Under the pieces are notes generated by a model that was not told where the DNA came from, ran no database searches, and saw only the letters and a list, made by a program, of their open reading frames with translations. Made by a program: the position numbers and the translations under genes. A stretch of 39,958 nt of DNA from a virus: positions 1 to 39,958 of IMG/VR virus record IMGVR_UViG_3300003894_000002. One strand, written 5' to 3'. Position 1 is the first letter of the stretch. Each line of letters opens with the position of its first letter. Of this stretch, positions 1-39,958 are shown piece after piece.

Positions 1-145
1 CTCATGCGCCTCGACTGCCAGTTTGACCATTTCCGAGACCACCTCAACAAGCGACTCCCACTCATGCGCCTCGACTGCCAGTTTGACCATTTCCGAGACC
101 ACCTCAACAAGCGACTCCCACTCATGCGCCTCGACTGCCAGTTTG
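1..145. repeat. 60-bp perfect tandem repeat, left contig end
   Basis: Bases 1-60 and 61-120 are identical, and 121-144 begins a third copy before the sequence diverges. Bases 1-48 equal 39911-39958, and 25-108 equal 39875-39958. The repeat length is a multiple of three and lies in frame inside a coding sequence, so copy number could vary without frameshift. The contig probably broke here because reads or k-mers could not span the array. Confidence 0.95.
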
Positions 146-279
146 CCATCCACCTGCTCAATCATTACATACTCACCTGCGCCCTCGTCTCGTAACGAGA
201 CGGTAAACGCCCTTTCGTGCAGGAAGTTTTCATCCTCTGGGGCAAGCTCCATCGCTGTGATTCGTTTGTTCAGTTTCAT
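1..279 (-). CDS. 20-residue repeat protein, N-terminal part (gene crosses the contig join)
   Basis: The start ATG at 279-277 overlaps the stop of the upstream gene (ATGA), with AAGGA about ten bases upstream. The frame stays open to base 1. The first 45 residues are unique (MKLNKRITAMELAPEDENF and onward to EQVDG). A perfect 20-residue unit then begins with KLAVEAHEWE and ends with VSEMV; it is acidic, amphipathic and probably helical. The frame continues at 39958 on the same strand and ends at 39782, so both parts are one gene. If the 48-bp end overlap is collapsed, the protein has three perfect copies and 135 residues. The function is unknown. The absence of silent differences between copies suggests a recent expansion or an assembly artefact. 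Confidence 0.75.
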   Translation of the reverse strand, partial: MKLNKRITAMELAPEDENFLHERAFTVSLRDEGAGEYVMIEQVDGKLAVEAHEWESLVEVVSEMVKLAVEAHEWESLVEVVSEMVKLAVEAHE

Positions 280-425
280 TCTCTCATCCTTTCGTTCTGC
301 AATCGTTCGTATTCTCGCGGATGCTCCTCCGCGCATCTCCAGCACCATGCTCTGTCACCGCACCACAACGTCTCCGCTGCTGTGACTGGTTGAAGGCATT
401 GCTCACACAGTTCCAGATCGGTCAT
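276..425 (-). CDS. 49-aa putative zinc-finger protein
   Basis: The start at 425 is chosen over an upstream ATG at 479 because GGAGGTGCGG lies directly before it. The protein carries two CxxC knuckles (C7/C10 and C28/C31) separated by 17 residues, with C22 and H35 nearby. This is the pattern of a single zinc finger. The C-terminal third is charged and helical. It overlaps the gene upstream and is coupled to the repeat gene downstream by ATGA. DNA, RNA or protein binding are all possible. The fold is inferred from cysteine spacing only. Confidence 0.65.
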   Translation of the reverse strand: MTDLELCEQCLQPVTAAETLWCGDRAWCWRCAEEHPREYERLQNERMRE

Positions 426-678
426 TCCGCACCTCCTCACCTTTTTCGCAGTGTTCGCGGTCAGCAGCTCTCGGAACACCCAGACTCATCAGCAGGTCGA
501 GTAGATTAAACACTTTCCGCAGATCGGAAAAATTGATGAAAAACGTCTGCTCGTCAGGCGTCACGATTCGCACCTCCATCGTTCCGTCAACAGGCGAAAA
601 AACAAAAACCGAGTTGTCGGAAGGCACCCAGTCTTCGCCGAGCGTATACCGTTCAGGAATTTTGATTTCGATATTCAT
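403..678 (-). CDS. 91-aa hypothetical early protein
   Basis: It starts MNIEIKIPERY with GGAGGTGCGG just upstream, a strong ribosome site. I do not recognise a family. The sequence alternates beta-like stretches (VFVFSPVDG, MEVRIVTPD, TFFINFSD) with a leucine-rich helix (VFNLLDLLMSLGV) and a charged tail. It sits in the early operon between the 22-residue ORF and the zinc-knuckle gene and overlaps both. The ribosome site and start lie inside a 25-bp sequence duplicated at 39563-39587. Confidence 0.65.
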   Translation of the reverse strand: MNIEIKIPERYTLGEDWVPSDNSVFVFSPVDGTMEVRIVTPDEQTFFINFSDLRKVFNLLDLLMSLGVPRAADREHCEKGEEVRNDRSGTV

Positions 679-698
679 TCCGCACCTCCATACGCACG
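674..698. repeat. 25-bp direct repeat, copy 1
   Basis: Identical to 39563-39587. On the minus strand it encodes the end RAYGGAE of one gene plus the GGAGGTGCGG ribosome site and the first ATGA of the next. The duplicated unit is therefore a complete stop/ribosome-site/start junction. Confidence 0.9.
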
Positions 699-743
699 CT
701 GCACCTGGTCGAGGTAGTCCTGTTTAGTTTTCGGAGCGATCAT
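675..743 (-). CDS. 22-aa coupled micro-ORF
   Basis: This frame reads MIAPKTKQDYLDQVQRAYGGAE. Its ATG overlaps the stop of the helicase-loader gene (ATGA), GGGAGGGG lies six bases upstream, and its stop overlaps the next ATG. Its last seven residues (RAYGGAE) and the DNA encoding them are identical to the end of the 73-aa gene at 39564-39785. It may be a remnant of a second copy of that gene, or mainly a device for translational coupling. A functional micropeptide is possible but unproven. Confidence 0.5.
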   Translation of the reverse strand: MIAPKTKQDYLDQVQRAYGGAE

Positions 744-1375
744 CGTTGCCCCTCCCAGTTGCTGGCGTCGATGACGCCTCCGGTCTCATTTGCGCGGTCA
801 GCTATGCTCGCTCCCAGCTCAGTCGCCAGGGCGGCACGGTCATGGTTGCTTATCAGCAACGTCGAGGTCATGTCGCGGTAGCGCTGGTCGCACAGCTCGA
901 ACAGGATGCCCATGAGCCAGTCGCCCTGCGGAACCTTGCCAACCTCGTCGATGACCAGGAACCGATGGCGCCGATAGTCAGCCATCACCGATGCCTCCGT
1001 TTTCGTGCGGTCATCCCATGTCGCCTTGAATTTCTGACTCAGCCCAAACAGCGTCGTGTAGTGGACGGTCATCGTCTCCGCAGCTTTTTTCATCAGCTCA
1101 CAGCCCAGCTGCGTCTTGCCTCGGCCGCGTTTGCCGCAGCACAACACCAGGCACCCCTGGTCGATGATTGGCTCCAGTTTCGCGTAGGCCTCGCTCCAGC
1201 CCTGGGCAGGCGACGGCGCCGTCAGCCGGTGCCGTTTAGGCATGCCGCTGCCATCTATGCGTAGTTGCTGCTGGTAACGGTCGACGCCGGTTTCCTCCTC
1301 CGGCGCCCTGGTAGGCATCGCCGCCAGGCGTGCGCCCCAGCGCTCGATTATTTTTTCCATGTTGTCGTTGCTCAT
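740..1375 (-). CDS. DnaC/IstB-type helicase loader ATPase
   Basis: This is a 211-aa AAA+ ATPase expected to load the host replicative helicase at the phage origin. Walker A is GKRGRGKT (residues 81-88), Walker B is FLVIDE (139-144), sensor I is LLISNHD, and an arginine-containing SIADRANETGG segment near the C-terminus fits the arginine finger of the family. Residues 1-60 form a charged N-terminal region, as in DnaC-like loaders that contact helicase. It overlaps the initiator gene by ATGA, giving the familiar initiator-loader pair (compare lambda O-P or DnaD-DnaC pairs). IstB-like ATPases share these motifs, but no transposase is nearby. Confidence 0.88.
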   Translation of the reverse strand: MSNDNMEKIIERWGARLAAMPTRAPEEETGVDRYQQQLRIDGSGMPKRHRLTAPSPAQGWSEAYAKLEPIIDQGCLVLCCGKRGRGKTQLGCELMKKAAETMTVHYTTLFGLSQKFKATWDDRTKTEASVMADYRRHRFLVIDEVGKVPQGDWLMGILFELCDQRYRDMTSTLLISNHDRAALATELGASIADRANETGGVIDASNWEGQR

Positions 1376-2076
1376 AAGTCTCTAATCTCGAATTTTTCCT
1401 GTTGCTCCCTGGACTCCGGTTTTTTGGACGCCGTCGCCCACTGCTCATACCGGCGCTTCCAACCGCTCATCGCGGAGTGCCAGGATTTCATTTTGTTTTT
1501 ACCAACCCTCCAACCGTTGCTCTCGTAGTAATCGAAGAAGGCCTCGGCCTGGTCTTGACTCAGGCCAATGACCTGGGCGCGTGCCATGACGTCGACCATG
1601 TTTGGAATGCCCTTTTTCTTGATAGACACATCTCCTGCATCTGCATCTGCCTCTTCTTCTTCTTCTTCTTGTCGTGACAAACGTGACATGTCACGGCTGT
1701 CACGCGTGACGTCACGCTCTCGTTGACGACGTTTGCGCTGACGGTCCAGCTCGCGTTTGCGCTCGGTCGCCATGCGTTCGCGGTATTTTTTGTGGTTCAC
1801 AAGCTGCCACCCACCTTCGACCTGGACGATGCGTCGACCCTCCATGTCAGGAGTGCGGCTGTGCTCGTCTGGTGCCTCGAGCAGGGCGATGGCCTCCTGG
1901 CAGCTATCGAGTGAAACGCCAGCCACCCTGGCTAGGCCAGGGACCGACGCCAGGACGACTCCGTCGGCGTTGCTCAATGCAAGCATAGTGATCCAGACGA
2001 TGCGCGTGCTGTCGCTCTGGACCCATATCGATGACGTCACCAGTGATGAAAACAGTTTGACGTAGCCCTCGGTCAT
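1372..2076 (-). CDS. Phage replication initiator (winged-helix, replisome organizer)
   Basis: This 234-aa protein has three parts. Residues about 1-95 look like a winged helix (RIVWITMLALSNADG, then LARVAGVS) as in phage O/DnaD-type initiators. About 98-150 is a very charged linker with basic RKRRQRER followed by a run of glutamates. About 160-220 ends with a FFDYYESNGWRVGKNKMKSW segment typical of the loader-contacting C-terminus of phage replisome organizers. It is coupled by ATGA to the lysozyme-like gene upstream and to the helicase loader downstream. The linker-coding DNA contains clustered GTGAC repeats, a candidate origin. Confidence 0.8.
   Translation of the reverse strand: MTEGYVKLFSSLVTSSIWVQSDSTRIVWITMLALSNADGVVLASVPGLARVAGVSLDSCQEAIALLEAPDEHSRTPDMEGRRIVQVEGGWQLVNHKKYRERMATERKRELDRQRKRRQRERDVTRDSRDMSRLSRQEEEEEEADADAGDVSIKKKGIPNMVDVMARAQVIGLSQDQAEAFFDYYESNGWRVGKNKMKSWHSAMSGWKRRYEQWATASKKPESREQQEKFEIRDL
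1639..1716. other. Candidate replication origin inside the initiator gene
   Basis: CGTGACA occurs at 1673-1679 and 1682-1688, its complement TGTCACG at 1689-1695 and 1698-1704, and the palindrome CGTGACGTCACG at 1705-1716. That is six GTGAC/GTCAC cores in 44 bp. Immediately beside them (about 1651-1670) is a pure pyrimidine tract of CTT repeats. Iterons within the initiator coding region are the arrangement of lambda ori in gene O. The origin role is inferred from position and repeats only. Confidence 0.5.
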
Positions 2077-2477
2077 CGCAGCGCCCTCCTAATTTTTTCG
2101 GCGTAACGCAGCGTGGCTGTCTTCCGGTGACCTCTGGGTCCACCGTTGTGGATCCTGGCCAATGTCACGTAGTCGCCGGCCCTGTAGGCCTGGGCGGCGT
2201 AGCGGCGCATGTAGGCGTCAACGACCTTGGCCGCGTAGGCCAGGTCGACAACGTCCTGGTATCGGCCGCCGATGCTCCGGTCATACTGGACAGCGTCACG
2301 CCAATATGCGTGATGGATCTGTAATGGCCCCAGGGCGCGTCCTCCGTCGCCTCGTATGGCCCCCAATCGACCACTAGTCTCGACCTGGTGCAGGGCGCGG
2401 ATGAATTCCGGCATGCCGCCGGCGTGCGCTGTAGCAGTGATGACTGCCACAGCGATTAATGTGATGAAGAATTTCAT
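2073..2477 (-). CDS. Secreted lysozyme/transglycosylase-like protein
   Basis: This 134-aa protein begins with a clear Sec signal peptide (hydrophobic residues about 3-17, likely cut after AHA at about 19). The rest resembles a small lysozyme-fold muramidase or lytic transglycosylase. A candidate catalytic Glu33 lies in ALHQVETSG, followed by GPLQI (50-54), an ARIHNGG segment (107-113) and a final helix. It lies between recombination and replication genes, far from the late membrane-protein cluster. It could be the endolysin (signal-dependent), an exported wall-remodelling enzyme, or a lysogeny-expressed exclusion factor. The fold is fairly convincing, the role is open. Confidence 0.7.
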   Translation of the reverse strand: MKFFITLIAVAVITATAHAGGMPEFIRALHQVETSGRLGAIRGDGGRALGPLQIHHAYWRDAVQYDRSIGGRYQDVVDLAYAAKVVDAYMRRYAAQAYRAGDYVTLARIHNGGPRGHRKTATLRYAEKIRRALR

Positions 2478-2492
2478 GGTGTTGCTCTTACT

Positions 2493-2526
2493 GGCGCGGC
2501 CAGGTTCATAGTAACCCAGCCGCGCC
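2493..2526 (-). promoter_or_regulatory. Intergenic hairpin holding an operator-like core
   Basis: GGCGCGGC (2493-2500) and GCCGCGCC (2519-2526) form an 8-bp perfect stem. Inside it GGTT/AACC can pair again around ACTATG. The core on the plus strand, AGGTTCATAGTAACCC (2502-2517), matches the AGGTTGCTAGTAACCT-type operator at 13 of 16 positions. No T-run follows, so it is not a simple terminator. It lies 26 bases before the signal-peptide lysozyme gene and could control it at DNA or RNA level. Confidence 0.45.
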
Positions 2527-2532
2527 GAATGA

Positions 2533-2784
2533 TTAGAACGGAACGTCGTCGTTCTCCGCCTTCTTCTCGAATGGCTCGCTGATGCTGACGTTCAGCATCT
2601 TCTTGCCGGTTTTGCTCTCCTTGTTCCAGCCGGCCAATCGCAACTCTTCGCCGCGCTCGATGCGGCCGATGAGGCTTTTGTCGATCAGGATGGGTCCGCT
2701 CCAGTCAGGCTGCGCGTCACGTTCTTTTCGGTCGTTGACGAACAGGGTGCCGGTGTTGGGTTTTCTCTCGTAGGTGTTATTCAT
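2533..2784 (-). CDS. SSB-like small protein with acidic tail
   Basis: This 83-aa protein has the pattern TGTLFVNDRKERDAQPDWSG, then a beta-rich middle and LAGWNKESKTGKKMLNVSIS, seen in small phage and bacterial proteins of the DUF736 type. It ends DDVPF, the acidic-hydrophobic tip used by single-stranded DNA-binding proteins to recruit partners. It overlaps the exonuclease gene by eight bases. Context and tail suggest it binds ssDNA or recruits recombination and replication enzymes. OB-fold membership is inferred, and it is shorter than a standard SSB. Confidence 0.6.
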   Translation of the reverse strand: MNNTYERKPNTGTLFVNDRKERDAQPDWSGPILIDKSLIGRIERGEELRLAGWNKESKTGKKMLNVSISEPFEKKAENDDVPF

Positions 2785-3577
2785 TGATTTTCTCCGGTGT
2801 GTATTTGTTGATATGCTGCCACAGTTTCAGTGTCAGGTTGAACGTCTCCAGTTCGTGGCTGACTGAATCCGCTTTGTGGTAAATGGTGATGAACTCCCCA
2901 GGCTCATGCGCGTTTATGACGACGTTTGCCACACGTTCGGCGCCCAATACCTTGCCGTAGGCTGCCAGTTGCGCGGTCCACTCTGGGTAGACCTGTGGTT
3001 TTTTCCACTTCCCCTTCGCATCCTTTCGCAGCTGTTTGGTTTTAAAATCGAACAGCGTCTTGACTCCGTCCTGGTCAACTGCGAACAGGTCGGCGCGGCC
3101 GGCGTAACCATCGCCGACGACGACGGCCTCCTGGCTGATCACCTCCTTGACGTTGTCCGCAAACCACTGGCGAGCGAACGGTATGTAGGGTTGCACGCGC
3201 TCGTCGCAGACGATGTTTTCGTAACCATCGCCGACGTCCTCGATCATTTTGTGGACGGCGGTGCCGAACTCAGCTGCACGCTGCGTGACCTCGTCACTCT
3301 CCTGGGCGATTCGCCGTCCCCAGTCCTCGTCTGTTTCGTTCTCCTGCCGCTCCGATGTGATCGCGGCCAGGATGGCCATGTCTTTGATCCAGGTCGTCAG
3401 CGCCGGCTTGGCCTTGATTCCCAGAACATTGGTGACACTGGGCAGCAAGTTCAGTTTGCGGCAATCGGCGATGGTCGTGTTCCGCTCGCGGCCGTTTTTT
3501 CCGATCACCGTGTGCATCGGCTCGCCGGCCCTGGTGTAGTAGTGACTGCCGCCACCTCGTTTTCCAAACATGCTCAT
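2777..3577 (-). CDS. RecB/Cas4-type PD-(D/E)XK exonuclease
   Basis: This 266-aa nuclease would resect DNA ends to give the ssDNA used by the annealing protein. Visible motifs are GTAVHKMIE (His109), the catalytic Asp of YAGRADLF (Asp163), the D-x-K motif in LFDFKTKQ (Asp177, Lys179) and the QLAAYG motif (203-208) characteristic of RecB/Cas4-like nucleases. No cysteine cluster for an iron-sulphur centre is apparent. The start at 3577 has GGAGGG upstream and overlaps the preceding stop by ATGA. With its neighbours it forms a Red-like module. Confidence 0.85.
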   Translation of the reverse strand: MSMFGKRGGGSHYYTRAGEPMHTVIGKNGRERNTTIADCRKLNLLPSVTNVLGIKAKPALTTWIKDMAILAAITSERQENETDEDWGRRIAQESDEVTQRAAEFGTAVHKMIEDVGDGYENIVCDERVQPYIPFARQWFADNVKEVISQEAVVVGDGYAGRADLFAVDQDGVKTLFDFKTKQLRKDAKGKWKKPQVYPEWTAQLAAYGKVLGAERVANVVINAHEPGEFITIYHKADSVSHELETFNLTLKLWQHINKYTPEKINE

Positions 3578-3765
3578 CGGACGGCCCTCCTCATGGACTG
3601 GACAGTCGATTGATAGTTCTCCGCGTAGCGCAAGGCGTAGTCTGTTCGAGACTCACCTGGGTGCGGCGCCAGGCGCACAGCCAGCCTGTGGTTGTTGTGC
3701 CGGAGCAGGCCCAGGTAATACATGCTGCCAACGGCACGCCGGCTCTCGTAGTAAAAATCCTTCAT
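3574..3765 (-). CDS. 63-aa hypothetical protein between SSAP and exonuclease
   Basis: This small basic protein (MKDFYYESRRAVGSMYYLG and onward) is rich in Tyr and Arg with no recognisable domain. Both ends are ATGA overlaps, with the annealing-protein gene upstream and the exonuclease downstream, which is strong evidence of translation. A small recombination accessory or DNA-binding role is possible from position only. Confidence 0.6.
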   Translation of the reverse strand: MKDFYYESRRAVGSMYYLGLLRHNNHRLAVRLAPHPGESRTDYALRYAENYQSTVQSMRRAVR

Positions 3766-4319
3766 GCCATCGCCTTTCGCATGAGGGACTCGATCCGGTC
3801 GTGGACGATTTGCAGTTTGGCCTCCGGCAGACTCTGGATGACCTGGTCCTGCTCGAGGAAACCGATCTCGCGCAGGTAACTAGTAACCTGCTCGCGATGG
3901 TTACCCAGGCGCTCGAGCACAGCGTCGAGCATGGTCGGTTTTGACTCCTGGTTTTTTTCCTGGCTCTGCTGCTGCTGGTCGATGGCTCTCTCCACCTCCT
4001 CGGCAGAGGCTACAGAGCCGTCGATGCCAACGCCCAAAATGCCGGCCGCACGGCCGATGGCTGACGATTCAGCATTCTCCAGGTAGGAGGTTTTGTTGAT
4101 GCGGCTGGCATTCCGGTCCTCAAACGCGTGGCCGGTGGATAGCAGGTGTCCGCTGCCGTCGAAAATGCACGCCTTAAACACGCACGTGTCGTCGCTGTAG
4201 TGCAGCAGCTCGGTCGTTATCGACCAAGATGGCTTATTCACGCGGATCCATTTTATCCGCTCGTTTACCTGGACGTAATCGCGTCCATGTATGTCGATGG
4301 TTTTCAGTTTCTCTGACAT
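3762..4319 (-). CDS. Single-strand annealing protein (Sak3/DUF1071-like)
   Basis: This 185-aa protein matches a widespread phage family of predicted single-strand annealing proteins. The core runs from INVN-like VQVNERIKWIR to SRINKTSYLENAESSAIGRA and GILGVGIDGSVASAEEV. The C-terminal 70 residues are a Gln-rich linker (IDQQQQSQEKNQ) followed by a helical domain. With the exonuclease and SSB-like genes it would promote annealing of resected ends. The start ATG follows the A-rich leader GAAAAAAACAAC and lacks a Shine-Dalgarno site. A palindromic operator-like site (3874-3889) lies within the C-terminal coding region. Confidence 0.75.
   Translation of the reverse strand: MSEKLKTIDIHGRDYVQVNERIKWIRVNKPSWSITTELLHYSDDTCVFKACIFDGSGHLLSTGHAFEDRNASRINKTSYLENAESSAIGRAAGILGVGIDGSVASAEEVERAIDQQQQSQEKNQESKPTMLDAVLERLGNHREQVTSYLREIGFLEQDQVIQSLPEAKLQIVHDRIESLMRKAMA
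3874..3889. promoter_or_regulatory. Operator-like palindrome inside the SSAP gene
   Basis: AGGTAACTAGTAACCT is a near-perfect 16-bp palindrome centred on CTAG. It differs at two positions from the site beside attP (AGGTTGCTAGTAACCT class). Being inside a coding region, it may be a chance match, an internal control point, or a cooperative binding site. Confidence 0.45.
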
Positions 4320-4395
4320 GTTGTTTTTTTCTAACGTCGGCCTGTTGTTGCTCGCGGCGGTCGGCTGGCCTTGGTCACCGGCCGTCGCATTTTTT
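4320..4395 (-). other. Short non-coding gap before the SSAP gene
   Basis: This 76-base gap separates the resolvase stop from the SSAP start. On the minus strand it has a T/A-rich start, a GC-rich middle (GGCCGG/GGCCAG blocks able to fold imperfectly) and the A-rich leader before the ATG. I see no convincing promoter or terminator. Confidence 0.4.
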
Positions 4396-4728
4396 CTACA
4401 AAATCAAATCGCCGCGTAGTGCGGCAAACCAATGTGAGGCCGGCATGCAGACGACCGGCTCCTGCCGGCTCTCCTGCCAGACCACAGCGTAGGGTTTATC
4501 TCCGGCGTCCCTGGACGCCTGATCTAGAGCAGCACGCAGCCTCAGTCGCTCAGTGGTCTTGATCTCAAAATGAATGTCCAGGTCTGGACTGTCTACGTCC
4601 GGCACCTGGTCGCCGCCTCCCCTGGACTGCATCCAGCCGGTGCGCTCCGCAGAAAAACCAGCTTCGCGCAGCTGGTCCCTCCACCGGCGCTCGCCTCGCT
4701 TACCTTTGTCTCGGCTGTTCAGCGCCAT
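4396..4728 (-). CDS. Hjc-like Holliday junction resolvase (PD-(D/E)XK)
   Basis: This is a 110-aa nuclease. The start at 4728 (MALNSRDKGKRGERRW) is chosen because the archaeal-type Hjc core begins there: KGKRGERRWRDQLREAGF, then an arginine-rich stretch, GGGDQVPDVDSPDLDIHFEIKTTERL and an AALDQA helix. Candidate catalytic residues are the Glu of GERRW, the Asp of the PDVD/DLD segment and the Glu and Lys of EIKT. It would cut four-way junctions from replication or recombination, taking the place of RusA or endonuclease VII. It overlaps the excisionase-like gene by ten bases. Confidence 0.78.
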   Translation of the reverse strand: MALNSRDKGKRGERRWRDQLREAGFSAERTGWMQSRGGGDQVPDVDSPDLDIHFEIKTTERLRLRAALDQASRDAGDKPYAVVWQESRQEPVVCMPASHWFAALRGDLIL

Positions 4729-4913
4729 GTCCGCCCCTTTTGCTCGCCTGCGGCAAACAGTCGGTCGATTTCCGATTCCGGTATGCGGACGGCGCCGCAG
4801 ATCTTTGAGTAGCGGACAGTTCCGTTTGCCAGCCAACGTTTGGCTGTGGAGAGTCCGATCTGGAGGCGGTCGGCGAACTGCCGAGTCGTGAGGAGGTTAC
4901 TAGCAACCTGCAT
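4719..4913 (-). CDS. Excisionase-like HTH protein
   Basis: This 64-aa protein has a MerR/excisionase-type helix-turn-helix: LLTTRQFADRLQIGLSTAKRWLANGTVRYSKI, then the wing and AVRIPESEIDRLFA. This is the standard layout of Xis and small phage regulators. It lies downstream of the integrase with only the ribbon-helix-helix gene between, fitting a directionality factor. The ATG at 4913 is chosen; an in-frame GTG at 4928 shares an 11-bp repeat with the gene upstream. Codons 2-7 coincide with an operator-like palindrome, so expression or binding may be autoregulated. Confidence 0.72.
   Translation of the reverse strand: MQVASNLLTTRQFADRLQIGLSTAKRWLANGTVRYSKICGAVRIPESEIDRLFAAGEQKGRTWR
4894..4909. 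promoter_or_regulatory. Operator-like palindrome at the start of the xis-like gene
   Basis: AGGTTACTAGCAACCT is palindromic except for one pair. Its complement AGGTTGCTAGTAACCT matches the attP-proximal site 7498-7513 at 15 of 16 positions. It covers the first codons of the excisionase-like gene, which suggests repression there or binding of the same regulator. Confidence 0.6.
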
Positions 4914-4969
4914 GCGATTATTCGGCACTAATCGAGACTGCGGATCAACCTTAATAGGTTGACATGCGT

Positions 4970-5200
4970 CTACTCTCCGTAGTCGCCCTCGTCGGACTGA
5001 TCCTTGGGCATGCCCTCCGCCAGAAGCGCTCGCCGAACGAGGCCGGCGAGGCTGATGCCGTCCGCCTTCGCCTGCTTCACCAGCGCCTGGTATTGGCGTT
5101 TGGTGAGCCTCAGATTTAGCTGTACTTTGTCTTCGCGATGCTGGTTCGGCACTAACACTATCGTAAAGCATATTTCAATTTGGTCTACTTCCATTGACAT
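4970..5200 (-). CDS. Ribbon-helix-helix DNA-binding protein
   Basis: The C-terminal half is an Arc/MetJ/CopG-type ribbon-helix-helix domain. VQLNLRLTKRQYQALVKQAKADG gives the beta strand and first helix, and SLAGLVRRALLAEG the second helix; the tail is acidic. Such proteins bind palindromic operators as dimers or tetramers. It lies between integrase and excisionase-like genes, making it the best candidate for ligand of the CTAG-centred palindromes. The start is uncertain: ATG at 5200 follows an A-rich leader (AAAAAACAA), GTG at 5152 would give a 60-aa protein of family size, and an ATG lies at 5239. None has a clear ribosome site. Confidence 0.72.
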   Translation of the reverse strand: MSMEVDQIEICFTIVLVPNQHREDKVQLNLRLTKRQYQALVKQAKADGISLAGLVRRALLAEGMPKDQSDEGDYGE

Positions 5201-5326
5201 TTGTTTTTTGACATTCGCATGCCAATCATTGATCTGCATGTCACGTCTGAACCCCTGTTTCGTTTAGCAGGGGGGGGGGGCTGTGTTTCTAATGTGTATA
5301 CGCAATCCCCTTGGCCATAGATAGTC
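5201..5326. other. Integrase-RHH intergenic region with G11 tract
   Basis: A run of 11 G (5270-5280 on the plus strand) adjoins a 6-bp inverted repeat, CCCCTG (5252-5257) and CAGGGG (5268-5273). Two TTGACAT copies lie nearby on the plus strand, without good -10 boxes at 17 bases. The hairpin lacks a T-run on either strand, so I do not call a terminator. Confidence 0.5.
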
Positions 5327-6427
5327 CTATGGTCGGATTTCCCAGTAGCGCCTGGCATCGCTCGGCCTAACAACCGCACGATAGTGGTTGTAGAGCATGG
5401 TCAGGTTGCCGCTGTGTCCCAGCATCATCGCCGTCTTTCCGGCGTCGTCATGCATGGCGACATGGTTGCTCGCCGCCGTGTGGCGCAGACCGTTGTGGAC
5501 CGGCCGCACGCCGCTGCGGTCGAAGACGTCCTTGATGCGGCGCTTGTAGTTGACCTGGCCTAGGTCGCTGCCCTCGCAGGCGCGTAGCCATGCGACCAGG
5601 TTAGCGCTCATTTTGACGATGCGCCTCTGGCGCCGCACCTTGCCGATGACGGACAGCTCGCCGGCATCGAGGTCGATCCGGTCCCAGGAGAACCTAGCTG
5701 GGTCGTCGACCTCAGCTGTCCGCAGGCCGGCGAAGGCCTGGACGGCCAGCCTGGCACACATTCCCTTGTCGGTCTCCAGGGCGGCTCTAAGAAGATCCTC
5801 CACCTCTCCTGTGGAGTAGACCTCCACCTCGGCAGCGTTCTGCTTGCGTTTCTCTAAGGTCTCGGCCGCGTTCGAGTTGATGTGACCTTGCTTGCGGTGC
5901 CAGTTCAAAAACTGCCCCAGCACGGTGATGGTTTTATTCCACAGGCAGACCGACGCCTGCGACAAATTATTGTCCAGGTAAGCCTGGAGCATTCTTTTGT
6001 CAACGTCGGCGAGTTTGACGCCCTGGTGGGCGTCGAGAAAGCGCCCCAAGATCCAGCGCAAGCTTTTAATAGAGACGTCCTGTAACCCTGCCTTGTAGCG
6101 GCTGTCAATGTATGCGTCGTAAGCCTCCTCGAGGCTGAGTGTCGTTGCCGGCCGGTCGGCCAGGTGGCGCACGTAGTGCTCGACAGCCTGGGTCAGCTCG
6201 AACCCTCCCTGGCTGCACATGTCCAGGCAGCGCACGATCTCGGCCTGCCGCACCGGCGAAACGCCGGACAGCAGGTTGACTGCCTGCTGGCGCTCGCCCT
6301 GACGGCCGCGTACAAAGGCGTCGGCATCGCGACGATTTTTGAACCGCCGCCGAGTCTCCTTGCCACCGGCGTAGTCGCGCACCTCCCAACGAGGTGCGCC
6401 GTTGTAGGTGATTTCGTGGACAGTCAC
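5327..6427 (-). CDS. int: Tyrosine-recombinase integrase
   Basis: This 366-aa integrase should recombine attP with a host tRNA-Thr gene. Catalytic-domain motifs are AFAGLRTAEV (Arg236), HNGLRHT (His311, Arg315), LGHS (His338) and the nucleophile in LYNHYRAV (Tyr349). Residues about 95-190 match the core-binding SAM-like domain, and the first 55 resemble an arm-binding beta domain. GTG at 6427 is the chosen start: GGGAGGTGG lies six bases upstream and it overlaps the previous stop (ATGTGA). A longer ATG start at 6487 would lie inside the upstream gene. It is in the early leftward operon, about 1.2 kb from attP. Confidence 0.92.
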   Translation of the reverse strand: MTVHEITYNGAPRWEVRDYAGGKETRRRFKNRRDADAFVRGRQGERQQAVNLLSGVSPVRQAEIVRCLDMCSQGGFELTQAVEHYVRHLADRPATTLSLEEAYDAYIDSRYKAGLQDVSIKSLRWILGRFLDAHQGVKLADVDKRMLQAYLDNNLSQASVCLWNKTITVLGQFLNWHRKQGHINSNAAETLEKRKQNAAEVEVYSTGEVEDLLRAALETDKGMCARLAVQAFAGLRTAEVDDPARFSWDRIDLDAGELSVIGKVRRQRRIVKMSANLVAWLRACEGSDLGQVNYKRRIKDVFDRSGVRPVHNGLRHTAASNHVAMHDDAGKTAMMLGHSGNLTMLYNHYRAVVRPSDARRYWEIRP

Positions 6428-6774
6428 ATTCCACCTCCCTCGGTGTGGCGCATAGTCCACAGCCAGTTGAGTAACCTGGCCTGACAAGTTTCATCCCTGT
6501 CGCGCAGATCGTTGCGGTGGACAACCTCCAGGTCCATGTCGACTAGCGGCTGCAATGCAGCCAAAATTTCCTGGGCGTCATCGCGGCTCCAGTAGACGGA
6601 GCCGCTGTTCCACGTCGCCGAGAAGTTAAAGTTGTCACCAATGCGGTGCAGGCAGCTGGAGGTTCCGTCGACCGCGACGGTGTAGCCCTTGCCGACCATC
6701 GCCGGCACGTTGCGGTCGCTCCGCGCCTCGCGAATGGCGCGGATGCATTTTTTGATCATTTGTTTCTGTTCCAT
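6424..6774 (-). CDS. 116-aa hypothetical protein upstream of int
   Basis: The start MEQKQMIKKCIRAIREARSD follows the leader CGAACAACAACAAC, without a Shine-Dalgarno site. The N-terminus is a basic helix. The middle has beta-like GKGYTVAVDGTSSC and FNFSATWNSGSVYWSRDDA, and a helical C-terminus ends EGGGM, encoded by the integrase ribosome site. No family is recognised. It is coupled to the integrase by overlap. Confidence 0.6.
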   Translation of the reverse strand: MEQKQMIKKCIRAIREARSDRNVPAMVGKGYTVAVDGTSSCLHRIGDNFNFSATWNSGSVYWSRDDAQEILAALQPLVDMDLEVVHRNDLRDRDETCQARLLNWLWTMRHTEGGGM

Positions 6775-6791
6775 GTTGTTGTTGTTCGTGG

Positions 6792-7022
6792 TTAAGCGAT
6801 AAAGGTTTCGTTGCTGTGGATGACGTTTCCGTTGCGGCTGATCACCAGCCACTCCATGCCGATGGACGAGCAGTGACCGTGCTGGCAGTCCCATCGATAC
6901 AGGGTTTCGCAGGCGCGAGATTTGGCTAGTTCAACCGCCCTCTTAGGCGAGCGGCAGATCGCCGCCCCCACATGTGTGGTGTGAGGGGTGACGATCTGTG
7001 CGGATGCAGAGTAGGTTGTCAT
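6792..7022 (-). CDS. 76-aa hypothetical early protein
   Basis: It starts MTTYSASAQIV after GGAGGTGAAGC, which also encodes the GGEA end of the upstream gene (ATGA overlap). It contains four cysteines and several histidines (TPHTTHVG, CQHGHC) that could bind metal, and a beta-like end (GMEWLVISRNGNVIH). No family is recognised. It is one of four small genes at the head of the early operon. Confidence 0.6.
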   Translation of the reverse strand: MTTYSASAQIVTPHTTHVGAAICRSPKRAVELAKSRACETLYRWDCQHGHCSSIGMEWLVISRNGNVIHSNETFIA

Positions 7023-7246
7023 GCTTCACCTCCGTTGTAGCGCGTGACATGTTTCATGCGCTCCAGAATTCTGGAGACACGCTCCTCAGATATTATGTCG
7101 CAGTCTGGCCAGCCCACTGGGTCCCAGTCTGGATCGCACCAACCTTCAGCGAGGTAGACAAAAATCGGATTTCCATATGCCCTTTCATCCGAGACCTCGC
7201 TAACACGCGGATCTTTCCTGACTTCATTCAGCGTCCTTGGTTGCAT
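7019..7246 (-). CDS. 75-aa hypothetical early protein
   Basis: ATG at 7246 overlaps the upstream stop (TGATG), with a GTG at 7249 as alternative; GGAGGTGAGG lies just before. The sequence MQPRTLNEVRKDPRVSEVSD continues into an aromatic, acidic middle (YLAEGWCDPDWDPVGWPDC). It then has a helical SEERVSRILERMKHVTRYN and GGEA. Aromatic-acidic small early proteins are sometimes DNA mimics or inhibitors, but I do not recognise this one. Confidence 0.6.
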   Translation of the reverse strand: MQPRTLNEVRKDPRVSEVSDERAYGNPIFVYLAEGWCDPDWDPVGWPDCDIISEERVSRILERMKHVTRYNGGEA

Positions 7247-7446
7247 CACGCCTCACCTCCATGCTTCGCCCAGTTTTCCTCGATCCTAATGGAAACGTTT
7301 TCGATTTCATGGCGCAGCAAAACCAATGTCTCGCCGCCGCGCATTCCCTTGTTGCACTGCTCGAAACTACTTGCGTAGTTTTTGAGCAAAGCACTTTTGA
7401 TACCTTGGAGCCTTCGGTTTTCCTGATGGATTTGTTTCGTTGTCAT
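7246..7446 (-). CDS. 66-aa hypothetical protein, first gene of the early operon
   Basis: MTTKQIHQENRRLQGIKSAL starts the first reading frame downstream of the promoter and operator region. The protein is mainly helical and charged, possibly coiled coil, with no recognised domain. The leader ACGAAAGCAACAAC has no ribosome site. Its stop overlaps the next start. Being promoter-proximal in a putative repressed operon, a regulatory role is conceivable. Confidence 0.55.
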   Translation of the reverse strand: MTTKQIHQENRRLQGIKSALLKNYASSFEQCNKGMRGGETLVLLRHEIENVSIRIEENWAKHGGEA

Positions 7447-7481
7447 GTTGTTGCTTTCGTGTTGCCCCTGGCGTCATCACC

Positions 7482-7497
7482 AGGTTGCTAGTAGCCT
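7482..7497. promoter_or_regulatory. Operator-like site O1
   Basis: AGGTTGCTAGTAGCCT, a near-palindrome centred on CTAG, directly adjoins a second copy at 7498-7513. It covers the putative -10 box (7493-7498, minus strand) of the early promoter. A bound repressor would block transcription. Confidence 0.65.
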
Positions 7498-7521
7498 AGG
7501 TTGCTAGTAACCGCTTGTCCA
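7493..7521 (-). promoter_or_regulatory. Putative early leftward promoter
   Basis: On the minus strand TGGACA (7516-7521) and TAGGCT (7493-7498) are separated by exactly 17 bases. The -35 box is one mismatch from consensus, the -10 box is weak. Transcription would start near 7486 and run into the small early genes and integrase. The overlap with O1 and O2 is the main support. Confidence 0.45.
7498..7513. promoter_or_regulatory. Operator-like site O2
   Basis: AGGTTGCTAGTAACCG matches O1 at 14 of 16 positions and is spaced exactly 16 bp from it. It lies in the 17-bp promoter spacer. Tandem spacing implies cooperative binding by a small dimeric protein. Confidence 0.65.
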
Positions 7522-7615
7522 GCTGTTTTTTACACAGCCTACCTGTAAATTTGCAGGTCTGGATGAGACCAGTGGAGACCTGGTGGGACGTCGGAGGGGG
7601 GAAAACCTTAAAAAA

Positions 7616-7660
7616 TGGAGCCAGCTGTCGGATTTGAACCGACGACCGGCTGTTTACAAA
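7616..7660 (-). other. attP: attP core: 3' half of tRNA-Thr(UGU)
   Basis: On the minus strand the sequence reads as the 3' part of a tRNA: anticodon loop TTTGTAA (anticodon TGT), ACAGC, variable CGGTC, T stem and loop GTCGG-TTCAAAT-CCGAC, acceptor AGCTGGC, T, CCA. The upstream bases cannot form the 5' anticodon strand (GCTGT expected, ATCTC found), and no D arm or 5' acceptor follows. Identity thus starts at the anticodon loop, the usual crossover region for tRNA-integrating phages. Insertion would rebuild the host gene. Confidence 0.82.
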
Positions 7661-7758
7661 GAGATCTGAATTCGCTTGTTTCCTAGGAAATACGAGCGTC
7701 GACCTGTTTTTCTCAGGGGGTGAGAGTGTGTCTGAACACAGCCGGCCGGAATAAATTT

Positions 7759-8010
7759 TCAGGTCGAGTGAACCCAGAGCGGAGTGCGTTCGCCGACATA
7801 GGCGCCCTCGACGTTGAACGCGAAATGCTCTCTCGCGTCCTCGAAGGACATGCCCTGTTCGATGAAAATCTGTATGCACTTTTCGACGGAGTAGCAGAGC
7901 ACCGTGACGTCGTCAATGGTGACGTAGCCGACGCAGGCGTCGTCGAGGCCGTCTGCCCTCAGCAGTGGCTCGTCCAGCTTGTCTGCCAGCTCATCGATGT
8001 CCAGTGGCAT
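7759..8010 (-). CDS. 83-aa conserved phage hypothetical protein
   Basis: The acidic N-terminus (MPLDIDELADKLDEPLLR) is followed by DDACVGYVTIDDVTVLCYSVEKCIQIFIEQGMSFEDAREHFAFNVEGAYVGERTP. From memory this layout occurs in many phage proteins of unknown function ending in GAYVGE-like motifs. GGGAG lies about 12 bases upstream. It is the last gene before attP and overlaps the preceding gene by 20 bases. Confidence 0.65.
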   Translation of the reverse strand: MPLDIDELADKLDEPLLRADGLDDACVGYVTIDDVTVLCYSVEKCIQIFIEQGMSFEDAREHFAFNVEGAYVGERTPLWVHST

Positions 8011-8173
8011 AGCGTGCGGTCTCCCTGCGTTTGGTCAGTTGCTCCAACAGCCTGGCAGCCTCTGCGCTGGCGCCGGCGAATGATCGGATTCCCATGATCG
8101 CCGTGTCGATCTGACAGCGCCAGGGGTTGGGCATCATCGCGATGAGTTTGGCCTGCTCCACCCAGGTGTTCAT
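7991..8173 (-). CDS. 60-aa hypothetical protein
   Basis: ATG at 8173 (MNTWVEQAKLIAMMPNPWR) is preferred over GTG at 8191 because AAGGA lies just upstream. The sequence appears helical (ASAEAARLLEQLTKRRETA) with no recognised domain. It overlaps the next gene and follows the dATP/dGTP-diphosphohydrolase-like gene after a ten-base gap. Confidence 0.5.
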   Translation of the reverse strand: MNTWVEQAKLIAMMPNPWRCQIDTAIMGIRSFAGASAEAARLLEQLTKRRETARYATGHR

Positions 8174-8183
8174 CTCGTCATCC

Positions 8184-8465
8184 TTACGCACAGTAGCGAC
8201 GGACAGCCTCGCGCAATTCAGACTCGGTGCCGGACTCGGCCAGGCGCAGGAGCTTCTGGTGCTGGTCCTGGAGAGTCAGTGCGTAGGTCACCTGGTCGAG
8301 CGCCTCGTCCAGGATGTTCCTCGCCTGGGGCTTCAGATACAGCAGACCACCATGTTCTCGTTGGCCGATGGAATATTTTCGGACAATGGCGCTGCGTGCC
8401 TGGTCAGCGATCAACTCAGCGTGATCGTCTGCTAGCGCCTGGACGCCTTTCTCGTTCGTCGTCAT
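8184..8465 (-). CDS. 93-aa helical protein, possibly dATP/dGTP diphosphohydrolase-like
   Basis: MTTNEKGVQALADDHAELIA is followed by RKYSIGQREHGGLLYLKP and a helix with LDEALDQVTYAL. The KYxxGQxEHGG followed by EALDxVxY pattern recalls small phage all-alpha NTP-pyrophosphohydrolase-like proteins (DUF5664/MazG-type). A full metal-binding set is not obvious in this short protein, so enzymatic activity is uncertain. The start overlaps the end of the giant gene by 50 bases and has no clear ribosome site. Confidence 0.5.
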   Translation of the reverse strand: MTTNEKGVQALADDHAELIADQARSAIVRKYSIGQREHGGLLYLKPQARNILDEALDQVTYALTLQDQHQKLLRLAESGTESELREAVRRYCA

Positions 8466-11400
8466 GGGGGGACAATTTTGGACGAACGGACGGCGTTTGG
8501 AACGCGCCACTGTCGACACGTACCGACGTTGGACCGACATGCGGTTTTCGCGATGGCTTCGACGACGGCTTGTATGAGAAATCCTCGTATTCGCCGAACA
8601 CAGCGTTTTTGACAAACACGGTGCCGCCGGCACTAAATGCGGCATCTCCACCGACAACAGGGCGGAATGTTTTTCGGTCGTAAAAATACGAATGACGCTT
8701 TGGATTCATCCCAACCTGCGTCCATGCCTCAATGCCGTCAGGCACCTCGCTGACTTTTTTGTATAGCCCCTCGACCACAGCGATTGTGCTTTTTGTTTTC
8801 TCCCCCTGCATTATCGCATAGGCAAACTTCTCGTTGACTACGAAATTAAGCGGACCCTCAACCAGAGCGTAGTTGTCGTAGCCAAGTGGAGGGCCGGCAT
8901 TTTTTAAGGGGTTGGGGTGATCGTGAACCGAAACAACGTAGATGCCATTGCGTGTGAACGCTGGTATGTCAATTCGCAGGCCGACCCTTCGCCCATCCTC
9001 GACGTTGTTTTTAGCCAGCCCCATTGCTCGCTTGTTTTTGTCCAAAGCCTTCAGTGCCTCAGCCTCCGTCGGAATGTTTCGCATCTTGCCCTTCAACACA
9101 GGCAAAGGCACTGACCGTATAACCGGACCAGCGTCTCCCTGAATGGCTCCCATTCGGCCAGAAGGCTTGTAGTTTATGTCATTACTCGCCTCGTTGAAGC
9201 GCTCACTCAAAGGAATGACGTTGCCTGCGTCGTCGCGAATGATGGGGTCGGCGGATTTCACCTGGCTGGGGTCGAATATCGTGTAGACCTCCGCGATGTC
9301 AGGATCACTACCACGCTCGATGACCACACCGTCAAAGCCCTGGTCTTTGAAATCTGACACATCATCGGCGTCCCATTCAAAATGACGACCGTCCACCTCA
9401 GCGTTAAGGAGGTAAGGATTGGTAATCTTCAGGTAGGCAGATTCGGTTCGAGCACCCCAGGACTTTGTCCACTTTTTAACGTCCGAGAAGTATGCTGGCG
9501 TTTCAAACGTATCGAACTTGGGAGCATCCGTTGAATGAAACACCGGACCGTAATTATACCCTGCCGCCTTCGCCGCCTCATCGACCATCCTCTGCGCCGT
9601 CTCCATGTCGTCAGCCTCAATCGCTCGCATGTAGTCAGCGTCTGAAGGTTTCATGTTCATGTCCGATGAACGCAGTTCATCCCTGGTTTTACCAAGGTCC
9701 GCCAGGTAGACATCGTCGAGCAGCTGGTCACTGACTCCGCCATACAGGTCGTAGGTCAACTCGACCATGTTACGAATCTCCGTAAGCATGTTGTCCTCAC
9801 CGATCACCGATCTCAATTCTCGAAGGATTTCATCCAAGGAACGTTTTTCGCCTCCGGTGAAATGCTGTTTCAATGGCAGCAACGGATTGACTTTGATTCC
9901 ACGATCATCTCGCGCATCGATAGCATCGCGTTGAGTTGGCAGCGATGCGACATAGTCCGGCAGCGTGTAGTTCACCAGAAAATCGAGCCGGTCTCTCAGG
10001 TTTTTGTATTCACTCTCGTAGCGAGCGACACTATCCGCATCACCACGTTTGCGGCTGTTGGCGATCATTCTCAGGTGGCTGTCAGTGCTGAACCCAAACA
10101 GCATACGACGGACAAGCGTGTTTACGTGAAATCGTCGGTCAAAATGTTTAGGCATCGCGCCAATTTCACGTAAAGGCATTTCAGTGAATTCGACAACCGC
10201 CTGGTCAAAATCCCTGGCTACCTCCTCGGCCGCGCTAGGCTTGTATCTTGGTAGCCCTTCGTCCTGGATCTTTTGCCTGGTCGGCTCTGGGATATCAACG
10301 TAGTGCGCCTTGATTTTTCCGCCGTCGAGAGACGCTGTCCTGGCTTTGAGTTTCAGTCGCTTGAGCACCTTCGATTTCGGCAACATGCCGTCGTAGAATC
10401 CTTTCATACCCTCGCCACCAATGGTCAGCTCGTCGCCCTTGATGGAATGGACATGACGCATGTCTTCGGTGTTGACTATTTTGTCAGCGATGGCTTTGCC
10501 AAACATCTGTGACAGGCTTCGCGGTTTTCCGTCAATAGGTGACGTTGACATTTGGTCCGAATGATTGAACTCACCGGAAAACACCTTGTCTGTGCGACCT
10601 TCCCCCTGCCACGCATCGACGTAGATCCGGCCGGCCTGGCCGTAGTAGTAGCTGATCTGTCCGACCTTTTGACGCATGTCAGCCTCGTAGCGGAGCACTT
10701 GGTCGAACCCTCGCGTCCAGGCTATAGCGTCGTAGCCCATGGCTGATGCCATGGTCAATGCGCGGCGCAGTGTCAGGTCATGCCATGAAGACTTGAACGG
10801 AGCGTCCGGCACCGCTTCATTCCGTGGATTTAAAGAAAAACTTTTCTTGTAGCCATGCTCTCGGCCTGCCTGATGCCAGTCACTCTGGATCTCCTCAATG
10901 AACATGACGCGCTCACCGTTCGGTCCTCTGCGGTCGTCGAGTCTCATGTGTGCCAGGACATTCGACTCCTCGTAGTGACCACTTTCAAACGGTTCATTGA
11001 CCATTTGTTTCGCATCCCAAGTTTTTCCTAGTGTCCCCCCATGCTTTGTGGCTATCCGATGCAGCTGCCGGAAGTCGTCCAGGTTCATACCGCGAAACAA
11101 ATACTCATTTCCGCCATCCCTCACTACCGACATAACGCGTCCATCATCCAGACGGTCGACCAAACCGCTCTCTTTCGCCTCCTTCAGAAAAAGCGCCTCG
11201 CCCTCAACAGTCCTGAATTCCCCATATGTCGCATCTGTGACGTTCTCGAATCTCTCCGGCAGGCGTAGCAACACCTCGCGGTAGTTCACTGTGTCACCGA
11301 ACGTGTATTCTATGTATTTCGGAGCCAATTCCTCGCCGCCCTCAACTACAGTCATGCCTGCATCCTCAGCCATTTTTGTCCGTGCGGCAGTGTTGGCCTC

Positions 11401-14400
11401 TTCAAATTCTCCAAGTACCACATAGTAAGCACTGTTACTCGCGTCATTTTCAGTACGGTAATCTCGTCCGTAAATCTCGTTGTTCCTGTATGCATCGTAA
11501 CCGTTCAATGTTTTTTTGAACTCGAACTGCCTGTCTACAATTCTGTTTGCCACAATAGAACCGAGAGCGTCGCTGTCCTCTTTTGCAATTTCCCTGCTGC
11601 TTACAAAATCTTCATGCTTCATCACCTCCTCGATGACGATTTGGTTGGCCTCCAGGTGTTCGACAATTTCCTCCTGGGTAACTCGCTTCTTACCTTTGAG
11701 AAATTTATCCAGCCCCAGGTCGCGCAACTCCTCATCCTTGACTCCGTCACGCTTGAACGCAGCGATCATCTGATCACCGGTGCCGACCTTCTGCTTCAGC
11801 TTGCCGGCTGATCGTTCGGCCTGGCTGTACAGGTTCATCTCACCGGTCGAGGCCTTGGCGTGCAGCATCGCCGATTTGATTCCAGCATGCAGTGTGTTCT
11901 CGTCGTTCACCTTGTCCCACACGGCGTGATGCGTAAGCGTCTGGTAGTATGGCTGAAGGTTCTTCGGCATCTTCAATGCCATCTTCTCCTGCCGCTGCAT
12001 GTGCTGTTTCAGCCGGTCCTTCGTCACGGCGATCTTTTTGCCGTAGTGCAATTTTTGCTGTCGGCTGTCCAGGGTTGGAATGTCTCCGCGCCCCATGAGC
12101 GTAGCCCAGAAGCCGGTCTTGGAAGCGCCGATGCCCTGGATTTTTTCTTCCGTCCAGTCGATGAATTTATCGGTCGGCATGTTGTCCAGGGCCGAGACCA
12201 ACTCGTTTGCAATAGGAGAGAACTGCTCGGCTGCGAGTCGCATAAACTCGAGTTGCTTGTTCTGGAAACCGAAACCTCTGAACCGTTCGACCACTCCCCT
12301 GGCTGCACGTTCATCGAACTTACCCTTCTCAGCTGCGTCCAGGTAAGCTTGTCCGTCCTCGGTTTTCTCGAGCAGCATGGCGAACACATCCTCTGGTCGC
12401 TGTTTGCCTGAATCGATCTCCGCCTCCGGCCAATATTTCGTCACCGTCTTCGGTAGCACTGCCTGCCGTTGGAATGACGACTGAACGATTGTGTAGGCCT
12501 TGACCGCGTCCCTGGCGGTCACACCCTTGTCGTTCATCGCTCGCATGAACGCTCCGAATTTAGCGGCGCCGCTTGATGCAGGCAGCCGGTCCATGCCTAC
12601 CTCTTTTTTTACGGCGGCAATGCTTCGCGGTTTAACGGTGGAGGCCTTGAAGTTGGCTCGACCCTGAGCCTCGGCATATGGTTTGAGCAGGTCGGCCTTC
12701 GGCTGGGCTGCCAACAGCGGCTGGGCGCCGATTGCCGCCTTCAGTTTGTCGCCGCCGACTTTTTTCAGGTTGGCATAGATCGACTTGTCCGACGTCAGGT
12801 GCCTGACGTTGTGGAATTTTTTGGTGTAGCCAATGGGCTTACCAAACACGGCCCCCTTGTAGGCGTAGTGCCTGGCGGTCGTCGCCGGCCGCGTGAGGTC
12901 CATCTCGAAAACGCCGATAATGTCGCCATACTCGACGGAGTTGTACAGCGGATCGTTGAAGCGGTCGGCCATCGAGTCGAGGTCCATGCCGACGGATTTC
13001 AAAACCTCTGCGTTGAGTTCAATGCCCTTGTTTACGTTTGAAAGTTTTTTCGCCAGAAAGCCGGTGAAGGCATCGTAGCGGATGCCATCCCTGCCGGCAT
13101 TCTTTTTGAAGGAATCGAAATCGTGAATGTTGTCATACTTCGCAACCTTCGTGAGAACTTCCTTTCGGTTCCCCTTGTAGTTCTTCACCGAGTCGATGGT
13201 GAACTTGAACAATTCGTCCACCTGTTTTTTGGTGAACACACCAGACGCAATTGCCTGGTCAAAGTTCTGTCCGATAAGCTCAATGGATGTTCGGTTCCCC
13301 AGCGAGGAACGCCGGTGAGTCGCAGCCACCCCAACCAACACAGATTTCGCGTTTGGAAAATACTTCAGAGCGCGGTCGATGAATTTCTGAGCATTATCTA
13401 TGTCCGTAAACGCCCAGACCTCACCTGTCAGACCGTTGTAGAGGTCCATGTAACCTATGCCGCCCTCGCCCTGGATGCTACCCACTACCTGGCGCCCAGT
13501 CGGACCTACGAGAATGTCGCCTACTCGCATCAGGTCAGCCGGCAGCATGAGCATGTTCCGGTCCCTGTGATCATACAGGTTGACCTTACCTGACGCCTTC
13601 ATGTTGGCCAGGATCTCACCGCTCAGTTTCACTGGGCGCTCCTGGTTGGGGTTGTCAATTTTTACGACGCCATCACCGACCTTGACCGATGGGTCGGCGG
13701 CTGTGGGTTTGAGATTCCGTTGGCCGGCGAAATAGGCCTCCTCCGAGAATGGCATGACCTCACCGGTAGCCTCCCACCTGGTCACGCGATCTAGCCGGTA
13801 ATTTTTAATGGCATAGTCCTTGTCACGCTTCGCTGCGTAACCCTTGCGCGGCGAACGGACGCCAGTCCCCCTGGCGGCGGATGGGACAGTGCCAAGAACC
13901 TCGTAGAAGAAATTTCGCTCCTCAACGCTCCCCAGGGCGGAAGCCGTATCGGCTGCCTCTTCGCCCTTCATCAGTTCCTGGAGGTATACATCACGAAACC
14001 GCTCGAAAGCCTGTTCGTCGGTCGCGAACAGGTTGTTTTTGTCTGCCTTGCGTGCCTTCGCGATGCGCCGGCGGATCGCTTTGACGTCCAGGGCGCGGAA
14101 ATAGATACCACCCTCCTTGCTCATTTTCAGAGCAAAGGGAAGCAGTGTTTTGTCGTCCCATCCGGCAGTCCGGTAGACTCGCCGGTTCGGATTCTTGTGA
14201 CCGCTCTTTGTCGCTGTCCAATAAATCGATGACAGGACAGTGCCGGCGTTTCCGTCCAGGCTTTCAACCAATGCCTTCGACAGCTCGAGCTGCTCCGGCG
14301 CCAACACATCTCCGATTGCATCCAGGATTTTTTTACGTTGCTCGGAATCGCTCTGCTTGATGGCTTTACCGATGTTGGCTGCGCCATCCTCGTCACCGTC

Positions 14401-16818
14401 AATTAGGATTGATTCATCGACGCCGAGTTCCTCGAGCTTCTTGCTGATGCGCTCATGCTTGGCAGAGTCTGCCTGCTCGACCTCCGTCGGAGTCATCACG
14501 CGGCCGACCTTGCCGCCCTGGGCTGTGAAAATTGAACGCAGGCCGACGTCGTAAAGTTGCTGGAAGTCTCCCTGTTTTTTTCCGGTCAGAGTGACCTTGT
14601 TTTTTCCGCCATCATCGGACGACTTGGTTGTTTGGTATAACTCTCGAACGAAGCGGTCCAGCGTCTTGTTTCGGTAACGGTTGGCCGGCAAACCCTGGTC
14701 GGTTTTTTTGCCTTTGCCAAAGCCGGTCAACACATCCTCCGACGCCTCCGCAAAACGGAACGCATCGTCGAACGTGTCACGCATGCGTCCCTCGAACATC
14801 CGGCGGACATGGCCCAGCATCATTCCGACGGCGCTCTTGTGTTGTTTGGGAGCCAGGCTGTTGTTGTAGCGCAGCCTTCCACGCCCCAGGATTCCACCTC
14901 GGTTGAACAGCGAGTAGGCCGCGTAGTAGGCCATGAACTCGTTTGCGATCTCAGCCCTGGCCTGCCTGACCTGTTCGGTCACCGGACCGTCAGTGAACGC
15001 CTCCGCGATGTATCGGTTCCACAACTCCGGCTGCCGGACGTTGAGTCCGTATTGTGTGGCGAACCGTTTGAGGGCGCCCTGATCGATGACAGGGTTGGTC
15101 AGCTGTTTTCCGTCCGGCGTTGTCTCGCCGAATAAATGTGCGACAGCCATGGACAACTGCTGCTCACTCGAGACAGTCTTCAGCATGACATGCGCCAACT
15201 CATGCGCCGGCGTGTCGGCCTGCGCCCTGGCTATGTCGATGACGATGGTCGGAGTCTCACCGTCCAGGTAGTACACACCCTCGAAGCCTTTCGAGCCGCC
15301 AACCTTTTTCAGGCTCAACGGCAGGTCCATGGTCTGGCTGTCGATATACATCAGCCGCCCACCGTTCGCCGTCAGGGCATGGTGGACGTCAGCCATGAGT
15401 GTCATGGCGCCTCTAATTCCATCCTTCGGATTCGCACCCTGGCCGGCCTCCATGTACTGCCCCAGGCGCCTTGCCAGCTCTCGCTGGTTGCTCACCTCAA
15501 ACTGGGCCGGCGTGCTGGACTCGCGGCCCATGAGTCGGCCGGAGAATCCCTCGGTCACCTGGATCCGCATGGCGTCAGGCAGTGCCTCGAGGTAGGTGTC
15601 AAAATCACCGACGATCCGCGCCTGCTCGACCGCGCCGGTCAGGTGGCTGAGTGTGCGACCGACGCCAGCCATGACGCCGCCCATTGCCACGCCTCCTCCT
15701 ACGCCACCAGCGAGGCCTCTGTCGCCGTCGTAGACGTAACCCATGCCACCACCTATCAGGGCGCCCTGCGCGGCACCCAGGGCCATTCTGGGGGCCAAAT
15801 CGAGGGCTGTGTCGCCGCCGGCAAACAGCGCCGCCCTGGCTAGCTGCTGGCTGACCATAGATCCAGCCAGGTTGCCGTAGGCCTGGTTGAGGATGGACAT
15901 TCGGCTCGGCTGAGTGAGCGCCGCCTTGCCGGCCGTCTCGAGGATCTCGCCGGTCGTCTTGGCTGCGGCCGCGCCGGCGAGGATTTTCGCCGTCGTCGCG
16001 ATGACCGGACTGCTGGCCGTCATGCCCAGGCCGGCAGCTGCGGTCTGGATGGGTTTCTTCAGACCGCTGGCAGCCTCAATTCCAGTGGCGACCTTGTCAG
16101 CGGCGCCAGTGATGCCACCACCTGCCTTTTTCAAGCCGGCGCCCAGCTTGATCGACCCCTTCGCTGCAAGCGTCTCGGCTGCCGTTGACATTTTTGCAAC
16201 GGCTCCAATCCTGGATATTTTTCCGAACTGCCCCAGGAACGGAACGAGGCTTGTAACGTCAGCGACAGACGCTACGCCTTGGACAAATTTATTGTTCACG
16301 TACTCCTTGGGGACAACGAGAGTGTCGTCGCCGGCCAGGAGTTCCATCGAGCGCTTGCCGAACTCACGCGCCTCGAGAAACTGGTTGTATTCATCCTCCA
16401 GGTTGATGTTGTCCAGCGCCCAGGATTTCAAACCGAACGCGATGCTGTCTGGGTTTTGCGACTGAGCCACCATCTCCCACATTCCGCGAGACCCCTGGGC
16501 AAACCCTTCGACGACGCCTGGGAAACTCTCGAGCTGCAATGAGTTTTTCAGGCCGGCGCCAACCGTGTTCAGCATGTGTCGAAAACCTGTCGCCATGGTT
16601 TCCTTCCAGTCAGTCTCACGTTGGCCGTTTCGCATCCACTCGCTGTATGTTGCGTAGTCGTTGAACGTCGGCACGTAGTCAACGTCCTCCTGGAGACGTT
16701 GCTCAACATCCTGGCCGCGCACAGGAAACTCCCTGTCGACGACCTCGCGAATCTCCTCGTCAGTAACCCCTTGGGGAAAATCAATCTCCCCTCGGCCAGC
16801 GATAGTTACGGTTGGCAT
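8416..16818 (-). CDS. Giant 2800-aa polyvalent/internal virion protein with ART-like domain
   Basis: This is the largest gene, over a fifth of the genome, and last of the virion block. Residues about 185-400 contain Ala/Gly-rich hydrophobic segments (SSPVIATTAKILAGAAAAK; GGVGGGVAMGGVMAGVG) that could cross a membrane. TPAHELAHVML (HELAH 539-543) is a zinc-metalloprotease motif. A charged middle of several domains follows. FIEEIQSDWHQAGREHGY (SDWHQ 1979-1983) is a motif of large phage polyvalent proteins. Residues about 2395-2545 (GPVFHSTDAPKFDTF, YFSD, FDGVVIERG, YTIFDPSQVKS) resemble the ADP-ribosyltransferase domain of that class. YKPS tetrapeptides separate the modules. It follows two putative internal virion proteins, so it is probably packaged and injected to counter host defence or modify host targets. 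Catalytic activity of each domain is inferred. Confidence 0.85.
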   Translation of the reverse strand: MPTVTIAGRGEIDFPQGVTDEEIREVVDREFPVRGQDVEQRLQEDVDYVPTFNDYATYSEWMRNGQRETDWKETMATGFRHMLNTVGAGLKNSLQLESFPGVVEGFAQGSRGMWEMVAQSQNPDSIAFGLKSWALDNINLEDEYNQFLEAREFGKRSMELLAGDDTLVVPKEYVNNKFVQGVASVADVTSLVPFLGQFGKISRIGAVAKMSTAAETLAAKGSIKLGAGLKKAGGGITGAADKVATGIEAASGLKKPIQTAAAGLGMTASSPVIATTAKILAGAAAAKTTGEILETAGKAALTQPSRMSILNQAYGNLAGSMVSQQLARAALFAGGDTALDLAPRMALGAAQGALIGGGMGYVYDGDRGLAGGVGGGVAMGGVMAGVGRTLSHLTGAVEQARIVGDFDTYLEALPDAMRIQVTEGFSGRLMGRESSTPAQFEVSNQRELARRLGQYMEAGQGANPKDGIRGAMTLMADVHHALTANGGRLMYIDSQTMDLPLSLKKVGGSKGFEGVYYLDGETPTIVIDIARAQADTPAHELAHVMLKTVSSEQQLSMAVAHLFGETTPDGKQLTNPVIDQGALKRFATQYGLNVRQPELWNRYIAEAFTDGPVTEQVRQARAEIANEFMAYYAAYSLFNRGGILGRGRLRYNNSLAPKQHKSAVGMMLGHVRRMFEGRMRDTFDDAFRFAEASEDVLTGFGKGKKTDQGLPANRYRNKTLDRFVRELYQTTKSSDDGGKNKVTLTGKKQGDFQQLYDVGLRSIFTAQGGKVGRVMTPTEVEQADSAKHERISKKLEELGVDESILIDGDEDGAANIGKAIKQSDSEQRKKILDAIGDVLAPEQLELSKALVESLDGNAGTVLSSIYWTATKSGHKNPNRRVYRTAGWDDKTLLPFALKMSKEGGIYFRALDVKAIRRRIAKARKADKNNLFATDEQAFERFRDVYLQELMKGEEAADTASALGSVEERNFFYEVLGTVPSAARGTGVRSPRKGYAAKRDKDYAIKNYRLDRVTRWEATGEVMPFSEEAYFAGQRNLKPTAADPSVKVGDGVVKIDNPNQERPVKLSGEILANMKASGKVNLYDHRDRNMLMLPADLMRVGDILVGPTGRQVVGSIQGEGGIGYMDLYNGLTGEVWAFTDIDNAQKFIDRALKYFPNAKSVLVGVAATHRRSSLGNRTSIELIGQNFDQAIASGVFTKKQVDELFKFTIDSVKNYKGNRKEVLTKVAKYDNIHDFDSFKKNAGRDGIRYDAFTGFLAKKLSNVNKGIELNAEVLKSVGMDLDSMADRFNDPLYNSVEYGDIIGVFEMDLTRPATTARHYAYKGAVFGKPIGYTKKFHNVRHLTSDKSIYANLKKVGGDKLKAAIGAQPLLAAQPKADLLKPYAEAQGRANFKASTVKPRSIAAVKKEVGMDRLPASSGAAKFGAFMRAMNDKGVTARDAVKAYTIVQSSFQRQAVLPKTVTKYWPEAEIDSGKQRPEDVFAMLLEKTEDGQAYLDAAEKGKFDERAARGVVERFRGFGFQNKQLEFMRLAAEQFSPIANELVSALDNMPTDKFIDWTEEKIQGIGASKTGFWATLMGRGDIPTLDSRQQKLHYGKKIAVTKDRLKQHMQRQEKMALKMPKNLQPYYQTLTHHAVWDKVNDENTLHAGIKSAMLHAKASTGEMNLYSQAERSAGKLKQKVGTGDQMIAAFKRDGVKDEELRDLGLDKFLKGKKRVTQEEIVEHLEANQIVIEEVMKHEDFVSSREIAKEDSDALGSIVANRIVDRQFEFKKTLNGYDAYRNNEIYGRDYRTENDASNSAYYVVLGEFEEANTAARTKMAEDAGMTVVEGGEELAPKYIEYTFGDTVNYREVLLRLPERFENVTDATYGEFRTVEGEALFLKEAKESGLVDRLDDGRVMSVVRDGGNEYLFRGMNLDDFRQLHRIATKHGGTLGKTWDAKQMVNEPFESGHYEESNVLAHMRLDDRRGPNGERVMFIEEIQSDWHQAGREHGYKKSFSLNPRNEAVPDAPFKSSWHDLTLRRALTMASAMGYDAIAWTRGFDQVLRYEADMRQKVGQISYYYGQAGRIYVDAWQGEGRTDKVFSGEFNHSDQMSTSPIDGKPRSLSQMFGKAIADKIVNTEDMRHVHSIKGDELTIGGEGMKGFYDGMLPKSKVLKRLKLKARTASLDGGKIKAHYVDIPEPTRQKIQDEGLPRYKPSAAEEVARDFDQAVVEFTEMPLREIGAMPKHFDRRFHVNTLVRRMLFGFSTDSHLRMIANSRKRGDADSVARYESEYKNLRDRLDFLVNYTLPDYVASLPTQRDAIDARDDRGIKVNPLLPLKQHFTGGEKRSLDEILRELRSVIGEDNMLTEIRNMVELTYDLYGGVSDQLLDDVYLADLGKTRDELRSSDMNMKPSDADYMRAIEADDMETAQRMVDEAAKAAGYNYGPVFHSTDAPKFDTFETPAYFSDVKKWTKSWGARTESAYLKITNPYLLNAEVDGRHFEWDADDVSDFKDQGFDGVVIERGSDPDIAEVYTIFDPSQVKSADPIIRDDAGNVIPLSERFNEASNDINYKPSGRMGAIQGDAGPVIRSVPLPVLKGKMRNIPTEAEALKALDKNKRAMGLAKNNVEDGRRVGLRIDIPAFTRNGIYVVSVHDHPNPLKNAGPPLGYDNYALVEGPLNFVVNEKFAYAIMQGEKTKSTIAVVEGLYKKVSEVPDGIEAWTQVGMNPKRHSYFYDRKTFRPVVGGDAAFSAGGTVFVKNAVFGEYEDFSYKPSSKPSRKPHVGPTSVRVDSGAFQTPSVRPKLSPHDDERERRPGASRRSR

Positions 16819-18642
16819 TTAGTTTGAGCGTCGGATTTGAATGGTTCGAGGGTCGTTAGAAAAAATCTGCATGGTCTGCCCCTGCTGATCCTGGCCGACA
16901 GGTTTCCTGTCGTAGCCTGCGAAAATGCTTTCGTCGTATGGAAGCCCCTGTGCTCGTCGCACCAGGCTCTCACGCACCAGCCGTCGCAATTGTTTTTTGC
17001 GCTCAATGTTCTTCTGGCTGTCGCCGATGGTCGGAAAATACTGACGCCTGGCGCTGTCATATTCATGGTTCGCGATAGCTGCACCTGACCGGTCACGTAG
17101 TGCCGCCTCGATCCACTTGTCGCGTGCGTCGATGTAACCGAGAACCTTGGGGTCGCTAATGTCGGAGCGAGGAATATACTCCTGCGCTTTTGTCATCACG
17201 GCGGTCTGGTCGACGTCACCCATATTCTCGATCTCGTTTTCCATTGTCGCCATCTCGACGACGTAGGTCTGCGCCTTGGCCATAGCCTCAGTCGGTCGCT
17301 GTGACTGCTGGGTCTGTTTTATGTCGACGATCTTGTCGTTGTGCTTGATGGCCAACATGCCCATGCCCAGATCTTCAACCTCGACGCTGTCATCCAGGCC
17401 TGAGCCTGCGGCGGTTTCTACCGCGCCCAGGACTTTGGGGTCGCTGACCCCTAGCTGGGACAAACGTTCGGCGACCCTCTTGCGCCGATCACTGCGAATG
17501 TCGCTGGTGTTTCTCGGCACTGACGTAGTGCCAGTCTCCACCACCATCCTGCGCGGCTCGAGCTGTCGAGTTATCGTCCGGCTTGTGGGTTTTTCAGGCA
17601 TGCCGCGTGCGACGATTTTTTCGGCATCGGAGATGACTTGATTGTATGCCTGCTGATCCAAGTTCAAGTTACCTGGGTCCACGCCCTGCGGTGGATTGTA
17701 TGGAGAGATGGAGCCATCATCGTTAAACTGGAACGCAGGCTGCGGTGATTGCGTTGGCGTTCCTTGCAGCAATCTTTCGAGTATTTGTTCAGCAGTGATC
17801 GTTCTCGGATCTACCTGTTGAATAACATTGGGCGGCGGTGGTTGAATTTGGCCAGACCGCACGCCTTCGGAATACATGACGGCGCGTTTGTAGCGGTCGA
17901 CGGCATCATCGTACGCCTCGAGTTCAGCTGCCGACGGCTGAATAGTCTCGGACTCGCTGGTCCTCAGATCGTCAGGTGTCACGCTGGCCAGCTGTGACAT
18001 CAGCGCCTGGGCGGCTTCCGGCGAGATGTAACCTGGAGCGCCGCTGTCTGTTGTTTGAGCCGCCTCAGCCAGGTTCATGGCATCGTCGAATGACAGGTTT
18101 TGAGTGGTCGGAACCTGGCGTTCCGTCGGCACCTGGCTGGCAGACTTGAATGCGTCGGCGATACCCTGTTCCAATGCAGCCCTTTTCTTGGCGGCATCCG
18201 TGGCGGTTGTCATCTGCTGGGTTTGCGATTTGGTAAAATCGAGCTTCGCCTGGTCAAACTCCGCCTTAGCTTTCTCGGCAGCCAACTTTTGTTTCTGCGC
18301 CGCGTCGAACGCGAGGGAGGCGAACAGTGCGCGTTTACCTTTTCGCCCTAACTCATCATCCTTGAATCGCCTGATGAGCTTCGCCTGCTCGCTTTTGTCC
18401 TCGTTGTTATTTATCGCTTGCAGCTCCTCCTGTGACAGCGCAGCGATCATGCTCTCGACCTGCGGCGTCAGGTAGGCACTCTCGTCCTTCGCCTTTGCGT
18501 ATTCAGCCAAGCCCTCGGCAATGCTGTCGCCGACGCTGGAAATTCCTCGCGCCAGGTGGCGACCAGCCTCTGAGGCTGTCTGCATGTAGCCAGCCGGCAG
18601 GAACGAACTCTGCCCTCGGTAAGGTGATATGTAAGATGCCAT
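16819..18642 (-). CDS. Putative internal virion protein (607 aa, coiled coil)
   Basis: MASYISPYRGQSSFLPAGYM opens a largely helical protein. About residues 90-170 contain long alpha-helical, Ala/Lys/Gln/Glu-rich stretches (AAQKQKLAAEKAKAEFDQAK) likely to form coiled coil, followed by Pro/Gln-rich linkers (QIQPPPPNVIQQ) and a folded C-terminal third. Position matches gp15 of T7-like phages, between a gp14-like protein and a giant third protein. Such proteins sit in the capsid core and form the DNA-ejection channel. Assignment rests on order and composition. Confidence 0.65.
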   Translation of the reverse strand: MASYISPYRGQSSFLPAGYMQTASEAGRHLARGISSVGDSIAEGLAEYAKAKDESAYLTPQVESMIAALSQEELQAINNNEDKSEQAKLIRRFKDDELGRKGKRALFASLAFDAAQKQKLAAEKAKAEFDQAKLDFTKSQTQQMTTATDAAKKRAALEQGIADAFKSASQVPTERQVPTTQNLSFDDAMNLAEAAQTTDSGAPGYISPEAAQALMSQLASVTPDDLRTSESETIQPSAAELEAYDDAVDRYKRAVMYSEGVRSGQIQPPPPNVIQQVDPRTITAEQILERLLQGTPTQSPQPAFQFNDDGSISPYNPPQGVDPGNLNLDQQAYNQVISDAEKIVARGMPEKPTSRTITRQLEPRRMVVETGTTSVPRNTSDIRSDRRKRVAERLSQLGVSDPKVLGAVETAAGSGLDDSVEVEDLGMGMLAIKHNDKIVDIKQTQQSQRPTEAMAKAQTYVVEMATMENEIENMGDVDQTAVMTKAQEYIPRSDISDPKVLGYIDARDKWIEAALRDRSGAAIANHEYDSARRQYFPTIGDSQKNIERKKQLRRLVRESLVRRAQGLPYDESIFAGYDRKPVGQDQQGQTMQIFSNDPRTIQIRRSN

Positions 18643-18644
18643 TT

Positions 18645-19646
18645 TTAGTTGAACAGTCCTGTCACTCCGGCTGATCCGATCTTGCCGATGGCTCCCATCG
18701 CGGCGCCGGTCATGGCGGCTCTGTTGTTTGCGGTTGCGGTTCTGGCTGCCATATTCCCCTGGTAGTTCTGGTTGTAAATATCAGCGGCGTACTGGCCCTC
18801 AGGGTTGTAGAGTTTTTGACCGATTCCCTGGCTCATCTGGTAGCCCTGCGCTCCGACATTCTGCATAGCCGGAAACACTTGGGAGGGGCGCCCCAAGACA
18901 GCCATGAATGGGTCACCGCCGGTCGCCTGGTTGATGCCAACCATGCTCTGTGCGAATGCCTGGCGCTGTCGTCGCAGCTGGTCGGCCTGGAGGGCTGTCA
19001 GTGTCGCCTCGTCGGCCAGGTCGTTGATTCCATAGCCCATTCCTCGAGCAGCCTGTCCAGCACGAATGCCCTGCTGAACCTCGCGGCGTAGAGATGGGTC
19101 GAGCGTGGCGCCTGCCGCCAGTTCGTCCTTTGCCTGCTGGTTAAGCATGTCGAGGATCTCAGCGTTGCCGGTCGACTTCCTGAGAGTGTCTGCCACCGGC
19201 TGTGCGTAGTCCTGGATGGCCTGCATCTCGCCTGCAATACGAGCCTGGCGTTCCTGAGCCTCCAACTCCGACAATGCTGGCTGGAGGTCTTCTCGGTAAA
19301 GTGAAATCAAACCTTTGCTGGACCGGTCACCGGTCAGCATCTGGTTCATGTCCTGGAGGTCGAGGGCTGTGTAGACAGGGCGACTACCAGCCTCCGCTTC
19401 CGCCAGGGCTGGCGCTAGGTCAACCTGAGCCTGGAGCGTATCCCTCGTCTCCTGGCCGTAGTTCCTGGGGGGCGGCGCCTCAACGTCGCCCTTCTTGTAG
19501 CTAGGGACGCCACCGGCAGCCGCGTCACCTGATCCGCCGGCAGCCTTGAGCGCTTGCTCCTCGGCCGGATTGACAAACACCAGCCGTTCACCTGGTGGCG
19601 CGAATTGGTTGAGTAGATCGGCGGCGTTCTTGAGTTTCTTATCCAT
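18645..19646 (-). CDS. Putative internal virion protein (gp14-like, 333 aa)
   Basis: The N-terminal 70 residues are a flexible Ala/Gly/Pro region, followed by helical segments (QARIAGEMQAIQDYAQPV). The C-terminal part is GQYAADIYNQNYQGNMAARTATANN and a Gly/Ala-rich hydrophobic end (GAAMGAIGKIGSAGVTG). This composition is typical of the smallest internal virion protein, whose end inserts in membranes on ejection. It lies just after the 128-aa gene and two bases before the 607-aa gene. Confidence 0.65.
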   Translation of the reverse strand: MDKKLKNAADLLNQFAPPGERLVFVNPAEEQALKAAGGSGDAAAGGVPSYKKGDVEAPPPRNYGQETRDTLQAQVDLAPALAEAEAGSRPVYTALDLQDMNQMLTGDRSSKGLISLYREDLQPALSELEAQERQARIAGEMQAIQDYAQPVADTLRKSTGNAEILDMLNQQAKDELAAGATLDPSLRREVQQGIRAGQAARGMGYGINDLADEATLTALQADQLRRQRQAFAQSMVGINQATGGDPFMAVLGRPSQVFPAMQNVGAQGYQMSQGIGQKLYNPEGQYAADIYNQNYQGNMAARTATANNRAAMTGAAMGAIGKIGSAGVTGLFN

Positions 19647-20025
19647 TGTTGACCTTTCTGAAAATTTTGTCCCAGGAATACGTTTTAAGTTTACTGGTGC
19701 CAGCCGGTGTGACTCGACGGAACATGAGCTTAGGCATCGGCGTCACCTGATCGAACATCGCCTTCAGAGCGCCTCTGCCAGCAGCCCATCGGCAATACCA
19801 TGCGTCTGGTTTTTTGACCCACCACTGACCGGATGGATCTTTCGACGAATCGACCGGCTTCATCATCAAGAACAACTCAGGCGTGGAGAGCACCAGACCT
19901 CCCTGCATGTAGTTGTGGAACTCCTTAAGGAATGCAGTGCGGTCGTCATGTAGCGACATGACCTGCTCGAACGGAGCCAGGCCGTCGAGCTTCTCAAACA
20001 TTTCAGATTTGACCGCAGCCGCCAT
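19639..20025 (-). CDS. 128-aa hypothetical virion-module protein
   Basis: MAAAVKSEMFEKLDGLAPFE opens a compact globular-looking protein with conserved-looking aromatic segments (SGQWWVKKPDAWYCRWAAGRG) and a basic end. Small proteins between fibre and internal virion genes in related phages are usually unannotated; some resemble acetyltransferase-like or assembly factors, but I see no decisive motif. It overlaps the next gene by eight bases and abuts the fibre gene. Confidence 0.6.
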   Translation of the reverse strand: MAAAVKSEMFEKLDGLAPFEQVMSLHDDRTAFLKEFHNYMQGGLVLSTPELFLMMKPVDSSKDPSGQWWVKKPDAWYCRWAAGRGALKAMFDQVTPMPKLMFRRVTPAGTSKLKTYSWDKIFRKVNNG

Positions 20026-21608
20026 TAGTAGCTGTTGAGGATTAAGCTGATGAATTTCCAGTCGTATGCGGAGCCGTGGCTGTGCTCGTAGGCCAAAACA
20101 AACTCGCAGCGTGACGGCGTCTCGTTGGTTGGTACTGATCGAGAAACGTAGTAGCGGTGTGCGACAGCCGATCCAAAATATGCCATGTTGGATTTGCTGG
20201 AATCTTGCCAGCCGTTTGGAATGTAGCCACTGGCTTGAATGACGTAGTTGTTGATCGTCGAGTTGAAAACCAGGACATAGCTCCCCTTGTCCTTGCTCTT
20301 GTCAGGGAACAAGCGCCCCCCAATCACACCCCCACATGTCGTCAACTGACGGTTGACCACTAGTGACAGGGTGCTGTGCGTTGAACTCGCAACAACAGGA
20401 TTGTCACCACTCGAGGCGTCTGACTCGGATGTGTGCAGGGTGGCATTGTTGCCGTCGATGCGAATGAAATAAACCGTCATGGCATCGAGACCAGCCGGAA
20501 CAGTTTCTGTTAAAATGACCGCATCGCCGGTGCTGAACCCACTGTATCCGTTGGTGTCCACCAACGTCGTAGGGTTGCCGTCAGCGTCGTTGATGATGCT
20601 ACCAGGCTCGGCATGGGTGTGCTCACTCGTCTCCGTTGAGATCGATACGTCAGTCGTTTTTTGTATCACGGCCGGCGTCACGTTGACGGCCTGGTAGCTG
20701 GGTGCGACGGTCGGTCCGTTCGAGGTCAAAACCTGTCCGGCAGTTCCGGCAGGTTTGATGTTTGCAATTGGGACAATGGTCAGGCTGTCGGAATCGTCGT
20801 CGACGGTCGCGACCAGGATGTCTGAGTTTTCTGAACCTGACGCCGAGACCAGAGCTACCTGGGAAGCGGATTCATCGGAGGCGCCACCGCTGATTGTTCC
20901 GATCTGGGCGTTGTCGGCGGAATTGTTTTGGAGTTGTTCGCCGTCTTGGAAAAATCCATCGATGTTGACCAGGGTCAACGTGGTGTCCGATATCGAGTTG
21001 ACGATGCCAGTTGCCGTGCTGGTCGCGCCCCTCACCGTGTCGCCGACAGTGACAGCTGCACTGGGGTCGCTTGCGGCGTAGGTCACCTGGTTGGGCTGCT
21101 TATTGATCCTGCTTGCATCCTGGACAGCGTAGTTGTCTGGGCTGCTGATGCCCTTGAAATGCAGTTTACTGGCTGACGTATCGACCTTGACGATTTCGAT
21201 GACATGGCTCGTTGGGTCGGACCCCTGTCCGACAACCTTGACCCTCTCTCCGACCAGGCCGGACAGTGCGCTGCCGTCGCTGTAGGAAAGGCTTCTCGCC
21301 CTGGACAAGGCGACGTCGCCAGCAATCTCATGCGCCTTGGCTGCTCCATCGGCATCGCCAGCGATAACCAGGCTGTCCGCCACTCCCTCAAGTTTAGACA
21401 AGCCAATGGCGGCGTCAGCAGCCACCTTTGCGTTCGTCACAGCCGCGTCCTTGATTTTCGCCGTCTCAACGGCGTCCGAGGCAATGTCGGCAGCCTCGAC
21501 CGTGCCATTGATGTCAACAGTCGGCGCCCCTAGCGCATTGAGTTTTTTCAACCCAACAACCTCGTCGGCGTTGAAGATTGCATTCGGTTTTACGGTCGCC
21601 TTGATCAT
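20025..21608 (-). CDS. Second tail fibre-like protein (527 aa)
   Basis: The N-terminus has repeated short motifs typical of trimeric fibres (DIASDAVETAKIKDAAVTNAKVAAD). The middle is Ser/Thr/Asp-rich and beta-structured (ATGIVNSISDTTLTLVNIDG; GQVLTSNGPTVAPSYQ), and the C-terminal 110 residues look globular (GYIPNGWQDSSKSNMAYFGS; HRYYVSRSVPTNE). It is predicted to be a fibre or receptor-binding protein on the outside of the tail. The start overlaps the stop of the nozzle gene by ATGA. Confidence 0.7.
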   Translation of the reverse strand: MIKATVKPNAIFNADEVVGLKKLNALGAPTVDINGTVEAADIASDAVETAKIKDAAVTNAKVAADAAIGLSKLEGVADSLVIAGDADGAAKAHEIAGDVALSRARSLSYSDGSALSGLVGERVKVVGQGSDPTSHVIEIVKVDTSASKLHFKGISSPDNYAVQDASRINKQPNQVTYAASDPSAAVTVGDTVRGATSTATGIVNSISDTTLTLVNIDGFFQDGEQLQNNSADNAQIGTISGGASDESASQVALVSASGSENSDILVATVDDDSDSLTIVPIANIKPAGTAGQVLTSNGPTVAPSYQAVNVTPAVIQKTTDVSISTETSEHTHAEPGSIINDADGNPTTLVDTNGYSGFSTGDAVILTETVPAGLDAMTVYFIRIDGNNATLHTSESDASSGDNPVVASSTHSTLSLVVNRQLTTCGGVIGGRLFPDKSKDKGSYVLVFNSTINNYVIQASGYIPNGWQDSSKSNMAYFGSAVAHRYYVSRSVPTNETPSRCEFVLAYEHSHGSAYDWKFISLILNSY

Positions 21609-24430
21609 AGTTTGCTTACGGTTTTAACGTCGTCAGCCGTCGCGCTGATTGACGCGGATTTGATGCGGACGTCTCCGCCGGTGTTCTCAATTTTCAGCTG
21701 CACGCTGTTGCCCCTCTTGCGTAGCGGTTTGCGTGTGCTCTGGCTTTGTTTTGCGTCCAGGGCCAGGCCTGACCGAACAGAAAACAGGTCGGAGATTTTG
21801 ACGCTGTAATCTTCGCGCCCCTCGACTCGGTGATCGTCGTTCGAGTTTGTCAGGTCATAGTCTGCGGCATCGAACGGCCGGACGTATTGCGTGCGATTCG
21901 CTTGCAACTTGTCGGTCAATTGCGTGTCGTCGTTCACACCATCACCCTTGGCAGTGATGCTGACAGTCGCTGCCCTCTGCTGGTAGTTGACGTCGACTCG
22001 GTGGAATCGTTTGTAGCCGGCGTTGGTCCCATGGTAGCCCCTGGTGAGGACAGTCATTGCCACCGGCTCCGGCGTAGGTATCGGCTCATACCGGTCGGTC
22101 ACCTCGCGCACATGGTCATCGACCGGACAGAAACTTTCGTCGTCGTAGAGGTAGAAAAATCCACGGCTCGACATGAAAAACAACCTGGTTGCGTTTGCGA
22201 ATTTACAGGTAACAAAATCGACAACGGCGCCGTCGGCAAACTTGTCCACCGATACCCACGCACGCAGTTTCAGGTCGTAAACCAAAATGACGTTGTTCTC
22301 CTCCTCGCTGAGACCCTCCATGTTGAGCGTCAGGTTGAGGTTGGATCCGCCGACCTGGAGGTTGTAGCTGTCTCCGTTTTCAACCGCTGTCAGTCCGTTG
22401 GCTACCAGGCTTCGATACAGTGCCTGGAAGGAAATCGGAGCGGCGACATACAGTTTGTTGTCATGGAACGCGCATCGGACTTTTTCAATCGCTGCGTAGT
22501 TGAGCTGGTCAAATACAGGTTTGATCGGATCGCTGATGGGGACGTCGAGTCCCTGGATCTGTCCCTGTTCGGTGATCGACAACAACCTCAGTCCGTCGTG
22601 CGCCAGGAATGCTATGTCGCGGCCGATCCGACAGACGCTGCGCGGAGCGATGCACCCATAGGCTCGAGTCATTTCCTCGAGCGTAATCTGGCTGAGGTCG
22701 CCCTGGACGTTTCGCGCCAGGTAAACAGAATGCTCTTTGAACAGCGCTACTGTCGCCTGGTCGACGTTGGCGATGGCAGTGAGTTTGTCACTGCTGCCCT
22801 GGTTGATTCTGTAGACGTTTCTAATTGCGTCGTATCGGTGTGCTGCGAGCAGGTCTGAGGCGGCGACCTGGTCGCGGCCGTGGATCGCGAACATTCGATT
22901 GCCCAGGTAGATTCCACTGGCACTATTGGGCATCGGATCTGTGCCGTCGGCCGGATGGTCTATGTCTGAAATTTTCTCGAAACCAACATGCGGCTCGGAC
23001 AACACCAATTGCTCCTGGTCGCTGCCTCGGAGCAAAAACAGACGGTCGAATGCCTGGACGAACTGCGCCTGTTTTCCGACGGTCTCTCCGTCAGGTAGAG
23101 GAACGAGGCGTGCGGTGTTGTCAGGGTAGACTCGGTAGACCTGGGTCTCGGTAGCCACCATGACAACCTCAGCCTCGAGGGGGTCGCGAAACTTCCCAAC
23201 TGCCACCGGTTTTTCAAACGGCTGAACGTCGATCTCCGGCTCGTCGTAGCGGCGCAGCGTGTCTGGGTCTGGTGAGTAAAACGTGACGTCAGAACTGGTC
23301 AGAGACAGGCTGGCGTCCGCGAGCAGCTGTCGTCTCGTCTCGTCCAGTGCGTCCTGGTTGAATTGCTGCTGGCCGGCTCGGTAGCTGTTGTCGATCCCAG
23401 GAATCGCGCCATGCGCCCTCACTACCAGTCCAGCCAGGACAGGTGTTGTGCCGTCGATGAAAAACAATGGACTGCCACTGTCTCCGACCAACACTCCGCG
23501 CCAGAAACCGTCATCGGTTCCAGTGTAAGCCGGCGCCGTCATCGCCCTCTCAGCGCTGAGGATCTGCGACGACTTGGTCGACATTTTTTCGTAGTCACCA
23601 AAAAATGACGGCTGGCTCGCATATTGGTCGCTGTGACCAAAGATCATCGCCTGGCCGTATTGGTTTACCTGAACGACCGGCACAGCCCCCTTGTTGGTCA
23701 GCAGTGGCCATTCGGTTCCGACGGTCTTCGCGATTTCCTTACGGCTAAATATGGCTGCCCTCGTGATGCTGCTGTCCACATCGGCGTTGAGCAAGTGCAA
23801 CTTGATGTCGTGACCAGGGACTGCCCTGGCGGCGGTTATGGTGTACTCAAACTGAGTTCCGCTGACGTTGACAAATTTGATCTTGGTGCCAATCGGCACA
23901 GCGCTGTGAGAGCAGCCGACAACAATGCGGTCGGCAATCAGCGTCATCCGCATCTGCTGCGCGTGAGTGTGCGAGAATGATCCGTCGGCGTTGAGTGTCT
24001 GGTGATCGTGCGCCACGACGACGCTGGTGAAATCCACTGTACTGGCCCAGCAGCTCGAGTTGTAAACGGCGCCGGCCAGGTTGTTGTCGTAGGTGTCAAG
24101 GACAGCAGGCAGTCGCAGCGGCTCTCCGTCGCTGCCCAGCATGAGGCTGTTCACCATGCCGAATGTTCCGGCAGCAGTGTCGCCGGCAGCAGGAACGCTT
24201 AGGTCTTTGACCAGGTTCCAGACCGAGTCGAAATAATGGTCTCGAGTGGTAGGCTTTTGGCTGCGGTCACTGGTGACGCCCCAGTGCATGCACATGGCGC
24301 CGGCTCGAGGCTCGATGACTCCATAGTCCAGGCGAATGTTTTCGGCGTAGGCAAGGAAGCCAGGCGCGAGGTTGCTCGGATCGACGGTCATGTCGATCCC
24401 TGCGAAGCCGCTGTCACCGTCAACTTCCAT
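21605..24430 (-). CDS. Tail nozzle (tubular B-like) protein with inserted trypsin-like protease domain
   Basis: This 941-aa protein starts like a short-tail nozzle (PSNLAPGFLAYAENIRLDYG) and from about residue 390 continues as its propeller: FEKPVAVGKFRDPLEAEVVM, FDRLFLLRG, GNRMFAIHGRDQVAASD, YGCIAPRSVCRIGRDIAFLA. Between about 60 and 385 lies an extra domain with chymotrypsin-type motifs. These are His175 in RIVVGCSHSA, Asp208 in GHDIKLHLL and Ser318 in GDSGSP followed by TPVLAGLVV. The three motifs are in the order and strand context of a serine-protease triad. It would form the distal tail tube and could cleave a virion or host-surface protein. The nozzle call rests on motif similarity, and protease activity is inferred. 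Confidence 0.8.
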   Translation of the reverse strand: MEVDGDSGFAGIDMTVDPSNLAPGFLAYAENIRLDYGVIEPRAGAMCMHWGVTSDRSQKPTTRDHYFDSVWNLVKDLSVPAAGDTAAGTFGMVNSLMLGSDGEPLRLPAVLDTYDNNLAGAVYNSSCWASTVDFTSVVVAHDHQTLNADGSFSHTHAQQMRMTLIADRIVVGCSHSAVPIGTKIKFVNVSGTQFEYTITAARAVPGHDIKLHLLNADVDSSITRAAIFSRKEIAKTVGTEWPLLTNKGAVPVVQVNQYGQAMIFGHSDQYASQPSFFGDYEKMSTKSSQILSAERAMTAPAYTGTDDGFWRGVLVGDSGSPLFFIDGTTPVLAGLVVRAHGAIPGIDNSYRAGQQQFNQDALDETRRQLLADASLSLTSSDVTFYSPDPDTLRRYDEPEIDVQPFEKPVAVGKFRDPLEAEVVMVATETQVYRVYPDNTARLVPLPDGETVGKQAQFVQAFDRLFLLRGSDQEQLVLSEPHVGFEKISDIDHPADGTDPMPNSASGIYLGNRMFAIHGRDQVAASDLLAAHRYDAIRNVYRINQGSSDKLTAIANVDQATVALFKEHSVYLARNVQGDLSQITLEEMTRAYGCIAPRSVCRIGRDIAFLAHDGLRLLSITEQGQIQGLDVPISDPIKPVFDQLNYAAIEKVRCAFHDNKLYVAAPISFQALYRSLVANGLTAVENGDSYNLQVGGSNLNLTLNMEGLSEEENNVILVYDLKLRAWVSVDKFADGAVVDFVTCKFANATRLFFMSSRGFFYLYDDESFCPVDDHVREVTDRYEPIPTPEPVAMTVLTRGYHGTNAGYKRFHRVDVNYQQRAATVSITAKGDGVNDDTQLTDKLQANRTQYVRPFDAADYDLTNSNDDHRVEGREDYSVKISDLFSVRSGLALDAKQSQSTRKPLRKRGNSVQLKIENTGGDVRIKSASISATADDVKTVSKL

Positions 24431-24699
24431 TATTTACCTGAACCAACGAGCCACCCTTCATGCAGTTCCACCTTGTTAGCGGTCAGCTCCCATTCGCCTT
24501 CGGCATTCTTGAAATACACTCGTCCCCTCAGCCCTCCTGGGCCGATTCGGAAAACACTGTTGTCGGCGTCGATGAAAACTGCTCGCCGGCCGTTAGCGCA
24601 GCCGCTCGTCCACCCAGCGCTTAAAGCGATCAGCATCGTCGCGATTAGCGACAATGTCCTCCGCCTTGGTTGGCTTTTTTTTCCAAGTTCGGAACGCAT
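24430..24699 (-). CDS. Small lipoprotein, candidate outer-membrane spanin
   Basis: ATG at 24699 gives 89 residues: a basic n-region (KKSQPRRR), hydrophobic LSLIATMLIALSAGW and lipobox TSGC, then about 55 residues of beta-like sequence (RAVFIDADNSVFRIGPGGLRG). The frame overlaps the 48-aa ORF over 107 bases, as Rz1-type genes overlap Rz. The mature domain lacks the Pro-rich character of classical Rz1. It may alternatively be a lysogeny lipoprotein such as an exclusion factor. A gram-negative-type envelope is suggested. Confidence 0.6.
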   Translation of the reverse strand: MRSELGKKSQPRRRTLSLIATMLIALSAGWTSGCANGRRAVFIDADNSVFRIGPGGLRGRVYFKNAEGEWELTANKVELHEGWLVGSGK

Positions 24700-24739
24700 C
24701 AAAAATGATCTCCAGGATTGCCTTAATGAATGAGGTCAT
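24593..24739 (-). CDS. 48-aa amphipathic protein in the lysis-like cluster
   Basis: MTSFIKAILEIIFDAFRTWK is an amphipathic helix too charged to be a certain membrane span, followed by a basic-charged helix ending VDERLR. ATG at 24739 overlaps the upstream holin-like gene by 17 bases. It could be a small inner-membrane partner of the overlapping lipoprotein, but it is shorter than known i-spanins. Function is unassigned. Confidence 0.5.
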   Translation of the reverse strand: MTSFIKAILEIIFDAFRTWKKKPTKAEDIVANRDDADRFKRWVDERLR

Positions 24740-24908
24740 CGGACTTGATCTCGTCCTTGGCCTTGCCAATGTTGAGAGCGGCAATCTCAATGATTCGATA
24801 CCACCAGCGATCCTTGGTGTCGGTCAGGGCGCAGATGCTCGAGGCTATCGCAATCACCGCCGACGCGATGGTGACGACCTGTTCTTTATTTTCGATTATC
24901 CAGTTCAT
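24723..24908 (-). CDS. 61-aa one-TM protein, holin-like
   Basis: MNWIIENKEQVVTIASAVIA begins the protein, with a single hydrophobic span at about residues 10-28. TDTKDRWWYRIIEIAALNIGKAKDE follows. The IIEIAALNIGKAK end is a pattern I recall from many small phage membrane proteins annotated as holins or unknowns. Its ATG overlaps the preceding stop (ATGA). Confidence 0.6.
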   Translation of the reverse strand: MNWIIENKEQVVTIASAVIAIASSICALTDTKDRWWYRIIEIAALNIGKAKDEIKSDDLIH

Positions 24909-25060
24909 GTTTTCAAAATGCTGCGAATCTTGAGGACAGTGTAGGCCAGTGTTGCGGCCAACAGCGCGATGCGTAGCCACGCCTCAATCTCAGTGACGCT
25001 GACTGCCAACGTCACACCGTTGATGCCACCGACCTTGGCGATGTCCACAACGTCACGCAT
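24905..25060 (-). CDS. 51-aa membrane protein, holin-like
   Basis: Reading from ATG at 25060 gives MRDVVDIAKVGGINGVTLAV and continues to EIEAWLRIALLAATLAYTVLKIRSILKT. One hydrophobic segment (about 30-46) and a basic end fit a small inner-membrane protein. It fills the space between the Ig-like gene and the next ORF and ends in an ATGA overlap, supporting translation. With its neighbours it forms a compact membrane-protein cluster, likely for lysis. Confidence 0.55.
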   Translation of the reverse strand: MRDVVDIAKVGGINGVTLAVSVTEIEAWLRIALLAATLAYTVLKIRSILKT

Positions 25061-25065
25061 GGTGC

Positions 25066-25359
25066 TTAGTAACCGCCACCGATGTTGGTAACCACATCGG
25101 TGTCACCCAGATCAACAGTGTCAGTGGTCGAGGGGATGGCGCATTTAACGGTCACACCCTGGACGTCCAGTTCGTAGTTTCCACTGGTCAACACGGTTGA
25201 GAATGAACCGGCGTCGTCGGTGATGATTCGCTTGCGGATCGGCAACGTCACATCGCCGTTGGTCTCCACCGAGATGCCGGACGTTGGAATGATTTCAAAC
25301 GAATAGGCGGCGACAGCATCGCCAGCCAGGTCTTTAAATGTACCAGTTACTGTGGGCAT
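25066..25359 (-). CDS. 97-aa Ig/fibronectin-like tail-associated protein
   Basis: MPTVTGTFKDLAGDAVAAYS begins a beta-sandwich-like sequence (FEIIPTSGISVETNGDVTLP; SFSTVLTSGNYELDVQGVTV), similar to small prealbumin/Ig-type domains that decorate phage tails and fibres. It starts a base after the fibre stop. A role in fibre attachment or carbohydrate contact is plausible from the fold and position. Confidence 0.65.
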   Translation of the reverse strand: MPTVTGTFKDLAGDAVAAYSFEIIPTSGISVETNGDVTLPIRKRIITDDAGSFSTVLTSGNYELDVQGVTVKCAIPSTTDTVDLGDTDVVTNIGGGY

Positions 25360-25360
25360 G

Positions 25361-28276
25361 TTATAGAGTGCTAGGTTGGGTTGTTGAGGTGTTCCCTGAA
25401 ATTCTGCGGAGGTAGATCGCGTTGAGTACACCGTAGCCAAAGGGTACTGCGAACGGAACAAATGAGACGTCGGTGGTTTGGCCCAGGTTGAAAACTGTTT
25501 TCGCGTAATGGTGACCCTCGACCCACTGTGCGTTGTTAATGGCATCAGTGACGCTGTAGACCCCTCGACTGTTGCTCCATCCGGTGCCGGCTATGACCGG
25601 CAGCCTTCTTCCAGAAGGCAACTCGACAGATTTTCCGACCATGTCGTCGATGACAGCATAATCTGCGGTCGACGTCCCATTTCCGTCCACCACAGCCACC
25701 TGGACAGCCTGGTTCCCATGGCCATGGGCGCCGCCCAGGACATAGAGTTCGTACTGCCCTGCCGGCATGCCTGACAGCGTCAGGTAAAAACTGGGAAATT
25801 TTCCATTCCTTTGGGAGCTGTGAAAATACTGACGAAGGGGTGCTATTGGAGCGGACAGCTGCCACATGCCAGCGCTGCCTTGAATGACGTCCAGCTCAAC
25901 TCCTGTTGCCTTCTGTGTGTTCGCGTCCAGGATCGCGTGGTTCTTGACGCTCTTGACAACATGTCGACCTGCAAACTGGTGACCGAATAGCTTGGTGTAG
26001 ACTGACGACTGGAATGCGTTCTCCGACGTCCACGGATTGAGGTCAATGGCAATGGAATCCCAGTCGACGTTCGCCACCGGAGTCGAACCTACTGTTCCGC
26101 TCGTTTTGCGAGTCGGCTGCCTCAATGTTGTGGTCGGCGCAGCCAGGCCGATACGCAGCCATCGGCCGGCGGCGGAAACGAGCATGGCCGATTCGTTGCC
26201 ATTGATTTGTATGCCGTCGACACTGCCGTCAACTGCCTGGCGTGTGCCGCTGACGGTCATTCCGTAAATGGCGATTTGCGATGCACTGCTGTTTCCGTCT
26301 GGGCCGATGATCAACACCTGGCCAGGGTTCAGCCTGGCGTCAGGCAGAGTCAGGCTGATGCCGGTCTTGCCCAGGACGACCATGTCGTCCTCGGTCAACG
26401 TTGCGTTTTTCTCAAAATAGGTCAGACCCAGTGACAGCCCCTTGTTGAGGTTGAGCTTTTTGGGGTCGAACGTGGCGACGGTCTGCTGTCCGCACACCAT
26501 TTGGATCTCGCGCCTGGTGTTGTCGCCGATGATTTCCTGGGTGGCGCCGGCTACTCGGAACTTGTCGGCTGCAATTGGTTTCAGCGCTTGGAACTGATCC
26601 GACTGAGCCTTGGCGACAAGCGTGCCGCTGGTGACTAGAAGCAGTTCTTCCTGGCTGGCGTCGTAGGCCAAGCCGGCGTCGGTTCCATTGTCGAAAGCCA
26701 AGCCAGGCGCCGCCACGGTGCCGTCTGGAAATGTAGGGGTTGCGCTGGCGGTCGGTTGAGAAACAACTTCCCAGCGACTGTTCGCGGCGCTGTATCGCAG
26801 GATCTGCTCGTCGGTCGGAGGCGATGCCTGGTAGACCGTCTGCCCCAGGAGCTTGTTGGCGTCGACCGTGCCGGTAGAGCCTGGCTGAACAACAGCGTCG
26901 TCGATGGTGCCGCCGTTAATGTCCGGCGAAGTTAAAGTCTTGTCTGTCAGCGTCTGAGCGGCGCCAGTCCTGACGACGTCTGATGCGACTGCGAATGTCA
27001 GGTCTGGGACACTGGTTGCAGAGCCATCGCCCAGGCTGATCTGGATGCCATCGCCGCCAGCAAAACGCAGCTGCGAATCGTCGCCGGTCGACTCAACCGT
27101 GTCGGTTCCGCCGTCCACGATGATCTGGCGGAAACCGTTGTTCTGCGTGAGCGTGCCGTTGTTGTTCTGGAGCGTTTTGACCTGCGACTTGAGATTGAGC
27201 AGGTCCGTGCAGTGGCTCGCTGACATCAGGCCGTTCTGCGTCGTGTCGGCCACGCGCCAATGAATATGCCGTGCGCTGTCAATGTGCAGGTCGGTCGTTT
27301 CCCCAAACCGCACACCGTTGCCTGGCGCCTCAATGTCAACCTGGCCGACTGCGTTGTTCGTTGCGAACGACTTGACAACAATGCCAGTCGTCCCCTCAAC
27401 ACCCAGGTCGAGCACCTTGTAGGAGTCCTGCTCCTGGGCGGAAATGGTGGCGATACGGTAGTTTGAGTTGTCAGGGTTGTTGGTGTCGGCGGACCACTGG
27501 ATGACAGCCGGCGCCACACCGTGTGCTGCCCTGGATTGAAGCAATAGCCTGGGGTTCAGGCTGGCGAAGAAGCCAGCCCCCTTGAAGACAGCCTCTCCGC
27601 AATAACCGGTGCGCGGATGAAACAACACCACAACACCGGTTGGATCGTTTTGCAGCTCCAACTGAGTCGTGGATGGCGAGGTGATGCCAGCATATGAGCC
27701 GGTGAACTTGTAGCCATTGTCGCCGCTGTTCGCCTTGATTTTGGACCCTTGGATCGTGCCGGACGTTGACGTAATGTCGCCGCGCACATTGACCACACTG
27801 CTCTGCGTTGTCCCCTGGCTGATGACCTCGAGAACCTCGTATCCCTTCGCGAAAACACTGACCTCACCGTCAGCCATGATGATCTTCTCATTCGCTGCCT
27901 CGGTTCGACGGACTGTAGTTGTGGTCAACTGGTCGAAGACCGCCAGGTCTGATTCGTAAACCGGCACCTTATCGCCGATCTTGAAACCCTTTCCAGCCGC
28001 CGGCGTGATGACCAGGTCATCGTCACCCTCGATGATGGTGGAGGTTCCCAGCGAGATCTTGCTCGTAGCCAGGCGAGTGTCTATGTCGACGACCTTCTCA
28101 CCCAGGTCGATGACGGTGCCGGCGTTGTCATACTGCCGAGAGAACTGAGCCAGGTTAGCTATGGTGACATTGACTGCCCCATCGCCGGTTGATGCGATGA
28201 TCTCAAAATCACCCTTCTCAGAAATCTGATCGTAGGTGGTTGCGTTGGAGAAATCGTGGACCTGTTTATTACTCAT
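25361..28276 (-). CDS. Main tail fibre/adhesin (971 aa)
   Basis: The N-terminus (MSNKQVHDFSNATTYDQISE and onward) is likely the tail-attachment part. Residues about 440-490 carry the phage fibre motif AAQTLTDKTLTSPDINGGTID. A long beta-helical Ser/Thr/Gly-rich middle follows. The C-terminal 200 residues have galactose-binding-like features (MPAGQYELYVLGGAHGHGNQAVQVAVVDG). It is predicted to bind the host surface and to trimerise. No chaperone domain is evident. It lies directly after the adaptor gene with an ATGA overlap, the usual place for the fibre in this phage type. Confidence 0.78.
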   Translation of the reverse strand: MSNKQVHDFSNATTYDQISEKGDFEIIASTGDGAVNVTIANLAQFSRQYDNAGTVIDLGEKVVDIDTRLATSKISLGTSTIIEGDDDLVITPAAGKGFKIGDKVPVYESDLAVFDQLTTTTVRRTEAANEKIIMADGEVSVFAKGYEVLEVISQGTTQSSVVNVRGDITSTSGTIQGSKIKANSGDNGYKFTGSYAGITSPSTTQLELQNDPTGVVVLFHPRTGYCGEAVFKGAGFFASLNPRLLLQSRAAHGVAPAVIQWSADTNNPDNSNYRIATISAQEQDSYKVLDLGVEGTTGIVVKSFATNNAVGQVDIEAPGNGVRFGETTDLHIDSARHIHWRVADTTQNGLMSASHCTDLLNLKSQVKTLQNNNGTLTQNNGFRQIIVDGGTDTVESTGDDSQLRFAGGDGIQISLGDGSATSVPDLTFAVASDVVRTGAAQTLTDKTLTSPDINGGTIDDAVVQPGSTGTVDANKLLGQTVYQASPPTDEQILRYSAANSRWEVVSQPTASATPTFPDGTVAAPGLAFDNGTDAGLAYDASQEELLLVTSGTLVAKAQSDQFQALKPIAADKFRVAGATQEIIGDNTRREIQMVCGQQTVATFDPKKLNLNKGLSLGLTYFEKNATLTEDDMVVLGKTGISLTLPDARLNPGQVLIIGPDGNSSASQIAIYGMTVSGTRQAVDGSVDGIQINGNESAMLVSAAGRWLRIGLAAPTTTLRQPTRKTSGTVGSTPVANVDWDSIAIDLNPWTSENAFQSSVYTKLFGHQFAGRHVVKSVKNHAILDANTQKATGVELDVIQGSAGMWQLSAPIAPLRQYFHSSQRNGKFPSFYLTLSGMPAGQYELYVLGGAHGHGNQAVQVAVVDGNGTSTADYAVIDDMVGKSVELPSGRRLPVIAGTGWSNSRGVYSVTDAINNAQWVEGHHYAKTVFNLGQTTDVSFVPFAVPFGYGVLNAIYLRRISGNTSTTQPSTL

Positions 28277-28962
28277 CGAACTAGTCTTGTGTGCGGCACC
28301 TGCCCTTTGCGGTTCCAGAAGCTGTCCAGGTCAACGGACAGGATGCCTTCGGCGTTCGCCTCCTCTGCTCCGGCCTGTTCGGTGGCGTTGGTTGAGCGAA
28401 GATAGTCTGCGTAAATTGATCGGACCGTATAGTTGATCGACTTAGCCGGCGGCTTGTAAATGTTTTGCGGAAGATCGTAGAGAGGCAGCTGCTGGACCCC
28501 CTCGTCGAGACGGTAGACCTCGGCCTTGTATTGCCCCAGGATCTCCTGGCTGTAATCGAACGACCCACCTGGGCGTCCGACTGCGTTGTTGTTTATCAAG
28601 CGCAGCTCCTTCGCTTCAATGCGCGGCGCCGGCTTCTTGATTTTCAGCCAGACAGTGTCCTGTGCCTGGTCAAAAAACAGACCGTTGTCTGTGTGCGTGT
28701 AGTCGACCTGGAGCGCGGCAGGATCCGTCCTGGGATCACGCTTGTAGACCTCGACAACATCGCCCTGGATCGGCTGAGTGAATTGCCGGCCGTCGACCAC
28801 GGCTTCGATGTAGTGAACCGTCTCAGGCCAGGGAGCCGCGTCCCACCACAACCTGATGCGGTGATTCCACATCTGCACAACAAAGCGTGAGAAGGGCCGG
28901 TCGATGTCGTCTACATCGAGACCGGCCAAGCCTGCTACGGAGCGGATGATGTCGCTGAACAT
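28273..28962 (-). CDS. Tail tubular protein A-like adaptor (gp11-type)
   Basis: This 229-aa protein matches the short-tail head-tail adaptor in size and order (capsid, small gene, adaptor, fibre, nozzle). Motifs include an N-terminal helical segment and VVDGRQFTQPIQGDVVEVYK, ELRLINNNAVGRPGG and SINYTVRSIYADYLRS. It is expected as a ring below the portal, joining the nozzle. The call rests on size, order and general resemblance. Confidence 0.65.
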   Translation of the reverse strand: MFSDIIRSVAGLAGLDVDDIDRPFSRFVVQMWNHRIRLWWDAAPWPETVHYIEAVVDGRQFTQPIQGDVVEVYKRDPRTDPAALQVDYTHTDNGLFFDQAQDTVWLKIKKPAPRIEAKELRLINNNAVGRPGGSFDYSQEILGQYKAEVYRLDEGVQQLPLYDLPQNIYKPPAKSINYTVRSIYADYLRSTNATEQAGAEEANAEGILSVDLDSFWNRKGQVPHTRLVR

Positions 28963-29285
28963 TAGCGGTGACCTACCTGGATTTTTGTACCGCTCGACTT
29001 GACCTTCGCGTCAGGGACGTCGCGGAAATAGCTTTTGAGAAAACCTTTGTCTGACCAGCAGTCGTAGCCCTCTCGTTGTCCCCAGTAGTGAAAACTGGTT
29101 GCCTCAATTCGGCCGATCTGTTCGCCGAGTCCATCTATGGCCTTGTGTTCCATTTTGTTCCACTCGGCAATCTGACCTCGTCGCGCCTCAGCCTGGGTGC
29201 GCTCAAGTTCCCAACCTCGACGCAGCTCGCTCTCGAGAGAGCGAGCTACGTCAGAAGGGAGAGTCTCAATGACTCCGGCGTCCAT
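28962..29285 (-). CDS. 107-aa hypothetical protein after the capsid gene
   Basis: MDAGVIETLPSDVARSLESE is mainly helical and charged (ELERTQAEARRGQIAEWNK), followed by an aromatic YWGQREGYDCWSDKG and a basic end. Its ATG overlaps the capsid stop (TAATG) and its stop abuts the adaptor. It may be a completion or decoration protein, but no domain is recognised. Confidence 0.6.
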   Translation of the reverse strand: MDAGVIETLPSDVARSLESELRRGWELERTQAEARRGQIAEWNKMEHKAIDGLGEQIGRIEATSFHYWGQREGYDCWSDKGFLKSYFRDVPDAKVKSSGTKIQVGHR

Positions 29286-30319
29286 TAGGACGTTGCGAGT
29301 TCAATGCGACCGTGGGCGTTGGGCGAGTAGACGCACAAGCCGGCGAACGTTTCAACGGCGCGAGCTTCGCCGCCACCATTGTTGGTGAGGGCAAACGAAC
29401 GCGGTTGGATGCCAAACCGGATGCTCACGTTGTCCATGTCGATGATCTGCGCCACGTTGGTGGACGGACCGAACAGCGTGCTGTGGCAGCGGATGGTGCC
29501 AAAGTCGCCGGTGAACAGGTCGATGGTGCTCTCGAACGTCTTGTCCTGCTTGGACTCGACGGTGCGAACAACGCTGGGGTGGTTGGCAACACGCACGCTG
29601 TCAGCCACCAGGTTGGTGAACTGACGACGGAGCGCCACGCCGGCGAGCATGTCGAACGAGCCAGGTTTGCCGGTTTCCTGGTAAATGCCCTGGAGCGCAG
29701 TCTGCACGTTAGCCTCGGTCAGTTGTCCGACCTGGCTGTTGCCGGTGTCGTAGGCCACTTCGACCTTCGCATCGGAGTTGGGTCCATACCCAGCCTCGTC
29801 GCCGGAGTAGGTCCGAGTCAGCCACTGGTCGAGGCCGCGAGTGCGATAGCCGACTTCGCCGTTGTCGTCCTGCTTGTCATTGGCCGACAGCATCGTTTTC
29901 TCCAGGTCACGCTTGAGTTCCTGGGTCTTCTTCGCCACCGAACGAGCCAACTCGTTGGCCACGGCTGCGACGTTGTTGACGTCCTGGTGCAGCGTGGATA
30001 CGCGAGTCGAGCGGCGGAGGTAGGAGCCGTTGTTCTCGAAGCGAACACGCTTGCGAGCGCCGTCCTGAACCTTGTTCGGAGTGTCAGCCGCGTAGTCGTT
30101 GGAGGACGGATCGAGATCGACGTCGGAGCCGTCGACTGCGACGACGTCGCTAGCGTCCTCGAGCTGGTCTGCCTGCCACGAAAACTTGACGTTTCCAAGC
30201 GCCTTTTCCTTTTTGGCCATGGATGAAAAAACCGTGGCCTTGCTGTCGATCATCGCGAGGACATTGCTGAGATCCTCGCGTACGCCGACCGTTCCAATTG
30301 TGTCAGTGAAGTTTGCCAT
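29285..30319 (-). CDS. Major capsid protein (SU10-type)
   Basis: This 344-aa protein begins NFTDTIGTVGVREDLSNVLA and contains FSWQADQLEDA, RFENNGSYLRRSTRVS and VRRQ/ALRRQFTNL-type segments that match the SU10-like (DUF5309) HK97-fold capsid family from memory. It would form the icosahedral shell. It lies between scaffold and adaptor genes, ten bases after the scaffold stop. Confidence 0.85.
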   Translation of the reverse strand: MANFTDTIGTVGVREDLSNVLAMIDSKATVFSSMAKKEKALGNVKFSWQADQLEDASDVVAVDGSDVDLDPSSNDYAADTPNKVQDGARKRVRFENNGSYLRRSTRVSTLHQDVNNVAAVANELARSVAKKTQELKRDLEKTMLSANDKQDDNGEVGYRTRGLDQWLTRTYSGDEAGYGPNSDAKVEVAYDTGNSQVGQLTEANVQTALQGIYQETGKPGSFDMLAGVALRRQFTNLVADSVRVANHPSVVRTVESKQDKTFESTIDLFTGDFGTIRCHSTLFGPSTNVAQIIDMDNVSIRFGIQPRSFALTNNGGGEARAVETFAGLCVYSPNAHGRIELATS

Positions 30320-30328
30320 TTTCGTTGC

Positions 30329-31285
30329 CTATGATGCTTTAAATAATTCTGCCAGTTCGTCCCTTCCTCCGCCTGACTTGTAGAACGCGTCCTCGGCCGA
30401 CTGCACCCTGGCCTTGCGTGGCGTCGGTGCGACCCTGGCTGTGGCGCCAGGTTGTTGTGGCGCAATTTTTGGTGCGGCCGTCTTGGTTGCCATCCGCGCC
30501 TTCCGGCCGGCCAGCATGTCACCGATCACCATTTTTGCGTCACTGAGCGAGTTAAGTGCTGGGAACTGTTTGAGGATCCGCGTGGCTTCCTTGTAGTTGT
30601 CACTGTTCGGATCTTCATACCAGGCGTAGGCCTTCGCGGCAGCCTGGTCGTTCTGTTTTCGCGCATTCAAGAATTCGCCCTGGTAGGCAATCTCTTGTTT
30701 CCGCTTGTCCAGCTCATACGCGAGCGCCATCTGGCTGTTGACCTTGATGCGGTTGACCATATCGGCGTCGAAATCTTGCTCCGTTCCGTCCGCCATGGTC
30801 ACAACTGCACCGCCTTCGTTTTCCAGCGCCCATTTCAAGTGGGCAGCGGCTGTCTCGCGCTCCCTCTCGATATCCTCAACAGTGTTGAGGTGACTGTAAC
30901 GTCCCTGGTTGTTTTTCGTTTCGGTTGGCTCCTCCTTTGCAGGAGCGTTCCTCAGCGCTTCAACCTGGGCTTCCAGTTCCTCAACCTTGTCTCGCAGTTC
31001 AATTTTCTGGGCCGTCAATTTGTCGACCCTCGCCTTGAATTTCGGATACTCGAGATCACTCAGCGGCTGCTCCTCGACCGTCTCCGGCTCTGGTTCAGTC
31101 GCCTCGTCAGCGTTCTCGTCGTCAGGTTGTGAAAGAGCTTCCTCGCCGGCTTCAGCCGGTTCGGTTTGTTCTTGGTTTTCCTCCTGTCCAGCAGCTGGAT
31201 CTTGCAGATAAAACTGCTCAATCTCGGCCATGTCAGGAGCCTGGTCAGTGGTTTCAGAGTCCACAGAACTCGTTTCTTCTCTCAT
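30329..31285 (-). CDS. Capsid scaffolding protein
   Basis: This 318-aa protein is strongly acidic in the N-terminal 75 residues (Glu/Gln/Pro rich). It has a coiled-coil segment (LTAQKIELRDKVEELEAQVE, about 85-115) and a basic C-terminus (KMVIGDMLAGRKARMATK; RVAPTPRKARV). An acidic-coiled-coil-basic layout just upstream of the capsid gene is characteristic of scaffolds such as gp9 of T7. It should be absent from mature particles. Confidence 0.8.
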   Translation of the reverse strand: MREETSSVDSETTDQAPDMAEIEQFYLQDPAAGQEENQEQTEPAEAGEEALSQPDDENADEATEPEPETVEEQPLSDLEYPKFKARVDKLTAQKIELRDKVEELEAQVEALRNAPAKEEPTETKNNQGRYSHLNTVEDIERERETAAAHLKWALENEGGAVVTMADGTEQDFDADMVNRIKVNSQMALAYELDKRKQEIAYQGEFLNARKQNDQAAAKAYAWYEDPNSDNYKEATRILKQFPALNSLSDAKMVIGDMLAGRKARMATKTAAPKIAPQQPGATARVAPTPRKARVQSAEDAFYKSGGGRDELAELFKAS

Positions 31286-31324
31286 AGCATCACGATGCCA
31301 GCTAGGTCGGCATGATCACGGCCT

Positions 31325-31477
31325 CTAGGGCCGGTGAGTCAAACCTAGGCAGGCGCATGTCTCACTGACTAGTAACGGCTCAACACATGGGGCGATATGG
31401 TGCCAGAAGGACAGAAACAGGAGGGCTATCGTGACCAATGCCAGGATAGCCTCAATGCATTCTCCGGCATCGTCCAC
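31325..31477 (-). CDS. 50-aa putative membrane micro-ORF before the scaffold gene
   Basis: GTG at 31477 overlaps the preceding stop (TAGTG) and gives VDDAGECIEAILALVTIALL, with a strong hydrophobic span at about 8-25, then FWHHIAPC and a Cys-containing tail. No ATG start is available and the ribosome site is weak (AGGGATGA 14 bases away). It fills a gap otherwise without genes. It could be translated by coupling or be coincidental. Confidence 0.35.
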   Translation of the reverse strand: MDDAGECIEAILALVTIALLFLSFWHHIAPCVEPLLVSETCACLGLTHRP

Positions 31478-31716
31478 TAGTTCAGTTCATCCCTGGCGTC
31501 GGCTTCAGTTTGCAGGCTGTGTATGACGTCGTGAATCATGTCCGCACGGCCGCAGGCATGGTTCCTGGCGCTGTCTGTCAGTCCGGCGGATATGGCCAGC
31601 AGGCCTTCCGTCGAGGCCATTTCCTGGAGCAGTTCCATTATGACATCAAACGTGGCGTTGCCATTACGAATGGCAGCCTGGCGCCGCGATTCCTTGTCGT
31701 TGATATTCATTCTCAT
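31477..31716 (-). CDS. 79-aa helical protein after the portal gene
   Basis: ATG at 31716 overlaps the portal stop (ATGA). The protein is helical (SRRQAAIRNGNATFDVIMEL; SLQTEADARDELN) with no recognised domain. Position between portal and scaffold is often occupied by small assembly factors. The function is unknown. Confidence 0.55.
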   Translation of the reverse strand: MRMNINDKESRRQAAIRNGNATFDVIMELLQEMASTEGLLAISAGLTDSARNHACGRADMIHDVIHSLQTEADARDELN

Positions 31717-33788
31717 TGTTGAATGGGGGCCACTCCCTGGCGACCGATCATCTTGTTCTGCTCCTGGGCGATGCCTTGCTGGAGGTTGGCTGTGTAGTTT
31801 TGCAGCAGCTGGCCGAACAGTTCATTGTTTTGCATGGCCTGCTGTATGGACGGCGTTTTCTGGACAAGCTCCTGAACCATTTGAAGTTTGGTCGCAGCTG
31901 CCGGATCCTTGCTGGCGTCGGAGTATTCCGCCTCGATTCCCAGCATCATATTCGCCAGGTCTTGCTTCACGTTCGCATACATCTCCTTGCTGGCGTTCTG
32001 CGGTGACAGCAACAGGTCATTCGCAGACTCCGGCACTACGGCACGCAGCAGTCGCTCGGTGAACGCTGCCCTGTCAATGCGTCCACTCGAGTCGCTCGGC
32101 AGGATCGCAGAACTGATCACACCCAACTTCTCCTTCTGGATGGAGTAGTCAAACTCGTCGACGGAGAACGTGCAGATAAGATCGAACTTGTGCGCGTCCA
32201 TCCCTATCTCGGAGGCGGCTGCAACACCGGTGATGCGGACCAGTTCCTCTGGCGCCAGGTATTGCAGGCAAAGTCGCAACATCTGCCGGTAGATTTCCGT
32301 CCACCCTCGCAACCAGGAACTCACCTTGGCCTGCTGCGCCAACTGTGTTGACGGCTGCGGAACCTCAGCGTGCGGCAACCCATAGTATTCGTAAGCCTGG
32401 CGGCGGACTGCGGCATCCAATTCAAACGCTGTGCGTGGTTCGCGAGAAGGGGGTGCCATGAACCCAATGTCGTCCGGTCGCGTCACAGGGATCTGGACGG
32501 CCGGTCCGAACTTGTCGATGGCGCCACCCATGCGCTTGTTGAACGTGATGGCCGGCAGGGTGCTGAACGATGTGTAGTCGATGACGCTGTCCAGCTGGGT
32601 TTTCAGCAAGCGCTGCCAGTCCTTGCAGACCTCCGGCACACCGCGACTCTCGATCAGTCGCCGCGCAAACTCCTCGCTCTTGAATTCGACGAACGGAAGT
32701 TCGCCATGAGCATAGTCCAGGCGACCGTGTTTCGCCCACAGGTCGTCCTCAACCTGGTTGGAGAAAACAGTGTACATGACCGACGGAATGCCATCCTTGT
32801 CGACCGTCTTGTAGTAGGCATACCAAACCTCAACCAGGTTGTCGCGACGGTGAAGCAGCTGTCCGCCCTCCAGGTTGAATGCGTCCGTTGTGACGCCAGT
32901 CTCGCGACCCTTGTTCTCGACAGCCTTTTCGACCCACTCCTCGTCCCAGTCATCGGTGAGAACCTTTGCGCGGACCTCGGCTTCGGTGTGGAAACATCGA
33001 CGGAACACTGCCCTGGCCGAGTTGATGCTGATGGTTTCCGGTGGCACCACAAAATCGTCGAGCGGCTTCAGTGCGATCACCTTGGGCTGGTTCTTGCTGA
33101 CGTAGGGTGTCGGAAAACTGGTGCTACCAGTTTCGCGCAACTCCTTCACCATGGTTCCCAGCTCACGTTTGGCGAGCTGTGGGAACTGCCCTCGGATCAG
33201 TTCGACCACAGCGTCCTGGCTGTCGGCATCAGCGATCATCTCCGGCAGCATTTGCAGTGGGGATCCAGCCTCTGCCCCTTGGGCGAGTTGCATGATTTGC
33301 TCGAGGTTCACCTCCTGGTCGCGCATGCAGACCTCCTGGTCCCAGGTTACCATGCCCAGTGCGTAGCCGTAGGTCTCCGCGTAGTTGGCCAGCAGCATCG
33401 CCTCCTTGCCCAACGAATTGCTGATGCGGTTTCGCGCCCAGTTCAGGAGCGTGCCGGCGGTCGCGGCCTGCTCACTGTCCTGCAACTCGACGCCCTGGAC
33501 GCGTGCCACTGCTCGCTGTTGTGCCGCCGTGAGAATGTCGACAATCCGCCGGATGATTCCGTCGGCCAGGGGAACGCGAATGTCAGAGGCGCCCTCGAAC
33601 GGAAAAACTTTCTGTCCGACGGCTTCGGCGTGCTTGCGGCCGTCCTGAGTTTGACCAGCCCAGCGACAGAGTCGCGTGTCCTCCAGCTTGTTGAATGTCT
33701 CAATGTCGTTCTCCTCGTTGAACGAGCGTAACAGCTCGCCCTTCAGTTCAGCGACGTCCGGTTGTTTGTCTATGTCTTCGATTTTCAT
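31713..33788 (-). CDS. Portal protein
   Basis: This 691-aa protein is the dodecameric portal by context and sequence. It has an N-terminal helical region (VFPFEGASDIRVPLADGIIR), an aromatic beta-rich middle (LVEVWYAYYKTVDKDGIPSV), a PPSREPRTAF loop and a clip/wing-type region. The C-terminal 120 residues are helical and Gln-rich. The sequence resembles long portals of SU10/P22-type and T7-like phages. It follows the small HTH gene and large terminase, with the scaffold downstream. Confidence 0.85.
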   Translation of the reverse strand: MKIEDIDKQPDVAELKGELLRSFNEENDIETFNKLEDTRLCRWAGQTQDGRKHAEAVGQKVFPFEGASDIRVPLADGIIRRIVDILTAAQQRAVARVQGVELQDSEQAATAGTLLNWARNRISNSLGKEAMLLANYAETYGYALGMVTWDQEVCMRDQEVNLEQIMQLAQGAEAGSPLQMLPEMIADADSQDAVVELIRGQFPQLAKRELGTMVKELRETGSTSFPTPYVSKNQPKVIALKPLDDFVVPPETISINSARAVFRRCFHTEAEVRAKVLTDDWDEEWVEKAVENKGRETGVTTDAFNLEGGQLLHRRDNLVEVWYAYYKTVDKDGIPSVMYTVFSNQVEDDLWAKHGRLDYAHGELPFVEFKSEEFARRLIESRGVPEVCKDWQRLLKTQLDSVIDYTSFSTLPAITFNKRMGGAIDKFGPAVQIPVTRPDDIGFMAPPSREPRTAFELDAAVRRQAYEYYGLPHAEVPQPSTQLAQQAKVSSWLRGWTEIYRQMLRLCLQYLAPEELVRITGVAAASEIGMDAHKFDLICTFSVDEFDYSIQKEKLGVISSAILPSDSSGRIDRAAFTERLLRAVVPESANDLLLSPQNASKEMYANVKQDLANMMLGIEAEYSDASKDPAAATKLQMVQELVQKTPSIQQAMQNNELFGQLLQNYTANLQQGIAQEQNKMIGRQGVAPIQQ

Positions 33789-33804
33789 TTTTCAAATTCT
33801 CCAG

Positions 33805-34038
33805 TCATTTTCGTTTCATTTTATATCCGCACAGGTCGAGGATCTCGGCGCTGCGATACCATTTTTTTCCGTACAATCCTCGCTGCCTGCAATGGACGTA
33901 ACCATCCTCCTCGAGAGAGTTTAGATATTTCCGGTTCCATCCGGTAAGGCGGATGACTTCATCGGCGTCGAGCATGAGCGGCAGCCGCCGATCAAACTCA
34001 ATAGGTTCCGCCGCCTGTAGCGTGTCGATCAGTTCCAT
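33805..34038 (-). CDS. 77-aa HTH-like protein between terminase and portal
   Basis: The core (MLDADEVIRLTGWNRKYLNS and on through RGLYGKKWYRSAEILDLC) has the layout of an excisionase/MerR-type helix-turn-helix (sensing helix, wing, SAEILDL helix). It overlaps the terminase end by 41 bases. No ribosome site is clear, and a shorter start at 33975 is possible. A second terminase-associated DNA binder or late regulator are options. Confidence 0.55.
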   Translation of the reverse strand: MELIDTLQAAEPIEFDRRLPLMLDADEVIRLTGWNRKYLNSLEEDGYVHCRQRGLYGKKWYRSAEILDLCGYKMKRK

Positions 34039-35608
34039 AATGCGTTGGTCCGTGGACGGCCAGGTAGCGCAGCGTGTCCACCATGTCCTTAAATTTGTTC
34101 TTGTCTCCGCCGGCGGCGGTCAGGTTTTGCATGCATGAAATCAAATTCTTACAGCGGTCGCTGATGTAGAGCTGCGGCCGGTTCACAATGCTGATCGGCT
34201 CCTCGACATTGTATGTCAGCATGTTGTTGATGCGGTCGTAGCCCTGGTCAACGTGTATGCCGCTGGCAGGAATGAAATACAGCGGCGAGTCACCATCGCC
34301 CAGGAGGTCGATGAGTGTCTCCGATCCGTCCTGGGTCTGGTGGCTGGTGCCGCCGGCACGCGGATCGATGAGTCTTTCACTGATCTCCTCGCCGGCCTCG
34401 AGTCGCAGAAACTCATTCCGATAATCTGACAACCCCCAACCCTGGGGCTTGGCTGCCTCGCCGATCTGCCCCTCAGCCTTTTCGCCAGGCAGCGCCCACT
34501 CACCGTAGCGCTCGAAATCTGGGAACTCGCGGTAGACGTAGCACAAGCCGTCCTGGTCGACGGCCAGCCATATCGCAGACCACATCCTACTGCCGGCCGG
34601 ATCCACGCACATGTAGCGCGTGACGTTTTGCGTTGGAATCTGGTCGTGCGGAATGATGTGAGTGTTGGAAAACTTAGGAAAAAAACCTGCCTGGCTGCGC
34701 TCCACGTAGCCGTAGGCGCGGCAGCGTTTCGTGGCCTCTGACTCCGCCGCCAGGGTGCGCTCCATCTCTTCCTTCGGCGAAAAGGGATTGTCCTCCGTCC
34801 GAAAAAAAATGACGGCGCTGTCCTTCCGCAGGCACCTGGCTCGGTAGGGCATGTGACCAGGGCGACAGCCCCTGACATGTACCTTGTCCTGGCGGAGCAG
34901 TGCGGCCGGCCGGTCGTCGATGACTTCCATGTTGTTCAGGAAATCTGAGACCACTGGAGTCCATCCGGTTATAGGCGTGGCGGTGATCAACATTTTGCCA
35001 CGCTTCGTGATCAGCCGGTAGGCGCCGGTCTCTATCCAGGAATATGGAACCAGCTCGTCAAACCACAGAAGGTCCAGTGACGCTCCCTCCAAAATATCAG
35101 GAGCGTGGGCATAGGAATAGAACGAACACCGTGACCGATTAGGACCGACAGCGACATTGTCCGCGAATCCATTTTTGATGGAGTAGGTAAGAGCAGTGAC
35201 CTTGCTGCGGCCCTTCAGCTCCTTCCACTCGTTGGGCATCCAATTGTAAATCGCCGACTGCTGGTCGCGGATCGACGACTGGTTGGTCATGCCAAAAACA
35301 GCGACCTCATACTCTGGAATCGTTGCCATCTTCTCGGCGATGATCCTGGCTGCATATTGCGTCTTACCGGATCGGTTTCCACCACTGATGAGCAGTCGGT
35401 CGTAAGTTTCCAGGAGGCCATCTGCGTCGATCCAATGGGGCAGCCGGACTCCATGGGTGAAAGGATTTTTCTTTGCTCTCTCAATTTTCGTTTCTCGCTC
35501 CTCGAGCATCCGTATGACGCCCTGGTCACCCTCGCGTTCGCGCACGGCAATAGCCTCCTCCTGTGAGGGCAGGCGAAACCATGGGTGAGGTGTCGGAGTC
35601 CAGTTCAT
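33998..35608 (-). CDS. terL: Terminase large subunit
   Basis: This 536-aa packaging motor starts at ATG 35608, which overlaps the upstream stop (ATGA). A longer open frame to 36484 only reflects lack of stops. The ATPase motifs are GGNRSGKT (76-83, Walker A) and LLWFDE (180-185, Walker B). The nuclease centre shows MCVDPAG (Asp336), IDPRAGG (Asp415) and KFKDMVD (Asp508, Asp511). Length and motifs are normal for the family. It cuts and translocates the concatemeric genome with the small subunit and portal. Confidence 0.92.
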   Translation of the reverse strand: MNWTPTPHPWFRLPSQEEAIAVREREGDQGVIRMLEERETKIERAKKNPFTHGVRLPHWIDADGLLETYDRLLISGGNRSGKTQYAARIIAEKMATIPEYEVAVFGMTNQSSIRDQQSAIYNWMPNEWKELKGRSKVTALTYSIKNGFADNVAVGPNRSRCSFYSYAHAPDILEGASLDLLWFDELVPYSWIETGAYRLITKRGKMLITATPITGWTPVVSDFLNNMEVIDDRPAALLRQDKVHVRGCRPGHMPYRARCLRKDSAVIFFRTEDNPFSPKEEMERTLAAESEATKRCRAYGYVERSQAGFFPKFSNTHIIPHDQIPTQNVTRYMCVDPAGSRMWSAIWLAVDQDGLCYVYREFPDFERYGEWALPGEKAEGQIGEAAKPQGWGLSDYRNEFLRLEAGEEISERLIDPRAGGTSHQTQDGSETLIDLLGDGDSPLYFIPASGIHVDQGYDRINNMLTYNVEEPISIVNRPQLYISDRCKNLISCMQNLTAAGGDKNKFKDMVDTLRYLAVHGPTHYGTDRHATGGGTY

Positions 35609-36690
35609 GCGTCCTCTTTGCGGTCGCGGAAATATTTCAGGAAATTCAGACTGCGATCCTTGTTCACCCACTCGTAGAGGCCATGGGGTCCGACCGTGAC
35701 CGACTTGTGCGGATCGTAGTCCTGCATGTAGGACATGCGCTGTTGGTATTGTTTGTTCTCCCTGTCGCCATGCCACAGGTGCATGACAACATCGTCGGTC
35801 CACCCAACATCGCCGCGCACGTAGGCGCCGACGTCCTTCGCGTATTTCGCGAAATCGGCGACGACCTTGGCGTTGCTGTTGGCCAGGACAGGGTTCTCCA
35901 GGCCGGCCCTGGTGAATGCGCCGGCGCACAGGCAATCGGCGCCACCGCTGACCAGGCGGTCGTATAGACCTCCGAACCGGTCGAACAGCATTCGGTGCGC
36001 TGCCCAGGCGCCACCAGGTGGATGGTTGCTCGAGGGGAACGCCGGCTGGCATGAGCCGTACGCTCGAGCGAAACCGTAGCGAGGGTTCTCTTTGTTCGGC
36101 AGGCAACTTTGGTTGAGGAACAAAATCTTCTCGAACAACTGTATGACCGGCTTGTCCTGGAGCAGCTCCAGGGCGCGGTAATACCAGGAGGTCGGCCAAA
36201 TCAGATCGCAGTCGAGCCAGGCGACGTATTTGCATGACGCAGGCAGCTGCTCTACGGCCAGGTTGATGGCGCGTTCCTTGTGCCACATGACATGTGACGT
36301 AGGGAGTTGAATGCTCCCAGGAATGTGCTGCTGATCGTGGACAACCTCGGCGGTGACCAGTTCGACGCCTTGCCGCGCCAGGCTCAACGCGAATTCCCAG
36401 TAGTTGTAGAACCGGTTGAAATAGCCGACCGGATTGTAGTAGGCCGTCACAGCCACCAGTGGTTGGCCGGTAGGAACGTCGCACGCCGCGATAGCTGCCT
36501 GGTATCGCTCGACCAACTCGAGCCGCCCCAGCTTTTTGGCCGGATGCGGATTGATAAACCGCGCCGGCACAGCAATGTCACCGACGATGTTTCGCTCTTT
36601 TTGTTCTTGGGTAAGGTTCACAGTTTCCTCGTCGCCCTTCTTCAGAGCCTGGTAGAGACGTTTGCTGTCAGTAGATTCGGTCTTGCTCAT
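35605..36690 (-). CDS. GT-A-type glycosyltransferase-like protein
   Basis: This 361-aa protein contains a GT-A core: PLVAVTAYYNPVGYFNRFYN (nucleotide-sugar strand and helix), YVAWLDCDLIWP with a DxD-type metal motif (Asp160, Asp162), GGAWAAHRMLFDRFGGLYD (acceptor/base region) and a late HLWHGDRENKQYQQR segment typical of phage family-2-like transferases. It is coupled to large terminase by ATGA and lies between the terminase subunits. It may glycosylate virion proteins or modified DNA bases, or alter host surface sugars. The substrate is unknown. Confidence 0.78.
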   Translation of the reverse strand: MSKTESTDSKRLYQALKKGDEETVNLTQEQKERNIVGDIAVPARFINPHPAKKLGRLELVERYQAAIAACDVPTGQPLVAVTAYYNPVGYFNRFYNYWEFALSLARQGVELVTAEVVHDQQHIPGSIQLPTSHVMWHKERAINLAVEQLPASCKYVAWLDCDLIWPTSWYYRALELLQDKPVIQLFEKILFLNQSCLPNKENPRYGFARAYGSCQPAFPSSNHPPGGAWAAHRMLFDRFGGLYDRLVSGGADCLCAGAFTRAGLENPVLANSNAKVVADFAKYAKDVGAYVRGDVGWTDDVVMHLWHGDRENKQYQQRMSYMQDYDPHKSVTVGPHGLYEWVNKDRSLNFLKYFRDRKEDA

Positions 36691-37138
36691 AGAACTTCAC
36701 CTCGCCAGTGGCCTTGTCCGACGACCTCACATAGGGCTGGTGATTGAACGTCACCGGTCGCGCAATGCGACCGCCACCCTCAAACAACAGCGCCACAAAA
36801 ATAGCCACCGGACTGCCGGTGTTTTTCTCGTCTTCCTTGTCGCCGCGAAGAGAGAAGGCATAGCCGCATTTCAGGCCTGTGTGCCGGCTCATCTCGCGAA
36901 GCGCCAACCATTTGTCCAGCGGTATGAAACCGACCATGCCCTGGCTCCTGAATGTCTCGTAGTCAATCCATCTGCCCCTGATCTCGAAAAACGCCGACGG
37001 CACACCCTTGTCCATGACGACAGCGTCCACCGTGCAAAACGGATTGGCGAATTGATGCGCCTCTCGAACGCCGTCATACGACATGTTGAGCCACTCAATG
37101 ACCTGGCTCTGGTGTGACCTGTCGGCAGCTGTCTCCAT
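36668..37138 (-). CDS. 156-aa PD-(D/E)XK-like protein
   Basis: ATG at 37138 overlaps the preceding stop (TGATG), with AGGAT upstream; GTG at 37141 is an alternative. The sequence (DAVVMDKGVPSAFFEIRGRW, then DKWLALREMSRHTGL and GYAFSLRG) has the beta-strand/helix rhythm of restriction-like nucleases. The usual Glu-x-Lys is Glu-Ile-Arg here, so activity is doubtful. It overlaps the glycosyltransferase start by 23 bases. Confidence 0.5.
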   Translation of the reverse strand: METAADRSHQSQVIEWLNMSYDGVREAHQFANPFCTVDAVVMDKGVPSAFFEIRGRWIDYETFRSQGMVGFIPLDKWLALREMSRHTGLKCGYAFSLRGDKEDEKNTGSPVAIFVALLFEGGGRIARPVTFNHQPYVRSSDKATGEVKFYEQDRIY

Positions 37139-37434
37139 CACAGATCCTGGTAGGAAATGACTCGCCGCCGCCTGGGCGCCTCTCCGACAGATATCCAGGT
37201 GCCGTCACCAGCCGGCCTGGCCGAAATCTTGTCGACGCCGGCCTTGTAGGCTGAGGCGTCCCTGGCGTGGACCTTGACCAGGCGACCTTCATGCAGTGCC
37301 GCCACATGCGCCTGGTAGGAGCGGTGGACGTCCATCAGCCTGGTCTCCCTGGCTACCTCCAAAGGATTGCCCTCCGGCGCAGGATCAAGCGCCGGCTTTT
37401 TAGTCTTCGGTCTCCTGGTTTTTTTCGCTGCCAT
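37138..37434 (-). CDS. 98-aa basic hypothetical protein
   Basis: The N-terminus is a lysine/arginine-rich disordered segment (AAKKTRRPKTKKPALDP), followed by a small domain (VHRSYQAHVAALHEGRLVKVHARD) and a basic end. A histone-like or DNA-binding role would fit the charge, but no family is recognised. Its stop overlaps the next start. Confidence 0.55.
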   Translation of the reverse strand: MAAKKTRRPKTKKPALDPAPEGNPLEVARETRLMDVHRSYQAHVAALHEGRLVKVHARDASAYKAGVDKISARPAGDGTWISVGEAPRRRRVISYQDL

Positions 37435-37603
37435 ATTTCATCCTCTGCTGCCCCCAGTGCCACAGCCCTATCTGTCCACGCCGACGGAGCCACTCGGTAG
37501 CCGCACGACTAAATTCGCGGCACCACTCTTCCGACGGCAAGTCGGCTCCGGCGTCCAGCTCATCCTGGCTCAGGGTCGCCGGCGGTTTTTTCTTCGGTGG
37601 CAT
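37400..37603 (-). CDS. 67-aa hypothetical protein
   Basis: MPPKKKPPATLSQDELDAGA is followed by a Trp-rich helical domain (SEEWCREFSRAATEWLRRRG; WHWGQQRM). It overlaps both neighbours by more than 30 bases. No known domain is apparent. Confidence 0.5.
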   Translation of the reverse strand: MPPKKKPPATLSQDELDAGADLPSEEWCREFSRAATEWLRRRGQIGLWHWGQQRMKYGSEKNQETED

Positions 37604-37856
37604 CCTGGTTGGCCAGGCGCTGCACCAGGATGACCACCTGCTGCGCTCCTGTTCTGTAAAAAATGCTGCGCTCAGTCTCCTCGAGGCCAGGCAACTGGTA
37701 GCTCAGACACTCAGCCAACTGCGCCGCAAACTCTCGCGACGGCAGCGCCGTGAATGTATATGCTCGACGGTTGTCGTCCTGGTTGATAGATATAGATGTG
37801 TCATTGCCTGTGGAGCCATCCACAGGAGTGTCCTCGAGTTGTTGTTCAGTGCTCAT
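37560..37856 (-). CDS. 98-aa hypothetical protein downstream of small terminase
   Basis: The first 30 residues are acidic and polar (disordered). The rest (AYTFTALPSREFAAQLAECL and FYRTGAQQVVILVQRLANQD) could form a small alpha/beta domain. It lies 57 bases after the small terminase stop. No family is recognised. Confidence 0.5.
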   Translation of the reverse strand: MSTEQQLEDTPVDGSTGNDTSISINQDDNRRAYTFTALPSREFAAQLAECLSYQLPGLEETERSIFYRTGAQQVVILVQRLANQDATEEKTAGDPEPG

Positions 37857-37913
37857 CGTTGCGTTGTGCTGTTCATTGGGTTTGCAAAAAAAATCCTGGT
37901 CGGTGTGATCCGT

Positions 37914-38525
37914 CTAAACCTCCGCCGAACCGACCTGGTCGACCCCCTCCCCCCCATCATCAGCCTGGTCCTGGTCGCTGTGACGGTTCATCGAACCGCC
38001 GGCCAGGTCAGTGTTTACAGGGGTCTGGTCATCCTTCTCTGTGTTTTTACAGGTTTTTGCCGGTGGCAGGATGTCTATAATCGCGCCGGCGGAGACTGTC
38101 TCAGGCAAGCTGACATGCACATGCTCCACCCTGGACACTCTGCCATCGGTCACGGCCATGGTCTTATCCTGGACGACGCCTAGCGCAACGGATAAATCTT
38201 TCACATCCCTAGCCTTCACATCTCCCAGGTCGACATGCTCCAGTGCAGTCGTGGCAGCGTCCAGCAACTTGCCTCTCAGGCCGATGAGCTTCAGCGTAGC
38301 CTTCTTGCTCTCCTCCTGGATAAACTCGCTGCAATCCTTCCGTATTCTCGCGACGTTGCTCTCTGCCAGGTTCTCCTGGGCAGCCACAGCCTTGATGCTC
38401 TTGCCATCCGCCAAAGCCCTCACAGCGCGTTTATAGGCCAGCGGCCTGCGCTTCTTCGTGTCCTGGCCGATGATCGGCTCTGACTGTTTCCTGGGCATGC
38501 AACCAGGTTGCCTGTATCGCCCCAT
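37914..38525 (-). CDS. terS: Terminase small subunit
   Basis: This 203-aa protein (or 194 from ATG 38498, MPRKQSEPI) has an N-terminal helix-turn-helix (AYKRAVRALADGKSIKAVAAQENLAESNVARIRKD). A helical oligomerisation region follows (LIGLRGKLLDAATTALEHVD; DLSVALGVVQDKT), with an acidic, flexible tail. This is the layout of small terminases that bind pac/cos DNA. It is the first gene after the intrinsic terminator and begins the late block. No start has a good ribosome site. GCAACC-A-GGTTGC, resembling operator halves, lies at 38499-38511. Confidence 0.78.
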   Translation of the reverse strand: MGRYRQPGCMPRKQSEPIIGQDTKKRRPLAYKRAVRALADGKSIKAVAAQENLAESNVARIRKDCSEFIQEESKKATLKLIGLRGKLLDAATTALEHVDLGDVKARDVKDLSVALGVVQDKTMAVTDGRVSRVEHVHVSLPETVSAGAIIDILPPAKTCKNTEKDDQTPVNTDLAGGSMNRHSDQDQADDGGEGVDQVGSAEV

Positions 38526-38649
38526 CTGACGCCATTGAACAGCGTGCTACACGCATCTACTGTCGATGATTGATGACCAAACAAAAGCGCCCCAGGGTCA
38601 TCCTGGAGCGCCTTGTGCAGTCCTTGTCCTGGGATCTCCCAGGCACCAC
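38526..38649. other. Early-late intergenic region
   Basis: Besides the terminator it contains a second 6-bp hairpin, CCTGGG-ATCT-CCCAGG (38628-38643), without a T-run. CCWGG pentamers are dense here and in the following 100 bases. I do not see a convincing promoter for the late genes between the terminator and the small terminase start. Confidence 0.6.
38577..38611 (-). terminator. Intrinsic terminator at the early-late boundary
   Basis: On the minus strand GCGC-T-CCAGG pairs with CCTGG-G-GCGC (a ten-pair stem with one T-G pair) around a five-base loop. It is directly followed by TTTTGTTT. It lies after the DnaA-like gene and before the small terminase. Confidence 0.75.
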
Positions 38650-39111
38650 TCATTGATCATTGACCAGGACGTCGGCCGGCTTGTGGCACCGTAGGCACCA
38701 GGTTCTCACCTGGTCATTGTCCTGGACGACAGCCAGGGCAGAGTTGCAGCAGTTGCTCAATGCCTCAAGGATGCCGCGTGGCGCCTTGCGAGGAGCCTTG
38801 CGAGGAGCCTTGGACCCAATGACAGCTCGTTTGACCTCGAGCGCAGCAGAGCGCACCTCACGGCCATATTCGCCGTCAATCTTGACTGCGTCCAATTCTC
38901 TCAAACCGTGGATCACCGTCGGCCTGGCCTTCTGCGCCGCCACGCTGATCCGGTGCTGTGTCCAGCCCATGGTCTCATGCAGTGCTGCCCAGGCCAGCCA
39001 CCTGGCGAACACTGCTCTCCTGGTCGTGCCGGATCGCGGCACGCTGCGGTTGAGGTGCATGGCATCGGCGGCGGCGTCCATTGCTGTCTCCAGTAGTTTT
39101 TCGTCAGTCAT
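38650..39111 (-). CDS. DnaA-domain-IV-like DNA-binding protein with zinc ribbon
   Basis: ATG at 39111 is chosen; the longer open frame overlaps the upstream gene. Residues about 30-75 (RAVFARWLAWAALHETMGWTQHRISVAAQKARPTVIHGLREL) follow the helix-turn-helix of the DnaA C-terminal domain, including the TVIHGLREL end that reads like DnaA HTTVLHA-type recognition helix. A basic APRKAPRKAPRG hinge, encoded by a 12-bp tandem repeat, links to a C-terminal CC...CLRC cysteine group likely to bind zinc. It may bind DnaA boxes, the phage origin or late promoters. It is the last early gene before the terminator. Confidence 0.65.
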   Translation of the reverse strand: MTDEKLLETAMDAAADAMHLNRSVPRSGTTRRAVFARWLAWAALHETMGWTQHRISVAAQKARPTVIHGLRELDAVKIDGEYGREVRSAALEVKRAVIGSKAPRKAPRKAPRGILEALSNCCNSALAVVQDNDQVRTWCLRCHKPADVLVNDQ

Positions 39112-39113
39112 GG

Positions 39114-39332
39114 CTAGTTCAGTTTTGAGGCTGCCCAGGACGCCACAAGGTGGACGACTTTGTGCAGCTGGTTTACCTGGACGGCCCTGGTCATCTCGAT
39201 GCACGGCTGGTTGTTCCGCCAGTAGCAATGCCCCAGGGCGATGACCTCGCCGCACGGTGTGTGGTAGGAGATCGTGTTGTCGGCGGTAATTTCGTAGCTG
39301 CTGACGTCGACTCCTTTGACTTTAATTTTCAC
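39114..39332 (-). CDS. 72-aa hypothetical protein
   Basis: The GTG start at 39332 is set by a near-ideal ribosome site (GGAGGTAACC, about three bases before it). The protein is beta-like at first (IKVKGVDVSSYEITAD) with Cys/His residues (TPCGEVIALGHCYW), and ends in a helix. No family is recognised. It overlaps the previous gene by 11 bases. Confidence 0.55.
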   Translation of the reverse strand: MKIKVKGVDVSSYEITADNTISYHTPCGEVIALGHCYWRNNQPCIEMTRAVQVNQLHKVVHLVASWAASKLN

Positions 39333-39567
39333 TGGTTACCTCCTCACCTCCGTGTATTCCTGTCCATTCCACGCGCCCCCAAGGATCTACGGTCCCGCGA
39401 GTATCGGAGTCCTCCGAATTCCGCACATGCACGGTGATTCCAGTCACCACAGCGCCACGTTGGAGCAGCATCAGCAGTTTCTTTCGTTGGATGCCCACCA
39501 AGAAAGTGGAGTCAACGGCATCGCCGGATCGCGTTCGCACGCCGTGACTAATTGCGTTAGTGTTCAT
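39322..39567 (-). CDS. 81-aa hypothetical protein
   Basis: MNTNAISHGVRTRSGDAVDS follows the GGAGGTGCGG site shared with the 91-aa gene. The middle (STFLVGIQRKKLLMLLQRGA) could be a helix and the end is acidic. No family is recognised. It overlaps its upstream neighbour by ATGA. Confidence 0.55.
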   Translation of the reverse strand: MNTNAISHGVRTRSGDAVDSTFLVGIQRKKLLMLLQRGAVVTGITVHVRNSEDSDTRGTVDPWGRVEWTGIHGGEEVTSEN

Positions 39568-39587
39568 TCCGCACCTCCATACGCACG
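39563..39587. repeat. 25-bp direct repeat, copy 2
   Basis: Identical to 674-698. It encodes the RAYGGAE end of the 73-aa protein and the ribosome site and start of the next gene. Confidence 0.9.
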
Positions 39588-39785
39588 TTCCATTATTTCG
39601 TTGAGCGTGCTTTGCATTTCGACCTCACACACTTCTTCCGCCATGTCCCAGATCAGCGCGTCGATAACGGCGATTGAGAAATCAACGCTCCGCATTTTCT
39701 CGTCGAGCTTCATTATTCGTTCCAGTTGTTTTTGTTCGGTGTCGTTCATGCCGAAAATCATTGTTGGTTTTCTTATTTTGCTCAT
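39564..39785 (-). CDS. 73-aa helical hypothetical protein
   Basis: MSKIRKPTMIFGMNDTEQKQ opens a mainly helical, acidic protein (LERIMKLDEKMRSVDFSIAV; AEEVCEVEMQSTLNEIMERA) ending YGGAE. The last seven residues are shared with the 22-aa ORF at 675-743. Its start overlaps the stop of the repeat gene (ATGA). No family is recognised. Confidence 0.6.
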   Translation of the reverse strand: MSKIRKPTMIFGMNDTEQKQLERIMKLDEKMRSVDFSIAVIDALIWDMAEEVCEVEMQSTLNEIMERAYGGAE

Positions 39786-39958
39786 CCCTCAGAACCTCCA
39801 TGCATGGTTGCCCCGTCGAATGAGTGGATATGGTTTTTGGTAGGCGTTGGGTCCGACTCAGGGTTGATTCTCTCGACCATTTCCGAGACCACCTCAACAA
39901 GCGACTCCCACTCATGCGCCTCGACTGCCAGTTTGACCATTTCCGAGACCACCTCAAC
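39782..39958 (-). CDS. 20-residue repeat protein, C-terminal part
   Basis: This is the continuation of the frame at 1-279. Minus-strand reading from 39958 gives VEVVSEMVKLAVEAHEWESL, then VEVVSEMV and a unique C-terminus (ERINPESDPTPTKNHIHSFD and onward to GGSEG) before the TGA. The frame is kept across the join. The repeat boundary is exact at 39875, where unique sequence resumes. Confidence 0.75.
   Translation of the reverse strand, partial: VEVVSEMVKLAVEAHEWESLVEVVSEMVERINPESDPTPTKNHIHSFDGATMHGGSEG
39875..39958. repeat. 60-bp tandem repeat, right contig end
   Basis: These 84 bases equal 25-108 exactly. Because the flank at 39851-39874 differs from 1-24, the only consistent short overlap is 39911-39958 with 1-48, giving a circle of 39,910 bp with three repeat copies. 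Larger true copy numbers are also possible. Confidence 0.9.

Follow-up and report, generated by a model that had tools for sequence, protein, structure and literature searches.

For the most part, the enzymes that virions are known to carry for breaching host surfaces act on sugars or peptidoglycan. In tailspike depolymerases and virion lysins, an enzyme domain is placed on a part of the virion and serves to pass a surface layer. The tail nozzle of phage P22, gp10, is a protein of 472 aa without an enzyme domain, and T7 gp12 and SU10 gp17 are the counterparts by function of the nozzle described here. The first 45 residues of T7 gp12 supply strands to the platform adjoining the adaptor (PMC6702177). 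In SU10 gp17, blade 1 is the point of the propeller that the chain reaches from the platform, and this point lies off the tail axis (PMC9509320). The nozzle considered here, with 941 aa, differs from P22 gp10 in what appears to be a complete trypsin-fold serine endopeptidase domain inserted after residue 50. The domain is comparable to those of tailspike depolymerases and virion lysins in its placement on a virion part, and differs from them in an unrelated fold and in a predicted action on proteins, not glycans. A literature search that covered few subscription journals found no report of a trypsin-type domain in a nozzle. What is new here is the unnamed family to which the domain belongs and the nozzle architecture, the latter seen in one record only.

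The nozzle gene and its genomic setting

The window, which is the whole stretch of DNA analysed, is an IMG/VR virus contig of 39,958 bases from a short-tailed phage. Its late genes all lie on one strand and encode a terminase, a portal, a scaffold-like protein, the major capsid protein (MCP), a tail-fibre-like protein and the nozzle. The nozzle or head-closure (Hc3-like) gene, at 21605..24430 (-), follows the MCP gene on its downstream side. Besides the matches given below, it matches a nozzle profile that itself includes the insert-free window sequence. On re-reading, the open reading frame, strand and length given in a preliminary description of this DNA were exact, as were the three motifs on which it had based a protease, SHSA (starting at residue 174, with H175), GHDIKLHLL (206, with D208) and GDSGSP (316, with S318).

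Through the portal gene, IMG/VR phages were found whose nozzle genes match residues 500-925, and GenBank entries named 'head closure' and 'phage stabilization protein' are weak matches to the same residues. The PHROG matches of the protein are phrog_5107 ('amidase'), phrog_511 and phrog_578, the last of these weak (E 0.019). Relatives without the insert are far better matches to phrog_578, 'head closure Hc3' (L163 7.6e-7, L164 2.7e-7, C75C1 1.1e-10), and P22 gp10 itself belongs to PHROG 578. A direct profile comparison with P22 gp10 alone (hhalign) gave E 0.46, no better than shuffles. The protein shares with gp10 the position of its gene downstream of the MCP gene and, through its insert-free homologues, the PHROG; on these sequence matches it is taken as a P22-gp10-like tail nozzle or head-closure protein, in agreement with the earlier naming of a nozzle. 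The 'amidase' phrog_5107 matches residues 549-644 of the window protein and, widely, other nozzle proteins, and its name is probably a carry-over from one annotation.

Other genes of the window include a 2800-aa protein at 8416-16818 (-), which has no PHROG match and whose residues 2440-2524 resemble ART-PolyVal, an ADP-ribosyltransferase domain of polyvalent proteins, below threshold (Pfam PF18760, E 5.6e-6). An integrase-family gene lies at 5327-6487 (-), and at 2777-3577 (-) there is a gene of the exonuclease family that has Cas4-type matches as well, though weaker ones. Relatives of the portal, at most 31% identical along the greater part of the protein, were found in 14 of 388 Verrucomicrobiota genomes, the only phylum sampled. 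A terminase query gave no match. One Verrucomicrobiota genome with a portal relative has a nozzle of the same type that lacks the protease domain. On these portal relatives, sought in this one phylum, a Verrucomicrobiota host is plausible. The integrase-family gene together with the portal relatives in these genomes suggests a temperate lineage.

An insertion at a single site

A scan of IMG/VR with the nozzle alignment yielded 80 loci, two of which (L163 and L165) have a compact N-terminal part. L163 aligns through its residues 17-63 with residues 4-50 of the window protein (49% identity, E 1e-10) and then with residues 414-781 (32%, E 2e-57), so that 17 residues stand opposite 363 in the window. 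L165 aligns with residues 5-46 and then with residues 414-941 (28%, E 3e-51), and its gap holds 18 residues. Relative to both, the window thus carries some 350 additional residues, all at one site. The nozzle protein is thus divided into an N-terminal segment of residues 1-50 (24281..24430, -), an inserted segment of residues 51-413 (23192..24280, -), which is 346-349 residues longer than the matching loop of L163 and L165, and a C-terminal segment of residues 414-941 (21605..23191, -). Within the insert, the trypsin-fold serine peptidase domain covers residues ~113-386 (23273..24094, -), as delimited by the HMM envelope and the predicted structure. The preliminary description had placed the insert at residues 60-385, which comes close; the interruption is wider, at 51-413, and the trypsin-family homology runs from about 113 to 386. 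That the segment is inserted is borne out by the empty site in L163 and L165. This anatomy of a nozzle with an inserted domain can be regarded as nearly certain.

None of the open reading frames of the portal and nozzle loci carries the trypsin-like domain, and 77 complete homologous nozzles are among them. The protease-nozzle architecture is without recurrence because only one nozzle carries the domain. It was also supposed earlier that the protease may explain an unusual length of 941 aa. This length is not unusual, as the 77 complete homologous nozzles are mostly 940-1020 aa long and reach that size by other inserted material; most of them hold such material before the conserved core, partly FCCH-like or endosialidase-barrel-like. 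Length alone is thus no clue to the protease. The nozzles of L164, L169 and L210 have other inserted domains (E1_FCCH-like, endosialidase-barrel-like) right before the conserved core, so that there seem to be at least two places at which the nozzle protein is prone to insertions. The motif GHDIKLHLL was also considered as a homologous propeller strand like NGHDIYSPVRL of other nozzles and was rejected in that role; that strand of the other nozzles aligns by eye with FVQAFDRLFLLRG after the insert.

Since the architecture occurs in one record only, an assembly chimera of two phages has to be weighed. This is highly improbable: a single open frame spans both junctions, the GC content of the insert is like that of the rest of the gene (0.58 vs 0.56), the nozzle sequences on either side of the insert align collinearly with the same homologues, and the following gene starts so early that it overlaps the nozzle stop. 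Two in-frame false joins within one gene would be very unlikely.

Predicted fold and active site

AlphaFold2 with a 32-row alignment (A6) gave a model with a mean pLDDT of 67, core blocks at 86-96, loops below 50 and a pTM of 0.71, and its overall confidence is medium. The full protein without an alignment gave a pLDDT of 32 and no usable fold. The best PDB rows of a Foldseek search with the model were S1 peptidases, namely chymotrypsin, thrombin, protein C and elastase (E 4e-9), and VIA-align against tPA gave a DALI-scale Z of 17.6 and an rmsd of 3.0 A over 208 aligned residues. The best viral structural match was A0A6J7XEP5 (BFVD), an uncharacterised protein of 452 aa from an uncultured Caudovirales phage (E 2.7e-14, TMq 0.66). 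In addition, the A6 profile matched 56 PDB sequences, all named trypsin-family peptidases, with a best E of 0.005 and the triad in register. By prediction, the insert is thus shown to adopt the double beta-barrel chymotrypsin fold, which agrees with the trypsin-like domain claimed from the letters alone.

The domain resembles peptidase family S1 (MEROPS clan PA) in the double-barrel fold, the order His-Asp-Ser, the GDSGxP motif, the oxyanion Gly and Asp194. The predicted catalytic residues are His175 (codon 23906..23908, -; chymotrypsin His57), Asp208 (23807..23809, -; Asp102) and Ser318 (23477..23479, -; Ser195). The last lies within G316-D317-S318-G319-S320-P321, which supplies both the oxyanion Gly193 and GDSGxP. 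The domain differs from peptidase S1 in that no Asp stands at the naive position 189, which by counting is Gly312, and in that the Ser214 segment appears not to be kept. The position of Ser214-Trp215-Gly216 reads V337-R338-A339 by counting, in a loop of uncertain register. With Gly312 at 189 and Val-Arg-Ala at 214-216, trypsin-type specificity is not predicted, and the substrate cleft would differ. The domain is also internal, so that a free N terminus of the Ile16 type would need cleavage.

An uncatalogued trypsin-fold family

As a single sequence, the insert had no relative in Pfam, PDB-sequence (phmmer), phage tblastn or IMG/VR searches. The family was first reached with a 48-residue query around GDSGSPLF, which found 7 IMG/VR contigs encoding large proteins whose C-terminal 250 aa form a domain with the same motifs. 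Alignment searches then added a Didemnitutus MAG, 40 of the 388 Verrucomicrobiota genomes and 45 IMG/VR loci. The alignment used for the Verrucomicrobiota genomes had the window as one row, and the members from these genomes are therefore not wholly independent of it; the 45 IMG/VR loci were found without the window. The family is found in >50 IMG/VR loci and about 10% of the sampled Verrucomicrobiota genomes, and in the window the domain is present once. HMMs built without the window support the membership. The protein scores 86 bits (E 1.5e-25) against an HMM of mostly Verrucomicrobiota members and 68 bits (E 3e-20) against one of mostly phage members; the insert scores 68-89 bits against such HMMs, and the best of 1000 shuffles of the protein reached 7.8 and 4.3 bits.

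No family of Pfam, PHROG or NCBIfam was above threshold for the members scanned. Neither the window protein nor the insert had a Pfam match, and the member at L079 matched PF00089 at only E 0.15. Because the curated cut-off of PF00089 was not reached, the domain is filed in the S1 fold and PA clan and not in PF00089. The members carry the pattern NTxCWA...SPRHVLFAxHY...D...GDSGNP (e.g. L087, L073, L079 and L118-L157) and share with the window the triad and homology over ~250 residues. They differ from it in sequence, at 18-27% identity, and in architecture: on phage contigs the domain is usually C-terminal in an open reading frame of 300-1000 aa, and in the window it is an internal insert. The window sits on a long branch within this phage and Verrucomicrobiota family.

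The His/Asp/Ser triad proposed in the preliminary description is borne out by all 51 of the 51 members aligned, each of which has His, Asp and Ser opposite H175, D208 and S318. When A6 is taken without the window, its 31 rows share 38 conserved columns. The window has lost 19 of these, and H, D, DSG and P are kept along with a Gly at the oxyanion position. Such retention of the catalytic columns amid lost ones suggests that selection has held the active site. The oxyanion Gly is replaced in 9 members, by Tyr in 6 and by Gln, Met or Phe in the 3 others (e.g. L149, L152, L157), with His, Asp and Ser kept, and the activity of these members may be altered.

The trypsin fold could alternatively be a binding module only, with an adaptor or receptor-binding function and no catalysis. 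The Foldseek matches include Umb1 of the umbrella toxin particle, where a trypsin-type fold is used as an adaptor, and the Tyr at the oxyanion position of six members and the apparently divergent S1-pocket segment are consistent with such a module. This is nevertheless quite unlikely, as H, D and S are kept in all 51 members and in the window despite an identity of ~25% and the loss of half of the conserved columns. The domain is probably an active peptidase.

Settings of the domain in other phages and in bacteria

The proteins that carry the domain elsewhere belong to two settings. In phages, the domain-bearing frame of L120 has the N terminus of a long tail fibre (phrog_1699, E 7e-11), its neighbours are tail-fibre and virion genes, and the domain loci of L142 and L145 are near capsid and terminase genes. 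In Verrucomicrobiota, the domain ends large proteins, several of which have signal-peptide-like N termini and are apparently secreted. Two loci encode proteins of 1281 aa (L262:8412-12254, -) and 1899 aa (L257:5092-10788, +) with signal-peptide-like N termini and the protease domain at the end; the L262 protein has RCC1-like repeats, by eye. The tail-fibre setting of L120 and the apparently secreted type of the bacterial proteins suggest that the domain points outward from the particle or the cell.

These settings bear on whether the domain might be a morphogenesis enzyme, whose substrate, while the particle is assembled or at ejection, would be the nozzle or another virion protein of the phage and not a host protein. 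The protease domain does lie in a structural gene that adjoins large virion-protein candidates, such as the 2800-aa protein, and the late genes that were searched revealed no second protease. Against this, all sampled nozzle homologues lack the domain and presumably assemble without it, and the outward-pointing members on tail-fibre-type phage proteins and apparently secreted bacterial proteins speak for an outward-facing role. A morphogenesis enzyme is therefore considered unlikely.

Position on the virion and proposed role

By analogy with T7 gp12 and SU10 gp17, an insert after residue ~50 would stand at the junction of the platform and propeller blade 1, which probably places it on the upper, outward side of the nozzle, close to the fibre docks rather than at the distal tip. 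Contrary to this, the protease had been placed at the distal tail tube, a location that is doubtful and probably wrong in light of the same two structures (PMC6702177, PMC9509320). Because such nozzles are hexamers, each tail would bear six copies of the protease domain on its exterior. The domains, if catalytically active as predicted, would cleave envelope or surface proteins of the host during adsorption and penetration. The domain would thus be a protein-cutting counterpart of the tailspike polysaccharide depolymerases. As a whole, the explanation of a virion-displayed serine endopeptidase in the nozzle that acts on host surface proteins at entry is favoured with some reserve; for the substrate, a location on the host surface is rated at about even or slightly better.

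With a proteolytic domain as part of its nozzle, a phage would have a further way of entry, by cutting proteins, and the architecture indicates that a nozzle tolerates a complete enzyme between platform and propeller. It is tentatively proposed, at somewhat less than even likelihood, that phages of this type display members of the broad unrecognised trypsin-fold family on their virions as protein depolymerases, sometimes on fibres and here in the nozzle, which cut host protein layers at entry. Overall, recognition of the uncatalogued family would let annotators name many tail proteins that are at present 'hypothetical'.
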